Source: Mesorhizobium sp. B2-1-1 (lineage in GTDB: Bacteria; Pseudomonadota; Alphaproteobacteria; Rhizobiales; Rhizobiaceae). Taken from it: a DNA stretch of 64,000 nt. Both the position numbers and the translations under genes were made by a program. The notes below the pieces were generated by a model, which made no database searches, had not been told where the DNA came from, and was given only the letters and a program-made list of their open reading frames with translations. The stretch lies in NCBI RefSeq assembly GCF_006442975.2, contig NZ_CP083954.1, forward strand, positions 2,859,501-2,923,500, read 5' to 3'. Positions 1 to 64,000 of this stretch are shown one piece after another. Numbering within the stretch: the stretch's first letter is position 1; each line of letters starts with the position of its first letter.

Positions 1-3
1 GAT

Positions 4-29
4 CGGGGCGCCCGTCAACGGGCGCCCCG
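4..29. terminator. GC-rich hairpin at window edge
   Basis: Perfect 11-bp stem (4-14 pairs with 19-29) with a 4-base loop. No T tract follows on the plus strand, so it may be a weak or Rho-assisted terminator of a gene lying before the window. Confidence 0.4.
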
Positions 30-174
30 CCACCTCTGCTGACGAACAGGGACACGCATTTCAGGGGCAGCGGCTCCGGCTTTGGCGCGCCCGTGGTTCG
101 AATTTTCGGCAATGGCATCGGCGCACCCGACAGTTCCTGACCGGAACAGGTACGGCCGACGCATTGGAACGTGG

Positions 175-957
175 ATGCCGGACGAAAAGTCAAACAAGCG
201 AGCCATTCGGACCAAGGCACAGGCCGGCCGCCGTCCGGCCGCCATGCGCCGGCCCGATGCGGCGCACTTTCCCGGTGCCAGCGTGCACGCCTCGCTGGCC
301 AGCGAGATCGGGCTCAGGATCGTGCGCGGCGACTATCCGCCAGGTACCATCCTGCCCAACGAAGCCCAATGGTCGCGAACGTTCAACGTCAGCCGCTCGG
401 CGGTGCGCGAGGCGATCAAGATGCTGATGGCCAAAAGCCTGCTCGCTTCGCGCCCCAAGATCGGCAGTTGGGTCGAACCGAAGGAGCGCTGGAACCTACT
501 CGACCGCGACGTGCTCGCCTGGTACGCGACCGCGCCGGACCGTGAGGTGTTCCTGCGGACGGTACAGGAGTTCCGCCACATCATCGAGCCGGAAGCGAGC
601 GCCTTTGCCGCGGTGCGGCGCAGCGACGAGCAGATGGCCGAGATCAGCCAGGCCTGCCGCGAGATGGGCGAGGCGGCAAGCCTTCAGGAGCGCATCCGGG
701 CCGACACGCGCTTTCATCTTGCCATCCTGCGGGCCTCCGGCAACGATCTGCTGGTGCCGCTCGGCGTGCTCATCGAGTCGGCGCTCGACCATCTCTTCGT
801 CTTCACGACTCAGCAAGTCGGCGACCAACGGCGGGCCCAGAGGCTGCACGAGGCGATCGAGAAGAATATTCGTTTGCAGCGCCCCTCAGCGGCGCGCAAC
901 GCCGTGCACAAGCTACTCGCCGATACCGATGAAGGGATCGGAAGAGGGCGAGGGTGA
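175..957 (+). CDS. FadR-type GntR transcriptional regulator (copy 1)
   Basis: Cytoplasmic repressor/activator of the GntR superfamily, FadR (FCD) subfamily. The N-terminal winged helix begins near ASEIGLRIVRGDYPPGT and contains the recognition segment SVSRSAVREAIKML-like; an all-helical FCD ligand domain follows, with the acidic/His pattern (FRHIIEPEAS, DTRFHLAIL) that binds metal and small carboxylates in this family. The frame is open from 82, but I prefer the ATG at 175 because its low-complexity basic leader matches the start chosen for the paralogue at 3150. The two proteins are nearly identical from the DNA-binding domain onward. Neighbouring dehydrogenase and epimerase genes suggest control of sugar-acid catabolism; the effector is unknown. 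Confidence 0.85.
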   Translation: MPDEKSNKRAIRTKAQAGRRPAAMRRPDAAHFPGASVHASLASEIGLRIVRGDYPPGTILPNEAQWSRTFNVSRSAVREAIKMLMAKSLLASRPKIGSWVEPKERWNLLDRDVLAWYATAPDREVFLRTVQEFRHIIEPEASAFAAVRRSDEQMAEISQACREMGEAASLQERIRADTRFHLAILRASGNDLLVPLGVLIESALDHLFVFTTQQVGDQRRAQRLHEAIEKNIRLQRPSAARNAVHKLLADTDEGIGRGRG

Positions 958-1043
958 TCGACGCTCGCGCTTGGTGATCACCTTTCTATGGACAATGCGT
1001 AGCCTTCTGCGGCCTTTCGCAGGCTCCCGGCGTTCGAAGCTCG

Positions 1044-1065
1044 AAAAGCCAAGCTATTGGCTTTT
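1044..1065. terminator. Bidirectional rho-independent terminator
   Basis: A 9-bp perfect stem (AAAAGCCAA at 1044-1052, TTGGCTTTT at 1057-1065) with a 4-base loop lies between two convergent genes. The flanking A and T runs give a U-tract in both directions. Confidence 0.75.
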
Positions 1066-1093
1066 CATCCGGTGCGCGGACCGCTTCTCACCC

Positions 1094-2032
1094 TTAAATC
1101 GTCTGTTTCTTTCCATCTTTCATCGGCATCAGATCGACACCGTTGACCTTGCCGATATGGGTGGCCAGCATCGGCACGTACTGCTCGGCCGGTCCGGTGG
1201 CGTGTGCTCCGGCGAAAGCGTTCTTGGTGGCGTTGCCGAGGGGGTTGGCAATGCCGGCAGAGCCCGCCATCGATTCGAGGTAGGTCAAGTCCTTGAAGGC
1301 GTTGGCAATAGTGAATTTGTGGGCGTCGCGGTCGCCCTCCAACGTCCACCGCATGAAGGTCTGGTAGAAGCCGCAATCCATGCGGCCGTTGCGGATGACG
1401 CTGTCGAAGCGCTGCGGCGAGATGCCGACCTTCTCGGCCAAGGCCAATGCCTCGGAATAGATCGCCGCATAGCCCAGCGAGACGAAATTGTTGAGCAATT
1501 TCATGCGGTGGCCGTCGCCGGTGTCGCCGATATGGACGATACGGCCGGCCCAGGTTTCGATCACCGGTTTGACCCTGGCAAAGACGGCGTCGGGTGCGCC
1601 GACCATGGCGTCGAGCGTGCCTTCCCAAGCCTCCTTCGGCGTGCGGCTGAGCGGTGCATCGACATAGTTGACGCCGAGCGCCTTGAGTTCGGCGGCCAGC
1701 GCAACGGTCGAGACCGGGTCGGAGGTCGAGCAGTCGACGACGACCGAGCCTTTTCTCAATCCTTCCTTGAGACCGCCGGGGCCTCGAATGATGGCTTCGA
1801 CCTCACGCGAACCGGTGACGCAGATGAAGACGATCGTCGATGCCGCCGCCACGTCGCGGGAGGTCGCGGCTTCGTGGGCGCCGCGATTAGCCATATCCTC
1901 CGCCGGCTTGCGATTCTTGCGGCCGAGAAAGGTCAGGTGATAGCCTTTATCGACGATATTCTTGGCGATGCCATGACCCATCAGGCCAAGGCCGATGAAG
2001 CCGATCTTCTCGCTCGGGGCGGTCGTGTTCAT
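1094..2032 (-). CDS. NAD(P)-binding beta-hydroxyacid dehydrogenase (3-hydroxyisobutyrate dehydrogenase family)
   Basis: 312-residue cytoplasmic oxidoreductase of the GarR/MmsB/GLYR family, which oxidises or reduces short beta-hydroxy acids such as tartronate semialdehyde/glycerate or 3-hydroxyisobutyrate. The N-terminal Rossmann motif is GFIGLGLMGHGIA. The substrate-binding segment VDAPLSRTPKEA and the catalytic-lysine segment GDGHRMKLLNN are present, and length is normal for the family. It is transcribed divergently from the epimerase at 2153 and sits between two FadR-type regulators, which points to a sugar-acid pathway. The exact substrate cannot be read from sequence. Confidence 0.88.
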   Translation of the reverse strand: MNTTAPSEKIGFIGLGLMGHGIAKNIVDKGYHLTFLGRKNRKPAEDMANRGAHEAATSRDVAAASTIVFICVTGSREVEAIIRGPGGLKEGLRKGSVVVDCSTSDPVSTVALAAELKALGVNYVDAPLSRTPKEAWEGTLDAMVGAPDAVFARVKPVIETWAGRIVHIGDTGDGHRMKLLNNFVSLGYAAIYSEALALAEKVGISPQRFDSVIRNGRMDCGFYQTFMRWTLEGDRDAHKFTIANAFKDLTYLESMAGSAGIANPLGNATKNAFAGAHATGPAEQYVPMLATHIGKVNGVDLMPMKDGKKQTI

Positions 2033-2103
2033 TCTGTCTGTCCTGTGTTGCGATTATCGATAATGTCGCCGCTGTTTTAGCCGCAAGCGGTTGCAGAAAG
2101 CAA

Positions 2104-2118
2104 TATTGTCTGACAATA
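2104..2118. promoter_or_regulatory. Candidate GntR/FadR-type operator
   Basis: TATTGTC-T-GACAATA, a perfect 7+1+7 palindrome, sits in the 120-bp divergent promoter region between the dehydrogenase (starts 2032) and the epimerase (starts 2153). Its size and central TC-T-GA layout fit known FCD-subfamily operators. Binding by the regulators at 175 or 3150 is inferred. Confidence 0.6.
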
Positions 2119-2152
2119 CACATAATCCTGAGCTTTCGTGGAGACCAGAATA

Positions 2153-3046
2153 ATGAAGCGGATCATGTTTACCGGCGGCAGCGGCAAGGCTGGGCGCCAC
2201 GTCGTACAATATCTGGTGGAGCAGGGCTGCCAGGTGCTCAACATCGACACCAAGCCGCTCGACAATCCCAAGGTGCGCACGCTGATCACCGACATCACCG
2301 ACAGCGGGCAGGTGTTCAACGCGCTGTCGAGCTATGCGGGCTTGCATGAATTCGACCCGTCGCTGCGTCCCCAGCCCGTCGACGCCGTGGTGCATTTCGC
2401 CGCGATCCCCCGCATCATGATCACGCCCGACAACGAAGTGTTCCGCATCAACGCGCTCGGTACCTACAATGTCATCGAGGCGGCGGTGAAGCTCGGCATC
2501 CGCAAGGTGATCATCGCCTCCAGCGAGACGACCTACGGGCTGGTCTTCGCCAACGAGCCGCGCGCGCCGAAATATTTCCCGCTCGACGAAGAATACGACG
2601 TCGATCCGATGGACAGCTATGCCCTTTCCAAGGTCGTCAACGAGAAGACGGCACGGGCCTTTGCGCAGCGCGACGGTACCGACATCTATGCATTGCGCAT
2701 CGGCAACGTCATCGAACCGCACGAATATTCCCTGTTTCCGAAATGGTTCGCCGATCCCGGTTTCCGCAAGCGCATCGCCTGGAGCTATGTCGATGCGCGC
2801 GACCTCGGCCAGATCACGCTGCGCGCCATCGAGAAGGATGGGCTCGGCTACCAGGTGTTCAACGCTGCCAATGACGACACGTCGTCGGACCTGCCGACCG
2901 CGGAACTGCTGAAGCGCTTCTATCCCGGTGTGCCGGTCAAGGGTGAGCTCGGCGAATTCGAGACGCTGCTGTCCAACCGCAAGGCGCGCGACATGTTGGG
3001 CTTTCGGCCGGAACACAGCTGGCGCAAATACGTGAGGATCTCTTGA
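2153..3046 (+). CDS. NAD-dependent epimerase/dehydratase family protein
   Basis: Extended short-chain dehydrogenase of 297 residues from the ATG at 2153 (an in-frame ATG at 2138 is also possible). The N-terminal nucleotide motif is TGGSGKAGRHVV. The active-site pattern has SSETTYG followed by YALSK (Tyr and Lys of YxxxK). Family members epimerise or dehydrate nucleotide sugars, or oxidise uronates (uronate dehydrogenase is a shorter relative). The gene is divergent from the 3-HIBDH-like gene and is followed after about 100 bp by the second GntR gene, so a sugar-acid catabolic role is more likely than surface polysaccharide synthesis. Substrate unknown. Confidence 0.85.
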   Translation: MKRIMFTGGSGKAGRHVVQYLVEQGCQVLNIDTKPLDNPKVRTLITDITDSGQVFNALSSYAGLHEFDPSLRPQPVDAVVHFAAIPRIMITPDNEVFRINALGTYNVIEAAVKLGIRKVIIASSETTYGLVFANEPRAPKYFPLDEEYDVDPMDSYALSKVVNEKTARAFAQRDGTDIYALRIGNVIEPHEYSLFPKWFADPGFRKRIAWSYVDARDLGQITLRAIEKDGLGYQVFNAANDDTSSDLPTAELLKRFYPGVPVKGELGEFETLLSNRKARDMLGFRPEHSWRKYVRIS

Positions 3047-3149
3047 AAACAGGCCCCGCCGGGGGTTGAGCTGTGCACAGAAGCCGGCTTTGCGGGTGAA
3101 CCCGCTTGCCGTGCTTGACAGCTTGCTCAATCCGGACTTTCTGGAGCCT

Positions 3150-3926
3150 ATGCGGGACGCGAAGCCGAACAAGGAAAAATCGCCGGCAAAAGCGGCATCG
3201 GCCGAGCGTCAGGCCGGCGTTCGCCGCACCGATGCGGCGCGCATTCCGGGTTCCAGCGTGCACACCTCGCTGGCCAGCGAAATCGGGCTCAGGATCGTGC
3301 GCGGCGACTATCCGCCCGGCACCATCCTGCCCAACGAAGCCAAATGGTCGGAGACCTTCAGCGTCAGCCGCTCGGCGGTACGCGAGGCGATCAAGATGCT
3401 GATGGCCAAAAGCCTGCTCGCCTCGCGCCCGAAGATCGGCAGCTGGGTCGAGCCGAAAGAACGTTGGAATCTGCTCGACCGCGACGTGCTTGCCTGGTAC
3501 GCGACCTCGCCGGACCGCGAGGTATTTCTGAAGACGGTGCAGGAATTCCGCCACATCATCGAGCCGGAGGCATCCGCCTTTGCCGCCATGCGGCGGACCG
3601 ACGAGCAGATGGCCGAAATCAGCCAGGCCTGCCGCGAGATGGGCGAGGCACCAAGCCTGCAGGAGCGCACCCGCGCCGACACGCGCTTTCATCTCGCGAT
3701 CCTGCGGGCGTCTGGCAACGACCTGCTGGTGCCGCTCGGGGTGCTGATCGAATCCGCCTTCGACCATCTCTTCACCTATACGACGCGGGAACTCGACGAT
3801 TTGCAGCACGCACAGAAGATGCATGAGGCGATCGAGAAGAACATCCGCCTGCAGCGGCCCGACGCGGCGCGTGCCGCGGTGCGCAAGCTGCTCGCCAACA
3901 CAGACGGCGTGATCAGGTCACGATAA
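3150..3926 (+). CDS. FadR-type GntR transcriptional regulator (copy 2)
   Basis: 258-residue paralogue of the gene at 175, with the same winged-helix and FCD domains and very high identity from about residue 25 to the end. The start is the ATG at 3150; the open frame extends to 3066 but the upstream codons overlap what looks like leader sequence. It lies directly downstream of the epimerase in the same direction and may be cotranscribed. The differences between copies are concentrated in the N-terminal tail and in a stretch of the FCD domain (FTYTTRELDDLQHAQ versus FVFTTQQVGDQRRAQ), which could give different effectors. Confidence 0.87.
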   Translation: MRDAKPNKEKSPAKAASAERQAGVRRTDAARIPGSSVHTSLASEIGLRIVRGDYPPGTILPNEAKWSETFSVSRSAVREAIKMLMAKSLLASRPKIGSWVEPKERWNLLDRDVLAWYATSPDREVFLKTVQEFRHIIEPEASAFAAMRRTDEQMAEISQACREMGEAPSLQERTRADTRFHLAILRASGNDLLVPLGVLIESAFDHLFTYTTRELDDLQHAQKMHEAIEKNIRLQRPDAARAAVRKLLANTDGVIRSR

Positions 3927-3959
3927 GCCGTTCCAGGAACCCGTCACGCGGCTTGCTGC

Positions 3960-4247
3960 CTACTCTTCCTTCTCACGTCCGAACGCCGCGCGCAGTTCGT
4001 CCTTGGCGTCCTCGAGCACCTTCTTCTGCTTCGCCGGCAGGTTCCTGCCGGCACGGTTGATGTAGAAGTTCAGCATCGACATGGCGGACTGGAACGGTTC
4101 GGCCTTGCGCCGGTCGCTGTGTTCGGCCGACCGCTTGAGCGAAGCCGCGATCTTCTTCGGGTCGTGGGATTCGAAGACATGGTCTTCGAGATCCATGGCA
4201 TTGCTGTGCTCGGTCACCTCAGCCGACCATTTCCGTTTCGCGGTCAT
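3960..4247 (-). CDS. DUF3175 domain-containing small protein
   Basis: 95-residue, highly charged protein (KRKWSAEVTEHSNAM..., many Lys/Glu). It matches my recollection of the DUF3175 family, small proteins common in Rhizobiales and other proteobacteria whose role is unknown. There is no signal peptide or membrane segment, so it is probably cytoplasmic. The gene is convergent with the GntR gene at 3150 and is followed upstream by a short non-coding stretch before the MFS gene. A plausible Shine-Dalgarno sequence (GGAGA) lies about 8 bp before the start. Confidence 0.7.
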   Translation of the reverse strand: MTAKRKWSAEVTEHSNAMDLEDHVFESHDPKKIAASLKRSAEHSDRRKAEPFQSAMSMLNFYINRAGRNLPAKQKKVLEDAKDELRAAFGREKEE

Positions 4248-4412
4248 GGCAATCTCCTTCGCGTTGAGCCGATTGCAAAACGTCCTTCATCGTCGCACGT
4301 TCCGGCGAGCCCGGAACCGGCGAACCCTGGAACCATGGAATTTCCCACGTGGCGCTGCTCGGCGCCGCGAATGCGCCGATAGTGGTGGAAGGACCGTCGG
4401 CCGCTAGGCCGC

Positions 4413-5690
4413 ATGACCGCGACAATGGTCAATGTCGATGACGGAATGGGAAACAGCTTGGCCTCGATCTTCTCCTCACCAGCAGCCGGCAATGCGGTCG
4501 TCGACAGCTCGCATGCATGGATACGGCTGGCGGTGTCGATGCTTTTGTCAACAGTCGGCGGCGTCGGCATGTGGGCCGTGGTCGTGGTGCTGCCGGCCGT
4601 GCAGGCCGAGTTCGGCGTCGACAGGGCCGACGCCGCTCTGCCCTACACCGCGACCATGGTCGGCTTTGCCGCCGGAAACGTTCTGGTCGGGCGCGCCATC
4701 GACCGTGTCGGCTACTGGATCCCGGCGCTTGTTTCCTCGATGGCGCTGGTTGCCGGCTTCCTGCTGGCGGCGCTGTCGACCTCGATCCTGCAGTTCACGC
4801 TCGCCCAGGGCTTGCTGATCGGGGTCGGTACATCGGCGATCTTCGGGCCGCTGATCGCTGACATCTCGCATTGGTTCAACCGCCGGCGCGGCGTCGCCGT
4901 GGCGGCGGCCGCGGCCGGCAGCTATCTCGCCGGAACGATCTGGCCTACCGTCATGCCACCCCTGATGAAGGCGGAAGGCTGGCGCTTCACCTATGTGGCC
5001 ATCGGCATCTTCTGCCTGGCGACCATGGTGCCGCTGGTGCTGATGCTGCGGCGCGGCGCCCCGATCGCGGCCGCCGGTTCCGCGGGCAGCCGGCTGGTGC
5101 AGCCGATCTCGTTGTCGCCGACGGCACTCCAGGTGCTGCTTGTCATTGCTGGTCTTGGCTGCTGCGTGGCGATGTCGATGCCGCAGGTGCATATCGTGGC
5201 CTACTGCATGGATCTCGGCTACGGCGTCGCGCATGGCGCCGACATGCTGTCGATCATGATGGCGGCCGGCGTGGTCAGCCGCGTGGCTTCGGGCTTCGTT
5301 GCCGACCGCATCGGCGGGGTGAAGACCCTGCTTATCGGCTCGGTGCTGCAATGCCTGTCACTGTTCTTTTACATTCCCTTCGACGGGCTTGCCTCGCTCT
5401 ACGTCGTTTCGCTGGTCTTCGGCCTGTCGCAGGGTGGCATCGTGCCCTGCTATGCTATCATCGTGCGGGAATACATGCCCGCCAGGGAGGCCGGCCAACG
5501 CGTCGGCATTGTCATCATGGCGACCATTTTCGGCATGGCGATCGGCGGCTGGATGTCGGGCTGGATCTACGACCTGACCGGCTCCTACGCCGCCGCATTC
5601 CTGAACGGCATCGCCTGGAACCTGCTGAACATCCTGGTGATGGTGCTGGTGCTTTGGAAGGCAAGACGCGGCGCGACGGCGATGGCCTGA
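4413..5690 (+). CDS. MFS transporter (oxalate/formate-antiporter-like)
   Basis: 425-residue inner-membrane protein of the major facilitator superfamily with about 12 hydrophobic segments. It has the loop 2-3 pattern GRAIDRVG and a loop 8-9 counterpart ADRIGGVK. The sequence style (GGVGMWAVVVVLPAVQAEFGV near the start, SHWFNRRRGVAVA in the middle) fits the monocarboxylate/oxalate:formate antiporter branch. The substrate cannot be deduced. It is a single gene between DUF3175 and the LacI-type regulator, about 165 bp from the latter. Downstream ATGs at 4432 are out of frame, so the first ATG is used. Confidence 0.8.
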   Translation: MTATMVNVDDGMGNSLASIFSSPAAGNAVVDSSHAWIRLAVSMLLSTVGGVGMWAVVVVLPAVQAEFGVDRADAALPYTATMVGFAAGNVLVGRAIDRVGYWIPALVSSMALVAGFLLAALSTSILQFTLAQGLLIGVGTSAIFGPLIADISHWFNRRRGVAVAAAAAGSYLAGTIWPTVMPPLMKAEGWRFTYVAIGIFCLATMVPLVLMLRRGAPIAAAGSAGSRLVQPISLSPTALQVLLVIAGLGCCVAMSMPQVHIVAYCMDLGYGVAHGADMLSIMMAAGVVSRVASGFVADRIGGVKTLLIGSVLQCLSLFFYIPFDGLASLYVVSLVFGLSQGGIVPCYAIIVREYMPAREAGQRVGIVIMATIFGMAIGGWMSGWIYDLTGSYAAAFLNGIAWNLLNILVMVLVLWKARRGATAMA

Positions 5691-5854
5691 GGCAAAGCGG
5701 AAGCACTCGCCCGCAAGCGCCTCGGCTTGACAACGGGCCGGGGCTGCGCGACGCCAGAGGCGAGTGGTGCGGCACAGGCTGGTGAAATGGCGACAGCAAC
5801 GTCGATCGTATTGCGGCAGCGCCTTGGCGGCCACGCACCGCATGGAGCCTGTCC

Positions 5855-6883
5855 TTGATCAAGCCGCGCTCGCGCCGAGGCGGCGGCCGCCCGACCATAT
5901 CAGACGTCGCGCGCAAGGCTGGCGTAGGCGCCATCACCGTATCTCGCGCCTTGCGCGAGCCGGAGCGGGTCTCGCAGGACCTGCGCCGCCAGATCCAGGC
6001 CGCCGTCGACGAGCTCGGTTATGTGCCGGATCCCAACGCGCGGGCGCTGGCCTCGGCCCGCGCCGAGGTGTTCGGCGTGCTGGTGCCGTCGCTTACCAAC
6101 AACGTCTTTGCCGAGGTGGTGCGTGGCATCTATGACAGCCTGTCGGATAGCGCCTTCCGCATCCAGCTCGGCAACACCCACTATTCCGGCCTCGAAGAAG
6201 AACGGCTGCTGCAGGTGTTCGGGCCGCAAAGGCCGGCGGCGCTGATCGTGGCCGGCATCGACCAGACGCCGGCCTCGCGAAAACTGCTGGAGAATGCAGG
6301 CTGCCCGGTGGTGCAGGTCATGGAAACCGGCCCGGATCCGGTCGATATGATGGTCGGCTTCTCGCATCTGGACGGGGGCAGGGCGGCGACTGAGCATCTG
6401 CTCGAAGCGGGTTACCGCCGCATCGGATTCATCGGCGCGCGCATGGATCCGCGCTCGCAGCGGCGCTTGGCCGGATACCGCATGGCAGTGGAGAAAGCCG
6501 GCCTGTTCGATCCACGACTGATCACCACCACGCCGGTGCCGTCCAGTGTGACGCTGGGACGCGAACTTTTCCGCGACGCGCTGGCCAAGATGCCGACGCT
6601 CGACGGCGTATTCTGCAACAATGACGACATCGCGCTAGGCGCGCTGTTCGAGTGTCATCGCGCTTCGATCGGTGTGCCCAAGAGGATCGGCATCGTCGGC
6701 TTCAACGATCTCGACATGATGCAGGTGGCGTTTCCCTCCGTCACCAGCATCCGCACGCCCCGCTACGAGATCGGACGGCGGGCAGTGGCCATGGCGCTGG
6801 CGGCGATAGGAGGCGAGCCTCCGCAGCAGCGCGTCGTGGATCTCGGTTTCGAACTCATGCGCCGCGAGAGCACGGCGCGCTGA
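5855..6883 (+). CDS. LacI-family transcriptional repressor, gluconate-operon type
   Basis: 342-residue LacI/GalR regulator. A helix-turn-helix with hinge (GRPTISDVARKAGVGAITVSRAL) is followed by a periplasmic-binding-protein-like effector domain. The start is TTG at 5855, preceded by GGAG at 5845, because no in-frame ATG precedes the DNA-binding domain. The linked ABC importer and gluconokinase (11927) and the GGTAGCGCTACC palindrome at 6930 support a GntR-like repressor of sugar-acid uptake. The effector, probably gluconate or a phosphogluconate, is inferred from context. Confidence 0.87.
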   Translation: MIKPRSRRGGGRPTISDVARKAGVGAITVSRALREPERVSQDLRRQIQAAVDELGYVPDPNARALASARAEVFGVLVPSLTNNVFAEVVRGIYDSLSDSAFRIQLGNTHYSGLEEERLLQVFGPQRPAALIVAGIDQTPASRKLLENAGCPVVQVMETGPDPVDMMVGFSHLDGGRAATEHLLEAGYRRIGFIGARMDPRSQRRLAGYRMAVEKAGLFDPRLITTTPVPSSVTLGRELFRDALAKMPTLDGVFCNNDDIALGALFECHRASIGVPKRIGIVGFNDLDMMQVAFPSVTSIRTPRYEIGRRAVAMALAAIGGEPPQQRVVDLGFELMRRESTAR

Positions 6884-6929
6884 ACACGCTTTCGCGATCA
6901 AGAGAAAGGGCGCTTTACACACCGCTCAT

Positions 6930-6941
6930 GGTAGCGCTACC
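6930..6941. promoter_or_regulatory. LacI/GntR-type operator palindrome
   Basis: GGTAGCGCTACC is a perfect 12-bp palindrome with the central CG expected for LacI-family sites. It lies 47 bp after the repressor gene and about 250 bp before the ABC importer gene it probably controls. Confidence 0.65.
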
Positions 6942-6987
6942 GTCGTCGTCGGACAGGAAAGAGAAATGCAACGGTACGGCGCCTGTC

Positions 6988-7032
6988 TATTATACATAAG
7001 CGACAACTAATTCTTGTTTATTATGTATAATA
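6988..7032. repeat. 12-bp inverted repeat with 21-bp spacer and -10 element
   Basis: TATTATACATAA (6988-6999) is repeated exactly in inverse at 7021-7032. The right arm contains TATAAT (7026-7031), a good -10 hexamer. This AT-rich patch in the 309-bp gap before the importer operon could be an operator pair, a promoter, or both. No consensus -35 is seen 17 bp upstream. Confidence 0.5.
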
Positions 7033-7192
7033 TGCTATTTTCCCAGCAACCTGGGAACGACGGGGGAGGAGGCATCGCCTAGACCATTGGCCATCGGAAA
7101 GGCAGGTACGGCAAGGCAGGAGGAGCCGGAGCCGACCGTGCGAAATTCACATCGCGAAACCACGTCAGAATTACAAAATGGGAGGATTATCG

Positions 7193-8320
7193 ATGATCAA
7201 GTCACTGGTAGGTGGCATCGTTGCCGCCAGCACATTCGTCATGCTCAACTCGGCCGCCATGGCCGCCGGCCCCGAGATCGTGCCGGGCCCGGCCGCCCAA
7301 GCCGACTGCTTCGCGCCCTGGAGCGCGGACACGAAATTCTTCAAATATCCCAAAAAGGAAGGCCCATACCGCATCGCCTTCGCCAATGGCTATATCGCCA
7401 ACACCTGGCGCATCCAGATGGTGCAGACCGCAAAGGCCTATGCCGCCCAGCCGGACGTCAAAGCCAAGATCAAGGAATTCAAGGTCGTCTCGACCGGCGA
7501 GGACGTGCCGGCGCAGATCTCGGCGATCAACAACTTCATCGATTCCGGCTATGACGCGATCGTCACCGACGCGCAGAACCCGACTGCCTTCGGCCCGGTC
7601 ATCAAGCGCGCCAAGCAGGCTGGCATCGTGCTGGTCGCCTTCGACAACATCCTCGACACCAAGGATGCCATCAACGTCAATGTGGACCAGAAGGGCCTCG
7701 GCGAATTGTGGGCCAAATGGCTGGTCGCGAAGGTGCCGAATGGCGGCAAGATTCTCGAAGTGCGCGGCGTTGCCGGCACCTCCGTCGATACCGATCGCCA
7801 CAACGGCATCCACGAGGTGCTCGACGCTTCCGGCAAGAAATGGGACGTCACCGAAGTCGCCGGCAAGTGGGACGACGGCGTGGCACAGAAGGTCACCGCC
7901 GACGCGATCGCTACCAACGGGCCATTCGACGGCATCACCGGCCAGGGCGGCGACACCGGCATCGTGCAGGCGATGATCGACGCCAAGCATCCGTTTGTGC
8001 CCTTTGGCGGTGAAACCGAAAACGGCTTCCGCAAGTTCTGCGCGGCGCATTCGGCCGACGGGTTGAAGTGCTCTTCCGCGGGCTCGGGCCCGGCCCAGGT
8101 CGCCGTCGCCATCAAGACCGCGATTGCAGCGCTCGAAGGCGAAGTGGTGCCGCAAGAGGTGAAGCTGCCGCTGGCGATCGCCGAAGATCCGAACATGAAG
8201 GAAGGCACGGATTACTTCCCGAAAGAGTCGGACAATTTCTTCGTCGGCAACTCCTTCCCGACCTGCGGCATCAACTTCAGCGCCCAGGAAATCATGGGTC
8301 AGACCAAGGAAAATCAGTAG
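7193..8320 (+). CDS. Sugar ABC transporter periplasmic substrate-binding protein
   Basis: 375-residue binding protein of the ribose/galactose (Peripla_BP_4, CUT2) type. The signal peptide (MIKSLVGGIVAAST...AAMA) is cut near residue 25. The mature part has the two-lobed fold signature, with YDAIVTDAQNPTAF and later GITGQGGDTGIVQAMID. The start at ATG 7193 is favoured over 7178 because GGGAGG lies 7-12 bp before it. It is the first gene of an importer operon with the ATPase at 8400, permeases at 9961 and 10938 and gluconokinase at 11927. A strong hairpin after the stop codon probably raises its transcript level over the membrane genes. The ligand is inferred to be a sugar or sugar acid. Confidence 0.88.
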   Translation: MIKSLVGGIVAASTFVMLNSAAMAAGPEIVPGPAAQADCFAPWSADTKFFKYPKKEGPYRIAFANGYIANTWRIQMVQTAKAYAAQPDVKAKIKEFKVVSTGEDVPAQISAINNFIDSGYDAIVTDAQNPTAFGPVIKRAKQAGIVLVAFDNILDTKDAINVNVDQKGLGELWAKWLVAKVPNGGKILEVRGVAGTSVDTDRHNGIHEVLDASGKKWDVTEVAGKWDDGVAQKVTADAIATNGPFDGITGQGGDTGIVQAMIDAKHPFVPFGGETENGFRKFCAAHSADGLKCSSAGSGPAQVAVAIKTAIAALEGEVVPQEVKLPLAIAEDPNMKEGTDYFPKESDNFFVGNSFPTCGINFSAQEIMGQTKENQ

Positions 8321-8339
8321 TTTCCAGTGGATATCGTTT

Positions 8340-8366
8340 CGGCGCCGCGGCTAAGCCGCGGCGCCG
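8340..8366. terminator. Intercistronic hairpin after binding-protein gene
   Basis: Perfect 12-bp GC stem (8340-8351 with 8355-8366) and a TAA loop, between the binding-protein stop and the ATPase start. It probably acts as a partial terminator or an mRNA stabiliser that favours expression of the binding protein. Confidence 0.65.
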
Positions 8367-8399
8367 GTTCTTGAATGTTCGAGCGCCCTGGGAGGGTTG

Positions 8400-9947
8400 A
8401 TGGACGTTGCGGCTCCGCTCTTGCGCATGGAAGGCATATCGAAGCGCTATGGCGGCGTGCGGGCGCTGGAGAAGGCCGACCTGTCGGTCGAGGCCGGCAG
8501 CATCCACGCCATCCTCGGCGAAAACGGCGCCGGCAAGTCGACGCTGATCAAGATCATGGCGGGCGTCGTTGCGCCCGACGAGGGCCGCATGGTGCTGGAC
8601 GGGCGAGAGGCGACCTTCGCCTCGCCGGGCGCCGCGAACAAGGCCGGCATAGTCTGCATCTTCCAGGAGTTGTCGCTGATTCCCGAACTCAGCGTCGCCG
8701 ACAACATCGTCATATCCGATCCGCCGAAACGCTTCGGCATGATCGACCGCAAGGCGCAGCGGCGCATCGCCGAGGACGCGCTGGCGCGTGCGGGAGCATC
8801 CGACATTCATCCGCTGGCGCTGGTCAAGGACCTGGCGCTGTCACGCCGGCAGATGGTCGAGATCGCCAAGGCATTGGCCAGGAAGCCACGCATCCTGATC
8901 CTCGACGAGGCGACCTCGGCACTGACGGCGGCGGATGTGTCGAAGATCTTCGCCGTGCTGAAGCGGCTGCGTTCGGAAGGGCTGGCGCTGCTCTACATCT
9001 CGCACCGCATGAACGAGATCGCCGAATTGGCGGACCAGTGCACGGTGTTCCGCAACGGCCGCAATGTCGCCAGCTATCCCGCCGGCTCGAAGAGCGACAG
9101 TGAAGTCGTCGAACTGATGATCGGGCGCGAATACAGCCATATCTTCCCGCCCAAGCCGACATTCGCGCCGGCCACCACCGCGCCGGTGCTCGAAGCCCGC
9201 AAGCTCTCCTGGACGGATCGCCTGCACAACATCTCGCTGTCGGTCAGGGCAGGCGAGGTGGTCGGCCTCGGCGGCCTCGACGGGCAGGGCCAACGCGAAT
9301 TGCTGCTCGCTTTCTTCGGCGTCCTGCGTGGCCTTTCCGGCCAGATCCTGGTCGACGGTAAGCCAGTGGGCATCGCCAGCCCCGCCGCCGCACGCGAGAA
9401 CGGCATCGGCATGGCGCTCATTCCCGAGGATCGCAAGACCGAAGGCCTGATGCTGCCGATGACGGTGCGCGAGAACCTGTCTTTCGCCGCGCTCGACCGG
9501 CTGTCGAAAGGCGGCATAATAGACCGCGCCGCCGAGCAGCGGCTTATCGACGACATGGTCGGCCTGCTGGCGATCAAGACGGCCGGCCTCGACATTCCGG
9601 TCGGCGCGTTGTCGGGCGGCAACCAGCAGAAGGTCGTCATCGCCAAATGGCTGATGCGCCAGCCGCGCATCATCCTGCTCAACGATCCGACGCGCGGCAT
9701 CGATGTCGGCACCAAGCAGGAGCTGTATCAGCTGATGCGCAAGCTGGCGGACGCGGGGGCGGCAATCCTGTTCTATTCGACCGACTATGACGAGCTGATC
9801 GGCTGCTGCGACCGTGTGCTGGTGCTCTATGACGGGGCGGTCAAGCGCGAATTGGTGGGCGCCGAAATCACCGAACGGGCTCTGATATCAAGCGCGCTCA
9901 ACATGCCTGGCGGGGATAGCCCGGTGAACCGGGGAGCGAACGCGTGA
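8400..9947 (+). CDS. Sugar ABC transporter ATP-binding protein, RbsA type
   Basis: 515-residue ATPase with two fused nucleotide-binding domains, the normal CUT2 architecture. The first domain has Walker A GENGAGKST (about residue 42), a degenerate signature (LSRRQMVEIAKAL) and Walker B ILILDEATSAL. The second has a degenerate P-loop (LGGLDGQGQREL) with signature LSGGNQQKVVIAKWL and ILLNDPTRGIDVG. The ATG at 8400 is chosen over the TTG at 8397 because GGAGGG lies 4-9 bp before it. It works with the permeases at 9961 and 10938. Confidence 0.92.
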   Translation: MDVAAPLLRMEGISKRYGGVRALEKADLSVEAGSIHAILGENGAGKSTLIKIMAGVVAPDEGRMVLDGREATFASPGAANKAGIVCIFQELSLIPELSVADNIVISDPPKRFGMIDRKAQRRIAEDALARAGASDIHPLALVKDLALSRRQMVEIAKALARKPRILILDEATSALTAADVSKIFAVLKRLRSEGLALLYISHRMNEIAELADQCTVFRNGRNVASYPAGSKSDSEVVELMIGREYSHIFPPKPTFAPATTAPVLEARKLSWTDRLHNISLSVRAGEVVGLGGLDGQGQRELLLAFFGVLRGLSGQILVDGKPVGIASPAAARENGIGMALIPEDRKTEGLMLPMTVRENLSFAALDRLSKGGIIDRAAEQRLIDDMVGLLAIKTAGLDIPVGALSGGNQQKVVIAKWLMRQPRIILLNDPTRGIDVGTKQELYQLMRKLADAGAAILFYSTDYDELIGCCDRVLVLYDGAVKRELVGAEITERALISSALNMPGGDSPVNRGANA

Positions 9948-9960
9948 AAGGGATTTTGGC

Positions 9961-10941
9961 GTGAAGGATTGGCGCTACTGGTTGGCGGAGCAGCGCGGAA
10001 CGCTGCTGGCGCTTGGCATCTTCATCGTCATGTTCGTCATCTACACCGCGAACCATCCGGCCGGCTTCACCGCCAATGTCGTGCAGACGGCGGCCAACAA
10101 GGGCGTGCTGCTGGCCTTCGTCGCCATGGCGCAGACGCTGGTGGTGATCACCGCGGGCATCGACCTTTCCGTCGGCATGATCTTCCTGTTGACCAACTGC
10201 CTGGCCTCGTGGCTGGTGGTGGGCACGCCGGTGCAGACGGCGCTTGGCGTGTTGGCGGTGCTGGCCGTCGGACTGCTGTGCGGGGCGATCAACGGCGCCA
10301 TCGTCATCTACGGGCGGCTGCAGCCGATCGTCGCCACGATCGCCACCGGCGCGGTCTATTATGGCATCGGGCTTCTACTGCGGCCGTTCCCGGGCGGATC
10401 GGTCAACGAGGATCTGGCCGACGCGCTGACGGGCCGTGTGTTTGACGTGGTGCCGGCCAGCATGGTTGTGCTCCTGGCCGTCGTGTTGGTGATCTGGGTG
10501 CCGTTCAGCCGTTCGGTGCTTGGCCGCGCGGCCTATGCGGCAGGGTCGTCGGAAATGGCGGCCTACATGTCAGGCGTGCCCATCCGGCGCGGCAAGTTCG
10601 CAGCCTATACGCTGGCGGGGCTGCTGGCCTCGATCGGCGGCCTGTTCCTGACGTTCTTCACCTATACGGGCGAAGCGGCCTATGCCAGCGGCAACTCCTA
10701 CACGTTGTTTTCCATTGCCGCCGTGGTGCTGGGCGGCGTCTCGCTGTTCGGCGGCAAGGGGAGTGCCATCGGCGCGATCTTCGGCGCGCTCGCCTTCCGC
10801 ACTATCGGCGATCTGTTGTTCGTCTTCGATTTCGATCCGCTGTGGCAGCCGCTGTTCCAGGGCGTTATCCTGCTGATCGCCGTCAGCCTCGGCGCCTTCG
10901 CCCTGTTTCGGGTCCGCAACCGGCTGGAGTGGTTCCTGTGA
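9961..10941 (+). CDS. Sugar ABC transporter permease 1, RbsC type
   Basis: 326-residue inner-membrane permease of the BPD_transp_2 (branched-chain/ribose) family, with about 8-10 hydrophobic segments. It has the characteristic TAGIDLSVGMIF near residues 61-72 and GRAAYAAGSSEMAAYMSG in the cytoplasmic loop that contacts the ATPase. The start is GTG at 9961, 13 bp after the ATPase stop. The stop overlaps the GTG of the next permease, so translation is coupled. Two different permeases suggest a heterodimeric channel. Confidence 0.9.
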   Translation: MKDWRYWLAEQRGTLLALGIFIVMFVIYTANHPAGFTANVVQTAANKGVLLAFVAMAQTLVVITAGIDLSVGMIFLLTNCLASWLVVGTPVQTALGVLAVLAVGLLCGAINGAIVIYGRLQPIVATIATGAVYYGIGLLLRPFPGGSVNEDLADALTGRVFDVVPASMVVLLAVVLVIWVPFSRSVLGRAAYAAGSSEMAAYMSGVPIRRGKFAAYTLAGLLASIGGLFLTFFTYTGEAAYASGNSYTLFSIAAVVLGGVSLFGGKGSAIGAIFGALAFRTIGDLLFVFDFDPLWQPLFQGVILLIAVSLGAFALFRVRNRLEWFL

Positions 10942-11924
10942 GCGAGACGACATTGGGTGGCCTCGCCGGCCGCATGCCGAAATTCATTCGCCGCGCCGAT
11001 CCCGCGGTGTTGACGGCCTTTGCCTGCATCGTGGTCCTGCTCCTGCTGGGCAGTCTTTATTCGCGCAGCTTCCTGTCGCCTGAATATCTCTTGCAGCAGC
11101 TCAAGGTGGCCTCGTTTCTCGGCGTCATCGCCACCGGCATGATGCTGGTCATCCTGCTCGGCCAGATCGACCTGTCGGTGCCGTGGTCGGTGGCGGCGGG
11201 CGCGATGATGGCTTGCGCTGCGGCCGCCTATGGCCCGGCCGGCGTTGCGTTGGCCATTCCATTCGGCATCTTGTGCGGGGTGCTGATCGGCATCGTCAAC
11301 GGCATCGGCGTCGCCTATTTGCGCATTCCCTCCATGATCATCACGCTCGCCACCAACGCCGTCGCGCAAGGGCTGATGGTGGTCTACACCGGCGGCTTCT
11401 CGCCCCAGGATTCGGCCACCGGCGCCATGCGCTACCTGGCTACCGGCTTTGCCATTCCGGGAGTTCCCAACGCGGTCATCATCTGGGCGCTGATCGGCGC
11501 CGCGATGGTGTTCGTTCTGACCCGCACCGGCTTTGGCCGCACCGTCTACGGCATCGGCAACCGCGAGCGTGCCGCCTACCTCTCCGGCATCGACACAAGG
11601 CGCGTGGTGATGATCGCCTTTGCCGTCTCCGGCGGGCTCTCCGCCTTCGGCGGGGTGCTGCTTGCCGGCTACGCCTCCAAGGCGGCGCAGTCGATGGGCG
11701 ACGCCTATCTCCTGCCGTCGATCGCGGCCGTCGTGCTGGGCGGCACCTCGATCCTTGGCGGGCGCGGCTCCTATCTCGGCACTGTCGCCGGCGTCATCCT
11801 GATCACGCTCCTGCAATCCATACTGTCGGTCATGCAGATGCCGGAGGCGGGTAGGCAGATCATCTACGGCGTCGTCATCGTCGCCATGCTGCTGCTCTAC
11901 GGCCGCGCGCCGGCAAGCCGCTGA
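10938..11924 (+). CDS. Sugar ABC transporter permease 2, RbsC type
   Basis: 328-residue second permease of the same family. The conserved motif LLGQIDLSVPWSVAAGA and the coupling-loop sequence GIGNRERAAYLSGIDTRR are visible. The start is GTG at 10938, overlapping the previous stop by a GTGA junction; the open frame runs further upstream only because it overlaps permease 1. It is followed two bases later by gluconokinase. I infer that it forms a heterodimer with the 9961 product in the inner membrane. Confidence 0.9.
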   Translation: MSETTLGGLAGRMPKFIRRADPAVLTAFACIVVLLLLGSLYSRSFLSPEYLLQQLKVASFLGVIATGMMLVILLGQIDLSVPWSVAAGAMMACAAAAYGPAGVALAIPFGILCGVLIGIVNGIGVAYLRIPSMIITLATNAVAQGLMVVYTGGFSPQDSATGAMRYLATGFAIPGVPNAVIIWALIGAAMVFVLTRTGFGRTVYGIGNRERAAYLSGIDTRRVVMIAFAVSGGLSAFGGVLLAGYASKAAQSMGDAYLLPSIAAVVLGGTSILGGRGSYLGTVAGVILITLLQSILSVMQMPEAGRQIIYGVVIVAMLLLYGRAPASR

Positions 11925-11926
11925 CA

Positions 11927-12475
11927 GTGGACGAAAAGGCTCAGCGGATGGCGGAGGCCGCCCCCGGCTCTGTACCCCCAGCCATTGTGGTTATGGGTGT
12001 CGCCGGATGCGGCAAATCGGTCGTCGGTGCAGCGCTGGCAACCGCGCTGGGCGCGGTCTTCATCGAGGGTGACCGTCTTCATCCCCCCGAGAACGTCGCC
12101 CGCATGGCAAGCGGTCAGCCGCTTACCGATCAACTGCGCGAAGGCTGGCTCGATGCAATCGGCGAGCGCATCGCAGCGTCGGCCGGTGAGGGGCGGAGCG
12201 TGGTCGCTGCCTGCTCGGCGTTGAAGCGAAGCTACCGCGAGCGCCTGCGTGGCATTTGCCGAGACATCGTCTTCCTCTATCTGGAGATCGATCCGGCCAT
12301 GGCGAGGCTGCGGGTCGCCAGCCGCAAGGGCCATTTCATGCCGGCAAGCCTGGTCGACAGCCAGTTCGCCATTCTCGAGCCGCCGGCGGCGGATGAGCGG
12401 GCGCTGACGCTCGATGCGACGCGCCTGATCGCCGACCTCGTAGCCGAGGCGGTGCGCATGAAGCGGCGGTTCTGA
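11927..12475 (+). CDS. gntK: Gluconokinase
   Basis: 182-residue cytoplasmic kinase that phosphorylates D-gluconate to 6-phosphogluconate, feeding the Entner-Doudoroff or pentose phosphate route. The P-loop GVAGCGKSVVG lies near residue 22. It is followed by FIEGDRLHPPENVARM, the gluconokinase substrate region, and SALKRSYRERLRG. The start is GTG at 11927, two bases after the permease stop, so it is the last gene of the operon. Its position behind a Cut2 importer and a LacI-type repressor suggests that the importer delivers gluconate or a compound converted to it. Length matches E. coli GntK. Confidence 0.9.
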   Translation: MDEKAQRMAEAAPGSVPPAIVVMGVAGCGKSVVGAALATALGAVFIEGDRLHPPENVARMASGQPLTDQLREGWLDAIGERIAASAGEGRSVVAACSALKRSYRERLRGICRDIVFLYLEIDPAMARLRVASRKGHFMPASLVDSQFAILEPPAADERALTLDATRLIADLVAEAVRMKRRF

Positions 12476-12537
12476 ACCTTGATCGGCGCCATACCGGCAT
12501 GCGACTTACGCCGGCAAGTGCGGCGCATGCGCAGGAT

Positions 12538-12987
12538 CTAGATCTGCGACGTCAACTCGACCGGAAAATCATCATTGTCGGCATCGCGCATGGCGGCAAG
12601 GCTGCGGTTGTCCAGCACCTCGGCGATTGCCTGGCGCACCTCGAGCATCATGTGCCGGACCTGGCACGTCGCTTCGTCGCAATCCTCGCAGCGCTGATAC
12701 TGCGTGCGGCTGGCGCATGGGATCGGCGCCAGCGGCCCGTCCAGCACACGCACCACATGGCCGATCTTGATCTCCGAGGCCGGGCGGGCGAGGCGATAGC
12801 CGCCTTCCTTGCCTTTGCGGCTCTGGACGAAGCCGGCATTGCGCAGCTCGCCCAGAATGGCATCGAGGAATTTTTTCGGGATGTTGTTGGCGACCGCGAT
12901 GTCGTTGACGAAGGCCAATTGGCCAGCCGGCAAGCCGGACAGATGCACGAGGGCCTTGAGGCCGTATTTGCCTTTTTTAGTCAGCAT
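12538..12987 (-). CDS. Rrf2-family transcriptional regulator
   Basis: 149-residue regulator with an N-terminal winged helix (LTKKGKYGLKALVHL..., IPKKFLDAILGELRNAGFVQSRKGKEGGYRLA) and a C-terminal cysteine cluster of four Cys in a 17-residue span (CASRTQYQRC-ED-C-DEAT-C). Such clusters bind Fe-S or sense sulfur metabolites in IscR/CymR relatives. The ATG at 12987 is chosen because the Rrf2 domain begins there, although the frame is open to 13191. It lies at the downstream end of a sulfate-uptake cluster on the same strand, so control of sulfur assimilation is likely. A candidate site is the palindrome at 19104. Confidence 0.85.
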   Translation of the reverse strand: MLTKKGKYGLKALVHLSGLPAGQLAFVNDIAVANNIPKKFLDAILGELRNAGFVQSRKGKEGGYRLARPASEIKIGHVVRVLDGPLAPIPCASRTQYQRCEDCDEATCQVRHMMLEVRQAIAEVLDNRSLAAMRDADNDDFPVELTSQI

Positions 12988-13180
12988 GCCCGAGTCAACC
13001 CATGAAGCCCCAACAATCCGCATCTGGCGGCTGTTTGTGTGCAAATGATGACGGGGCTTGTGGAGCGCTGCCGTTTCGCGAACAAGCCGATTTGTCGGCA
13101 CGTTAGGCGCAAACGCGTTGATTCTTCGTAACCTTTTGCGCGGCTGGCGTCGTATTTGCCATATTTTGCCGCAAACGGCG

Positions 13181-13203
13181 AAAGCCGGCAAAGCGCCGGC
13201 TTT
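13181..13203. terminator. Hairpin downstream of sulfate-binding-protein gene
   Basis: AAAGCCGGC (13181-13189) pairs with GCCGGCTTT (13195-13203). It lies after the minus-strand gene ending at 13246 and before the Rrf2 gene, and is a plausible terminator despite a short T tract. Confidence 0.5.
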
Positions 13204-13245
13204 CCTGATTTGCTTATCGTAACGTGCTATCGCGCCGCGAAAACC

Positions 13246-14232
13246 TTATCGGCTGCCATAGGCCTGGTCGAGCAGGCCGCCGGCGGCGAAATGCTCTTTC
13301 TGGATGTTGTCCCAGCCGCCGAAGACGTTTTCCACCGTCAGCAGGCGCACGTCCGGGAAGTCGGCCTTGTGTTTGGCGGCGACGGCCGTGTCGCGGGCGC
13401 GCAGGCCATTGTCAGCGGCGATGTCCTGCCCTTCGGGCGTATAGAGGAAATCGAGATAGCTTTTGGCCAGATCACGCGTGCCATGTTCGTCGGCGACCTT
13501 GTCGACGATCGCCACCGGGAATTCTGCCAGCAGGCTGACGGAAGGCGTGACCTGCTCGAATTTGTCGTCGCCATACTCCTTGCGGATGCCGCGGGTTTCG
13601 GATTCGAACGTGATCAGCACGTCACCGATCTCGCGCTGCACGAAAGTGGTGGTGGCTGCGCGCCCGCCCGTGTCGAAGATCGGCACGTTGTTGAACAACT
13701 TGGTGATGAATTCCTTCACCTTGGCGTCGTCGCCCTTGAAGGCCTCCTTGGCGTAGGCGGTCGCCGCCAGATAGGTGTAGCGCGCATTGCCCGAGGTTTT
13801 CGGGTTGGGGAAGATCACCTGCACGTCGTCGCGCACCAGGTCGTTCCAATCCTTGATGTGCTTGGGGTTGCCCGCCCGCACCAGGAAGGACGGCAGCGAA
13901 TAGAAGGGCGAGGCGTTGTCGGGAAAATCCTTCTGCCAGTCGGCCGAGACGAGGCCCTTCTTGACCAGGAAGTCGATGTCGGTGACCTGGTTGAAGGTGA
14001 CGACATCAGCGCCGAGCCCTTCGGCGATGGCGCGTGCCTGAGCCGAGGTGCCGGCATGCGACTGGTCGATGCTCACGCCCGGGTGCTTCTCGATGAATGC
14101 CTTGTTGACCTGGACGAACAGTTCGCGGCCGACGTCATAGGAGGCGTTGAGCAGCTTGTCGGCAGACCAGGCTTGGGAAGATGCGAGGAACAGGCCGGCG
14201 ACGGTGGCGACGCCGAGGAGAAATCGCTTCAT
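13246..14232 (-). CDS. Sulfate ABC transporter periplasmic binding protein (copy 1)
   Basis: 328-residue Sbp/CysP family protein that captures sulfate or thiosulfate in the periplasm for the CysTWA channel. The signal peptide MKRFLLGVATVAGLFLASSQAWS is cut before ADKLLNASYD. Family motifs are SYDVGRELF, QSHAGTSAQARA, PNPKTSGNARYTYL and FLYTPEGQ. The start is ATG 14232, as the upstream frame encodes no signal sequence. It is separated from the rest of the sulfate operon by the vapBC remnant. A second, divergent binding protein is encoded at 18051. Confidence 0.9.
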   Translation of the reverse strand: MKRFLLGVATVAGLFLASSQAWSADKLLNASYDVGRELFVQVNKAFIEKHPGVSIDQSHAGTSAQARAIAEGLGADVVTFNQVTDIDFLVKKGLVSADWQKDFPDNASPFYSLPSFLVRAGNPKHIKDWNDLVRDDVQVIFPNPKTSGNARYTYLAATAYAKEAFKGDDAKVKEFITKLFNNVPIFDTGGRAATTTFVQREIGDVLITFESETRGIRKEYGDDKFEQVTPSVSLLAEFPVAIVDKVADEHGTRDLAKSYLDFLYTPEGQDIAADNGLRARDTAVAAKHKADFPDVRLLTVENVFGGWDNIQKEHFAAGGLLDQAYGSR

Positions 14233-14444
14233 GAAATAAGGCTCCGTGTAGTGCTTAATCGCCCGACCATAGCCCTGCGCCACTGGCCCGACGAGGCACC
14301 TGCAATGGTTTCGCGGGTGCCGCCGTAAGAAAAAATGTCGTCAAGAGCGCTGTCATTAGAATTCTGTTCCTCCCAACGCTTCCTTACCCTTGCATTGCTG
14401 AGCCAGCATGCATGTACAATATGCATATACAAAGGGAGGCAACC

Positions 14445-14719
14445 ATGCCCCGACATCGCCATTCAACAACGCGGCCGTCGAAGGAGGCGAAGCTGTTTCG
14501 CAATAACCGCAGCCAGGCGGTGCGCATTCCTGTCGAGTTCGAGCTCCCCGGCGAGAAGGTCCTGATCAGCCGTGAAAGCGACCGCCTTGTCATTGAGCCG
14601 ATCCGCAAAGCTGGGCTCGGCGCGTTGCTCGCCAATGGGCAAACGAGCCGCCGCTCGGCCCCGAGGGCGATCTTCCCGAAATCAATGATGCGCCGGTCGA
14701 ATCCGAGGACATTTTTTGA
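14445..14719 (+). pseudogene. vapB: vapB-type antitoxin, frameshifted
   Basis: The N-terminal part from ATG 14445 (AGGGAGG before it) reads as an AbrB/SpoVT-fold VapB antitoxin (KLFRNNRSQAVRIPVEFEL). At about 14634-14636 one base is missing. In the other frame the expected C-terminus continues as WANEPPLGPEGDLPEINDAP and ends ESEDIF at the TGA 14717-14719, which overlaps the toxin ATG. In the present frame translation instead runs on to 14753 with an unrelated tail. The C-terminal toxin-neutralising segment is therefore lost unless this is a sequencing error. Confidence 0.8.
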
Positions 14720-15128
14720 TGCGGTTTATGCTGGACACCAACATCATCAGTGACATGATTCGAAATCCGGCTGGCAAAGCGGCCAATGCAGTGGAGCGCG
14801 AGGGAGACGACGCCATTTGCACAAGTATCGTGGTTGCCTCGGAATTGCGATATGGCTGTGCCAGGAAGGGATCAACCAAGCTGCTCAAAAAAGTCGAGCA
14901 ATTGATGGCCGAGATTCCGGTCTTGCCGCTCGATGTGCCGGCGGATGCAGAGTATGGCGCCCTTCGTGCAGAACTGGAGGCCGCCGGCCAACCCATTGAC
15001 CATACGACCTTTTTATTGCTGCGCACGCCTGCGCTGTGGGCATCACTTTGGTAACGGCCAATACGGGCGAGTTCATGCGAATCCGCAACCTCAAGATCGA
15101 GAACTGGCTGGAGTGGTGCTCGGTCTAA
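14719..15128 (+). pseudogene. vapC: vapC-type PIN-domain toxin, frameshifted
   Basis: Begins at ATG 14719 (TGATG overlap with vapB) with the PIN ribonuclease start MRFMLDTNIISDMIRNPAG and a central SELRYG. Around 14996-15000 one base is missing. Translation stops at 15054 with an unrelated tail, whereas the other frame continues PYDLFIAAHACAVGITLVTA and NTGEFMRIRNLKIENWLE to the stop at 15126-15128. The catalytic C-terminal aspartates of this part are lost in the truncated product, so the toxin is expected to be inactive. Both genes of the pair carry the same kind of lesion. Confidence 0.82.
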
Positions 15129-15130
15129 TA

Positions 15131-16171
15131 TCAAGCAGCCGGAAACAGCTTCCAGCGGCCCGGGCGGAACGCTACCCGGCTCTTCTGTGCCGCGGGGTGG
15201 TCGACGGGCAGCTCGATCTCGACGCGCTGGCGTTCGCCGCCGATCTCGAGTTCCACCCGGCGGGTGCCGGCGACGCGGCGGCTGGCGACCACCGTGCCGG
15301 CGATGCAGCCAGAGCAGCCGCTCAGCAATTCGACATCGTGCGGGCGGAAGTACAGCCTGGCATTGCCGCTGGCGGCGTCCGGCGCCGACAGCCCGATCGG
15401 GCGATCGGCGAGCCAGACCTCGCCATTCTCGACCTTGACGGGAAGCGAGCTCGATTCGCCGATGAAGCCATAGACGAAAGGCGAGTTCGGCCTGTCATAG
15501 ATGTCGTCGGCGGTGCCGACCTGCTCGATGCGGCCCTGGCTCATCACCACGACGCGGTCGGCAAGCTCCAGCGCCTCTTCCTGGTCGTGGGTGACGAAGA
15601 CGGTGGTGTGGCCGGTGGCGTCATGGATGTCGCGCAGCCAGCGGCGCAGTTCCCGGCGCACCTGCGCATCGAGCGCGCCGAACGGCTCGTCGAGCAGAAG
15701 CACTTTGGGTTCGATCGCCATGGCGCGCGCCAGCGCGACGCGCTGGCGCTGGCCACCGGATAGCTGCGCCGGATAGCGCTTTTCCAGGCCCGAGAGCTGG
15801 ACCAGGTCGAGCAGTTCGGAGGCGCGGCGGCGGATCTCCTGCGCCGGCGGCCGCGTCGAGCCCTGCCGGACCTTGAGGCCGAAGCCGATATTGTCCAAGA
15901 CCGTCATGTGCCGGAACAGCGCGTAGTGCTGGAAGACGAAGCCGACATTGCGCTCCTGGATCGATTTGTGCGAGGCGTCCTCGTCGCCGAAGAAGATCTT
16001 GCCGCGCGTCGGCCGCTCCAGCCCGGCAATCAGCCGCAGCAGCGTCGTCTTGCCCGAGCCCGACGGCCCCAGCAACGCGATCAGCTCGCCCGACTTGATG
16101 TCGAGCGACACGTCATGGAGCGCGGGAAACCGCTCGAACTCCTTGCGCACATTGGCAACGCGAACTTCCAT
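15131..16171 (-). CDS. cysA: Sulfate/thiosulfate ABC transporter ATP-binding protein
   Basis: 346-residue CysA ATPase that energises sulfate import through CysT/CysW. It has Walker A GPSGSGKTTLLRLIAG (about residue 36), signature LSGGQRQRVALARAM, Walker B VLLLDEPFGALDAQVRR and switch His in FVTHDQEEAL. A C-terminal regulatory OB-fold (TOBE-like) domain spans roughly residues 240-346 (YFRPHDVELLSG). The ATG at 16171 is preferred to the TTG one codon earlier. It is the last gene of the operon; its stop lies 2 bp from the vapC remnant on the other strand. Confidence 0.92.
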   Translation of the reverse strand: MEVRVANVRKEFERFPALHDVSLDIKSGELIALLGPSGSGKTTLLRLIAGLERPTRGKIFFGDEDASHKSIQERNVGFVFQHYALFRHMTVLDNIGFGLKVRQGSTRPPAQEIRRRASELLDLVQLSGLEKRYPAQLSGGQRQRVALARAMAIEPKVLLLDEPFGALDAQVRRELRRWLRDIHDATGHTTVFVTHDQEEALELADRVVVMSQGRIEQVGTADDIYDRPNSPFVYGFIGESSSLPVKVENGEVWLADRPIGLSAPDAASGNARLYFRPHDVELLSGCSGCIAGTVVASRRVAGTRRVELEIGGERQRVEIELPVDHPAAQKSRVAFRPGRWKLFPAA

Positions 16172-16193
16172 CAACAGTCCCTTTGTAGTGGCT

Positions 16194-16294
16194 GCATGCC
16201 GTTATCCCAAAACCGGTTCCCGCTTTTGGGCGACATGTCTTTTGTTTCATGCATGCCGTTATCCCAAAACCGGTTTCCACTTTTGGGCGACATG
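16194..16294. repeat. Two direct copies of a 44-bp palindromic intergenic element
   Basis: Nearly identical 44-bp units at 16194-16237 and 16251-16294. Each contains a CCCAAAA...TTTTGGG hairpin around CCGGTT and ends in CGACATG. They fill the gap between cysW and cysA. Similar units recur in Mesorhizobium-type genomes, as far as I know. Confidence 0.75.
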
Positions 16295-16296
16295 CA

Positions 16297-17183
16297 TCAA
16301 TGTCCACGCGCCGCGGCGATCTCGGCGCCGTAACGCATCTCGAGCAGTGTCTTCAGGACCAGCGTCACCAGCGCCAGGCCGGCCAGCAGCGAGGCGACGG
16401 CAAAGGCGCCGACGGCGTTGTATTCATTGTAGAGGATCTCGACATGCAGCGGCATGGTGTTGGTCAGGCCGCGTATGTGGCCCGACACCACCGAGACCGC
16501 GCCGAACTCGCCCATGGCGCGCGCATTGCACAAGAGCACGCCGTAAAGCAGCCCCCATTTGACGTTGGGCAGCGTCACATACCAGAAGGCCTGCCAGCCA
16601 TTGGCGCCGAGCGACAGCGCGGCCTCCTCGTCGCCATTGCCCTGCTCCTGCATCAGCGGGATCAGCTCGCGGGCCACGAAGGGGAAGGTGACGAAGACGG
16701 TGGCCAGCACAATGCCGGGCACGGCGAACAGGATGACGATGCCGTGCGCCTTCAGCCAGGCGCCGAGCAGCCCCTGGGCGCCGAACAGAAGCACATAGAC
16801 CAGGCCCGAGATGACCGGCGAGACCGAGAACGGCAGGTCGATCAGCGTGGTCAGGAAGGCCTTGCCCTTGAACTCGAACTTGGCGATCGCCCAGGCGGCC
16901 GAGATGCCGAAGACGACATTGAGCGGCACCGAGATCGCCGCCACCAGCAGCGTCAGCCGGATCGCCGAGCGCGCGTATCGGGATTGCCGAGCGCCTCGGT
17001 GTAGGCGCCGACGCCCTTGGCGAAGGCTTCGTTGAAGACGATGATCAGCGGCAACAGCAGGAAGATGCCGAGGAAGGCGAACGCGATCGCCATCAGCACG
17101 GCCTGCGCCGGGCGGCTTTCGGTCACCGCCGCCGAGCGGCTGTCGTGATGCGGCTCGTAGGATTTGATCTCCGGATCAGCCAT
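16297..17183 (-). pseudogene. cysW: Sulfate ABC transporter permease CysW, frameshifted
   Basis: The N-terminal 70 or so residues (from ATG 17183; one membrane segment around [20 protein letters not shown]) run in one frame to GNPDTRA near 16970. The remainder ([20 protein letters not shown] onward, then [12 protein letters not shown] and the EAA-loop region [20 protein letters not shown]) is in the next frame to 16297. Restoring one base near 16968-16976 gives a normal CysW of about 295 residues. The start overlaps the cysT end by 8 bp, as in intact operons. It is either a genuine frameshift or an assembly error. Confidence 0.85.
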
Positions 17184-18029
17184 AGCGCTTGCGGCTCCAT
17201 GTCTGCGCCAGGTTGACGATGAGCAGCATCAGGAACGACAGCGCCAGCATGATCGCGGCGATGGCGGTCGCCGCCGGGTAATTGTACTCCTCCAGCCGGA
17301 TGACGATCAAAAGCGGCGCGATCTCGGACTTGTAGGGCAGGTTGCCGGCGATGAAGATGACCGAGCCGTATTCGCCGACGCCGCGCGCGAAGGCCAGCGC
17401 GAAACCGGTGACGATGGCCGGCGCCAGGCCCGGGAACAGCACCCGGGTGACGATCTGGAAGCGGCTGGCGCCGAGCGTGGCGGCGGCCTCCTCCACCTCC
17501 TTGTCGATCTCCTCCATGATCGGCTGCACGGTGCGCACGACGAAGGGCAGGCCGATGAAGACCAGCGCGATGACGATGCCGAGCGGGGTGTAGGCGACCT
17601 TGAGCCCAAGCGGCAGCAACAGCTTGCCGATCCAGCCATTGGGCGCGTAGAGCGTGGTCAGCGCGATGCCGGCCACCGCCGTCGGCAGCGCGAAGGGCAG
17701 GTCGACCATGGCATCGACGATGCGGCGGCCGGGAAAGCGGTAGCGCACCAGCACCCCCAGGCGACCAGCGTGCCGAAGACGACATTGACGGCGGCCGCGA
17801 CAAAGGCGGTGCCGAAGCTGATGCGGAGCGCGTTGATGGTGCGCCGGTCGGTGGCGATCGCCCAGAAATCGGTCCAGCCGAGCGCCGCGGAGCGCCAGAT
17901 CAGCCCCGACAGCGGAATGAGGATGATGAGGGTCAGGTAGGCAAGCGAGAAGCCGAGCGTCAATCCGAAACCCGGAATGACGCTCGGCTGTCGAAACCGC
18001 CAACCCGCCCGAGCGGGTGCTGTGATCAT
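17176..18029 (-). pseudogene. cysT: Sulfate ABC transporter permease CysT, frameshifted
   Basis: The N-terminal part from ATG 18029 ([20 protein letters not shown], then [20 protein letters not shown]) ends in frame at LVAWG. The continuation [20 protein letters not shown] and the rest of the permease, including [20 protein letters not shown], is in a different frame to 17176. The switch lies at a run of five C (17754-17758 on the plus strand), a typical site for an indel. One extra base there restores a CysT (CysU) of normal length, about 284 residues. Confidence 0.85.
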
Positions 18030-18050
18030 ATCGTCCTGAATATCGACTGC

Positions 18051-19076
18051 TTACTGGGGCTTGTAGATCTGGTCGAATATACCACCATCGCCGAAATGGT
18101 AAGGCTGTGCTTTCTTCCAGCCGCCGAATTGTGGGTCGTCGATGGTGACCAGCTTGATCGGCGGTAGCTTGGCCAGGTCCTCTGCCGACACCAGATCGGG
18201 CTTGGCCGGACGATAGTGGTTCTTGGCGATGATCGTCTGCGCTTCCTTGGAATAGAGCCAGCCCAGATAGGCTTCGGCGACCTTGCGCGTGCCCTTGGCA
18301 TCGACATTGGCGTCGACCAAAGCGACCGGCGGCTCGGCTAGGATCGAGGTCGGGGGATAGACGATATCGAAATTTTCGGCACCGAACTCGTCGAGCGCTA
18401 GATAGGCCTCGTTTTCCCAGGCAATCAGCACGTCGCCCAGGCCCTTTTGCGCGAAGGTCACCGTCGAGCCGCGCGCACCGGTATCGAGCACCGGAGCGTT
18501 GGCATAGAGCTTGCCGACGAACTCCTTCGTCTTGGCCTCGTCGCCACCGTCATTGGCGTTGGCATAAGCCCAGGCGGCGAGATAGTTCCAGCGTGCGCCG
18601 CCCGATGTCTTCGGGTTGGGCGTAATCACCTGGACGCCGTCCTTGACCAGGTCGTTCCAGTCGTGGATGCCCTTGGGGTTTCCTTTGCGGACGAGGAAGA
18701 TGATGGTCGAGGTGTAGGGTGCCGAATTGTTCTCGAATTTCGTGCGCCAGTCCGGATTGATCTTTTTCGACTTGGAGACGATGGCGTTGATATCGCCTTC
18801 GAGCGCCAGCGTCACCACGTCGGCGTCGAGGCCGTCGATCACGGCCCGGGCCTGTGCGCCCGATCCACCGTGCGACTGCTGTATGGTGACCGTTTCCCCT
18901 GTCTCGGCTTTCCAGTGAGCGGCGAAGGCCTCGTCATAAGCCTTGTAGAGCTCGCGTGTCGGATCGTACGACACGTTGAGAATGGTGGTATCGGCGAACG
19001 CGAAACCGAGCGTGCCGAACTGGACAGACGTGGCGACCAGTGCGCCGAGCAGTCTCCTGAAACGAGGTTTGGTCAT
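18051..19076 (-). CDS. Sulfate ABC transporter periplasmic binding protein (copy 2)
   Basis: 341-residue Sbp-family sulfate-binding protein at the head of the cysTWA operon. The start is ATG 19076, with GGAGGC about 8 bp upstream and a signal peptide ending near FGTLGFAFA. Motifs: [61 protein letters not shown]. It is closer to typical operon-borne Sbp than copy 1 at 13246; both could deliver to the same channel. Upstream lies the palindrome TCTACC-N5-GGTAGA (19104), a candidate site for the linked Rrf2 regulator. Confidence 0.9.
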
Positions 19077-19103
19077 TTCTGCCTCCGTTGAACCCACGTC
19101 AAA

Positions 19104-19120
19104 TCTACCGAATTGGTAGA
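19104..19120. promoter_or_regulatory. Candidate operator upstream of sulfate operon
   Basis: TCTACC-GAATT-GGTAGA, 28 bp before the start of the binding-protein gene, in AT-rich flanks. The inverted-repeat layout fits an Rrf2-type dimer. Assignment to the regulator at 12538 is an inference. Confidence 0.55.
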
Positions 19121-19235
19121 ATTTAGATGCATTAAATGTTGCCTTTTTTGTCGTTTTGGAGAAAATCTTGGACCTGATTTCGCGGTGCGGAGAAACATTT
19201 TCCCTCAAACGTCCCCTTGGCGAATCCCCATCGAC

Positions 19236-19590
19236 CTATCTAGGAACAAGCGGTGCCGAAGCAAGGCTGTGGCATTTGGTCGGCACGCTATCCGGCTGGA
19301 CTGGGAAATCGAAGCGCTGCTTGGCGGAGGGATCGTGGTTCAGCGTGAAGGTGCCGCCATTCGCGTGCATAGTTCTTGAATCCGGCCGAGTGCATCGCGC
19401 CGAGCAGCAGCTTGCGGTTTGCCGTCGCTTCGCTTGCGGTACAGGAAAATTGTCCGTTCCGGCGTAACGGATATCCTGGCGGATCGAGGGGCCGGCAACG
19501 CGGACGAAGTCGGCGGGCAGGGCGTCGGCGCGGGCTGGGAGGAGATTGCGGGTAAAGGAACTGGCGTCGCGAGTATTGTCGCGAGGCGCC
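19236..19590 (-). pseudogene. D-alanyl-D-alanine dipeptidase (VanX/DdpX family) remnant
   Basis: The minus strand carries pieces of a VanX-type zinc dipeptidase, which cleaves D-Ala-D-Ala in cell-wall turnover. The N-terminal piece is LPADFVRVAGPSIRQDIRYA followed by GTDNF. The C-terminal piece is SEATANRKLLLGAMHSAGF, then KNYAREW. The middle of the enzyme, about 100 residues with the His and Asp zinc ligands (SxHxxGxAxD), is missing. After EW-x-H the frame shifts by one extra base into FTLNHDPSAKQRFDFPV. The stop is at 19236. The next gene on this strand is pbpC, another cell-wall gene. Confidence 0.75.
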
Positions 19591-19636
19591 GTACCTCAGG
19601 CGAAGAAGCGCAATCCCCTGAATCGCTTGCGCAATC

Positions 19637-21730
19637 TTATTCAACAAACACCTTCACACTTGCCGCGCGTCCCGCCGCATCGATTACGGTCAAGGTCGAG
19701 TAGCCGGTGCCGTCCGGTTGCCATGTCGCGGTGCGCCGGCGGTCGATGCCGGTCAGCGGCTTGCCGTTGGCCAGCCAGCGGAACGGCGCGCGCCCGCCTT
19801 GCAGCTTCAGTACCAGCGGCGAGGCGTCGGCCGAGTTGGTGGCGAGATCGACGCGGGCGCCGTCGGGCGGAAAGATAATGGTCGGCGCGGGCTCTGTGGG
19901 GGTCGAGGCCTGAACCAGGCCGTCGGACCCGGCGCCGAAGCGGGCAAGCGTCACAGGCAGGTCGTTACGTCGAGGAGTGAAGGCGCCGGGGGGCTTTCCC
20001 GGCAGCGGCACGGTGGCGAGACCCGAGCGGACAAAGCCCTCGAACAGAATTGGGGCTGCCGACACATAGCCGGACAGGCCAGGCACCGCGCCTGCATCGG
20101 CCCGGCCGACCCAGACGCCCAGCACGTAACGGCCGTCGAAGCCGACCGACCAGGCATCGCGGTAGCCATAGGAGGTGCCGGTCTTGTAGGCGATGCCGCG
20201 CTGCAATGCACCCTCGGGCGGCTTGACGCCCGACAGAATGTCCATGATTTGCCAGCTCGCCTGGTCATCGAGGATGGTCGCGGTGGTGCGCTCGGCATCG
20301 ACCGGCTCGGTGCCATCATGCAGCGTGTGCGTCTTGCCGCCATTGGCGAGCCCTGTATAGAGCTGGACGAGATCGCGCAGCGTAATCCCAACGCCGCCAA
20401 GGCCGATGGCCAGGCCCGGCGCCTCGTTGACCGGCAGGATCGGGTTTACCCCAGCCTGGCGGAATCGGGCCGTCAGCCGCGCGGGACCGACCGCGTCGAG
20501 CACGCGGATCGCCGGCACGTTGAGCGACAGTTGCAGCGCCTCGCGGATGCTGACGTCGCCCTGATAGCCCATATCGAAATTCTTCGGCCGGTAGCCGCCG
20601 AAATCGGCCGGGCTGTCCTCGATCAGCATTTCCTGCGCCACCAGTCCCTGTTCGAAGGCAAGACCGTAGATGAATGGCTTCAGCGTCGAGCCCGGCGAAC
20701 GCACGACCTTGGTCATGTCGATCCAGCCGGAGCGGCTGGCGTCGAAGAAATTGGCCGAGCCGACTTCGCCCAGAATATCGCCGGTGCGGGAATCGGCCAG
20801 CACCATGGCGACGGAGAGACGCGCCCCAAGCTTGGCGGCGGCGTCGCGCGCTACCTGTTCCAGCCCTTCCTGGACGCTCTTGCGGATCGTCAGCTTGAGC
20901 GGCTGGCCGGGAACCGCCTTGGGCAGCATCGCATAGGCGGCGTGCGCGGCGAGCGCCGGCAAGCTACGGCGCAGGCCAGACACATCGTCGAGCGCGGCGC
21001 GCGCGGCCTCGCGTTCGCCAAGCAGGCCAGCCGAGGCCATGCGGGACAGCACGCGGTCGCGGGCGGCGTGCGCGATCGCGAGGTTGCGGTCGGGCCGGCG
21101 CTTCTCCGGCAGCTGCGGCAGGGCGACGAGAAGCGCGGCTTCCGAGACGGTGAGCCGCTTCGGCTCCTTACCGAAATAGGCGAGCGAAGCGGCGCGCACG
21201 CCTTCGAGATTGCCGCCATAGGGCGCCAGCGTCAGATAGCGTTCGAGGATCTCGTGCTTGGACAGCCGCCGCTCGATCTGGATGGCGCGCAGCATCTGCT
21301 TGAGCTTGGAGCCGAGGCTGCGGCTGTCGCGCGGCTCGATCAGGCGGGCGAGTTGCATCGACAGCGTCGAGCCGCCGGACACGATGTGGCCACTGGTGGC
21401 GAACTGGCCGGCGGCGCGGGCAAGCGCCAGCACATCGACGCCTTCATGGTTCCAGAAGCGCTTGTCCTCATAGGTGACCAACATGTCGACGAACTGCTTG
21501 TCGACCTGGTCGAGGCGGGTTTCGAGCCGCCAATAGCCGTCAGGCGTGGCGAAGGCGCGCAAAAGCTGGCCGTCGCGGTCCTGGACTTCCGTCGAGACGG
21601 TAAGCTTTTCAGGAAGCGGAGGCGGGAAGGCGCGGTCGAGCTGCCACAGGGTAGCGGCGGAAACAGCAATAACAGCCACCAAGGAGGTGCTAGCGATAGC
21701 CGCGCGGCGCAGGAATTTTCTTGAGGGCAT
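19637..21730 (-). CDS. pbpC: Penicillin-binding protein 1C (transglycosylase/transpeptidase)
   Basis: 697-residue bifunctional peptidoglycan synthase. An N-terminal membrane anchor (residues 10-28) is followed by a GT51 glycosyltransferase domain with the catalytic Glu in YEDKRFWNHEG (E88) and GGSTLSMQL (residues 119-127). The transpeptidase domain has S348-T-L-K351, SLN at 402-404 and KTGT at 515-518. A C-terminal PBP1C-specific domain completes it. The ATG at 21730 is used; the frame is open to 21772 only through the repeat element. It lies downstream of the alpha-2-macroglobulin gene on the same strand, the usual PBP1C partner. Confidence 0.93.
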   Translation of the reverse strand: MPSRKFLRRAAIASTSLVAVIAVSAATLWQLDRAFPPPLPEKLTVSTEVQDRDGQLLRAFATPDGYWRLETRLDQVDKQFVDMLVTYEDKRFWNHEGVDVLALARAAGQFATSGHIVSGGSTLSMQLARLIEPRDSRSLGSKLKQMLRAIQIERRLSKHEILERYLTLAPYGGNLEGVRAASLAYFGKEPKRLTVSEAALLVALPQLPEKRRPDRNLAIAHAARDRVLSRMASAGLLGEREAARAALDDVSGLRRSLPALAAHAAYAMLPKAVPGQPLKLTIRKSVQEGLEQVARDAAAKLGARLSVAMVLADSRTGDILGEVGSANFFDASRSGWIDMTKVVRSPGSTLKPFIYGLAFEQGLVAQEMLIEDSPADFGGYRPKNFDMGYQGDVSIREALQLSLNVPAIRVLDAVGPARLTARFRQAGVNPILPVNEAPGLAIGLGGVGITLRDLVQLYTGLANGGKTHTLHDGTEPVDAERTTATILDDQASWQIMDILSGVKPPEGALQRGIAYKTGTSYGYRDAWSVGFDGRYVLGVWVGRADAGAVPGLSGYVSAAPILFEGFVRSGLATVPLPGKPPGAFTPRRNDLPVTLARFGAGSDGLVQASTPTEPAPTIIFPPDGARVDLATNSADASPLVLKLQGGRAPFRWLANGKPLTGIDRRRTATWQPDGTGYSTLTVIDAAGRAASVKVFVE

Positions 21731-21731
21731 G

Positions 21732-21912
21732 GCGCTGCCCCTCATCCGCCTGCCGGCACCTTCTCCCCGCATAGTGGCGGGGAGAAGGGAGCTGTCGCAA
21801 TCGTCGGCGCCTTTTCTGTAACGTTGAAAATTGGCGAAAGCCTTGGTGCAGGCCCCTTTCTCCCCGTCACTAAACGGGGAGAAGGTGCCGGCAGGGCAAT
21901 GAGGGGCAGCGC
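21732..21912. repeat. 181-bp palindrome-ended intergenic repeat, copy A
   Basis: Begins GCGCTGCCCCTCAT and ends with the inverse ATGAGGGGCAGCGC. Next to each end lies CCTGCCGGCACCTTCTCCCCG or its inverse, with smaller hairpins inside. A second copy of the same length and orientation is at 62259-62439. It fills the gap between the alpha-2-macroglobulin gene and pbpC. Confidence 0.8.
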
Positions 21913-21942
21913 AAACTTCACGTTCATGTCCGCCGCGACACC

Positions 21943-24900
21943 TTACGGCGCCTTGACCTCCATCATGCCGGTGGCGGTACGGGCCGAATATTGCGGCCGG
22001 TACATATCCTCCACCGTTGCGGCCGGATGGGCGTAGATGCCCGGCGTCACGGCGCGCACGACATAGGCGAGCGTCAGATTGTGGTCGTGGTCGCCGTCGC
22101 TGGGGTTGAAGGCGGCGACGAAACGGTCGTCGCGGAATTCCAGATGCGCGGCGTCGGTCTGCGCCAGCCAGGAGAAGTTCGACAATTGCGCGCTGGAGAC
22201 CAGGCCGGGATTGTCGATCTCGAAGCCGGCCGGCAAAAGGTCGGTAATCAAAAGGCGCGAAGGCCAGTTGTTCTGTTCGTTGACCTTGAGCACGACGACA
22301 TAGCGTTCGTTCTGGGTTGCCTCCGTCACATTGGCTTCGGTGCCGTCGAGCTTGTAGTAGGTGCGCTCGATAGTGAAGCCGTCACCTCCCGCCGGCAAGG
22401 GCTGTACCGGCGACGCCACGGTGGTGACGACGGCCTGCAGCGGGGTCTTGCCGGTGTTGGCGATGGTGAGCGGGCTGTCGGCCAGATCGCTGCCGTTGAC
22501 CTGGCTGGAATAGCCGCCGGAATGCGGCGCGCCATTGACGGAAAGCGTGATCGAATCATTGCCTTCCTTCAGTGCCCGGGCCGCCAGCAGCATCCAGGAT
22601 TCATCCTGGGTGCTGGTCCAGCGGACCTCGGCGCGTTGTTTGGTCACCAGCTTGATCAATTCCGGCACGATCGTCGGCGCCGGTTTTGATTCCGCCGCCA
22701 GCGCCAGCATCGCGGCGCCGTCCCGCAGCGCCGAGCCATAGTCCGACCGATAATAGTCATAGTCCGTGCTCGACTTGGCGAGCCGCAGCGCCGTCTGGAA
22801 GGTCGCTTCCGAACGCTGGGCGTCGCCATAGAGCGCCAGGCTCGCCGCCAGCTGGGCGACAGCCATCGGGCTGGTGAAGGCCTCGAGCTGGGTGTCCGCG
22901 TAATAGCGCAGATCGCCGATCGAGGCCTTCTTGTTGCGGGCGAGCACATAGAGCGCGTAGGCGATCTCGCTGCCGCGGTCCTGGACGTCCTGATCGTACC
23001 CAAGCGAGTTCTGAAGATTGCCCAGTGCCTGGTTCATGGCGAGCGCCGGCACGTCGTATTTCTGCTCGCGCGCCCTGGTCAGGAAGTCGGTGACATAGGC
23101 GTCGAGCCACAGATCGCCGGAGCCCGGGCCCCACAGGCCGAAGCTGCCGCCCGAAGCCTGGTAGCTCAGCACCTTGTAGATCGCGTCCTGGATGCGGCCA
23201 CGCAGCTCGGGATCGCTCTCCATGCCGACGCCCGAGGCCATTTCGTTGACATAGAGCAGGGGCATCGCCCGGCTGGTGGTCTGCTCGGCGCAGCCATAGG
23301 GATAGCGGTCGAGCGTCATCAGGAGCGAAGGCACATCGAAGGCCGCCGCCTGCGAAACGCCGACACTGACCGAAGCGCCGTCGAGCAGGCTTGCCGCCAA
23401 AAGCTCCTTGTCGACGCGCAGCGCGCCGCCATTGCCCTTGAGGTCGACCACCAAGCGGGTGGTGACCGGCAATTGCGCCGGACGCACCGGCACGTAGAGC
23501 GTCTGCTCGACCTTGGTGCCGTCGGCGTGCGCCAGCTTGATGGTGAGCGAGGCATTGCCTGCCGTCTGTGCGATCAGCGGCACGGTCAGGGTCTGGCGCT
23601 TGCCCTGCGCCAGCGTCAGTTTCTGGGGCAGGGGCTTGTCGCCCGTCGAGAGGTCCCCCGTCGTGTCGATCGACAGCGCATAGTCGCCGGCCGGACCGTC
23701 GGTGTCCGCAATGTCGAGCCGCATGACGGCGGCGTCGCCGGGCGCCAGGAAGCGCGGCAGGCCGGCGGTGATCACCACCGGATCGCGCACGATCACGTCC
23801 GACTGGGCGTGGCCGACCGCTTCCTTGGTCCAGGCGACGGCCATGACGCGAACCGTGCCGTTGAACTGCGGAATATCGAAGTCGACGCGTGCTTTGCCGT
23901 CGGCATCGAGCTGCACCGGGCCGGAGAAGAAGGCGACCAGCTTTTCGGTCGGCGGACTGCCCTGCGCCTGCATGTTGGCGCCGTCGCCGCCGGTCCTGAG
24001 CTTGCCCATAGTACCGAGAGAGCCGTCGATCAGGCCGCCGTAGAGATCACGGATTTCCATGCCCAGCATGCGCTGGCCGAAAAACCAATTCTCAGGATCC
24101 GGCGCCTTGTAGTTGGTCAGGTTGAGGATGCCGACATCGACGGCGGCGACAGTGACATAGGCGTTGCTGCCGGGCTCTACGCCGGCGACCGCGACCGGGA
24201 TCGACAGCTGCTGGCGCGGCATGGTCTTGTCCGGCGGGGTAAGGGTGACGGCGAGCTTCTTCGAGCCCGGATCGACCTTCAGCCATTTCACGCCGATGGC
24301 GCGGGCCGGCATGCGGCTTTCCTGCGCGTCGCCAGGCCGGAACAGGGTTGCCGTAACATAGGCGCCGGCGCCCCAGTCGTCGCCGACCGGGATGTCGACC
24401 GTGCCGCCGCCGGCCGGCACCGACGCCGTGACGGTCTTCAACAGCTTGTCGGAACCGATGTTGACCAGAAGTTCGCCGGCAAAGTGCGGCGAGACCTTGA
24501 GCCTGGCCACTTCGCCGGCGGCATAATTGTCCTTGTCGAGGGCGATCTCGAGACCATCAGGCGTTTCGGTAGTGGTGGAGGAGACATACCAGCCGCCATC
24601 GAACTCATAACTGGTCGCGGGTCCTTCCGGATCCGCTGTCTCGACCTCGAGCCGGTAGCGGCCCCAGTCGACCGGGATCGACACTGTCGCCTCGCCGTCG
24701 GCGCCAAGGTCGACTTGGCCATTGGCGATCGATTTGGTGAAGGTGACGGGTTCGTAATTCCATGAGTTGTTGGAGCGGTACCACTGGTAATTGCGCTCGA
24801 CCTTGACCAGCGACCATTGCGCACCTTTCAGCGCCTCGCGCTGGCCGTCGGGGTCGACGGCGATCAGGCTGAATTTCGCCGTGCCGCCCTGCGGCACTTC

Positions 24901-27441
24901 ATCATCGGCAAAGTCCGGCCGGATGCCGATCATGTGGCCTTGCGGGCGGATGCCGATATTAAGCGAGCGCTCGATTGCGCGGCCGCCGGTCTCACGCATA
25001 CGGACCGTCACCTTGGCGTCGATGAGCTTCGTGGTCGACGGCAGTTGCTCGACGGAGACCGGGAAGGTCGCCTTGCCATCCTCGCCGACCACCGGAAGAT
25101 CGGTGAACGGGATGACGGTCGGTTCCGACGACTGCTCGTCGGCAAGGCCAAAGGAATAGCCGTTGAAGCGGTCCCAGTCACGCGCGGTCGACAGGGTCAG
25201 TTCGCCTTCGAGCGCGAGGCCAGCAGCCGGTGCGCCATAGAGAAAGCGGCCGTCGACGGTGATGTTGGCGGTTTCGCCCTGCGCGATCTCCTGCTTGTCG
25301 GCCTTCATGTCGAATTCGATGCGGTCCGGCACGAAATCCTCGACCAGGAACATCTGGCTGGCGACGGCCGGTTGCTTGGGATCGGTATAGATCGATACCG
25401 ACCAGGTGCCGCGCATGGCGTTTGGCTGGAGCGGCAGATCGACGGCGTGCCCGCCGGCTGACGCGCCATCGCTGACGACGCGGCGATCCTCGACGCCGTC
25501 CGGGCGCGAGAAGATGAAGGTCAGCGGCAGGTTCTCGACCGCCTTGGCGGCGCCGTCACGGGCAAGAGCCGCAACATGCACCTCCTCGCCGGCGCGGTAG
25601 ATGCCGCGCTCGGTCCAGGCGTAGATATCGAGCGCGCCCGGCGCTGCGCGTCCAGTGACGCCGCGGTCGGACAGGTCGAAACCGGCGCGGGCCATGTCGA
25701 GGAAGACAAAGTCGTTATCGCCCTGCCTGGCCATCAGCACGGCCGGCACCATGCCGCCGTCGCCGCGTGTTAGGCCGGGATTGAACACGGCATGACCATC
25801 GGCATCCGAAGTCGCGGTGCCGAGGATCTCGTTGTTGCGGGCAACCAGCGTCAGTTCGGCGCCCGCTATCGGCTTGGCGCTGCCCAGCGAACGGGCATAG
25901 ACATTGAGCCCGTCCTGACCGGTATAGGTCGAGAGGCCGATGTCGGAAACGACGAACCATTGCGTGGCCATCGAGTTGTAGTCGTCGCTCTTCTCGCTGA
26001 CAGCCTGGGCAGTCAGCACATAGACGCCGGGCTTGCGCCGCGGCAGCGCCTCGTCGACCGGGAAGGAGGTGGTGACCTCCTTGTTCAGGTCGTTGGCGAT
26101 GTCGAGCTGGCCTTCCCAGACCGGCTCGCCCATCTGCTCGGAAATGTTTGAGATGTCGTAGCTGTCGAGCTGATGCAGGAACTGGTAGCCGGACAGAAGC
26201 TGGGCCAGCGAGCGGTCGCCGATGCGATAGAGCTTCATCTCGGCGGCGTTCATGTTGACAGTGACGACGGGGATGCCGCGGCGCGCGCCGGCCGGCAGCA
26301 CGAAGCTGTCGCCGGTGAAGCGGGCCGAAGGCGCACGGTCCTGCACATAGATCGACAGCACGACGGGCGCGGCGGTCACTTCGCCGATGGCGGCCGGCAG
26401 GCCGGCGCGGAAGGTCACGTCATAATGCTGGCCGTGTTCCAGTCCTTCGACGCAAATCTGCTTGTCCTTGGCTTCAACGCCTTTGGGCGGCTGCTTGTCG
26501 ACGGTGACGAATTGTGCGTAATCGACGCCGGTCTTGACCAGTTCCTCGGAGAATTGGGCGCAGATGCGCGGGGCGCTGGTGTCGGCATCGACGGTGTGGT
26601 CGATGACGCGGAAACCCTTGCGAGCCTTGAGATCGGAATAGTCGGCCTGGACCGCAGGCGAAGGTACCAGGGCAAGGCTGGCTTCATAGGCCTGCAGGGC
26701 GGGGCGATAGAGGTCGCGCTTGTCGAGGCCGGAGCCGATGAGCGCCAGCGTCTCCGCCCGCGTCCTGGCTGTACGCAGGAGCTTGTAGGCATTGAAGGCG
26801 GCCGACGTACCGTTTGCCGGCAAGGTGGAGGCCTCGGATGTGTTGGCCGCCGGCTGCACGGCAAGCGTTTCGCGCGCCAGGTTGAGCCAGAGCTGGCCAT
26901 CGTCGGGCATGACAGAGACCGCGGCCTCGTATTTCTGCACGGCAGTGCGATGATCGCCGGTGAGCACCGCCTGCTCGGCCGCCGTGGTCAGCGCGGCCAT
27001 GCCCTCGGTCGGCCTGTCATAGGCCGGGCCGAGCAGCCGGTTACGGTATTGCTGGGCCTGGTCAGCCATCCAGTTGGGGAAGAAGGCGAGTTCCGGCGGT
27101 GCGCCGATGTCGGGGTCGCCGTCGATATTGACGACCTTGCCCGCGACCGCGCCGTTGAAGGGCTTCAACTGGTTATAATCGGATTTGAGGAAGCACCATT
27201 TGGCCTTGGTGTTATAGGTGAAGGCGCGGCAGGCGGGATCGCCCAGGCAGGTGGTCTTGCATTGATCGAGCGTGACGTTCTGGTCGGACCGGAGGTCGAA
27301 ACCGAAATAGTCGGAATTGTCGGTCGTTGCGACTCGCCGTGCTTCGGCCGCTTGCGCGACGTTACCCCAGGCCAAGACATTGGCCCAGGCGAAGAAGAGA
27401 AGGATCAGGAAAGACAGACGACGAGCCGCGCGCATTGCCAT
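21943..27441 (-). CDS. Bacterial alpha-2-macroglobulin (YfhM-like)
   Basis: 1832-residue periplasmic protease trap thought to protect the cell when the wall is breached and repaired by its partner PBP1C. ATG 27441 has GGAGG 7 bp upstream. The signal peptide (residues 1-29, ...WGNVAQA) has no lipobox, unlike the E. coli lipoprotein. A PAN/apple-like domain follows with CKTTCLGDPACRAFTY and KWCFLKS. The long MG-domain region has the thioester motif CAEQ near residue 1384 (YPYGCAEQTTSRAMPLLY), and an alpha-helical thioester domain and C-terminal receptor-like domain end the chain. It is probably cotranscribed with pbpC across a 181-bp repeat. Confidence 0.92.
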   Translation of the reverse strand: MAMRAARRLSFLILLFFAWANVLAWGNVAQAAEARRVATTDNSDYFGFDLRSDQNVTLDQCKTTCLGDPACRAFTYNTKAKWCFLKSDYNQLKPFNGAVAGKVVNIDGDPDIGAPPELAFFPNWMADQAQQYRNRLLGPAYDRPTEGMAALTTAAEQAVLTGDHRTAVQKYEAAVSVMPDDGQLWLNLARETLAVQPAANTSEASTLPANGTSAAFNAYKLLRTARTRAETLALIGSGLDKRDLYRPALQAYEASLALVPSPAVQADYSDLKARKGFRVIDHTVDADTSAPRICAQFSEELVKTGVDYAQFVTVDKQPPKGVEAKDKQICVEGLEHGQHYDVTFRAGLPAAIGEVTAAPVVLSIYVQDRAPSARFTGDSFVLPAGARRGIPVVTVNMNAAEMKLYRIGDRSLAQLLSGYQFLHQLDSYDISNISEQMGEPVWEGQLDIANDLNKEVTTSFPVDEALPRRKPGVYVLTAQAVSEKSDDYNSMATQWFVVSDIGLSTYTGQDGLNVYARSLGSAKPIAGAELTLVARNNEILGTATSDADGHAVFNPGLTRGDGGMVPAVLMARQGDNDFVFLDMARAGFDLSDRGVTGRAAPGALDIYAWTERGIYRAGEEVHVAALARDGAAKAVENLPLTFIFSRPDGVEDRRVVSDGASAGGHAVDLPLQPNAMRGTWSVSIYTDPKQPAVASQMFLVEDFVPDRIEFDMKADKQEIAQGETANITVDGRFLYGAPAAGLALEGELTLSTARDWDRFNGYSFGLADEQSSEPTVIPFTDLPVVGEDGKATFPVSVEQLPSTTKLIDAKVTVRMRETGGRAIERSLNIGIRPQGHMIGIRPDFADDEVPQGGTAKFSLIAVDPDGQREALKGAQWSLVKVERNYQWYRSNNSWNYEPVTFTKSIANGQVDLGADGEATVSIPVDWGRYRLEVETADPEGPATSYEFDGGWYVSSTTTETPDGLEIALDKDNYAAGEVARLKVSPHFAGELLVNIGSDKLLKTVTASVPAGGGTVDIPVGDDWGAGAYVTATLFRPGDAQESRMPARAIGVKWLKVDPGSKKLAVTLTPPDKTMPRQQLSIPVAVAGVEPGSNAYVTVAAVDVGILNLTNYKAPDPENWFFGQRMLGMEIRDLYGGLIDGSLGTMGKLRTGGDGANMQAQGSPPTEKLVAFFSGPVQLDADGKARVDFDIPQFNGTVRVMAVAWTKEAVGHAQSDVIVRDPVVITAGLPRFLAPGDAAVMRLDIADTDGPAGDYALSIDTTGDLSTGDKPLPQKLTLAQGKRQTLTVPLIAQTAGNASLTIKLAHADGTKVEQTLYVPVRPAQLPVTTRLVVDLKGNGGALRVDKELLAASLLDGASVSVGVSQAAAFDVPSLLMTLDRYPYGCAEQTTSRAMPLLYVNEMASGVGMESDPELRGRIQDAIYKVLSYQASGGSFGLWGPGSGDLWLDAYVTDFLTRAREQKYDVPALAMNQALGNLQNSLGYDQDVQDRGSEIAYALYVLARNKKASIGDLRYYADTQLEAFTSPMAVAQLAASLALYGDAQRSEATFQTALRLAKSSTDYDYYRSDYGSALRDGAAMLALAAESKPAPTIVPELIKLVTKQRAEVRWTSTQDESWMLLAARALKEGNDSITLSVNGAPHSGGYSSQVNGSDLADSPLTIANTGKTPLQAVVTTVASPVQPLPAGGDGFTIERTYYKLDGTEANVTEATQNERYVVVLKVNEQNNWPSRLLITDLLPAGFEIDNPGLVSSAQLSNFSWLAQTDAAHLEFRDDRFVAAFNPSDGDHDHNLTLAYVVRAVTPGIYAHPAATVEDMYRPQYSARTATGMMEVKAP

Positions 27442-27714
27442 AACACCCTCCAGACAATTTGCAGACGTCCGGGCATGTTCAAGCTTCACTCAGGCTTGTC
27501 AACATGAGGACGCGGCAGGGTTCCGCCTGCCAACGGTTTCCTTTCCGGCCAACAGCCGGTAGTACCTCCATAGGACAGGGGATCACGCATTCTTGCGGCA
27601 ATGCAAAAGGTGTGAATTCCAAGCCCGTCCTATTTCAGACAATTGGATTGTGGCCCCTTTACGAGCGCTTCAGAACTTCATTCCAATTTTAGGTTTGTAA
27701 AGTAGGTTGTCTTA

Positions 27715-29640
27715 ATGCCGGCGTATGAAAGGCAGATGTCAGGGGGTACCGAGCCAAAGCGCGTGCTTTCGCGCGCGCTGCTTCTGGCCGTGATCTGCTG
27801 CTCGCTGATCGCCGGGCTGGGACCGGCGGCCGCCTTCGAAATCTTCGGCATCAAGCTGTGGGGCTCATCGAGCGATGAGGATGCCGACATCGTCGATCCG
27901 ATGCGCTACGCCGTGACCATCTCCGCGCCCGACGCCGACAAGGACCTGGTAAAAAAGCTCGAAAACGCCTCGGCGCTGAAGAGCGACGAAGACCATCCCG
28001 TCTCCGGCTCGCTCGGTCTGATGGCCAAGGCGCGCAGCGATCGAGAACAGCTTGTGGCGGCGCTCTACGCCGATGCCCGCTACGAAGGCGTCGTCACCAT
28101 CACCATCGAGGGCAAGCCGCTGGACGAATTGCCGCCGGACGCCGAATTCAAGGGTCCGCAGCCCATTCCCGTGGCCGTCAACATCGCCGCGGGTCCCAAA
28201 TTCACCCTCGGCGATATCCGGCTGGAGGGTGACGCCGCTGGACTGATGAGCGCCGATTACGGCCTGATATCAGGCGGCGACGCTGGGTCTGGCGCGGTGC
28301 TCAAGGCCGAGGCGCTGATCGTGCGCACGCTGAAGGAGCAGGGCAGGCCGCTGGCCGAGGTGACCAGCAGGCACATCGTCGCCGACCATGACACGTCGAC
28401 CCTCGACGTGACGCTGACGGTTGCTGCCGGGCCAGTCGCCGGCTATGGCGCGACCACGGTGGAAGGCACCGAGAAGGTCGACCGCGACTTCACCGAATAC
28501 ATGACCGGGCTGAAACGTGGCCGGCAATACTCGCCTCAGGAGATCGACGATGCGCGCGACAGGCTGCTGGCGCTCGAGGTCTTCAACAGCGTGACTTTCA
28601 AGGAGGCCGACAAGCTCGATGCCGAGGGCAACATTCCGATCGGTGTCCAGGTCAGCGAGCGCAAGCCGCGTTATTTCGGGCTGGGCGGCACCTTCTCGAA
28701 TACGGAAGGGCTGGGGCTGGAGGGGTATTGGGGCCATCGCAACCTGTTCGGCCGGGCCGAGAAGCTGCGCATCGACGGAGCCATCAGCGGCATCGGCAGC
28801 AATGACCTGTCCGAATTGAACTACAATGCCGGCATCATGTTCGAGAAACCCGGCGTGATCGGGCCGGCATCTAAATTCTTCGCCGGCATCAAGACCGTGC
28901 TCGAACATCCCGACGCCTACGACCATTTCTCGGTCAAGGGCAACACCGGCCTGTCCTATGAACTGACCAAGAACCAAACCGTGTCGGCCGAGGTCGCGCT
29001 CGACTATTCACGCATCCACGATTCCTTTGGCAAACATAAATACCTGATCGCCAGCATCCCGCTGCAATATGTCTATGACAACAGGGACGTCAGGCTGAAC
29101 CCGACCAAGGGTTTCAGGTTGCTGGCCTATGCCGAGCCGAGCTACGACATATTGAGCGGTGCCGCCTTCCTCAAGCTGAAGGGCGAGGGATCGGCCTATC
29201 AGTCGCTGGATACCGCTTCGAAATTCGTGCTGGCGGAACGTGTCGCACTTGGCTCGATCGTCGGCACCAGCCTGCAGAACGTGCCTGCCGACCGGCGTTT
29301 CTATTCCGGCGGCGGCGGCTCGGTGCGCGGCTATGCCTATCAGGGCATCGGCCCCAAGGATTTCACCGGCCAGCCGATCGGCGGCCTGTCCTTCTTCGAG
29401 ACCTCGGTTGAAATGCGTATCGCCATCACCGACACGATCGGCATCGTGCCGTTCGTCGATGCCGGCACGGTATCGACCAAGTCGTTCCCCGATTTTTCCG
29501 ACGTCAAGGTGGGCGCCGGCGTCGGCTTGCGCTATGTGACGCCATTCGGGCCGCTGCGTATCGACGCCGCCGTGCCGCTCAACCGCGACCCAGGCGACCC
29601 TCATTTCGGCATCTATGCCGGCATTGGTCAAGCGTTTTGA
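27715..29640 (+). CDS. tamA: Outer-membrane translocation module TamA (Omp85 family)
   Basis: 641-residue outer-membrane protein that with TamB inserts autotransporters and other proteins or moves phospholipids. A signal sequence (SRALLLAVICCSLIAGLGPA) is followed by POTRA domains (about residues 85-310) and a 16-strand barrel. The barrel has the Omp85 lid-lock motif FYSGGGGSVRGYAYQGIGP (about residues 528-546) and a C-terminal strand ending in Phe. The start is ATG 27715; ATG 27736, with AAGG before it, is an alternative that keeps the signal. The stop is three bases before the tamB ATG, so the two are cotranscribed. The 273-bp gap upstream separates it from the divergent alpha-2-macroglobulin gene. 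Confidence 0.92.
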   Translation: MPAYERQMSGGTEPKRVLSRALLLAVICCSLIAGLGPAAAFEIFGIKLWGSSSDEDADIVDPMRYAVTISAPDADKDLVKKLENASALKSDEDHPVSGSLGLMAKARSDREQLVAALYADARYEGVVTITIEGKPLDELPPDAEFKGPQPIPVAVNIAAGPKFTLGDIRLEGDAAGLMSADYGLISGGDAGSGAVLKAEALIVRTLKEQGRPLAEVTSRHIVADHDTSTLDVTLTVAAGPVAGYGATTVEGTEKVDRDFTEYMTGLKRGRQYSPQEIDDARDRLLALEVFNSVTFKEADKLDAEGNIPIGVQVSERKPRYFGLGGTFSNTEGLGLEGYWGHRNLFGRAEKLRIDGAISGIGSNDLSELNYNAGIMFEKPGVIGPASKFFAGIKTVLEHPDAYDHFSVKGNTGLSYELTKNQTVSAEVALDYSRIHDSFGKHKYLIASIPLQYVYDNRDVRLNPTKGFRLLAYAEPSYDILSGAAFLKLKGEGSAYQSLDTASKFVLAERVALGSIVGTSLQNVPADRRFYSGGGGSVRGYAYQGIGPKDFTGQPIGGLSFFETSVEMRIAITDTIGIVPFVDAGTVSTKSFPDFSDVKVGAGVGLRYVTPFGPLRIDAAVPLNRDPGDPHFGIYAGIGQAF

Positions 29641-29642
29641 AC

Positions 29643-32600
29643 ATGAAGACGGTCTGGCGCATCCTTCGCATTTTTCTCTACACGCTGCTGATCGTGGTAG
29701 CAGGCGCCATCGGCGCGCTTTTCGTGCTGACCAAGACCGAGCGTGGACGCGACAATCTCGCCGGCATCATTTCGCGCCTGGCCTCGAGCGACGAGCGTAA
29801 GGTCACCGTCAGCGGCATCGACGGTATCTGGTCGGGCGCGCTCAGTGTCGACCATGTCGTACTGGAGGACCGCGAGGGCGCCTGGCTGGTGGCGCGCAAG
29901 GTGGCCATCGACTGGTCGCCGCTGGCACTGTTGTCCAAAAACTTCAGCGCCGACCGCATCGCGGCGGAGCGCATCGAACTTGCGCGTCTGCCGGTGGCCG
30001 GCACGCAGCAGCCGGCGCAAGGCGGCGCGACGACGCTGCCGGTTTCCATTGATATCAAGCAGATCGACTTGCCGGAAGTCGCGCTTGGCCAACAACTGGC
30101 CGGCAGCGGCATCGCCGAACTCGCCGCCAAGGCCTCGGTGAAGGCCGACGCCGCACCGCTGTCGGTCGAGACGGTGCTCAACATTACCCGCCATGACGGC
30201 AAACAGGGCAATGTCGACGCGCAGATCCATTTCGCGCCAGCGGACAACAAGCTCGACCTCAACCTCAAGGCGTCGGAACCGGCCGGCGGCATCATCGCCA
30301 ATCTGCTCAATCTGCCGGATACGCCGCCGGTCGACATCGTCGTCTCGGGCACCGGCCCGCTGGCCAACTGGAGTGGCGTCGGTACCTTCCTTGTCGATCA
30401 TCGGATCGTAACCCAGCTCACCGGCCGCCATCAGCTCACCGACAAGGGTAACTATCTCGAAGCCAAGGGCGACGGCGATTTCGCCCGCTTCCTGCCGGAG
30501 AACCTGAAACCATTGTTTGCCGGTAAGACCAGCTTCGATATGGCGGGCACCGCCACGACGGCGGGCGGGATCAGTGTCGACCGGGCCAACATCGACAGTG
30601 ATGCCGTGCACGGCACCGCGACCGGTATCGTCGATCCCGCCGGAGCCAGCGATCTTTCGGTCGAACTCGCCGCCAAGGGGCCACCCGTGGTGGTTAGCGT
30701 CGGCAGCAAGGCGCAGCCGATCACGCTGGCGATCAAGAATGCCACCGCCCGGGCGTTCGGCGACGGCAAGGCGCCGGTCGTCGATATCGGCGCCTCCTTC
30801 GTTTCGATCGTCGTCGGCGGGACGCGGCTAGACGACCTGGCGGCGCAGATACACTCCGACGGGTTCGACATCCAGAACCGCACCGGGCCGGTTACCGTCA
30901 AGCTTGGGGCCGGTGGCCTGAAAACCGACGTCGCGACGCTGGCGCCGCTGGTCACTGGCAAGGTCGATGTCGGCCTGGCTGGTTCCCTCAGCAAGGACGC
31001 CATTGTCATCGATCAGGGCACGCTCCGGTCCGATGCGCTCAATGCCTCGCTGACGGCGACCGTGGCGCTCGCCGACCTGTCGATGCAGCTCAAGATGAAT
31101 GCCGATGCCGTGGCGACCGCCTTCCCGCAGCAGATCGCCTCGGTGCTCGGCGGGCGGGTGAAGTTCTCGGCCACAGCGTCGCGCGATCCGCAGGGCTCGT
31201 TCGCCGCCAACTCGATCGAACTCACGTCCGGTTCGCTCAGCGCCAGCGGTACCGCCAGCATGCAAGGTACCGACATCCTGGCCGATATCAAAGGCAGGCT
31301 GGGGGATGTTTCGGTGCTGTCGCCGACGGTCGGCGTCCCGGTCGAGGGCGGTGTCGATTTCGCCCTGTCGGCAAGCGGCGCTATGACCGCGCCGGATTTC
31401 ACGGTTTCCGCCAACAGCGATAGCCTGACGGCCTCGGGCCGCACGGTGAAGTCGATCAAGCTGACCGCGAGCGGCAAGGCCGACATTGCTAGCCCTTCCG
31501 CCAATGTTTCGCTGACCGGCGCCGTCAACGACCAGCCGCTCGACATCAAGGCGGCGCTGGTGACGAGCGAAGGCAAGCGCTCGATCAATGGCTTTGCGGT
31601 GTCGCTGGGTGACAACAAGGTGTCGGGCGATCTGGCACTGGATGACAAGTTCATGCCGCTGGGCACGCTCATTCTTTCTGCGCCTGCAATCGATCAGCTT
31701 GCGGCGCTGGCCGGCCAGGCGGTGACCGGCGACATCAACGGCACCATTCGCTTTGCCAAGAGTGGCGACGTGCCCTCCGTTGCCATTGACGCGAAGAGCA
31801 CGTCGATCGCGCGCGGCGAGGTGACGGCCAGCACAATCGCCGTCAATGCCTTGATTGCCAACTATCTCAAGGCGCCGGCGATTTCAGGCTCGATCAAGGC
31901 CGATGCTGTGACGTCGGGGACCACCCAAGTCGGCGGCATCATCGTCGATCTGAAGCGCGACGGAGACTGGACGAATTTTTCCGGCGGCGCCACCGTATCC
32001 GGCATTCCAGCGAAGGCGGCGGGGCGCGTGAAGATCGCCGATGGCGTCACCAGCGTCGAGATCGCCTCGGGCGAGGCTACGATTCGCGGCATCAAGGCGG
32101 CAATTGCCGAGCCATCTATGCTCAGTATCGCCGATGGCACCACCAGCATCGAAAAATTAGCGCTCGATGTCGGCGGCGGCTCGGTGGCGCTGTCCGGTAC
32201 CGCCGGCCAGACGCTCGATCTCGCGGCAAAGGTCTCCGCCTTGCCGGCTGCCCTTGCCAACGGCTTTTCGCCCGGCCTCGATGCCGCTGGAACGCTTGAT
32301 GGCAGCGCTGAGGTAACGGGCTCGCCGTCGGCTCCGGACGTCCGGTTCAATGTGCAACTGGCCGGTGTCGAAACAAGCCAAACCCGCCAGACTGGGCTTG
32401 GGCAGCTCGCAGTCGACGCGGCCGGCCGCTACACCATGGCCGGCGGCGTCGTCCTCGATCACGCGACGCTCTCCGGTGACAAGGTTTCCGGTCAAGCTGC
32501 CGGCACGATCAATCCGAACGGCGCCAGCGATTTCGCCCTTGACCTCGTCTCATCCGGTCCAAGTCTGCCGCTCACGGTCGGAAGCGCCGAGAGTCCCATC

Positions 32601-35600
32601 AAGATCGAGGTCCGGTCGCTGTCGGCAAAGGTGGCGGGCGAGAGCACGCGGGCCCGATTGGATATGTCCGCGATCCTGCCCTCGATCGCGACGAGACCGG
32701 CGAAGGTGGACGGACTGAGCCTGGCATTGCACTCGGATGCGTTCGATCTGAAGAACCGCGCCGGGCCGGTTTCGGGCACAGTTTCGGTGGATAGGGTTGG
32801 GCTCGACAATCCCACGATCGCGCCGCTGATCGCCGGCAAGGTCACGGCCGCGCTCAGCGGGCGCCTGTCAGCCGACGCTGTCGCCATCGACAGCGGCTCG
32901 CTCAAAAGCGACGCGCTCAACAGCCAGGTCGCCGGCCTGGTGTCGCTGCGTGACGGCGCCATCGACCTCAAGCTGAAGGCGGATGCTCCATCGTCGGCCC
33001 TGCCGGCCGCAGCACGCGGCATGCTTGGCGAACGGGCGCAGTTGAGCGCCACGCTGAAGCGCGAGCCCAACGGTAATATCGCCATAGGCGGATTGACGCT
33101 GGCCTCCGGCGCGCTGACCGCACAGGGGCAGGCGAGCCTTGCCGACAATACGCTGGCCGCCGACATCAAGGGCGTGCTGGGCGATGTTTCGCTGCTGTCG
33201 AAGGATGCCAAAGGCGCCATCGCCTTTGCGCTGAATGCGCAGGGCCCGGCGACCGCGCCAGATCTGTCGCTGACCGTCGACAGCGACAAGCTTTCGGTGG
33301 CGTCGCGCGAGATCACCGGGCTCAGACTAACCGCCACCGGCAAAGCCGACGCGGCCAAGCCGGCGGCCAATGTGCAGCTGACAGGCAATGTCGCGGGCCA
33401 ACCCTTGCAAGGCAGTGCGGTGCTGGCGACCGCGGACGGCAAGAGCGCCATCAATGGCCTGCTTTTGTCGCTGGGCCAAAACAGGATTTCCGGCGACCTG
33501 GCGCTGGACGACAAGTTCATACCCGAAGGCACGATCTCTCTCGACCTGCCCGATATAGGACCGCTTGCCGCATTGGCGCTGGAAAAAGCGGAAGGCGATG
33601 TGCGCGGCACGATTGCGTTCTCGAAGAACGGTGCCGCACCGCAGGTCGCCATCAAGGCTACGACCGCCTCGGTCACGCGCGGCGATCTTCAGGCGAAGGC
33701 CGTGTCGATCGACGCATTGATCGCCAATTACCTCGCCGCTCCGGTCATCTCCGGAAAAATCCATGCCGACACCGTCACGTCGGGCGGCACGGTGATCAGC
33801 GGCATCGATGTCGACCTGAAGCGTGACGGCGACTGGACCGGCTTTTCCGGCGGCGCGACGGTGAAAGGAATTCCGGCGAGGGCCGCGGGCCGCGTGAAGG
33901 CGGCAAACGGCACGACGACCATAGAGCTTGCTTCCGGCGAGGCGACCGTCCAAGGCATAAAGGCTGCCATCGCGCAGGCTTCGACCGTCACCATCGCCAA
34001 TGGCACGACGACGCTGGACAGGCTGGTGCTCAACCTGGGCGGCGGCACGGCGACGGTGACCGGCGAGATCGGGCAGGCGCTCGACATCAACGCGGCGCTG
34101 GCGCGGGTGCCGATCTCGCTTGCCAACAGTTTTTCGCGGGGTCTCGATGCCGCCGGTTCGATTTCGGGCACGGTGAAGGTCACCGGGGCACCAGCCAGCC
34201 CCAGTGCGGCGTTCAACCTCGACGCTGCCGGCGTCCAGACCTCCCAGACCCGCGGCGCGGGGGTCGGTGCGGTGAGTGTCTCTTCCTCCGGCACCTTTGC
34301 CGGCAACAAGCTGACCTTCAACGCCAATGTCAGCGATGGGGCCGGCCTTGGTCTCAAGGGCGGCGGCACGGTGACGACATCAGGCACGCCGGCGCTCGCG
34401 CTCGACTTCAATGGCGCCGTGCCGTTCGGAATCCTCAGTCAGAAGCTCGCCGCGCAAGGCCTGTCGCTGACGGGGACCGCGAGTGTCAATGTGCAGGTAC
34501 GCGGCCCCGCTACATCGCCGGTCATCGGCGGCAGCATCAGCACGTCGGGCGCCCGCCTGCTCGACGCGCGTTCCGGGCTTGCGGTCAACGACATCGCAGC
34601 CGAAATTTCCATCGGCAATGGCGTCGCCAGGATCAACCGGCTGACCGGGACGCTGTCGACGCGCGGCAGCCTGTCGGCCAGCGGCACGGTCGGTATCAAT
34701 CCGGCGCAGGGGTTCCCGGCCGATCTGTCGATCAAGCTCACCGACGGCCGCTACACCGATGGGCGGGTGGTCACCGCCAATCTTGGCGGCGACCTGACGA
34801 TCAAAGGACCGCTGACGTCGGCGCCGGTGATTGCCGGCACCGTCAACCTTGCCAAGACCGTGATCACCGTTCCGGACAAATTGCCGGGTTCGCTTTCGGC
34901 GCTCGATGTCAAACACAAGAACGCGCCCGGCGCGGTCAGGGCGCAGGACAAAGCACTGCGCCCGGCCACGACCAGCGGCAAGACGGGTGGCAGCGGTCTT
35001 GTGCTGGATGTCACGGTCAACGCGCCGAACCAGATCTTCATCCAGGGCAGGGGCGTGGACGCCGAACTCGGCGGCTCGCTCAGGCTGACCGGTCCGGCCT
35101 CATCGCCGCAAGCGGTCGGCACTTTCACGCTGCAACGGGGGCGGCTGTCGATTCTCGGCAAGCGGCTGACCTTCACCGAGGGCACGGTCGGCTTTTCTGG
35201 CTCGCTGGTGCCCTATCTCAACCTGACCGCGACAACGACCACGAGCAGCACCACCGTCACCATCGTGGTGTCGGGCGAGGCGACCAATCCGAAATTCACC
35301 TTCACCTCGGTGCCGGCGCTGCCCGAGGACGAGGTGCTGGCGCAACTGATCTTCGGGCGGTCCATGTCGAACCTGTCGCCGCTGCAGATCGCGCAACTGG
35401 CCGAAGCCGCCGGGCAACTCGCCGGTGTCGGCGGCTCGACGTCGCTGCTGGAAAACCTGCGCAGCGCGATCGGCGTCGACGATCTCGATGTCACCACCGA
35501 CGAAAAGGGCGGCACGGCGGTTTCTGCCGGCAAGTACCTCAACGACCGCACCTATGTGACGATCCAGAAAGGCGACAAGCCGGGCTCGGGCAAGGCCACG

Positions 35601-35696
35601 ATCGACCTCAACGTCGGACGCGGCGTCAAACTGCGCGGCGAGGCGACGGATGCCGGCGAAGCCAAGGGGGGCATCTTCTACGAGAAGGAATATTGA
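29643..35696 (+). CDS. tamB: Translocation/assembly module TamB (AsmA-like, DUF490)
   Basis: 2017-residue inner-membrane-anchored, periplasm-spanning beta-groove protein that partners TamA. One N-terminal membrane segment (residues 6-28, ILRIFLYTLLIVVAGAIGAL) is followed by beta-helical repeats and the conserved TamB C-terminal domain (LTFTEGTVGFSGSLVPYL, then PEDEVLAQLIFGRSMSNLS). ATG 29643 is used rather than the TTG at 29637. It is longer than E. coli TamB (1259) because about 620 residues are tandemly duplicated (residues about 315-937 and 938-1562). Confidence 0.93.
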   Translation: MKTVWRILRIFLYTLLIVVAGAIGALFVLTKTERGRDNLAGIISRLASSDERKVTVSGIDGIWSGALSVDHVVLEDREGAWLVARKVAIDWSPLALLSKNFSADRIAAERIELARLPVAGTQQPAQGGATTLPVSIDIKQIDLPEVALGQQLAGSGIAELAAKASVKADAAPLSVETVLNITRHDGKQGNVDAQIHFAPADNKLDLNLKASEPAGGIIANLLNLPDTPPVDIVVSGTGPLANWSGVGTFLVDHRIVTQLTGRHQLTDKGNYLEAKGDGDFARFLPENLKPLFAGKTSFDMAGTATTAGGISVDRANIDSDAVHGTATGIVDPAGASDLSVELAAKGPPVVVSVGSKAQPITLAIKNATARAFGDGKAPVVDIGASFVSIVVGGTRLDDLAAQIHSDGFDIQNRTGPVTVKLGAGGLKTDVATLAPLVTGKVDVGLAGSLSKDAIVIDQGTLRSDALNASLTATVALADLSMQLKMNADAVATAFPQQIASVLGGRVKFSATASRDPQGSFAANSIELTSGSLSASGTASMQGTDILADIKGRLGDVSVLSPTVGVPVEGGVDFALSASGAMTAPDFTVSANSDSLTASGRTVKSIKLTASGKADIASPSANVSLTGAVNDQPLDIKAALVTSEGKRSINGFAVSLGDNKVSGDLALDDKFMPLGTLILSAPAIDQLAALAGQAVTGDINGTIRFAKSGDVPSVAIDAKSTSIARGEVTASTIAVNALIANYLKAPAISGSIKADAVTSGTTQVGGIIVDLKRDGDWTNFSGGATVSGIPAKAAGRVKIADGVTSVEIASGEATIRGIKAAIAEPSMLSIADGTTSIEKLALDVGGGSVALSGTAGQTLDLAAKVSALPAALANGFSPGLDAAGTLDGSAEVTGSPSAPDVRFNVQLAGVETSQTRQTGLGQLAVDAAGRYTMAGGVVLDHATLSGDKVSGQAAGTINPNGASDFALDLVSSGPSLPLTVGSAESPIKIEVRSLSAKVAGESTRARLDMSAILPSIATRPAKVDGLSLALHSDAFDLKNRAGPVSGTVSVDRVGLDNPTIAPLIAGKVTAALSGRLSADAVAIDSGSLKSDALNSQVAGLVSLRDGAIDLKLKADAPSSALPAAARGMLGERAQLSATLKREPNGNIAIGGLTLASGALTAQGQASLADNTLAADIKGVLGDVSLLSKDAKGAIAFALNAQGPATAPDLSLTVDSDKLSVASREITGLRLTATGKADAAKPAANVQLTGNVAGQPLQGSAVLATADGKSAINGLLLSLGQNRISGDLALDDKFIPEGTISLDLPDIGPLAALALEKAEGDVRGTIAFSKNGAAPQVAIKATTASVTRGDLQAKAVSIDALIANYLAAPVISGKIHADTVTSGGTVISGIDVDLKRDGDWTGFSGGATVKGIPARAAGRVKAANGTTTIELASGEATVQGIKAAIAQASTVTIANGTTTLDRLVLNLGGGTATVTGEIGQALDINAALARVPISLANSFSRGLDAAGSISGTVKVTGAPASPSAAFNLDAAGVQTSQTRGAGVGAVSVSSSGTFAGNKLTFNANVSDGAGLGLKGGGTVTTSGTPALALDFNGAVPFGILSQKLAAQGLSLTGTASVNVQVRGPATSPVIGGSISTSGARLLDARSGLAVNDIAAEISIGNGVARINRLTGTLSTRGSLSASGTVGINPAQGFPADLSIKLTDGRYTDGRVVTANLGGDLTIKGPLTSAPVIAGTVNLAKTVITVPDKLPGSLSALDVKHKNAPGAVRAQDKALRPATTSGKTGGSGLVLDVTVNAPNQIFIQGRGVDAELGGSLRLTGPASSPQAVGTFTLQRGRLSILGKRLTFTEGTVGFSGSLVPYLNLTATTTTSSTTVTIVVSGEATNPKFTFTSVPALPEDEVLAQLIFGRSMSNLSPLQIAQLAEAAGQLAGVGGSTSLLENLRSAIGVDDLDVTTDEKGGTAVSAGKYLNDRTYVTIQKGDKPGSGKATIDLNVGRGVKLRGEATDAGEAKGGIFYEKEY
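30588..34330 (+). repeat. Tandem internal duplication within tamB
   Basis: Two diverged coding copies of about 1.87 kb (30588-32455 and 32456-34330). Paired landmarks: GASDLSVELAAKGP with GASDFALDLVSSGP; SGDLALDDKFMPLGT with SGDLALDDKFIPEGT; VDLKRDGDWTNFSGGATV with VDLKRDGDWTGFSGGATV; EIASGEATIRGIKAAIA with ELASGEATVQGIKAAIA. Confidence 0.85.
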
Positions 35697-35957
35697 AGCG
35701 GAGACTTGGGCTGGCCCTCATCCTGGCGAGGGCTGGTCCTGTCGCAAACCGTGCCAATGTCTCAGTTTAATCGCCTGAAGAGATTTAGTGGAAATCCGTC
35801 GCGCACTAGCAATTTTGCGCCAAGACTGTCGCTATCACGCGAACCGCTCCCCCTCCAAAGTTGCACATTCGTCATATGTTCCCAACCATGCCGTCTTTGA
35901 CATCATGGCCTGGATGCGGAATGTTAATCGGCGGAAAGCCAACAATGGGAGTTAGTC

Positions 35958-37616
35958 ATGACAATCTACAAGAGTAATGGCGATAGCGTTCCGGATCACA
36001 TCCTGGCCATGGCCGAAGAAGCCAAGTCGGGTAAGGTCGATCGCCGCGAATTCCTCGCGCTTGCCAGCGTCTTCGGCGCTTCGACGGCCATGGCCTATGG
36101 CCTTCTGGGGCTCGCCGCCCCGACGCCGGCCAAGGCCGAGGACGTGCAGGGTAAGAAAGGCGGCGTGCTCAAGGTGGCAATGTCGGTCAAGGATCCCAAG
36201 GATCCGCGCACGGCCGACTGGTCGGAAATCTCCAATGCCGAGAGGCAGGCGCTCGAGCCGCTGGTGAAATACACCCACCAGTACACATTCGCGCCCTATC
36301 TCCTGGAAAGCTGGGACATCAATGACGACGCCACCGAGTACACGCTGCATGTGCGGCCGGGCGTCGAATGGAACAATGGTGACAAGTTCACCGCCGACGA
36401 CGTGATCTACAATTTCACCCGCTGGGCCGACAAGGCCGCGGAAGGCAACTCCATGCCGGGCCGTCTCGGCAGCCTCGTCGATGACAAGACCAAGAAATTG
36501 CGCGAAGGGTCGGTCATCAAGGTCGACGACATGACCGTCAAGCTGAAGCTCACCAAACCCGATATCGCCATCATCCCCAACCTGACCGATTATCCGGCAC
36601 TGGTGGTGCACAAGAGCTTCGACGAGAAGGGCGCCAACTTCAAGAACTGCCCGATCGGTACGGGTCCGTTCGAGCTCGTCTCCTACGACGTCGGCCAGAA
36701 GGTCGTCTACAAGCGCCGCGAGACCGGCAAGTGGTGGCAGGGCGAAGCCTTCCTCGATGGCGTCGAGTTCATCGATTACGGCACCGATCCGGCCGCAACG
36801 GTTTCGGCCTTCGAATCGGGCGAAGTTCAGACCAACCATGAGACGACCGCCGACTACGTCAAGATCATCGCAGACGTCGGCGCACCGCCTTCCGAGGTCG
36901 TGACCGCCGCCACCGTGGTGTCGCGCTTCAACGTCAACGCCAAGCCTTATGGCGACCAGAAAGTGCGTCAGGCGATGTGTCTGGCCGTCGACAACTCGGT
37001 GGTGCTGCAGCTCGGCTACGGCAATGCCGGCACGCCGGCCGAGAACCACCATGTCGCGCCGATCCATCCCGAATATGTCGAGCTGCCCAAAATCAAGCGC
37101 GACATCGCCAAGGCCAAGCAGATGCTGACGGAAGCCGGCGTGATCGATTTCGAACACGAGCTGATCAGCAACGACGAGGACTACCACAAGAACACCACGG
37201 ACGCGATCGCGGCCCAACTGCGCGAGGCTGGCATCAAGGTGAAGCGCACCGTGCTGCCGAGCTCGACCTTCTGGAACGACTGGACGAAATATCCGTTCTC
37301 GGAAACCAACTGGAACATGCGTCCACTTGGCATCCAGGTCATCGCCATCGCCTACCGCTCGGGTGAAGCCTGGAACGAGACGGCCTACGCCAATCCGGAC
37401 TTCGACAAGAAGGTCAACGAGGCGCTCGGGATCGCCGACGCGGAGAAGCGCAAGGTGGTGATGAAGGACATCGAGCAGATGCTGCAGGATTCCGGCATCA
37501 TCATCCAGCCTTACTGGCGCAAGCTCTACATCAACATCAAGCCCGAGGTGAAGAACCACTCGATGCACCCCACCTACGAGCACGACTTCGGCAAGGTCTG
37601 GCTCGATCAGGCGTGA
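35958..37616 (+). CDS. Dipeptide/oligopeptide-type ABC transporter substrate-binding protein
   Basis: 552-residue SBP family 5 (DppA/OppA-like) protein. The N-terminus has a twin-arginine signal: R29-R30-E-F-L-A followed by a mild hydrophobic stretch and AKA cleavage near residue 60, preceded by an unusually long polar n-region. Family features include [22 protein letters not shown] and the ending that returns to lobe I ([12 protein letters not shown]). It heads an operon with permeases at 37766 and 38813 and a fused ATPase at 40023. The hairpin at 37630 probably limits read-through. The ligand may be a peptide, opine or glycoside and cannot be determined here. Confidence 0.88.
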
Positions 37617-37629
37617 CCCACAGCCTGTC

Positions 37630-37659
37630 GGGAGCGGGGCGCCAGCGCCTTTCGCTCCC
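37630..37659. terminator. Intercistronic hairpin after binding-protein gene
   Basis: GGGAGCG (37630-37636) pairs with CGCTCCC (37653-37659), with a nested GGCG/CGCC stem. It lies 14 bp after the SBP stop and 107 bp before the permease gene, and is a likely attenuator of downstream expression. Confidence 0.5.
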
Positions 37660-37765
37660 GCGGCATCGCCGCCGTTGCATTGGATGCAGCGGCGGCGTGA
37701 CGTCACAAGGTTTTTGATACAGGGTTGAACCTATCTGACCCCAACCCGGCCGGCAGGGGGGTACA

Positions 37766-38800
37766 ATGTTCTCATTCATCGCCAGACGCATCGGCACGAT
37801 ACTGCTCACGATGCTGTGCCTGACGCTGGTCGTCTTCTTCCTCGTCAATCTGGAACCCAACCTGAAGAAGCTGGCGATCAGCCAGACCGAGATGCACACC
37901 TCGGCCGAACAGCTGGAGAGCTGGCTGGTCAATCATGGCTACCGGCAGAACTTTTTCGTGCGCTACGGCCAATGGCTGGGCGTCGTGCCCAAGCAGCCGG
38001 TAACCGATCCGGCGACCGGTAAGCCGGCGCAGCGCTTCTCCTTCTGCAATGATCCGGCCGAGCCGAAGTTCTCCGGCGTGCTCCAGGGTGATTTCGGCTG
38101 CTCGACCAAATTCAAGACCACGGTGGGCGCCAAGCTGTTCCCTGCGCTCGGCGCCACGGGCATCCTGATGTTCTGTGTGCTGGCGGTGATGGTGCCGGTC
38201 TCGCTGCTGATCGGCATCCTGGCCGGCATGCGCGAGGGGTCGCGCACCGACCGGGTGCTGTCGGTCGCCTCGATCGCCTCGACGGCGACGCCCGAATACG
38301 TATCGGGCGTCATCTTTACCGTCATCTTCGCCTCCTGGCTTGGCTGGCTGAACGGATCCGCCGCATCGGCAAGCCAGGGCATCACCTTCTATAACTTCAC
38401 GCTGCCGGTGATCACGCTGGCCATCTACGGCATCGGCTACATCGCGCGCATGACGCGTGCCTCGATGGTCGAGGTGATGACGCAGCAATATATCCGCACC
38501 GCCCGGCTGAAGGGTCTTTCCTTCAAAAGCGTGGTGGTCAAGCACGCGCTGCGCAACGCTCTGATCGCGCCCTTCACCGTGATCATGCTGCAGTTTCCGT
38601 GGCTGCTCACCGGCGTCGTCATCGTCGAGGTGATGTTCCGATATCAGGGCTTCGGCTACACACTGGTCGAGGCCGCCGGCAACAACGACATCGACCTTTT
38701 GCTCGGCTGCTCGCTGGTCTCGGTGTTCATCGTCCTGATCACGCAGCTCATTTCCGATGTCGGCTACGCGTTCCTCAATCCGCGCATTCGGGTCCAGTAG
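37766..38800 (+). CDS. Peptide-type ABC transporter permease 1 (DppB family)
   Basis: 344-residue inner-membrane permease. The N-terminal segment (RRIGTILLTMLCLTLVVFFL) and the C-terminal binding-protein-dependent transport domain with the EAA-loop pattern (RTARLKGLSFKSVVVKHALRNALI) are typical of DppB. The periplasmic loop between the first two membrane segments (about residues 30-130) is longer than usual and holds two Cys (FSFCNDP, GDFGCSTK), perhaps a disulfide-bonded insert. GGGGGG lies before ATG 37766. It is 12 bp from the second permease. Confidence 0.88.
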   Translation: MFSFIARRIGTILLTMLCLTLVVFFLVNLEPNLKKLAISQTEMHTSAEQLESWLVNHGYRQNFFVRYGQWLGVVPKQPVTDPATGKPAQRFSFCNDPAEPKFSGVLQGDFGCSTKFKTTVGAKLFPALGATGILMFCVLAVMVPVSLLIGILAGMREGSRTDRVLSVASIASTATPEYVSGVIFTVIFASWLGWLNGSAASASQGITFYNFTLPVITLAIYGIGYIARMTRASMVEVMTQQYIRTARLKGLSFKSVVVKHALRNALIAPFTVIMLQFPWLLTGVVIVEVMFRYQGFGYTLVEAAGNNDIDLLLGCSLVSVFIVLITQLISDVGYAFLNPRIRVQ

Positions 38801-38812
38801 GGGAGACGGCGC

Positions 38813-39970
38813 ATGCAAGCCCAATATATTGGCGCCTCCACCGTCGTCCTTGAAGTGCTCTGGCGCTTCTGGCCGGTCTGGCTCGCGCTTCTCATCGTCA
38901 TGGGCGCGAGCTTCCTCTACAAGAAGAAGCTGGCTCTCTACGGCCAACTGTTCGACAGCGGCGTCGGCATAGCGGGGGTGGCCATCTGCCTGTTCTGGCT
39001 GTTCACGGCGATCTTCGCCTCGACCATCTCGCCTTTCGATCCGCTCGGCCAGATTCCCATCATGAAGGATACACTGCCCGGAGCCATCGAACCGCAATCG
39101 GGCCTCGCCTATCTGTTCGGTGGCGACAAGCTCGCCCGCGATGTCTTTTCACGCATGGTCTATGGCAGCCAGATCGTCCTGATCATCGCGCCGGCGGCGA
39201 CCGGCTTCGCGCTTATGGTCGGCATCACGCTCGGCCTGCCGGCCGGCTATTACGGCGGCAAGATCGATACCGTTTTGTCGTTCCTGGCCAATCTCGTGCT
39301 GGCCTTCCCGGTTATCCTGCTGTTCTACCTCCTAGTGACGCCGGGCATCATGGACACGCCGATCCCCTACGCGCTGGCCGGCGTTTTCTTCCTGTTCCCG
39401 ATCATTTTCTTCTGCGTGCTGTTCTGGACGCGCTACAAGAACCGTTCCGACCGGATCTACATCCTGCTCGGACTGACGCTGGTGGTCGGCGGCTGGATCT
39501 ATGCCGGCCTGGTGTTCGATGCCGACCCGCTGAAGATCGTGCATATCGATCCCAACCAGCTCAACATCTTCGTGGCGGTGGTGTTCGCCTCCAGCCCGGG
39601 CGTGTTCCGCATCGTGCGTGGCCTGACCATGGATATCAAGACGCGGGACTATGTGGCGGCGGCCCAGACGCGCGGTGAATCGCCATGGTACATCATGCTG
39701 TGGGAGATCCTGCCCAATGCGCGCGGACCGCTGATCGTCGATGCCTGCCTGCGCATCGGCTACACCACCATCCTGCTCGGCACGCTGGGCTATTTCGGCC
39801 TCGGGTTGGCGCCGGAAAGTCCCGACTGGGGCACGGCGATCAAGGATGCCAGCCGGCTGCTGCGTTCCTTTATCCACCCGGCACTGCCGCCGACGATCGC
39901 GCTGATGTCGTTCGTGCTGGGGCTAAACCTGCTCGCCGATTCCCTGCGCGAGCAATCGATGAAGGATTGA
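38813..39970 (+). CDS. Peptide-type ABC transporter permease 2 (DppC family), extended
   Basis: 385-residue inner-membrane permease, about 80 residues longer than typical DppC. The extra length is an insert of roughly residues 170-250 carrying two further hydrophobic stretches (ALAGVFFLFPIIFFCVLFW and IYILLGLTLVVGGWIYAGL) between the central helices and the EAA loop. The EAA-loop region is AAAQTRGESPWYIMLWEILPNARG, and FGLGLAPESPDWGT is typical for the family. It is in an operon with the partner permease (12 bp upstream) and the fused ATPase (53 bp downstream). Confidence 0.87.
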   Translation: MQAQYIGASTVVLEVLWRFWPVWLALLIVMGASFLYKKKLALYGQLFDSGVGIAGVAICLFWLFTAIFASTISPFDPLGQIPIMKDTLPGAIEPQSGLAYLFGGDKLARDVFSRMVYGSQIVLIIAPAATGFALMVGITLGLPAGYYGGKIDTVLSFLANLVLAFPVILLFYLLVTPGIMDTPIPYALAGVFFLFPIIFFCVLFWTRYKNRSDRIYILLGLTLVVGGWIYAGLVFDADPLKIVHIDPNQLNIFVAVVFASSPGVFRIVRGLTMDIKTRDYVAAAQTRGESPWYIMLWEILPNARGPLIVDACLRIGYTTILLGTLGYFGLGLAPESPDWGTAIKDASRLLRSFIHPALPPTIALMSFVLGLNLLADSLREQSMKD

Positions 39971-40022
39971 TGGCGGGGTCCTCGACCCTACTTGCCCGGA
40001 AAACCAAGGATTGGAGCGACCC

Positions 40023-42740
40023 ATGAACGAGGCAGTTCGAAATCCGGCCAGGCCGAACAATGGGCCGATCATCGAGATCGAGAACCTGTCGATCTCCTTC
40101 TTCACCCGCAAAGGCGAGATACCGGCCGTGATGGATTTTTCCTGCACGGTCATGCCCGGCGAGGCGATGGGCATTGTCGGCGAATCCGGCTGCGGCAAGT
40201 CGACCGTGTCGCTCGGCATCATGCGCGACCTCTCCAACATCGGGAAGATTGTCGGCGGCAAGATCAAGTTCCAGGGCAAGGACATGGGCGAGCTCTCCGA
40301 GGAGGAGCTGCGCAGCATCCGCGGCAACAAGATCGCCATGATTTATCAGGAGCCGATGGCGAGCCTGAACCCGGCGATGAAGATCGGCCAGCAGCTAATG
40401 GAAGTGCCGCTGATCCACGACAAGGTGTCGAAGGAAGAGGCCTATAAACGTGCGCTCGAAATGGTGCGCTCAGTGAAGCTTCCCGATCCGGAACGCATGA
40501 TGCGCTCCTATCCGCACCAGCTTTCCGGCGGCCAGCAGCAGCGCATCGTCATCGCCATGGCGCTGCTGTCGAAGCCGGCGTTGCTTCTCCTCGACGAGCC
40601 GACGACGGCGCTCGACGTGACGGTGGAGGCGGGCATCGTCGAACTGGTCAAGGGGCTGGGCGAGAAGTTCGGCACCTCGATGATCTTCGTGTCGCACAAT
40701 CTTGGCCTGATCCTGGAGACCTGCGACCGCATCACGGTGATGTATTCGGGCGAGGCCGTCGAGACCGGCAAGATCAAGGACGTGTTCGACCGGATGCGCC
40801 ATCCCTATACGCAGGGCCTTTTCCGCTCGATTCCGCTGCCGGGCGCCGACAAGAACTCGCGGCCGCTGATCTCGATCCCCGGCCAGCTGCCCCTGCCGCA
40901 TGAAAGGCCGAAGGGCTGTAATTTCGGTCCACGCTGCCACCATTTCGTCGAGGGCGTCTGCAACGCCGCCGAAATCCCGATGATCGAAGTCGCGGGACAT
41001 GAAGGTCATTTCTCGCGCTGCGTGCGGTTCAACGAAATTGATTGGGACGCCCTGCCGCCCGGCGCCAAAAAGGTCAATGAGAAGGTCGTGCCTGGCGCAC
41101 CGGTACTCAAGATCGAGGACTTGAGAAAATACTACAAGGTTGGCGGCAGCGAGGTGTTCGGCTCAAGCGAGGGCCGCGTCGTCAAGGCCAACGAGACGAT
41201 TTCGTTTACGGCGCGCGAATCCGAAACCGTCGCCATTGTCGGCGAATCCGGGTGCGGAAAATCGACGCTGGCCAAAGTACTGCTCGGGCTCGAGACGGCG
41301 AGCTCCGGCAAGGTCACGCTCGCCAACAAGGAAATCCAGTCGACCGGCATCGAGAGCCGCAGCGTCGACACGGTGTCGTCGATCCAGATGGTGTTCCAGA
41401 ACCCGTTCGATACGCTCAACCCCAGCCATTCGGTCGGCTCGCAGATCATCCGCACACTGGAAAAATTCAACGTCGGCAAGACCGTCGCCGACCGGCGCAA
41501 GCGCATGCTGGAATTGCTTGACCTGGTGAAGCTGCCGCGCGCCTTCGAGAGCCGCAAGCCGCGCCAGCTTTCGGGTGGCCAGAAGCAGCGCATCGGCGTG
41601 GCGCGCGCCTTTGCCGGCGATGCCAAGGTGGTGGTGGCCGACGAGCCGGTCTCGGCGCTCGACGTGTCGGTGCAGGCGGCGGTGACCGAGCTGCTGATGG
41701 ACATCCAGCGCAAGAACAAGACGACGATGCTGTTCATCAGCCACGATTTGTCGGTCGTGCGCTATATCGCCGACCGGGTCGTCGTCATGTATCTCGGCTA
41801 TATCGTCGAGCAAGGTACGACCGACCAGATCTTCGCGCCGCCCTATCATCCCTACACCGAGGCACTGCTTTCGGCGATCCCGATCGCCGACACCAGCGTG
41901 GTCAAGAAGCACATCGTGCTGGAGGGCGACATACCCTCGGCGATGAACCCGCCGACAGGCTGCCCGTTCCAGACGCGCTGCGGCTACAAGAGACTGGTGC
42001 CGGATAATCTCTGCGAAACCAAGGTGCCGCCGGTAAAGAACCTGGGCGGCGGGCACATGAGCCTGTGCTGGCTCTCGGACGACGTTCTGGCGACGATGGA
42101 GCCAGTGATCAAGTTCGACAAGCAGCATGCCGACCATGAGGGCGTGCCGGACGACGCGCCGCATGGGGCCGGCCCGGGCTTTGCCGGTCAGCCACCCAAC
42201 CGACCACATGGCAAGACCGCCAGTGCGGAAGCCAGCGCGGTGGGAGAGGACGCCGAGGAGACAGAAGCCGTGTGGCGAGCCCGCCGCCACGAGGTGCGCG
42301 ACGAGGTCTCCGAAACAGGTGCACCGGCGACCGATGCCAACGCGACCTCCGCGCCTTTCACGCCGAGAACGCTCGGCGAGGGCCGCCAGGCAGAGAATGC
42401 GCGTGTCGCACCAATTAGCGGCCGTGCGGCCAGACCAGGCGCGGCGCGTGATGGCGCGGCCGACAGGAACCGACCCGCCGGCATCTCCAAGCCTGCCAAG
42501 CCGGACGACTTGAAATTGATATCCGGCGTGGGTCCGAAGACGGAAGCCATCCTCAATGGCCTCGGTATCTTCACCTACGCTCAAATTGCCTCGTGGAAGA
42601 AGGCCGAACGGGAGTGGGTCGACGACCATTTGAGATTCCAGGGCCGCATCGAGCGCGAGGACTGGGTCAAGCAGGCGAAGGCGCTCGCCAAGGGCGGCGA
42701 GGCGGAATACATCAAGGTGTTCGGCAGGAAGCCGCGCTGA
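40023..42740 (+). CDS. Fused DppD-DppF ABC ATPase with C-terminal helix-hairpin-helix domain
   Basis: 905 residues, two complete ABC ATPases in one chain. Domain 1 (about 10-350): Walker A GESGCGKST near residue 56, signature LSGGQQQRIVIAMAL, Walker B LLLLDEPTTALDV, ending in a DppD-type Cys cluster (C-x6-C...C...C, oligopeptide_trans C-terminal domain). Domain 2 (about 360-690): Walker A near 406, LSGGQKQRIGVARAF, VVVADEPVSALDV, and a second Cys-rich tail. Residues about 690-820 are a low-complexity Ala/Pro/Arg linker. Residues about 824-905 are a helix-hairpin-helix domain (DDLKLISGVGPKTEAILNGL). ATG 40023 is preferred to TTG 40011. It powers the permeases upstream. Confidence 0.92.
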   Translation: MNEAVRNPARPNNGPIIEIENLSISFFTRKGEIPAVMDFSCTVMPGEAMGIVGESGCGKSTVSLGIMRDLSNIGKIVGGKIKFQGKDMGELSEEELRSIRGNKIAMIYQEPMASLNPAMKIGQQLMEVPLIHDKVSKEEAYKRALEMVRSVKLPDPERMMRSYPHQLSGGQQQRIVIAMALLSKPALLLLDEPTTALDVTVEAGIVELVKGLGEKFGTSMIFVSHNLGLILETCDRITVMYSGEAVETGKIKDVFDRMRHPYTQGLFRSIPLPGADKNSRPLISIPGQLPLPHERPKGCNFGPRCHHFVEGVCNAAEIPMIEVAGHEGHFSRCVRFNEIDWDALPPGAKKVNEKVVPGAPVLKIEDLRKYYKVGGSEVFGSSEGRVVKANETISFTARESETVAIVGESGCGKSTLAKVLLGLETASSGKVTLANKEIQSTGIESRSVDTVSSIQMVFQNPFDTLNPSHSVGSQIIRTLEKFNVGKTVADRRKRMLELLDLVKLPRAFESRKPRQLSGGQKQRIGVARAFAGDAKVVVADEPVSALDVSVQAAVTELLMDIQRKNKTTMLFISHDLSVVRYIADRVVVMYLGYIVEQGTTDQIFAPPYHPYTEALLSAIPIADTSVVKKHIVLEGDIPSAMNPPTGCPFQTRCGYKRLVPDNLCETKVPPVKNLGGGHMSLCWLSDDVLATMEPVIKFDKQHADHEGVPDDAPHGAGPGFAGQPPNRPHGKTASAEASAVGEDAEETEAVWRARRHEVRDEVSETGAPATDANATSAPFTPRTLGEGRQAENARVAPISGRAARPGAARDGAADRNRPAGISKPAKPDDLKLISGVGPKTEAILNGLGIFTYAQIASWKKAEREWVDDHLRFQGRIEREDWVKQAKALAKGGEAEYIKVFGRKPR

Positions 42741-42768
42741 CAGGCGCTGTCGTTGTAGCGGGAGCCCT

Positions 42769-43359
42769 TTAGCTGCCGCACTGCCTTAGCTGTTCGGCAT
42801 AGTCGCGGGCCATCTTGTCGGTGGCCCGGGCATAGCTCTGGACGCCGGAATCGCCACGATTGCCGCGGCCATAGGCGGTCCAGCCGAGATAGTAGGCAAG
42901 GTAGAGATTGTAGGTGTCGTTGCGGGCGACGCCGTAGGTATCCGCTGTCTTGGAATGGTACCAGCCGACGAAATCGACGGCGTCGGCGAATTTGGTCCGG
43001 CGCGCCGCCCAGTTGCCGGTTTCGCTCTGATATTGCGACCAGGTGCCGTCCAGCGCCTGCGAGAAGCCGGTGGCCGACGAGACGTGCTTCCATGGGATGA
43101 AACCGAGCAGTTTGGTGCGTGGCGGCCGGGCGTTGCTCTTGAATCCCGATTCCTTGCGCACGGTCGCCATCAGCACGGGGACGGGCACGCCGTATTTCTG
43201 CTCGGCGCGTTCGGCGGCCGACTGCCAATTGTCGAACCAGCCGTCATTCTGGTCGAAGACGGCGCAGACATTGTTGATGTGGCTGGGGGCCGTCGCACAG
43301 GCCGAAAGTGCCAGCAGCATACCAACCGCTACAATTTTACTAAAACTCGACCTACGCAT
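42769..43359 (-). CDS. SLT-type lytic transglycosylase lipoprotein
   Basis: 196-residue lipoprotein with a type II signal peptide (lipobox LSAC, Cys near residue 21). The lysozyme-like SLT domain contains the catalytic Glu region ATVRKESGFKSNARPP and a GFSQALDGTW-like segment, and ends with NLYLAYYLGWTAYGRG. It probably cleaves peptidoglycan glycan strands at the membrane surface. It is convergent with the ABC operon, 28 bp from the ATPase stop, with no partner gene on its own strand. Confidence 0.85.
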   Translation of the reverse strand: MRRSSFSKIVAVGMLLALSACATAPSHINNVCAVFDQNDGWFDNWQSAAERAEQKYGVPVPVLMATVRKESGFKSNARPPRTKLLGFIPWKHVSSATGFSQALDGTWSQYQSETGNWAARRTKFADAVDFVGWYHSKTADTYGVARNDTYNLYLAYYLGWTAYGRGNRGDSGVQSYARATDKMARDYAEQLRQCGS

Positions 43360-43568
43360 CGGCAGAGCAATAGGCTCAAATCATAAAGGGAATCTTGCTG
43401 CCCTCGTTAACGGGCCGCCGATGCGGGCGCTTCAGAAAAATGCCATATTGATCACCCGACATATCTTGTCGCTTTTCATAAATCGATGTTTCGAAAATGC
43501 CGCCTCGGTTAAAATCGCGCCCGCAAACGGCGTATTTCTGACAGCTGGCGCGGTTTGCCGAGGCTTTG

Positions 43569-45116
43569 ATGCCTGGCATGAACGAACCAAGACGCAAGCG
43601 CGGCGCCGAGCGCACCAGCAACCGGGGACCAGGGCCTATCCCGCAGCTGCCGGCGAGGCGGGTGACCAATCCTTATCCGCCGATGGCCTTGCTGTCGCCC
43701 GACCAGATCGAGGCGATCCACCAGGCGTCGATCCACATATTGGAGAATTTCGGCATCGAGGTGATGAGCCCGCGGGCGCTCTCGCTGTTCGAGCAGGCCG
43801 GTGCCAGCGTGGACCACGCGTCCGCGAACGTGCGCATTGACCGCGGCATGGTCGACGAGGCGCTGAAGACGACGCGGTCCAATTATTCCCTTACACCGCG
43901 CAATCCGGCCAACGCCGTTCATCTCGGCGGCAACACAATCAATTTCACGCTCGTTGCGGGGCCGCCCAATGTGCACGACATGGCGCGGGGCCGCCGCCCC
44001 GGCAATTTGCGCGACTATGCGGACCTGACCCGGCTGGCACAGCATTTCAACTGCGTGCACATGCTCGGCAACCAGGTCTGCGCGCCGGTCGAATTGCCGG
44101 CCAATTCGCGCCATCTCGACACCTATTTCACCAATCTGACGCTGACCGACAAAAGCTTCCATGTCTCGGCGATCGGCCGGGGCAGGGCGCTGGACGGGAT
44201 CGAGATGATGGCGATCGCGCGCGGGCTGACGCTGGACCAGTTGCGCGACGATCCCGGCATCGCCACCATCATCTCGGTCAACTCGCCGCGCCGTTTCGAC
44301 GAGATGATGGCCGAGGGGCTGATGACGATGGCCGAATTCGGCCAGTCTGTGGCAGTGACGCCGTTCACGCTGATGGGCGCGATGAGCCCGGTGACGCTGG
44401 CCGGTGCGCTCGCGCAGCAGAATGCGGAAGCACTGTTCGGCGTAGTCCTGACGCAACTTGTACGTCCGGGCGCGCCGGTCATGTATGGCGCCTTTACCTC
44501 CAATGTCGACATGAAGTCGGGCGCGCCGGCCTTCGGCACGCCTGAAAACACCAAGGCCAACATCGCGTCGGGGCAATTGGCACGGCGTTACGGGCTGCCC
44601 TACCGGACAACGCCGGGCTCGGCCTCCAACGCCGCCGATGCGCAAGGCGCTTACGAGACGTTGATGGCGCTGTGGGGCGCTGTGCTCGGCCACGGCAACC
44701 TCGTCTATCACGCCGCCGGCTGGCAGGAGGGCGGGCTGACGGCGTCGTTCGAGAAATTCATCATCGACGTCGAAATGATCCAGCACATGATGGAGTTTTT
44801 GCGCCCGATCGTGGTCGACGAGGCCGAGCTTGCCGTCGAGGCGCTGGGCGCGGTGCCGACCGGCGGCCATTTCTTCGGCGAGCCGCACACGCTGGAACGT
44901 TATGCGACGGCCTTCTATCAGCCGATGCTTTCGAACTGGCAGAATTTTGAAGCCTGGCAGGAAGCCGGCGGCCTCGACGCAACCGCGCGCGCCACGCGGT
45001 TGTGGAAGAAGGCGCTCGAAGACTATGTCGAGCCGCCGATGGACGTCACCGTGCGCGAAGCGCTGGAGGCCTACGTGACCAAGCGCAAGGAAGCGATTGG
45101 GGCGGGCGAGCCGTGA
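43569..45116 (+). CDS. MttB-family (trimethylamine/betaine) methyltransferase, non-pyrrolysine
   Basis: 515-residue member of the MttB superfamily (Pfam MTTB), cobalamin-dependent methyltransferases that demethylate quaternary or tertiary amines. The reading frame has no internal amber codon, so it is the non-pyrrolysine type, whose characterised members act on glycine betaine and related compounds. The N-terminal stretch is basic and Pro-rich (about 40 residues); the barrel domain covers the rest. Start: ATG 43569, with ATG 43578 also possible. The next gene, 66 bp downstream, is a DMGDH-like flavoprotein, which supports a methylamine or betaine catabolic role. No corrinoid protein is in the window. 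Confidence 0.85.
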   Translation: MPGMNEPRRKRGAERTSNRGPGPIPQLPARRVTNPYPPMALLSPDQIEAIHQASIHILENFGIEVMSPRALSLFEQAGASVDHASANVRIDRGMVDEALKTTRSNYSLTPRNPANAVHLGGNTINFTLVAGPPNVHDMARGRRPGNLRDYADLTRLAQHFNCVHMLGNQVCAPVELPANSRHLDTYFTNLTLTDKSFHVSAIGRGRALDGIEMMAIARGLTLDQLRDDPGIATIISVNSPRRFDEMMAEGLMTMAEFGQSVAVTPFTLMGAMSPVTLAGALAQQNAEALFGVVLTQLVRPGAPVMYGAFTSNVDMKSGAPAFGTPENTKANIASGQLARRYGLPYRTTPGSASNAADAQGAYETLMALWGAVLGHGNLVYHAAGWQEGGLTASFEKFIIDVEMIQHMMEFLRPIVVDEAELAVEALGAVPTGGHFFGEPHTLERYATAFYQPMLSNWQNFEAWQEAGGLDATARATRLWKKALEDYVEPPMDVTVREALEAYVTKRKEAIGAGEP

Positions 45117-45182
45117 TGCGCCACGAACGTCCCGTTTTGAATCATCTAGCCCATCCAACTCACTGATATCAGAGAAGAACCC

Positions 45183-47609
45183 ATGAAATCGCATGCAAAG
45201 GTCGTGGTCATTGGCGGCGGGGTTGTCGGGTGTTCCGTGCTGTTCCATCTCGCCCGCCATAGCTGGACCGACGTCGTGCTTCTGGAGCGAGACGAGCTGA
45301 CTTCAGGCTCGACGTGGCACGCGGCCGGCGGCATGCACACGATCAATGGCGATCCCAACGTCGCCAAGCTGCAGAAATACACGATCAACCTCTACAAGGA
45401 GATCGAGGAGCTTTCCGGCCAGGCGACCGGCGTGCATCTGACCGGCGGCGTGCTGCTGGCGGCGACCGAGGCACGGCTCGACTGGCTGCGTGGCGTCGTC
45501 GCCAAGGGTCGCTATCTCGGCATCGATCTCGAAGAAATCTCGCCGAAAGAAGCGGCCGAACTGATGCCTCTGCTCGACCCCAAGCAGTTCGTCGGCGCTG
45601 TCCGCAACAAGGAGGACGGCCATCTCGATCCCTCCGGCGTCACCCATGCCTATGCCAAGGCTGCGCGTAAGCTGGGCGCCGAGGTCGAGCGCTTCACCAA
45701 GGTCGAGGACATCGTGCGGCGTCCCGACGGGCTGTGGCGCGTCATCACAAACAAGGGCGAGGTCGTGGCCGAGCATGTCGTCAACGCCGGTGGCCTTTGG
45801 GCGCGCGAGGTCGGCCGCATGGTCGGGCTCGAACTGCCGGTGCTGGCCATGGAGCACATGTACCTGATCACCGAGGACATGCCGGAGGTCGCCGCCTGGA
45901 ACGCCAAGACCGGCACCGAGATCATCCACGCCGTCGATTTCGACGGCGAGCTCTATCTGCGCCAGGAGCGCGGCGGCATGCTGATGGGCACCTATGAGAA
46001 GGCCAACAAGGCATGGTCCGAGCACCAGACGCCGTGGAATTTCGGCCATGAATTGCTGGAGCCGGACATCGACCGCATCGCGCCGTCGCTGGAAGTCGGC
46101 TTCCGGCATTTCCCGGCCTTTCAGAACACCGGCATCAAGCAGATCATCAACGGACCCTTCACCTTCGCGCCTGACGGCAACCCGCTGGTCGGGCCGGTGC
46201 GCGGTTTGCCGGGCTTCTGGGTGGCCTGCGGCGTCATGGCCGGTTTCAGCCAGGGCGGCGGCGTTGGGCTCGCGCTGTCCAACTGGATGATCGAGGGCGA
46301 TCCCGGCGCCGACATCTGGGCCATGGACGTGTCGCGCTATGGCGACTGGGCGACGATGGCCTACACCAACGCTAAGGTGCGCGAGAACTATTCCAGGCGC
46401 TTTTCGATACGCTTCCCCAATGAGGAATTGCCCGCCGGACGGCCGCTGAAGACCACGCCGGTCTATGACCTGCTGTCGGCCAAGGGCGCGCAATGGGGCG
46501 TGTCCTATGGGCTGGAAGTCCCGCTCTGGTACGCGCCCGAAGGCGTCAAGGACGAGTTCTCGTGGCGTCGCTCGAGCGATTTCGCGCATGTCGGCAGGGA
46601 GGTTGCAAACGTTCGCGGGGGCGTCGGCCTCGCCGAGATTTCGAATTTCGCCAAATACGGCGTGACAGGCGAGGGTGCTGCCGCATGGCTCGACCGGCTG
46701 CTCGCCTGCAAGCTGCCGAGGCCAGGCCGCATGACGCTGGCGCCTATGCTGAAGGAGGACGGCAAGCTCATCGGCGATTTCACGCTGGCCAATCTCGGCG
46801 GCGAGGAGTGGTTCATCGCCGGTTCCGGCATTGCCGAGCAGTACCATATGCGCTGGTTCGAAGAGCATCTGCCCGCTGATGGTTCTGTCCGCATCGAGGC
46901 TTCGGGCGCGAAACTCACCGGCCTTGCCGTCGCCGGGCCGAAGGCGCGGGACGTGCTGGCCAAGGTCACGCGGACGGATGTCTCGAACGCCGCCTTTCCC
47001 TTCATGGCCATCGGCAAGATGGATATCGGCATGGCGCCGTGCCTGGTAGGCCGCGTCAGCTACACCGGTGATCTCGGCTATGAAATCTGGGTGGCGCCGG
47101 AATATCAGCGCGCGGCGTTCCAGGCGCTGATGGCGGCGGGCGAGGAGTTCGGCATTGGTCTGTTCGGCTCCCGTGCGCTGAACGCACTGCGGCTGGAAAA
47201 GAACTATGGCTCGTGGGCGCGCGAATACCGGCCGATCTACGGACCGCTGGAGGCAGGGCTCGATCGCTTTGTCGCCTATGGCAAGGAAGCCGATTTCATA
47301 GGCAAGACCGGGGCGTTGGCAGAGCGCAGGCAGGGCGGCAAGCTCAGGCTGCGCGCCTTCATCGTCGAGGCTGCCGACGCCGATGTCATCGCCGACGAGC
47401 CGATCTGGTTCGGCGGCACGGTGCGTGGCTGGGTGACGTCAGGCGGCTATGCGCATCATTCAAGGAAATCGGTGGCCATGGGCTACGTGCCGAAGGAGAT
47501 CGCCGAGGAGAGCGAAGGCTTCGAGATCGAAATCCTCGGCAAGCGCCACGCCGCACGCATGCAGCCGGTGCCGCTGTTCGACGCCAATTTGGAGCGGATG
47601 CGGGCGTGA
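45183..47609 (+). CDS. Dimethylglycine/sarcosine-dehydrogenase-like flavoprotein (DAO + GcvT)
   Basis: 808-residue enzyme expected to oxidise N-methyl groups of dimethylglycine, sarcosine or a related amine and pass the one-carbon unit to tetrahydrofolate. The N-terminal FAD-binding motif is VVVIGGGVVGCSVLFHLAR. GSTWHAAGGMHT contains the His that is covalently flavinylated in mammalian dimethylglycine dehydrogenase. The DAO domain covers about 1-370, an FAO-type linker to 430, and a GcvT aminomethyltransferase-like domain about 430-800 (GDLGYEIWVAPEY). It is probably cotranscribed with the MttB-family gene. The substrate is inferred. Confidence 0.88.
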   Translation: MKSHAKVVVIGGGVVGCSVLFHLARHSWTDVVLLERDELTSGSTWHAAGGMHTINGDPNVAKLQKYTINLYKEIEELSGQATGVHLTGGVLLAATEARLDWLRGVVAKGRYLGIDLEEISPKEAAELMPLLDPKQFVGAVRNKEDGHLDPSGVTHAYAKAARKLGAEVERFTKVEDIVRRPDGLWRVITNKGEVVAEHVVNAGGLWAREVGRMVGLELPVLAMEHMYLITEDMPEVAAWNAKTGTEIIHAVDFDGELYLRQERGGMLMGTYEKANKAWSEHQTPWNFGHELLEPDIDRIAPSLEVGFRHFPAFQNTGIKQIINGPFTFAPDGNPLVGPVRGLPGFWVACGVMAGFSQGGGVGLALSNWMIEGDPGADIWAMDVSRYGDWATMAYTNAKVRENYSRRFSIRFPNEELPAGRPLKTTPVYDLLSAKGAQWGVSYGLEVPLWYAPEGVKDEFSWRRSSDFAHVGREVANVRGGVGLAEISNFAKYGVTGEGAAAWLDRLLACKLPRPGRMTLAPMLKEDGKLIGDFTLANLGGEEWFIAGSGIAEQYHMRWFEEHLPADGSVRIEASGAKLTGLAVAGPKARDVLAKVTRTDVSNAAFPFMAIGKMDIGMAPCLVGRVSYTGDLGYEIWVAPEYQRAAFQALMAAGEEFGIGLFGSRALNALRLEKNYGSWAREYRPIYGPLEAGLDRFVAYGKEADFIGKTGALAERRQGGKLRLRAFIVEAADADVIADEPIWFGGTVRGWVTSGGYAHHSRKSVAMGYVPKEIAEESEGFEIEILGKRHAARMQPVPLFDANLERMRA

Positions 47610-47630
47610 ACAATCCGCATCCGGCTCGCA

Positions 47631-48023
47631 TCAGGCAGCGCGGCGATTGTCGAGCGCAAAGGCGCCAGGACCGGCGAAGAACAGATAGAGGAAGATGAAG
47701 CAGAACGAGATCGCCAAATCGCCGCCATTGTTGACCGGGAAGAAGCCGCGCGGCATGTGCGCCATGAAATAGGCGATCGCCATCTCGCCCGCCAGAAGGA
47801 AGGCGACTGGGCGGGTAAACAGCCCCAGCGCGAGCAGGATGCCGCCGGCGAACTCGAGAATGCCGGCTGTCAGCGTCAACCCGCTGAGGGCGTGGGGTTC
47901 GGCGCTTGCCGGGAAATTGAACAGCTTCTGGCTGCCATGCTCGATGAATTGCAGCGCGGTTATGATGCGCAGAACGCCGAGCGCCTGTGGCTGGTATCGG
48001 GCCAAGCCTTCAAAAAGCGCCAT
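47631..48023 (-). CDS. DoxX family membrane protein
   Basis: 130-residue inner-membrane protein with four hydrophobic segments and the DoxX signature (LRIITALQFIEHGSQKLF, then LEFAGGILLALGLFTRPVAFLL and AYFMAHMPRGFFP). DoxX-type proteins take part in thiol/quinone redox or stress responses; their exact role is unclear. Start: ATG 48023; the frame is open to 48086 but without a plausible start. It is a single gene convergent with the flavoprotein gene, 21 bp away. Confidence 0.83.
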   Translation of the reverse strand: MALFEGLARYQPQALGVLRIITALQFIEHGSQKLFNFPASAEPHALSGLTLTAGILEFAGGILLALGLFTRPVAFLLAGEMAIAYFMAHMPRGFFPVNNGGDLAISFCFIFLYLFFAGPGAFALDNRRAA

Positions 48024-48223
48024 CTGAAACTCCGTTTTCACCCCCCAGGTCCGGCCTAGATTATCGCCCCGAGATGGACCATTCACTTCCCGCTACCGGA
48101 CATCAACAATCGGTGATGCGAGATGTTCCGCAACGCGTCGATATTTTCTCCCTAAGGTTGCATTATTATCCCTCTGGTTGTATCGATCTGTAGATAGTTG
48201 AAATCGTTTGGGGGTCTCTCGCT

Positions 48224-48712
48224 ATGAAAAAAGTCGTCATCAGCTTTTTCGCAATCCTTGCCGGTACCAGCTTCGCGATGGCCGAGGATGCCGGCTGCGA
48301 GGCTTTCAAATGGCCGGTAACGCGCGAGCAGGCGCTGTTCGCCGCGCCTCCTTCTGCTGCGTCGGGGACGACGCTGGCGGTCGGCGCTGCCGCCGATCTG
48401 GTTCTGGTGCCGGCCGAGACAGCGGAATTCGCCCTCCCGCCGGAACGTGCCCCGGCGCCTGGCACGTTCGGCGCTGTCGCCAGCATGGTTGTGCCGCCGG
48501 AAGGGGGCATCCAGATAAGCCTGTCGGGCGAAGCCTGGATCGATGTCATTCAAGACGGCCATACCGTGAAATTGGCCGGCTACAGCGGGGTCAAGACCTG
48601 TCCGGACATTCGCAAAAGCGTTCGGTTCAAGCTTGCGCCCGGCCCGGCCACCGTCCAGTTCAGCGGTGCAAAAAAGGCAGGCCTGAAAGTCGCGGTGCTG
48701 ACGCCGGAATAG
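48224..48712 (+). CDS. Secreted hypothetical protein
   Basis: 162-residue protein with a clear signal peptide (MKKVVISFFAILAGTSFAMA, cleavage before EDAGCEAF). The mature part has two Cys (GCEAF, TCPDI), is rich in Ala/Val/Pro and appears to be mostly beta. It contains FALPPERAPAPGTFGA and a final KFKLAPG-like strand (VRFKLAPGPATVQFSGA). I do not recognise a named family. There are no close operon partners: it sits between divergent DoxX and convergent VOC genes. Probably periplasmic; function unknown. Confidence 0.7.
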   Translation: MKKVVISFFAILAGTSFAMAEDAGCEAFKWPVTREQALFAAPPSAASGTTLAVGAAADLVLVPAETAEFALPPERAPAPGTFGAVASMVVPPEGGIQISLSGEAWIDVIQDGHTVKLAGYSGVKTCPDIRKSVRFKLAPGPATVQFSGAKKAGLKVAVLTPE

Positions 48713-48784
48713 CTCGGCGCCAAGCGAGGACACGGCCCTCAATCTTACGATCAAAGGCCGTCCTCCTGTGCGACGTTGAGCCCC

Positions 48785-49561
48785 TTACCGTCCGGGCGCC
48801 ATCAAGGCGAAATGGGCGCCTTGCGGATCCTGGCACTGCACGATCCAGCTGCCGCCGGGGACCTCCATCGGGCCCATTAGGATCTTGCCGCCATTGTCGG
48901 TCACCTGTTTTGCCGCCGCGTCGATGGCGGTTACGTTGAAATAGAACTGCCAGACCGGCACCGGGATCTGTTCGGGTTTGTTCATGATGCCGCCACCGGA
49001 TTCGGGGCCGGCCGCGAAGGTTTGATAGGTTCCCATCGGCCCCATGTCGAAATCGCCGGCATTGGTCCATCCGAACTGGCTGGAATAGAAGTCGAACGCG
49101 GCCTTCCAGTCGGTTGTGTAAAGCTCGTGCCAGCCGATATGGCCCGGCGTGCTGGCCGGCACGACCGGCTGGTCGGGCCCGTTCGGCTGCAGGAACATGA
49201 AGGTCGCGCCTTGCGGATCGGCGACGACGGCGAAGCGGCCGACGCCCGGAATGTCGTCGGGCTGGCGATGAACGGCGCCGCCGGCCTTCTGCAGCGACGC
49301 CGCGGCAGCATCGACATCCCTGGTGTGGATGTAGCCAAGCCAGGCGGGAGGCATGCCCATCTTGGCGGCATCCTCAGGCATCGTCATCAGCCCGCCGACG
49401 CCACGCTCGCCGACATTCATGACGATGTAGCGCGGCATGCCGGGAGCCTTGTCGAAGGCTTGCGCGGTCCAGCCGACCACCTTGGTATAGAACGCCTCGG
49501 CGGCGTCGAGGTCTGATGTCATCAATTCGTACCAGAAGAAGGGCATTGGGGATTTCGGCAT
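48785..49561 (-). CDS. VOC family protein (tandem glyoxalase/bleomycin-resistance fold)
   Basis: 258-residue cytoplasmic protein with two VOC modules: residues about 6-125 (FFWYELMTSDLDAAEAFYTK...GVGRFAVVADPQGATFMFLQ) and about 135-258 (GWHELYTTDWKAAFDFYSSQF...WIVQCQDPQGAHFALMAPG). Metal-ligand His/Glu positions are only partly present, so catalysis is uncertain. Family members include the CFP30B/hydroxylase-type paralogues linked to antibiotic or polyol compounds. Start: ATG 49561, since the frame upstream is short. The 300 bp on its 5' side hold the promoter of preT on the other strand. Confidence 0.82.
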   Translation of the reverse strand: MPKSPMPFFWYELMTSDLDAAEAFYTKVVGWTAQAFDKAPGMPRYIVMNVGERGVGGLMTMPEDAAKMGMPPAWLGYIHTRDVDAAAASLQKAGGAVHRQPDDIPGVGRFAVVADPQGATFMFLQPNGPDQPVVPASTPGHIGWHELYTTDWKAAFDFYSSQFGWTNAGDFDMGPMGTYQTFAAGPESGGGIMNKPEQIPVPVWQFYFNVTAIDAAAKQVTDNGGKILMGPMEVPGGSWIVQCQDPQGAHFALMAPGR

Positions 49562-49795
49562 CGTCGGTCTCCTCACCTTTTGCGTCGATCGTCCTTCGAT
49601 CCATCATAGGACGATCCTCGAGACGGAAATCCGACAGCGGAGGAAAAATTGCGGCTCGACAGGCATGCCATGATTACGGCCTGCCGCTTAGCGGACCGTC
49701 CTTCCTCGAAGGTTCGACATTCGCGCATTACGATATTAAACGTGAACTAAATTATCATGTTTTATTCGAGCCTTTTCAGAGGCTTATGTAGAAAA

Positions 49796-49811
49796 TTGAC
49801 CAATTGATAAA
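49796..49811. promoter_or_regulatory. RutR-like box upstream of preTA
   Basis: TTGACCAATTGATAAA matches 12 of 14 defined positions of the E. coli RutR consensus TTGACCA-N2-TGGTCAA. It lies 51 bp before preT, in the AT-rich part of the 300-bp gap 49562-49861. Its TTGACC could also act as a -35 element. Confidence 0.6.
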
Positions 49812-49861
49812 AAAATAAAACGTGCTAGCCTTCCCTAAAACGAAAACAAGGGGAACTGACG

Positions 49862-51226
49862 ATGGCAGAAGGCCAGTTCAGGGAAGGCATTGCAGGCGGC
49901 CGGCTGCCTGCCGATCAGTATGCGGACAATTTTTCCGACCTGCATCCGCCGCTCGACCACCACGAGGCGCTGGTCGAAGCCGACCGCTGCTATTTCTGCT
50001 ACGACGCGCCGTGCATGAACGCATGCCCGACCTCGATCGACATTCCACTGTTCATCCGCCAGATCTCCACGGGCAATCCGATCGGCTCGGCCAAGACCAT
50101 TTTCGACCAGAACATTCTGGGCGGCATGTGCGCCCGCGTGTGCCCGACCGAAACGCTGTGCGAGGAGGTCTGCGTGCGCGAAGTGGCGGAAGGCAAGCCG
50201 GTGCAGATCGGTCGGCTGCAGCGCTATGCCACCGATATCGCGATGAGCGAGAACAGGCAATTTTATCCACGTGCCGCACCGACAGGCAAGGCGGTCGCCG
50301 TGGTGGGCGCCGGGCCGGCCGGCCTTGCCGCCGCACATCGGCTCGCCCGCCATGGCCACGACGTCACAATCCTGGAAGCGCGCGCGAAGGCGGGCGGGCT
50401 CAACGAATACGGCATCGCCGCTTATAAGAGCGTCGACAATTTCGCCCAAGCCGAGGTCGAGTACGTCACCTCGATTGGCGGGATTGATATCCAGAACGGT
50501 AAGGCGCTCGGCCGCGACTATCAGCTCTCCGACCTGATCCGCAATTATGACGCGGTGTTTCTGGGCATGGGGCTCGGCGGCGTCAATGCGCTGCGCGCCG
50601 ATGGCGAGGCCGCCGTGGGCGTCACCAACGCCGTCGAGTTCATCTCCGAGCTGCGCCAAGCCAGCGATCTCTCCGGCCTGCCGGTCGGCCGCCGCGTCGT
50701 CGTCATCGGCGGCGGCATGACGGCGATCGATGCCGCGGTGCAGTCGAAGCTGCTTGGCGCCGAGGAGGTGACGATCTGCTACCGGCGCGGCCAGGAACAT
50801 ATGAATGCTTCCGAATTCGAGCAGGACCTGGCGGCCGCCAACGGCGTCGTCATCCGACACTGGCTACAGCCGAAGCGGGTGATTGCCGAAGGCGGCAAGG
50901 TCAATGCCATCGAGCTTGAATACACCGCCATGAACGGCGACAGTCTTGCCGGCACCGGCGAGACGCTGACCCTCGTTGCCGACCAGGTGTTCAAGGCGAT
51001 CGGACAGAGTTTCGTCCCCGCTGCGCTCAACGGCAGCGGTGCTGCGATCGAGCTCGAGGCCGGGCGCATCAAGGTCGATGCGGAAGGGCGCACCTCGCTG
51101 GCCAAGGTCTGGGCCGGCGGCGACTGCATATTCGGTGGCGACGACCTGACCGTCTCGGCCGTGGCGCAAGGGCGTGATGCGGCGGAATCCATTCACCGGG
51201 CACTGACCTCGAACGGGAGGGCATGA
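49862..51226 (+). CDS. preT: Dihydropyrimidine dehydrogenase (NAD-dependent) subunit PreT
   Basis: 454-residue FAD/NAD subunit of the enzyme that reduces uracil and thymine to dihydropyrimidines, the first step of the reductive degradation pathway. The N-terminal Fe-S ligand region has CYFCYDAPCMNACP and CARVCPTETLCEEVC. The FAD-binding GAGPAGLAAAHRLA lies near residue 146, and a second nucleotide motif VVIGGGMTAIDAA near residue 280. GGGG before the start codon supports ATG 49862. The stop overlaps the preA start (ATGA), so the two subunits are translationally coupled. Confidence 0.92.
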   Translation: MAEGQFREGIAGGRLPADQYADNFSDLHPPLDHHEALVEADRCYFCYDAPCMNACPTSIDIPLFIRQISTGNPIGSAKTIFDQNILGGMCARVCPTETLCEEVCVREVAEGKPVQIGRLQRYATDIAMSENRQFYPRAAPTGKAVAVVGAGPAGLAAAHRLARHGHDVTILEARAKAGGLNEYGIAAYKSVDNFAQAEVEYVTSIGGIDIQNGKALGRDYQLSDLIRNYDAVFLGMGLGGVNALRADGEAAVGVTNAVEFISELRQASDLSGLPVGRRVVVIGGGMTAIDAAVQSKLLGAEEVTICYRRGQEHMNASEFEQDLAAANGVVIRHWLQPKRVIAEGGKVNAIELEYTAMNGDSLAGTGETLTLVADQVFKAIGQSFVPAALNGSGAAIELEAGRIKVDAEGRTSLAKVWAGGDCIFGGDDLTVSAVAQGRDAAESIHRALTSNGRA

Positions 51227-52542
51227 GCATGGCAGATATCAGGAATAATTTCGTCGGCATCAAATCGCCCAATCCGTTCTGGCTGGCCTCGGCGCCGCCG
51301 ACCGACAAGGCCTACAATGTCGTGCGCGCCTTCAAGGCCGGTTGGGGCGGTGTCGTCTGGAAGACGCTGGGCGAAGAGGGCCCGCCGGTGGTCAACGTCA
51401 ATGGCCCACGCTACGGCGCGATCTGGGGCGCCGACCGCCGTCTGCTCGGCCTCAACAACATCGAGCTGATCACCGACCGCGACTTGCAGACCAATCTGCG
51501 TGAGATGAAGCAGGTCAAGATGGAGTGGCCCGACCGGGCGCTGATCGCCTCGATCATGGTGCCTTGCGTCGAGGAAAGCTGGAAGGCGATCCTGCCGCTT
51601 GTCGAGGAAACCGGCGCCGACGGCATCGAGCTCAATTTCGGCTGCCCGCACGGCATGTCGGAGCGCGGCATGGGCGCCGCCGTCGGCCAGGTGCCGGAAT
51701 ATATCGAAATGGTTGTGCGCTGGTGCAAGCAGTACACGCGCATGCCCGTCATCACCAAGCTGACGCCCAACGTCACCGATATCCGCAAGCCGGCGCGAGC
51801 AGCACATGCCGGCGGCACCGACGCGGTGTCGCTGATCAACACCATCAACTCGATCACCGGCGTCGATCTCGACAGCTTCGCGCCGATGCCGACCATCGAC
51901 GGCAAGGGCTCGCATGGCGGTTATTGCGGCCCTGCGGTGAAGCCGATCGCCATGAACATGGTGGCCGAGATCGCGCGCGACCCCGAAACGCAGGGGCTGC
52001 CGATCTCCGGCATTGGCGGTATCACCACCTGGCGCGACGCTGCCGAGTTCATGGCGCTCGGCGCCGGAAACGTGCAGGTGTGCACGGCCGCGATGACCTA
52101 CGGTTTCAAGATCGTGCAGGAGATGATCGCCGGTCTCGAAAACTGGATGGACGAGAAGGGCCATCGCTCGCTCGACGACATCATCAGCCGTGCCACGCCC
52201 AATGTCACGGACTGGCAGTATCTCAACCTCAACTATGTCGCCAAGGCGCATATCGACCAGGATGCCTGCATCAAATGCGGCCGCTGCCACATCGCCTGCG
52301 AGGACACCTCGCATCAGGCGATCACCAGCATGGTCGACGGCGTCAGGCATTTCGAGGTGATCGAGGCCGAATGCGTCGGCTGCAATCTTTGCGTCAATGT
52401 CTGCCCGGTTGACAACTGCATCACCATGGAGCCGCTGGCCGCCGGGGTGATGGACCAGCGCACCGGCATGCCTGTGTCGCCGGTCTACGCCAACTGGACC
52501 ACGCACCCGAACAACCCAATGGCCAAGGTGGCGGCGGAGTAG
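51223..52542 (+). CDS. preA: Dihydropyrimidine dehydrogenase subunit PreA
   Basis: 439-residue FMN-binding catalytic subunit. A TIM-barrel of the dihydroorotate dehydrogenase type contains the pyrimidine/FMN segment ELNFGCPHGMSERG with its active-site Cys, and ISGIGGITTWRDAAEF near the phosphate site. Two C-terminal 4Fe-4S ferredoxin motifs, CIKCGRCHIAC and CVGCNLCVNVCP, match the family. It forms PreTA with the preceding gene. ATG 51223 overlaps the preT stop; ATG 51229 is also possible. A terminator follows at 52560. Confidence 0.93.
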   Translation: MSMADIRNNFVGIKSPNPFWLASAPPTDKAYNVVRAFKAGWGGVVWKTLGEEGPPVVNVNGPRYGAIWGADRRLLGLNNIELITDRDLQTNLREMKQVKMEWPDRALIASIMVPCVEESWKAILPLVEETGADGIELNFGCPHGMSERGMGAAVGQVPEYIEMVVRWCKQYTRMPVITKLTPNVTDIRKPARAAHAGGTDAVSLINTINSITGVDLDSFAPMPTIDGKGSHGGYCGPAVKPIAMNMVAEIARDPETQGLPISGIGGITTWRDAAEFMALGAGNVQVCTAAMTYGFKIVQEMIAGLENWMDEKGHRSLDDIISRATPNVTDWQYLNLNYVAKAHIDQDACIKCGRCHIACEDTSHQAITSMVDGVRHFEVIEAECVGCNLCVNVCPVDNCITMEPLAAGVMDQRTGMPVSPVYANWTTHPNNPMAKVAAE

Positions 52543-52559
52543 GGCGGAACAATCAAGGA

Positions 52560-52586
52560 AAAAGCGGCGTCCTCGGGCGCCGTTTT
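52560..52586 (+). terminator. Rho-independent terminator after preTA
   Basis: CGGCG (52565-52569) pairs with CGCCG (52578-52582), flanked by AAAA before and TTTT after. It follows the preA stop by 18 bp. Confidence 0.65.
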
Positions 52587-52616
52587 CATTTTGCTATTGC
52601 AGATACAAAATATCCA

Positions 52617-52631
52617 GGATATAAGTTATCC
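52617..52631. promoter_or_regulatory. Candidate Rrf2 operator
   Basis: GGATA-N5-TATCC lies just upstream of the Rrf2 gene at 52652. A TATCC half-site also occurs at 52611. Autoregulation is inferred from position only. Confidence 0.4.
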
Positions 52632-52651
52632 ATGTATTGGAGATTGGTATC

Positions 52652-53170
52652 ATGAAACTCGGCGATGGCGTCGAAGCGGCCATCCACTGCGCGGCGACGC
52701 TGGCTGGCGTCGATGGCGACAGCACCATGCCAGGTGCGGCCCTGGCGGAGGCGTTTGGCCTGTCGCCGAGCTATCTCCTGAAACATCTCAACATGCTCAC
52801 CGCTGCGCGCATCCTGGAATCCGTTCCTGGGCCGGCGGGCGGCTACCGGTTGGCGAAACCGGCCGAACGCATCACGCTGCTGGACATCGTGCTGGCGGTC
52901 GAAGGGCGCGAGCCGGCTTTCCGATGCGGCGAAATCCGCCAGCGCGGCCCGACGAAACTCGATGCATCGGCCTATGTCAGGCCGTGCGGCATCAATGCTG
53001 CGATGCTGAAGGCGGAGCGCGCCTATCGCGCGGCGCTGGCCGAGGTCAGGCTGTCCGACATCGTGTCGGACTTCATGAAAGGCGCCGATCCGCGGTCGGT
53101 CGCGGCAAGCTGCGCTTTCACCGAGCGCCACCAGCGGCAGCAGAAATCCAGTTCAACCAAGCAAGCATGA
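52652..53170 (+). CDS. Rrf2-family transcriptional regulator
   Basis: 172-residue regulator with a winged-helix domain (ALAEAFGLSPSYLLKHLNMLTAARILESVPGPAGGYRLA). The C-terminal part has Cys at FRCGEI and RPCGIN. Only two Cys are in the region where Fe-S Rrf2 proteins have three, so a redox-thiol mechanism is as likely as an Fe-S cluster. ATG 52652 has GGAG upstream. Translation overlaps or abuts the AhpD-like gene, and a DoxX gene follows, a set typical of electrophile or redox stress control. Confidence 0.82.
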   Translation: MKLGDGVEAAIHCAATLAGVDGDSTMPGAALAEAFGLSPSYLLKHLNMLTAARILESVPGPAGGYRLAKPAERITLLDIVLAVEGREPAFRCGEIRQRGPTKLDASAYVRPCGINAAMLKAERAYRAALAEVRLSDIVSDFMKGADPRSVAASCAFTERHQRQQKSSSTKQA

Positions 53171-53181
53171 AAGGAAAGATG

Positions 53182-53640
53182 ATGAGACAGAGGCTCCAGT
53201 TCTTCGCCAAGGCGCCCGAGATCATGAAAGCGGTGTCGGCGCTCAATAAGGCGGTCGACGAATGCGGGCTCGAGGAAAGCCTGCTGCACCTGATCAAGCT
53301 CAGGGCCTCACAGATCAATGGCTGCTCCTTCTGTGTCGAGATGCACAGCCGTGAGGCGAGGCGCGACGGCGAGACCGAACAGCGGCTTTATCTGGTTTCG
53401 GCCTGGAAGGAATCGCCGCTGTTTTCGGAGCGCGAGCGCGCCGCTTTGGCCTGGACCGAGGCCGTGACGCTGATCGCCAACAATGGTGTTTCGGACGAAC
53501 TCTATGCCCGCACGCTGGAACATTTCTCGGAAGAGGAGTTGGTCAAGCTCTCCGTGGCGCTGGGCATGATCAATACCTGGAACCGGCTTTGCATTCCGTT
53601 CCACGCCATTCATCCGATGCCTGCCGCCAAGGCCGCCTGA
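53182..53640 (+). CDS. Carboxymuconolactone decarboxylase / AhpD-like peroxidase family protein
   Basis: 152-residue protein of the CMD/AhpD family. The motif CSFCVEMHSREAR (Cys-x2-Cys with the downstream His) is the redox-active site of AhpD-type proteins. It is expected to work as an alkylhydroperoxidase-like or thiol-disulfide enzyme in the cytoplasm, probably trimeric. Start options are ATG 53167, which overlaps the Rrf2 stop, ATG 53179 and ATG 53182. I chose 53182 because AAGGA lies 7 bp before it, but the longer form cannot be excluded. It is in an operon with the regulator and DoxX. Confidence 0.8.
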   Translation: MRQRLQFFAKAPEIMKAVSALNKAVDECGLEESLLHLIKLRASQINGCSFCVEMHSREARRDGETEQRLYLVSAWKESPLFSERERAALAWTEAVTLIANNGVSDELYARTLEHFSEEELVKLSVALGMINTWNRLCIPFHAIHPMPAAKAA

Positions 53641-53656
53641 TTGTTCGATCACGATC

Positions 53657-53684
53657 GGAGCGCCGCCAAGGGAGGCGGCGCTCC
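53657..53684. terminator. Intercistronic hairpin in Rrf2-AhpD-DoxX cluster
   Basis: Perfect 11-bp stem GGAGCGCCGCC / GGCGGCGCTCC with a 6-base loop, 17 bp after the AhpD-like stop and 26 bp before the DoxX start. It has no T tract, so it may attenuate rather than end transcription. Confidence 0.5.
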
Positions 53685-53709
53685 CATTATTTCAAAGGGA
53701 GAGCGTTTG

Positions 53710-54087
53710 ATGCTTGCCGATTTACCCGCCGCCTTGTTGGTTCTCGGCCGGCTGTTGCTTGGCGGCGGGTTTGTCTTCGCCGGCTTGCGCAACATCCAGA
53801 ACGCGGGCTTCTTGACGGGGCTGATGGTCGCGCGCGGTGTGCCGCAGGCGCGGCTGGCACTTTGGGCCGGCATCGTGTTGCAGATCGTCGCCGGCGTGCT
53901 GGTGGTGACGGGCTTCTGGACCGCCACTGCCTGTGCGGTGCTGGTGCTGTTCCTGATCGTCGCCACGCCGATGTTCCACAATTTCTGGGATCATCAGGGA
54001 CAGGAGCGTGCGTCGCGTATCAATGGTTTTGTTGGCAATGTCGCGCTGAGCGGCGGCTTCCTGACACTGATCGCCCAGTCGCTTTGA
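53710..54087 (+). CDS. DoxX family membrane protein
   Basis: 125-residue, four-helix inner-membrane protein with the DoxX pattern (LLVLGRLLLGGGFVFAGLRN, then GIVLQIVAGVLVVTGFWTA and FHNFWDHQGQERA). GGGAGAG precedes ATG 53710. It is not close to the other DoxX at 47631. It lies downstream of the Rrf2 and AhpD-like genes in the same direction, pointing to a redox or electrophile stress unit. Confidence 0.8.
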   Translation: MLADLPAALLVLGRLLLGGGFVFAGLRNIQNAGFLTGLMVARGVPQARLALWAGIVLQIVAGVLVVTGFWTATACAVLVLFLIVATPMFHNFWDHQGQERASRINGFVGNVALSGGFLTLIAQSL

Positions 54088-54096
54088 CAGTTGCAG

Positions 54097-54819
54097 CTAG
54101 GCCGCGAACCGCAAACCACCATCGCAGGTTAATACCTGGCCGGTCATGAAGCCGTTGGAGACGAGGAAGGCTATGGCCGAGGCGACGTCCTCGGCGCGGC
54201 CGATGCGGCCGACCGGTGTCTTGCCGGCATAGTCGGCAAAGATCGCCTGCCGCTGCTCGTCCGGCAGAAAGTCCCACCAGGGCGTGTCGATGACGCCGGG
54301 CGCCACGACGTTGACGCGCAGTGGCTTCAGCTCGACGGCCAGGATCGGTGCCACCGTCAGGAGCATGCCATTGACGGCGCCGATGCCGGCGACGCCCGGC
54401 GTGGCGAGCTGGGCGGATACCGCCGAGATGAAGGTGACCGATCCTGATTTGTCCAGCGTTGGCAAGGCCGCCTGCAAGCAGGATAATTGCGGCCGCACCT
54501 TTTCGTCGACGCCGCCAGCGATATCGGCAAGGTCGAGTGTTTCGAACGGGCCAAGGCCCTTGCCGCCGCTCGCCGCCAAAACGAGATGGTCGAACGGGCC
54601 GATGCGCTCGAAGAATTGGCGCACCTCGTCGGGCTTGGCGGCATCGAACGCCGCCTTGTCGACGGCGCCACCGAGACTTTTCCATGCGCTGACGAGCTTG
54701 TCCTGATTGCGCCCGGTGATGGTCACCTTCATGCCGGGGCCGAGCAGTTTGCGCGCGGTCGCCAGGCCGATCCCGGACGAGCCACCGATGACGACTGTAT
54801 GTTCGATCTTGCTGGTCAT
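54097..54819 (-). CDS. Atypical SDR family oxidoreductase lacking YxxxK
   Basis: 240-residue short-chain dehydrogenase-like protein. The NAD(P) motif VVIGGSSGIGLATAR is good, and APGVIDTPWWDFLP and the ending GQVLTCDGGLR are typical. At the catalytic site, where Tyr-x3-Lys is expected after SAVSAQLATPG, the sequence is GIGAVNGM: Tyr and Lys are both replaced (Ile and Asn). It could be a binding or regulatory protein or use a different mechanism. The start at 54819 overlaps the stop of the SDR gene upstream (ATGA), so the pair is one operon. Confidence 0.83.
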   Translation of the reverse strand: MTSKIEHTVVIGGSSGIGLATARKLLGPGMKVTITGRNQDKLVSAWKSLGGAVDKAAFDAAKPDEVRQFFERIGPFDHLVLAASGGKGLGPFETLDLADIAGGVDEKVRPQLSCLQAALPTLDKSGSVTFISAVSAQLATPGVAGIGAVNGMLLTVAPILAVELKPLRVNVVAPGVIDTPWWDFLPDEQRQAIFADYAGKTPVGRIGRAEDVASAIAFLVSNGFMTGQVLTCDGGLRFAA

Positions 54820-55658
54820 GAACGCTCTTCCTTCTTCACTGTAGCCTGCCCGACTAGGTCGAGGCTCAAGTCGCGCAATTGTTGTCTTGCTCTGGCGTCG
54901 TAAGCCTGGGCGTCGGCGCGGGATTCGCGCAGGCCGTCGAAATAGAGGCCGCTGCGCGCTTCGAGCGCGGGGGAGGTGGCGAGATTGACAATGGCCTCGG
55001 CGCCGGTCTCCACCGAGCTCCATGGCGTGACGCCTGCCTGGCGGACCATCGTGGTGTTCATGTAGCTCGCCGGGTGCAGGGCGTTCACAGTAACCCCGCT
55101 GCCCTTGAGCTGCTCGGCGAGATCGATGGTGAACAGGATCTGCGCCAGCTTGCTCTGGCAGTAGGCGCGCACGCTGCTGTAGCCATGGGTAAGCATGACG
55201 TCGCTAAAGTCGATGGCCTGCTGGCCCGCCGAGGCGACGTTGACGATACGCGCCGGCGCGCTGGCCTTCAGCAGGGGCAGCAATCCCTCCGTAAGCAGGA
55301 AGCCGGCGAGATAGTTGACGGCGAAGCGCAGTTCATAGCCGTCGGCGCTGACCTGCCTTTTGGCGTTTTGGCCAACCGTGCCGACACCGGCATTGTTGAT
55401 GAGGATGTCGAGCCGAGCGGTTTTTTCACGCACGGCCTCGGCGAGCCGGCGCACCTGGGCCAGCGAGGCGAGGTCGGCTGCGAAGAACTCGGCCTTGCCG
55501 CCGGCCGCCTCGATGTCCGCGACCGTGGCCTTGCCGCGCGCCGCGTCGCGTCCGTGCACCAGCACCCGGGCGCCACCTGCGCCCAGCCGTTGCGCGACGA
55601 CCCGGCCGACACCGTCGGTCGAGCCGGTGATCAGGATTGTCTTGTCTTTCAGGTCCAT
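54816..55658 (-). CDS. Short-chain dehydrogenase/reductase
   Basis: 280-residue classical-type SDR similar in style to retinol dehydrogenase-like family members. The NAD(P) motif ILITGSTDGVGRVVAQ, LINNAGVGT and the catalytic YCQSK (Tyr and Lys of YxxxK, residues about 166-170) are all present. The substrate is unknown. It is coupled by a 4-bp overlap to the atypical SDR at 54097 and divergent from the MmyB-type regulator at 55760, which most likely represses the pair. Confidence 0.88.
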   Translation of the reverse strand: MDLKDKTILITGSTDGVGRVVAQRLGAGGARVLVHGRDAARGKATVADIEAAGGKAEFFAADLASLAQVRRLAEAVREKTARLDILINNAGVGTVGQNAKRQVSADGYELRFAVNYLAGFLLTEGLLPLLKASAPARIVNVASAGQQAIDFSDVMLTHGYSSVRAYCQSKLAQILFTIDLAEQLKGSGVTVNALHPASYMNTTMVRQAGVTPWSSVETGAEAIVNLATSPALEARSGLYFDGLRESRADAQAYDARARQQLRDLSLDLVGQATVKKEERS

Positions 55659-55747
55659 GTTTGAGCCTCCATTCGTTGCTCTCGACAGAAGATGGGGCAG
55701 CGGGTGCGCGCCAAACAGTTCAAACTTTATCCTGGTATCGGTACTGC

Positions 55748-55753
55748 TATAAT
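55748..55753 (+). promoter_or_regulatory. -10 element of a probably leaderless transcript
   Basis: TATAAT at 55748-55753, only six bases before the ATG at 55760. A start site 7 bases after the -10 would be the A of the initiation codon. Confidence 0.55.
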
Positions 55754-55759
55754 AGGGTC

Positions 55760-56632
55760 ATGGATGCTCCTTCTCATTCCGCTGAAGACAGCCGCCGGCG
55801 CGAGCTCGGCGCCTTCCTGCGCTCGCGCCGCGAGAGGCTTTCGCCACAGGCCGCCGGCATTGCCTGCGGCGCGCGGCGGCGCACGCCGGGCCTGCGGCGC
55901 GAGGAGGTGGCGATGATCGCCGGTGTCGGCACCACCTGGTACACCTGGCTGGAACAAGGCAGGGATGTCAGGCCCTCCGTAGAGGTGCTGGCGGCGCTCT
56001 GCGAGGCGCTGCGCCTCGACGCTGTCGAGAAGCGGCATTTGTTCATCCTCGCCGGCCGCCAGCAGCCGGAGCGTCGTGGGGCAACGCCCGAAAAGGTCGA
56101 CGGGCCGTTGCTGCACATGCTGCAAAGCCTTGTGCTGCAGCCTGCCTATGTGGTTGGCCGGCGCTGGGACGTGCTCGCCTGGAACCCGGCAGCCGCCGCG
56201 GTGTTCGGCGATTATGGCTTGCTGGAAGGCGACGCCCGCAACATCGTCCACATGGTATTTACCAACCCGCACCATCGCCGCCTGCTTGTCGACTGGGAAG
56301 AGCTTGCCCGCGTGGTGCTCGCTTCGTTTCGCGCCGAAAGCGCCAAATATGTCGGTGATCCCGATTTCGACCGGCTGATCGCGCTGATGATGCGCTCGAG
56401 CCCCGAGTTCCGCGATTGGTGGCCCCGACGTGACGTGGCGCGAAAGCTGACGGGTCTGAAGCACGTCCGCCATCCGACGGCCGGCGCCATGGCCTTCGAG
56501 CACATGAGCCTGTCGATCGACGATGGATCCGACATGCGGCTGGTCGTCTACACGCCGCTGGCCGAGCAGAACTCGATCGCCAAGCTGCAGAGCTTGCTTG
56601 ATGCGCTGCCGGCCGAGCGGCGCAGCGCGTGA
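55760..56632 (+). CDS. MmyB-like helix-turn-helix transcriptional regulator
   Basis: 290-residue XRE-type regulator. The N-terminal HTH (residues about 10-75: ELGAFLRSRRERLSP..., GLRREEVAMIAGVGTTWYTWLEQGRD) is followed by the MmyB ligand-binding domain (WDVLAWNPAAAAVFGDY, NIVHMVFTNPHHRRLLVDWE). Related proteins bind fatty-acid-like or aromatic ligands and repress neighbouring SDR genes. The gene is divergent from the two SDR genes. ATG 55760 lies 7 bases after TATAAT, consistent with a leaderless mRNA; the longer frame upstream has no plausible start. Confidence 0.87.
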   Translation: MDAPSHSAEDSRRRELGAFLRSRRERLSPQAAGIACGARRRTPGLRREEVAMIAGVGTTWYTWLEQGRDVRPSVEVLAALCEALRLDAVEKRHLFILAGRQQPERRGATPEKVDGPLLHMLQSLVLQPAYVVGRRWDVLAWNPAAAAVFGDYGLLEGDARNIVHMVFTNPHHRRLLVDWEELARVVLASFRAESAKYVGDPDFDRLIALMMRSSPEFRDWWPRRDVARKLTGLKHVRHPTAGAMAFEHMSLSIDDGSDMRLVVYTPLAEQNSIAKLQSLLDALPAERRSA

Positions 56633-56647
56633 GCCTTCAGGGCAGGG

Positions 56648-57283
56648 TCAGGCCTTCGGCTTCAACCCGTCGAGAAATAATTGCTCCAGGAACCTCGCTG
56701 CGTCCTCGAAGCGGCCGTCGCCGCCACGGTTCGGGCCGAGCACGGCGCGGACCTGGACGTCGAAATCGGCATAGTGCTGGGTCGTCGCCCAGATCGAGAA
56801 GATCAGGTGCCAAGGATCCGTCCTGGCGATCTTGCCGGCGCGCATCCAGCCCTTGATGACGGTTGCCTTCTCGTCGACCAGCGTCTTCAGTTCGCCGGTC
56901 AGCAAGGGCATGATGCGTGGTGCGCCCTGCAGAATCTCGTTGGCGAACAGCCGGCTCTCGCGCGGAAAATCGCGCGCCATTTCAAGCTTGCGCCTGATGT
57001 AGCTCCTGAGCTCGGTCAGGGGATCGCCGATGTCGTCGAGTTCCCTGAGCGGCGCCAGCCATGTGTCGAGCAGGCGCTGCATCAGCGTCTCGTGAATGTC
57101 TTCCTTGCGGCGAAAGTAATAGAGCAGGTTGGGCTTCGACATCCCAGCGGCTTCGGCGATCTGGTCGATGGTCGAGCCGCGGAAGCCATTGGTGGAGAAC
57201 ACCTCGAGCGCGGCTTCGAGAATGAGTTCGCGCTTCTCCTGCTGGATGCGGGTGCGGCGAGGGGCTTCCGTGCTGGTGTTCAC
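56648..57283 (-). CDS. rutR: TetR-family regulator of pyrimidine catabolism (RutR-like)
   Basis: 211-residue TetR-type repressor (E. coli RutR is 212). The N-terminal HTH is ILEAALEVFSTNGFRGSTIDQIAEAAGMSKPNLLYYF. The C-terminal YcdC/RutR domain has LEMARDFPRESRLFANEILQGAP and WATTQHYADFDVQVRAVLG. Uracil or thymine is the expected ligand. The start is GTG at 57283, giving the family's usual length. It is divergent from the transaminase-amidohydrolase-dihydropyrimidinase operon, and RutR-like boxes lie at 57417 and 49796. Confidence 0.9.
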   Translation of the reverse strand: MNTSTEAPRRTRIQQEKRELILEAALEVFSTNGFRGSTIDQIAEAAGMSKPNLLYYFRRKEDIHETLMQRLLDTWLAPLRELDDIGDPLTELRSYIRRKLEMARDFPRESRLFANEILQGAPRIMPLLTGELKTLVDEKATVIKGWMRAGKIARTDPWHLIFSIWATTQHYADFDVQVRAVLGPNRGGDGRFEDAARFLEQLFLDGLKPKA

Positions 57284-57388
57284 CGTTGCGCGCCCTCGTG
57301 TTGAAAGCGGTCTGGCCCAATTCTCTGGACCAGTTTTTCCCCGGCCTGTGGAACGCACTTCAGGAGCCGCATTTCCGCTAGTAATCCC

Positions 57389-57416
57389 TTGACCGCCGAC
57401 AGGGCGGTGCTAACGT
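57389..57416 (+). promoter_or_regulatory. Candidate promoter of pyrimidine-degradation operon
   Basis: -35 TTGACC (57389-57394) and -10 TAACGT (57411-57416), spacing 16. The RutR box begins at the next base, so binding would block initiation. Confidence 0.4.
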
Positions 57417-57432
57417 TTGTCCAATCGGTCAA
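57417..57432. promoter_or_regulatory. RutR-like operator
   Basis: TTGTCCAATCGGTCAA matches 12 of 14 defined positions of the E. coli RutR consensus. It lies in the divergent region between rutR and the transaminase gene. Confidence 0.7.
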
Positions 57433-57510
57433 AAATTTGCGTAGCACGAAAGCGCGGCAAAGACCAAGCGTTGGACGTACCGAAACAGGTTACAAGGGGA
57501 AGTCTTGGTC

Positions 57511-58839
57511 ATGTCCAACCGGCTGAAAGTCACGCCGAACGATCTCAGTGCATTCTGGATGCCGTTCACGGCAAACCGGCAGTTCAAGCAGGCGCCGCGC
57601 ATGTTCGTGTCCGCCAAGGACATGCACTACACGACCAGCGACGGCCGCAAGGTGCTGGACGGCACCGCCGGCCTCTGGTGCGTCAATGCCGGCCATTGCC
57701 GGCCCAAGATCACCGAGGCGATCCAGCAGCAGGCCGCCGAGCTCGACTACGCTCCGGCCTTCCAGATGGGCCACCCGATCGTGTTCGAACTGGCCAACCG
57801 CCTGGTCGACGTCGCGCCGAAGGGCATGGATCACGTGTTCTTCACCAATTCCGGTTCGGAATCGGTCGAGACCGCGTTGAAGATGGCGATCGCCTATCAC
57901 CGCGTGAAGGGCGAGGGCTCGCGCACCCGCCTGATCGGACGCGAGCGCGGCTATCACGGCGTCAATTTCGGCGGCATTTCGGTCGGCGGCATCGTCACCA
58001 ACCGCAAGATGTTCGGCACGCTGCTCGGCGGCGTCGACCATATGCCGCACACACACCTGCCGGAGAAGAACGCCTTCTCCAAGGGCGTGCCGGAACATGG
58101 CGCGGAGCTGGCCAACGAGCTGGAGCGCATCGTTGCGCTGCATGACGCCTCGACCATCGCGGCCGTTATCGTCGAGCCGGTCGCCGGCTCCACCGGCGTC
58201 ATCCTGCCGCCCAAGGGCTATTTGCAGAAGCTGCGCGAAATCTGCACCAAGCACGGCATTCTGTTGATTTTCGACGAGGTCATCACCGGTTTCGGCCGTC
58301 TTGGCGCGCCGTTCGCTGCCGATTATTTCGGCGTCACGCCTGATATCATGACCACCGCCAAGGGCGTCTCCAACGGCGTCATCCCGATGGGCGCGGTGTT
58401 CGTGAAGAAGGAAATCCACGACGCCTTCATGACCGGCCCCGAGCACATGATCGAGTTCTTCCACGGCTACACCTATTCGGGCAATCCGATCGCCTGCGCC
58501 GCGGCGCTCGGCACGCTCGACACCTACAAGGAAGAGGGCCTGCTCACCCGCGGCGAGGAACTGGCGCCCTATTGGGAAGACGCGCTGCATTCGCTGAAGG
58601 GCGAGCCGCATGTCATCGATATCAGGAACATCGGCCTGATCGGTGCGATCGAGCTGGCGCCGATTGCCGGCAGCCCGACCAAGCGGGCCTTCTCGGCCTT
58701 CGTCAAGGCGTTCGAGCGCGGCGCGCTGATCCGCACCACCGGCGACATCATCGCGCTGTCGCCGCCGCTGATCATCACCAAGGGCCAGATCAACGAACTG
58801 ATCGATCATGTGCGTGAGGTACTGAGGTCGATCGATTGA
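57511..58839 (+). CDS. Omega-amino acid (beta-alanine) : pyruvate transaminase
   Basis: 442-residue class III aminotransferase that uses pyridoxal phosphate. The fold-type I motif LIFDEVITGFGRLG and the Schiff-base lysine K284 in TTAKGVSNGVIPMGAV are present. WMPFTANRQFKQAPRM near the start is characteristic of omega-amino acid:pyruvate transaminases. In this cluster it is expected to convert beta-alanine or beta-aminoisobutyrate, the products of uracil and thymine degradation, to semialdehydes. ATG 57511 has AAGGGGAAG upstream. It is first in the operon; a DUF559 element separates it from the amidohydrolase gene. Confidence 0.91.
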   Translation: MSNRLKVTPNDLSAFWMPFTANRQFKQAPRMFVSAKDMHYTTSDGRKVLDGTAGLWCVNAGHCRPKITEAIQQQAAELDYAPAFQMGHPIVFELANRLVDVAPKGMDHVFFTNSGSESVETALKMAIAYHRVKGEGSRTRLIGRERGYHGVNFGGISVGGIVTNRKMFGTLLGGVDHMPHTHLPEKNAFSKGVPEHGAELANELERIVALHDASTIAAVIVEPVAGSTGVILPPKGYLQKLREICTKHGILLIFDEVITGFGRLGAPFAADYFGVTPDIMTTAKGVSNGVIPMGAVFVKKEIHDAFMTGPEHMIEFFHGYTYSGNPIACAAALGTLDTYKEEGLLTRGEELAPYWEDALHSLKGEPHVIDIRNIGLIGAIELAPIAGSPTKRAFSAFVKAFERGALIRTTGDIIALSPPLIITKGQINELIDHVREVLRSID

Positions 58840-58857
58840 AGAACTGGGCGCGGATAT

Positions 58858-59364
58858 CCCTCCCCCTCGAGGGGAGGGTGGCCGCGAAGCGGTCGGGTGG
58901 GGTCGGTGCGACGGGGTGCCGACCTGATCTGTTGCCGCGAGGCTGCCGTTGATGCCCCGCACTCGCGTGAGCTACGAAATGCGCCAAAAGGCGCGCGCGC
59001 TTCGAGTTCACGCAACCAGGGGTGAATCCTTGCTCTGGTATGAACTGCGCGAGCTGAAATCGGCCGGCATCAAGTTTCGTCGTCAGTGTCCGATCGGGCC
59101 TTATATCGTTGACTTTGCCTGCCTCGCCGTGAAGCTGATCGTTGAAGTTGATGGCGATCTGCACGAACACGAGAAGGGCAAGCGGCATGATGCCGTTCGT
59201 GATGCCTATCTGCGCTCGCTCGGCTTTGATGTCTTTCGCGTCGATGAGCCCGATGTCATAAACAACCCTTGGCATGTTGCGCAGGTGGTCAAAGGGAAGG
59301 TCGAGCGCATGTCCGGCGACCCCACCCGACCGCTTCGCGGCCACCCTCCCCTCGAGGGGGAGGG
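58858..59364. mobile_element. DUF559-carrying element bounded by 48-bp perfect inverted repeats
   Basis: The left repeat 58858-58905 and right repeat 59317-59364 are exact inverses over 48 bp and each contains its own small palindromes (CCTCGAGG, CGCGAAGCG). They enclose the DUF559 gene at 58952. The unit lies 19 bp after the transaminase stop and 29 bp before the amidohydrolase start, inside an operon. No flanking target duplication is obvious. Mobility is inferred, not shown. Confidence 0.6.
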
Positions 59365-59392
59365 GAACGCCACGCAATTGGAGAGGTTTTGA
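58952..59392 (+). CDS. DUF559 family protein (PD-(D/E)XK/Vsr-like endonuclease fold)
   Basis: 146-residue protein with the DUF559 pattern: RALRVHATRGESLLWYELRE, KFRRQCPIGPYIVDF and KLIVEVDGDLHEH. Putative nuclease residues are D54, E65, D67 and H71, matching a PD-(D/E)XK-like core. Residues about 122-138 (PTRPLRGHPPLEGEG) are encoded by the right inverted repeat of the element. ATG 58952 is preferred to TTG 58949. The stop directly abuts the amidohydrolase ATG (TGAATG). Its cellular role is unknown; homologues are thought to nick or repair DNA, but no activity can be claimed. Confidence 0.82.
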   Translation: MPRTRVSYEMRQKARALRVHATRGESLLWYELRELKSAGIKFRRQCPIGPYIVDFACLAVKLIVEVDGDLHEHEKGKRHDAVRDAYLRSLGFDVFRVDEPDVINNPWHVAQVVKGKVERMSGDPTRPLRGHPPLEGEGNATQLERF

Positions 59393-60643
59393 ATGGCCGC
59401 ACCCGGCGAGAATCTGCGAATCAATTCAGACCGTTTGTGGGATTCCATCATGGAGATGGCGAAGATCGGCCCCGGCATTGCCGGTGGCAACAATCGCCAG
59501 ACCGTGACCGACGAGGACGGCGAGGGCCGGCATCTGTTCAAGCGCTGGTGCGACGCGGCCGGGCTCGAAATGGGCGTCGACGAGATGGGCACCATGTTTG
59601 CCAGGCGCGAAGGCGCCGATCCCAGCCTGCCGCCGGTCTATGTCGGCAGCCATCTCGACACGCAGCCGACCGGCGGCAAGTATGACGGCGTGCTCGGCGT
59701 GCTCGGCGGCCTGGAGATCGTCCGCTCGCTCAATGATCTCGGCATCAAGACCAAACATCCGATCGTGGTCACGAACTGGACCAACGAGGAGGGCTCGCGT
59801 TTTGCCCCGGCGATGATGGCGTCCGGCGTGTTCGCCGGTGTGCTCGACCAGGCCGACGTCTACGAGCATACGGACAAGAACGGCAAGAAATTCGGCGAGG
59901 AACTGGAGCGTATCGGCTGGAAGGGCACGGAGAAGGTCGGCGATCGCAAGATCCACGCCTTTTTCGAACTGCATATCGAGCAAGGGCCTATCCTCGAGGA
60001 CGAAGGCATCGACATCGGCGTCGTCACCCATGGACAGGGGCTGAAATGGCTGCAGGTGACGCTGACCGGCAAGGAGGCGCATACCGGCTCGACGCCGATG
60101 CCCAAGCGCCGCAATGCCGGGCTCGGCATGGCGCGCGTGATCGAACTGGTGCACGAGATTGCCATGGACTACCAGCCGGACGCCGTCGGCGCGGTCGGCC
60201 ACATGGAAGTCTATCCGAACTCGCGCAACATCATCGCCGGGCGCACGGTCTTCACCATCGACATCCGCTCGCCGGAGAAGGAAGTGCTCGACGCCATGGA
60301 TGGGCGCATCCGCGAAGGCATCGACACGATATGCGAGGCGCTCGACATCCAGTACAAGATCGAGCAGGTCGGCCATTTCGATCCGGTCACCTTTGACAAG
60401 GGCTGCGTCAAGGCGATCCGTGATGCCGCCGACCGGCTCGGCTACACGCACCGCAACATCGTCTCGGGCGCGGGCCACGACGCCTGCTGGATCAACCGCG
60501 TCGCGCCGACCGCCATGGTGATGTGCCCCTGCGTCGACGGTCTCAGCCACAACGAGGCCGAGGAGATCTCCAAGGAATGGGCGGCGGCAGGAGCCGACGT
60601 GCTGTTCCATGCCGTGGTGGAGACAGCGGTCATCGTGGAGTAA
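59393..60643 (+). CDS. Zn-dependent N-carbamoyl-beta-amino acid amidohydrolase (beta-ureidopropionase-type)
   Basis: 416-residue M20/hydantoinase-carbamoylase family enzyme that hydrolyses N-carbamoyl-beta-alanine to beta-alanine, CO2 and ammonia, the third step of reductive pyrimidine breakdown. Bimetal ligands are visible: H88 in GSHLDTQPTGGKYDG (with D99) and E132/E133 in TNWTNEEGSRF, followed by ELHIEQGPILEDEGIDIGVV and GAGHDACW near the end. ATG 59393 has GGAGAGG 6 bp upstream and abuts the DUF559 stop. It lies between the transaminase and dihydropyrimidinase genes. Confidence 0.9.
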   Translation: MAAPGENLRINSDRLWDSIMEMAKIGPGIAGGNNRQTVTDEDGEGRHLFKRWCDAAGLEMGVDEMGTMFARREGADPSLPPVYVGSHLDTQPTGGKYDGVLGVLGGLEIVRSLNDLGIKTKHPIVVTNWTNEEGSRFAPAMMASGVFAGVLDQADVYEHTDKNGKKFGEELERIGWKGTEKVGDRKIHAFFELHIEQGPILEDEGIDIGVVTHGQGLKWLQVTLTGKEAHTGSTPMPKRRNAGLGMARVIELVHEIAMDYQPDAVGAVGHMEVYPNSRNIIAGRTVFTIDIRSPEKEVLDAMDGRIREGIDTICEALDIQYKIEQVGHFDPVTFDKGCVKAIRDAADRLGYTHRNIVSGAGHDACWINRVAPTAMVMCPCVDGLSHNEAEEISKEWAAAGADVLFHAVVETAVIVE

Positions 60644-60707
60644 GCTGGAAAGCTGGATTTCCAAACGCTGCTCGCAAGAAGCGCGAAGGAACAAGGGAAC
60701 GAGAAAA

Positions 60708-62159
60708 ATGACCAAAGTCATCAGAAACGGCACCATCGTTACCGCCGACCGCACATGGAAGGCCGACGTGCTGATGCAGCACGGCAAGATCGTCGCCATT
60801 GGCTCCGACCTACACGGCGACCATGAGTTCGACGCCACCGGCTGTTATGTCATGCCAGGTGGTATCGATCCGCATACTCATCTCGAAATGCCGTTCATGG
60901 GCACCTATTCGGCCGACGATTTCGAGTCCGGCACGCGCGCGGCACTAGCCGGCGGCACGACGATGGTGGTCGATTTCTGCCTGCCGTCGCCGCAGCAGTC
61001 GCTGCTCGAGGCCTTGCAGATGTGGGACAACAAGACCTCGAAGGCGTCCTGCGATTATTCCTTCCACATGGCGATCACCTGGTGGGGCAAGCAGGTGTTC
61101 GACGAGATGGCCACCGTCGTCGACAAGGGCATCACCTCGTTCAAGCATTTCATGGCCTACAAGGGCGCGCTGATGGTGGACGACGACGAGATGTATGCGT
61201 CGTTCCAGCGCTGCGCCGAGCTCGGCGCGCTGCCGCTGGTGCATGCCGAGAATGGCGACGTGGTCGCGGCGCTCTCGCAGAAGCTGCTTGCCGCCGGCAA
61301 CAATGGCCCGGAGGGGCACGCCTATTCGCGCCCGCCGGAAGTGGAAGGCGAGGCGACCAACCGCGCCATCATGATCGCCGACATGGCCGGCGTGCCGCTC
61401 TACGTCGTGCATGTTTCCTGCGAGCAGGCGCACGAGGCCATCCGCCGGGCGCGTCAGAAAGGCATGCGGGTGTTCGGCGAGCCACTGATCCAGCACCTGA
61501 CGCTGGACGAGAGTGAGTATTTCGACAAGGACTGGGACCATGCGGCGCGCCGCGTGATGAGCCCGCCCTTCCGCAACAAATTACACCAGGATTCGCTGTG
61601 GGCCGGCCTGCAGGCGGGATCGTTGCAGGTGGTGGCGACCGACCACTGCGCCTTCACCACGGACCAGAAGCGCTTCGGCGTCGGCAATTTCACCAAGATC
61701 CCGAACGGCACGGGCGGCCTCGAGGATCGCATGCCGGTGCTGTGGACCAGGGGCGTCAACACCGGGCGGCTGACGATGAACGAATTCGTCGCCGTAACCT
61801 CGACCAACATAGCCAAGATCCTCAACATGTACCCGAAAAAGGGCGCCATTGTCGAAGGCGCGGATGCCGACATCATCGTGTGGGATCCCAAGCGCAAGAA
61901 GATCATTTCTTCGAAGAAGCAGCAGTCGGTCATCGACTACAATGTCTTCGAAGGCGTCGAAGTGACAGGCCTGCCGCGCTATGTCTTCTCGCGTGGCGAA
62001 TTGTCGATCGAGGAGACCGAGGTGAAGGCCAAGCCTGGCCATGGCCAGTTCGTTGGCCGCGAGCCGAACGCGGCGGTTAACCGGGCACTGTCGACCTGGA
62101 AGGAGATCACCGCGCCGCGCAAGGTGGAGCGGACAGGCATTCCGGCGACTGGGGTTTGA
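60708..62159 (+). CDS. hydA: Dihydropyrimidinase
   Basis: 483-residue amidohydrolase-superfamily enzyme that opens dihydrouracil or dihydrothymine to N-carbamoyl-beta-amino acids, the second step of the pathway. It has the metal site HTH (H56, H58) in GGIDPHTHLEMP and the carboxylated-lysine region FMAYKGALMVDDDE (K152). Further His ligands are in HAENGD and HVSCEQAHEAI, and the Asp is in TDHCAF. ATG 60708 follows the amidohydrolase stop by 64 bp; an upstream open frame has no plausible start. The length matches bacterial D-hydantoinases. Confidence 0.93.
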   Translation: MTKVIRNGTIVTADRTWKADVLMQHGKIVAIGSDLHGDHEFDATGCYVMPGGIDPHTHLEMPFMGTYSADDFESGTRAALAGGTTMVVDFCLPSPQQSLLEALQMWDNKTSKASCDYSFHMAITWWGKQVFDEMATVVDKGITSFKHFMAYKGALMVDDDEMYASFQRCAELGALPLVHAENGDVVAALSQKLLAAGNNGPEGHAYSRPPEVEGEATNRAIMIADMAGVPLYVVHVSCEQAHEAIRRARQKGMRVFGEPLIQHLTLDESEYFDKDWDHAARRVMSPPFRNKLHQDSLWAGLQAGSLQVVATDHCAFTTDQKRFGVGNFTKIPNGTGGLEDRMPVLWTRGVNTGRLTMNEFVAVTSTNIAKILNMYPKKGAIVEGADADIIVWDPKRKKIISSKKQQSVIDYNVFEGVEVTGLPRYVFSRGELSIEETEVKAKPGHGQFVGREPNAAVNRALSTWKEITAPRKVERTGIPATGV

Positions 62160-62258
62160 GCTTGCGCAGCTCGAAAAGCGCCAAGAAACTGATGATCGCC
62201 GACAAGGACGGCACCGTCTGCGGGGAAGTTTCCGGGTGCTGATGATTGCCGAAGTTGG

Positions 62259-62439
62259 TGCTGCCCCTCATCGCCCTGCCGGCACCTTCTCCCCGTATAG
62301 GGACGGGGAGAAGGGAACTGAACGCAATCTTGGCGCCCTTTCCGGCAACGCTGGAAATCGGCGAAATCCTTCGCGAAATCGTCCTTCTCCTCGTCCCTAT
62401 ACGGGAAGAAGTGCCCGGCAGGGCGATGAGGGGCAGCGC
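62259..62439. repeat. 181-bp palindrome-ended intergenic repeat, copy B
   Basis: Same length, orientation and end palindromes as copy A at 21732-21912; the shared interior includes CGCAATC...GGCGCC...TTTC and GGCGAAA...CCTT. It occupies most of the 328-bp gap 62160-62487 after dihydropyrimidinase, where no gene is seen. Confidence 0.8.
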
Positions 62440-62487
62440 AAACCTCAAGCAATTGGCCGATGGGCGCTTAGCCCCGCAAGGCCGGCT

Positions 62488-62892
62488 TCAGGCGACCAAT
62501 GCATCCAGTTCCGGCAGCAGGACGACGCTTTCCTGCTCTTTGGGATCGGTGCGGGCAATGACGGCCGAAGACGGGGCCCCACTCAGATTGGCGGGCAGAT
62601 GCGGCACGCCGGCCGGAATGTAGAAGAGGTCGCCGGCTTTGGCGACGATGTGGTTCTCAAGCCGGTCGCCGTACCAGGTATGGACCTCGCCGGAGAGCAC
62701 GTAGATCGCCGTTTCATGGTCCTCATGCAGATGCGCCTTAGCGCGGGCGCCGGGCGGCATGGTGAGCACATGCATGCAGATACCAGATGAGCCGACCGAC
62801 TCGGTGGCGATACCGGCGAAATAGGTCAATCCCTGCTTGCCTTCATAAGAGCTTTCAGGGCGGATAAGATGGCAAGTGGGTTGAGGCGACAT
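62488..62892 (-). CDS. Cupin domain protein
   Basis: 134-residue single-domain cupin. The two conserved motifs are present: AHLHEDHETAIYVLSGEVHTWYG (motif 1 with His, His and Glu metal ligands) and AGDLFYIPAGVPHLPAN (motif 2 with the final His). A metal-binding barrel is therefore likely. Start: ATG 62892, although the frame is open to 63243; the upstream part overlaps the divergent ABC gene. The enzymatic role is unknown. It is divergent from the ABC ATPase at 63023. Confidence 0.8.
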   Translation of the reverse strand: MSPQPTCHLIRPESSYEGKQGLTYFAGIATESVGSSGICMHVLTMPPGARAKAHLHEDHETAIYVLSGEVHTWYGDRLENHIVAKAGDLFYIPAGVPHLPANLSGAPSSAVIARTDPKEQESVVLLPELDALVA

Positions 62893-63022
62893 CGGGGAAA
62901 CTCCGGGCGTCGAATGAGTGGAACAAGACCAATGGGACTGGGCGAGTGGAAAACAACATCGCGATAAAAGCAATCGGAATCGGGCCGGCACTAAAGGGGC
63001 AGGAACAGGCAGGCCGCGGCCG

Positions 63023-63814
63023 ATGACGGGGATTTCGCCAGCCGTCGTCGCGGCAAGCAAGCTTGGCCTGACCTTCCAGACCAATGACGGGCCGGTACAG
63101 GCGCTGTCCAATGTCGACCTGACCATCGGCAAGGGTGAGTTCGTTTCCTTCATCGGGCCGTCGGGCTGCGGCAAGACGACCTTGCTGCGGGTCATCGCCG
63201 ATCTTGAGAAGCCGACCTCGGGGACCATTTCGGTCAACGGCATGACAGCAGAACAGGCGCGCGAGAAACGCGCCTACGGCTATGTCTTCCAGGCCGCCGC
63301 CCTGTTTCCCTGGCGCACCATCGAGCGCAACGTCGCGCTGCCGCTGGAGATCATGGGTCTGTCCGGGGCGGAGCAGGGAGAGCGGATCAGGCGCACGCTC
63401 GATCTCGTCAACCTTTCCGGCTTCGAGAAGAAGTATCCTTGGCAGCTTTCCGGCGGCATGCAGCAGCGCGCCTCGATCGCTCGCGCGCTCGCCTTCGATG
63501 CCGACCTTCTGTTGATGGACGAGCCGTTCGGCGCGCTGGACGAGATCGTGCGCGACCATCTCAACGGGCAATTGCTGCAATTGTGGGCGCGCACCAACAA
63601 GACCATCTGCTTCGTCACGCACTCCATTCCCGAGGCGGTGTATTTATCGACGCGCATCGTCGTCATGTCGCCGCGTCCGGGCCGCGTCAGCGACGTCATC
63701 GAATCGACGCTGCCGAAGGAGCGGCCACTCGACATCCGCGAGACGCCGGAGTTCCTGGCGATCGCCGCACGGGTGCGAGACGGCTTAAGGGCAGGGCACA
63801 GCTATGATGATTGA
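63023..63814 (+). CDS. Nitrate/sulfonate/taurine-type ABC transporter ATP-binding protein
   Basis: 263-residue ATPase of the SsuB/TauB/ThiZ family. It has Walker A GPSGCGKTTLLRVIADLEKP (about residue 46), signature LSGGMQQRASIARALAF, Walker B LLLMDEPFGALDEIVRDHL and switch FVTHSIPEAVYLS. Permease and binding-protein genes are not in the window and probably follow beyond 64000. Because it sits next to a RutR-controlled pyrimidine pathway, a pyrimidine or hydroxymethylpyrimidine-like substrate is a reasonable guess. ATG 63023 is preferred because the conserved domain starts a few residues later. Confidence 0.87.
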   Translation: MTGISPAVVAASKLGLTFQTNDGPVQALSNVDLTIGKGEFVSFIGPSGCGKTTLLRVIADLEKPTSGTISVNGMTAEQAREKRAYGYVFQAAALFPWRTIERNVALPLEIMGLSGAEQGERIRRTLDLVNLSGFEKKYPWQLSGGMQQRASIARALAFDADLLLMDEPFGALDEIVRDHLNGQLLQLWARTNKTICFVTHSIPEAVYLSTRIVVMSPRPGRVSDVIESTLPKERPLDIRETPEFLAIAARVRDGLRAGHSYDD

Positions 63815-63896
63815 GCGGGGGCAGGATGGACTGGCGGCAGCGCCCCGAAAGGCGCCTCCACCTCACGAAGGAGCGGCCACCTACGCCTTCGTCATT

Positions 63897-63937
63897 CTAG
63901 GGCGGAGTAGCCGCGAAGCGGCATACGTAGACCCTAG
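63897..63937. repeat. Palindromic intergenic element near window end
   Basis: CTAGGG (63897-63902) and CCCTAG (63932-63937) enclose the stem GCCGC-GAA-GCGGC (63910-63922). The final 186 bp after the ABC gene show no coding sequence and look like a repeated intergenic module, similar in style to the GCCGCGAAGCGG core of the DUF559 element ends. Confidence 0.45.
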
Positions 63938-64000
63938 GATCCATGCCGTGACGCCTGCCGAAAGGCGCAAACAGTCGAGAATATTCGGCAGGCTAAGCGG

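Follow-up and report, generated by a model that had tools for sequence, protein, structure and literature searches.

The locus described here raises the question of why a gene of the DUF559 family should stand between two exactly inverted repeats inside an operon, and whether the gene and the repeats belong together. It lies in a 64,000-nucleotide stretch of the Mesorhizobium sp. B2-1-1 genome (contig NZ_CP083954.1, positions 2,859,501 to 2,923,500), which we call the window. An initial annotation had placed a DUF559 gene between perfect 48-bp inverted repeats within a pyrimidine operon, and the coordinates, the match to PF04480 and the neighbouring genes all agree with that description. The open reading frame scores 103.2 bits against PF04480 (curated cut-off 20.6; E 8.7e-30), and the two arms, 100% complementary over 48 nt, are spaced 411 nt apart (Table 1). 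Reading of the frame also confirmed that the right repeat encodes the C-terminal tail of the protein and that the stop abuts the next operon gene, with the TGA at 59390-59392 directly preceding the ATG of the amidase gene. Since the neighbours are an aminotransferase, a hydantoinase/carbamoylase-type amidase and, further downstream of the amidase, a dihydropyrimidinase, the pyrimidine label is reasonable.

Table 1. Features of the DUF559 locus, in positions of the window
Feature	Positions	Strand	Remarks
Class-III omega-aminotransferase gene	57505-58839	+	Upstream flank of the slot; context, outside the unit
Left arm, 48 bp	58858-58905	+	Exact inverse of right arm; ends in a G-rich tail pointing to the DUF559 gene
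Hairpin 1 of left arm	58858-58878		
Hairpin 2 of left arm	58879-58895		
DUF559 gene, 146 aa	58952-59392	+	ATG start; PF04480 match, domain at about 58979-59290
Right arm, 48 bp	59317-59364	-	Exact inverse of left arm; within the 3' coding end of the DUF559 gene
Hydantoinase/carbamoylase-type amidase gene	59393-60643	+	Downstream flank of the slot; context, used for slot comparison

The flanking inverted-repeat score of this locus is 96, and none of 1415 random pseudo-genes elsewhere in the window reached 40 (maximum 31), so the repeats are not a product of chance. Their maintenance is evident from relatives carrying an intact unit. Among 13 such genomes, mean pairwise divergence was 0.033 for the left arm and 0.006 for the right arm, compared with 0.262 in the noncoding stretch between the left arm and the start codon, 0.197 and 0.195 just outside the arms, and 0.308 at codon position 3 of the gene. 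Because the arms diverge far less than their surroundings, both are maintained although they are the sole two copies of their sequence in the genome.

Across 43 genomes, a set that includes some fetched for having DUF559, the slot holds the intact unit in 13, an internally deleted unit in one (L046), scar-like short alleles in four, another insert in three and a different short spacer in 22. The unselected 30 best orthologues comprise nine intact units, one internally deleted unit, one scar, three other inserts and 16 empty slots. The gene is therefore not a fixture of all relatives with diverged ends, a possibility that had been raised at the outset, being intact in 13 of the 43 with conserved arms. 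One scar-like allele (L064, from genome G061) is a bare palindrome, of the same kind as that seen in two E. coli strains (see below), and three more (L214, L215 and L219) have a scar-like gap of 55-56 bp that could also be the pre-insertion state. A clean target-site duplication or an unambiguous empty site was found in none of the 43 genomes. L045, L048 and L050 carry an unrelated insert of ~860 bp in this slot upstream of the amidase, and the empty allele of L060 looks recombinant, its left half being of one spacer type and its right half of the occupied type. Several relatives (L042, L059, L067, L203, L206 and L209) have a further DUF559 gene, from a different clade, just downstream of the amidase; the operon therefore has two DUF559 slots.

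The rest of the genome (6.18 Mb) places this unit among others. It contains seven DUF559 places, one of them truncated, and GC-rich palindromes of differing families lie beside each of the seven. A 30-nt core of the window repeat, allowed up to three mismatches, occurs at its two arms only. The repeat is thus not scattered without DUF559, and we rejected it as a multi-copy element of its own genome; the suggestion in the initial annotation that many copies might share the same ends fails for this 48-bp sequence but is true of other families. One of these, family B, is found with three further DUF559 places (L001, L002 and L007). It has 95 copies in this genome at up to three mismatches, and 70 of these lie within 260 bp of another copy, where ~0.4 neighbour pairs would be expected. 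Most of the close pairs (29 of 35) share one orientation at 89-94 bp, and, of twelve loci printed, the ten showing both members present a ~170 bp unit with similar ends and unrelated flanks. With its inverted pairs of fixed size and unrelated flanks, this family has a REPIN-like organisation. All 95 copies are on contig C1 of this genome (G000), with none on the smaller second contig C2.

DUF559 genes flanked by palindromes are common well beyond this genome. DUF559 is present in 115 of the 119 genomes of our genus sample, and 76 of 122 distinct instances collected in the genus have inverted flanks scoring at least 40; the remaining 46 fall below this threshold, many of them, chiefly of the B clade, having a repeat on one side only. 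The 122 instances include orthologous loci and hence are not independent, grouping into 24 site clusters, with families B and G each found at six. Outside the genus, GC-rich inverted palindromes flank 35 of 65 DUF559 loci (control, 1 of 1785 pseudo-genes in those loci). A named scan of the best 80 of 553 relatives found inverted flanks at 52 of 79 DUF559 loci (control, 3 of 2205), the raw count of 53 of 80 having been reduced by L249, which was dropped because a run of N produced its score. Records from Chloroflexi, Planctomycetota and Melainabacteria are among the positives of the named scan. The loci of the family searches are the best-scoring ones, so these bracket rates apply to those samples.

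Reading of the arms suggested a common architecture, in which a distal hairpin (CCCTCTCCC-loop-GGGAGAGGG or variants) is often followed by a second hairpin and then by a GGGNGAGGG-like tail facing the gene. When 25 arms were folded alone, most retained the distal hairpin and, where present, the second hairpin, although the sequence of the latter differs between families; six folded otherwise, wholly or partly (A2_L205, L172, L244, L246, L220 and L274). Each window arm likewise pairs with itself when folded alone. Whole units can also be repeated within a genome: G085 contains three arm-gene-arm units at three sites, 89-91% identical arm to arm and with no further pairwise similarity. At L017 and L031, two E-type DUF559 units, both flanked by inverted arms of their own, stand in tandem at a distance of ~1.1 kb.

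Sequence comparison provides strong evidence that the repeat family follows the DUF559 clade, in both association and specificity. When mapped onto a tree of the 122 proteins from the genus, the repeat labels of 99 rows, in 9 states, required 9 changes, compared with 54-69 in 200 shuffles; the labels are patterns written after reading the arms, and the 23 of the 122 instances that remained unlabelled were left out of this test. The core B-clade gene is present in nine of ten genomes rich in family B and in none of 14 genomes poor in it (Fisher 7.6e-6). The rich set has 80-118 copies per genome and does not correspond exactly to the ten highest counts, G016, G002, G114 and G042 having been passed over, and the poor set consists of all DUF559-positive genomes with at most two copies, among them G013, with gene fragments only that are unplaced on the tree, and G037 and G087, with a gene of the sister subclade. 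G008 departs from this pattern, with 80 B copies but no core-B gene. In the four genus genomes that have no DUF559 at all, two of them incomplete, family B numbers 0, 4, 6 and 8 copies, and some genomes with DUF559 of other clades have no B copies, as expected.

The association extends through the phylum. We counted the motif CCTCTCCC-N2-8-GGGAGAGG in 299 genomes and found a median of 13.5 copies in those with a strong DUF559 hit (n = 90), 0 in those with a weak hit (n = 26) and 0 in those without (n = 183), strong and weak hits being split at E 1e-10, a value chosen after seeing the data. At least three copies were present in 75 of the 90 strong-hit, 3 of the 26 weak-hit and 10 of the 183 DUF559-less genomes, and a reversed-pattern control gave 0 in nearly all genomes and at most 7. 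Within the 13 families that have both states, the motif count was higher with DUF559 in 12 and tied in one. Exceptions occur in both directions: eight of the 90 strong-hit genomes have no motif copy, and many copies were found without a strong hit in G341 (147, with a weak hit), G171 (57), G269 (35), G311 (34), G167 (19) and G136 (13). Taken alone, this association would be compatible with either partner depending on the other.

The repeat class itself has in part been described. Holder et al. 2015 (PMC4666352) reported the TM/PIT intrastrand-triplex motif, in which a pyrimidine tract, a loop and two purine tracts can fold as a triplex, at 23 copies in E. coli K-12 and in more than 260 genomes. 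The simple form of the DUF559 repeat, CCCTCTCCC-loop-GGGAGAGGG-linker-GGGTGAGGG, seen at many DUF559 loci, matches Table 1 of that paper; the window arms depart from this form by an intervening second hairpin. The authors found the motif on no mobile elements, and the accessible part of their text names no associated gene and does not contain the word 'nuclease'. The initial annotation had called the window unit a candidate undescribed element, a label that fits its repeat class only in part. On the evidence of these sequences, the DUF559 family is the best candidate so far for an agent that may spread TM/PIT-type repeats.

E. coli allows a comparison within one species. The ycjD gene of MG1655 is a DUF559 gene, with a TM copy ~165 bp past its 3' end and a degenerate copy that spans this end. 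Both neighbouring copies are thus on the 3' side, and ycjD lacks a bracket of inverted copies. A ycjD core (at least 80% of the query) was found in 3363 of 5426 E. coli genomes. In an even sample of 60 rows, from which one plasmid row (H130) was dropped, 37 ycjD-positive records had 14-30 matching places (median 20, one being ycjD itself), compared with 1-24 (median 3) in 22 ycjD-negative chromosomes (p = 6e-8, uncorrected for lineage), of which ten still had at least 10. Two strains have a bare palindrome where MG1655 has a TM pair. In all eight ycjD-negative regions that we read (L402-L409), a TetR-family gene follows fabI, where K-12 (L400) has ycjD.

The protein is probably a small nuclease of the Vsr/homing-endonuclease fold, as judged from a structure model of the window protein that matches this fold, with I-Bth0305I among its closest solved relatives. 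Across 59 DUF559 sequences, residues E, D, ExD, H, D and R are invariant, and the putative PD-(D/E)XK residues are intact in the window protein, which is under purifying selection (median dN/dS 0.054 over 78 pairs). This predicted fold and residue set are shared with the Vsr endonuclease; the window gene differs in having no linked methylase gene alongside, and DUF559 differs in being partnered with dispersed palindromes. The same partnership separates it from the homing endonuclease I-Bth0305I, as does the setting of the window gene, which is intergenic with intact genes on either side rather than within an intron, an intein or a cleaved host gene. A protein with the same domain, VsrA of Caulobacter, was studied as a mismatch-repair enzyme, being required for the SOS response of a methylase mutant (PMC12907096); its text contains no occurrence of 'palindrom', 'inverted repeat' or 'REP element'. 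As a listed defence gene DUF559 was rejected, PADLOC having given a single weak partial match (E 0.0099).

Y1 transposases (RAYTs) are the known enzymes of GTAG-type repetitive extragenic palindromes (REPs), and together these form the REPtrons (RAYT/TnpA-REP, GTAG REPs and REPINs), to which the initial annotation had likened the window unit. DUF559 systems resemble REPtrons in that a nuclease-type gene adjoins inverted palindromic repeats, families of repeats correspond to clades of the enzyme, and repeats are dispersed as inverted pairs. They differ in that the enzyme has a predicted PD-(D/E)XK rather than a Y1/HUH transposase fold, that the window arms have no GTAG tag, and that whole DUF559 units can be multi-copy. 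The analogy thus serves well for DUF559 genes in general, through bracketing, clade matching and co-occurrence, and less well for the window repeat, which with its two copies lacks the dispersed inverted pairs that family B shows in the same genome.

We consider it likely, with a probability of roughly three in four, that DUF559 genes and palindromic repeats form widespread nuclease-repeat partnerships, in which the protein acts on its cognate repeats and of which the window unit is one resident member. We propose that a nuclease of the Vsr/homing-endonuclease fold operates this pairing as a REPtron-like system, with cleavage and transposition inferred from the sequences. A cognate repeat family lies beside or around the DUF559 gene and, in many genomes, is dispersed, frequently in inverted pairs. 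Probably acting as a dimer on two arms, the protein would bind the hairpin and the G-rich tail when the arms are extruded as single-stranded or cruciform DNA, and would nick or cut there. Repair could then copy the repeat pair, and rarely the whole unit, to other sites, while failed events may collapse the unit to a single palindrome. The window unit would be a long-standing resident kept by selection, with no dispersed offspring from its own family.

Y1 transposases being the established REP enzymes, the repeats might instead have been spread by RAYT or TIRYT proteins, with DUF559 genes as passengers that settled between them; the GGGGWSAS motif of some published TIRYT TIRs even fits the tails GGGGAGAG and GGGGTGAG seen here. 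However, Y1_Tnp (PF01797) has no match at E <= 0.001 in the B2-1-1 genome, nor in eight of nine genus genomes of the sample, and at least three motif copies are found in 40 of 50 genomes with DUF559 and without Y1, compared with 6 of 110 with Y1 and without DUF559. Y1 alone does not predict the motif (p = 0.67). Given this lack of association, Y1/TIRYT transposases were ruled out as the agent, leaving the passenger account highly improbable. It is unlikely, too, that DUF559 serves mismatch repair as a Vsr-type nuclease, with the palindromes as no more than its regulatory hairpins or terminators. The Vsr fold of the model and the mismatch role proposed for VsrA (PMC12907096) speak for such an enzyme, but regulatory hairpins would not predict dispersed copies that co-occur genome-wide or repeats specific to clades, and, as PMC4666352 states, PIT motifs had shown neither promoter nor terminator activity in earlier work.

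Two further alternatives were weighed. The exact complementarity and strong conservation of two arms that are sole copies, around a gene inside an operon, would fit a role in RNA, where the operon mRNA would form a 48-bp stem that loops out the DUF559 message or insulates it, any link to dispersed repeats being secondary; yet each arm pairs with itself, at many DUF559 genes only one side carries a repeat, and co-occurrence across genomes would be left unexplained, which makes this account very unlikely. Homing at fixed slots, by which the nuclease drives its own allele into strains without it and dispersed repeats arise as by-products, draws on the kinship with I-Bth0305I, on one genomic slot that holds C-type or E2-type DUF559 genes in different genomes, and on the patchiness of the window slot, whose occupied or empty state changes ten times on the flanking-gene tree (the three other inserts counted as occupied). 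Against it, families B and G each occupy several sites in the genus sample, as do the three copies in G085, and the gene in the window slot shows no lower divergence than its flanks (at codon position 3, 0.308 compared with 0.224 in the amidase). We rejected recent homing at this slot on the latter ground, and regard homing in general as quite unlikely.

The preferred reading, a nuclease partnered with its cognate repeats, may have a parallel in another enzyme family. CGTC REPs are dispersed palindromic repeats described, in the part of the source available, as having no transposase dedicated to them (Di Nocera et al. 2013, PMC3733652). They differ from DUF559 repeats in tag and stems; the window arms do not match the CGTC tag and 8-9 bp stems described there, and CGTC REPs were rejected as the DUF559 repeat, a CGTC-type motif being flagged at 1 of 80 DUF559 loci. 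The CT-type motif is present in 172 of 189 DUF559 instances, compared with 0 of 69 scorable GIY-YIG loci. The GIY-YIG control family had inverted flanks at 7 of its 30 best loci of the phylum, and at 26 of 39 scorable loci in a further alphaproteobacterial set (40 fetched; control 0 of 39). The flanks of single-domain GIY-YIG genes often resemble CGTC REPs (L330-L399, for example L354, L355, L374 and L377, and L387 in the B2-1-1 genome). Within the open-licence PMC literature, preprints excluded, DUF559 papers do not mention 'inverted repeat'; calling this a first description would take a broader search. The open-licence PMC literature likewise yielded no pairing of GIY-YIG with repetitive extragenic palindromic sequences, and co-mentions of REPIN look like chance in restriction-enzyme papers.

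These observations suggest, tentatively and at slightly less than even odds, that REP-type repeats comprise independent classes, each with its own single-domain nuclease: GTAG with Y1, which is known, TM/PIT with DUF559, and CGTC with orphan GIY-YIG proteins. If true, transposition in the DUF559 and GIY-YIG classes would depend on nucleases that are not known to transpose DNA by themselves. The GIY-YIG loci bear on the statement that CGTC REPs lack a dedicated transposase, as it stands in the available text of PMC3733652, and, together with the DUF559 result, they suggest that the pairing of repeat and nuclease is a general design reached by unrelated enzymes. For DUF559, a large family without known function would gain a probable substrate, and the TM/PIT repeats, whose origin is unexplained in the accessible text of PMC4666352, would gain a candidate enzyme; E. 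coli K-12 carries both, the DUF559 gene ycjD and the 23 published copies of the repeat.
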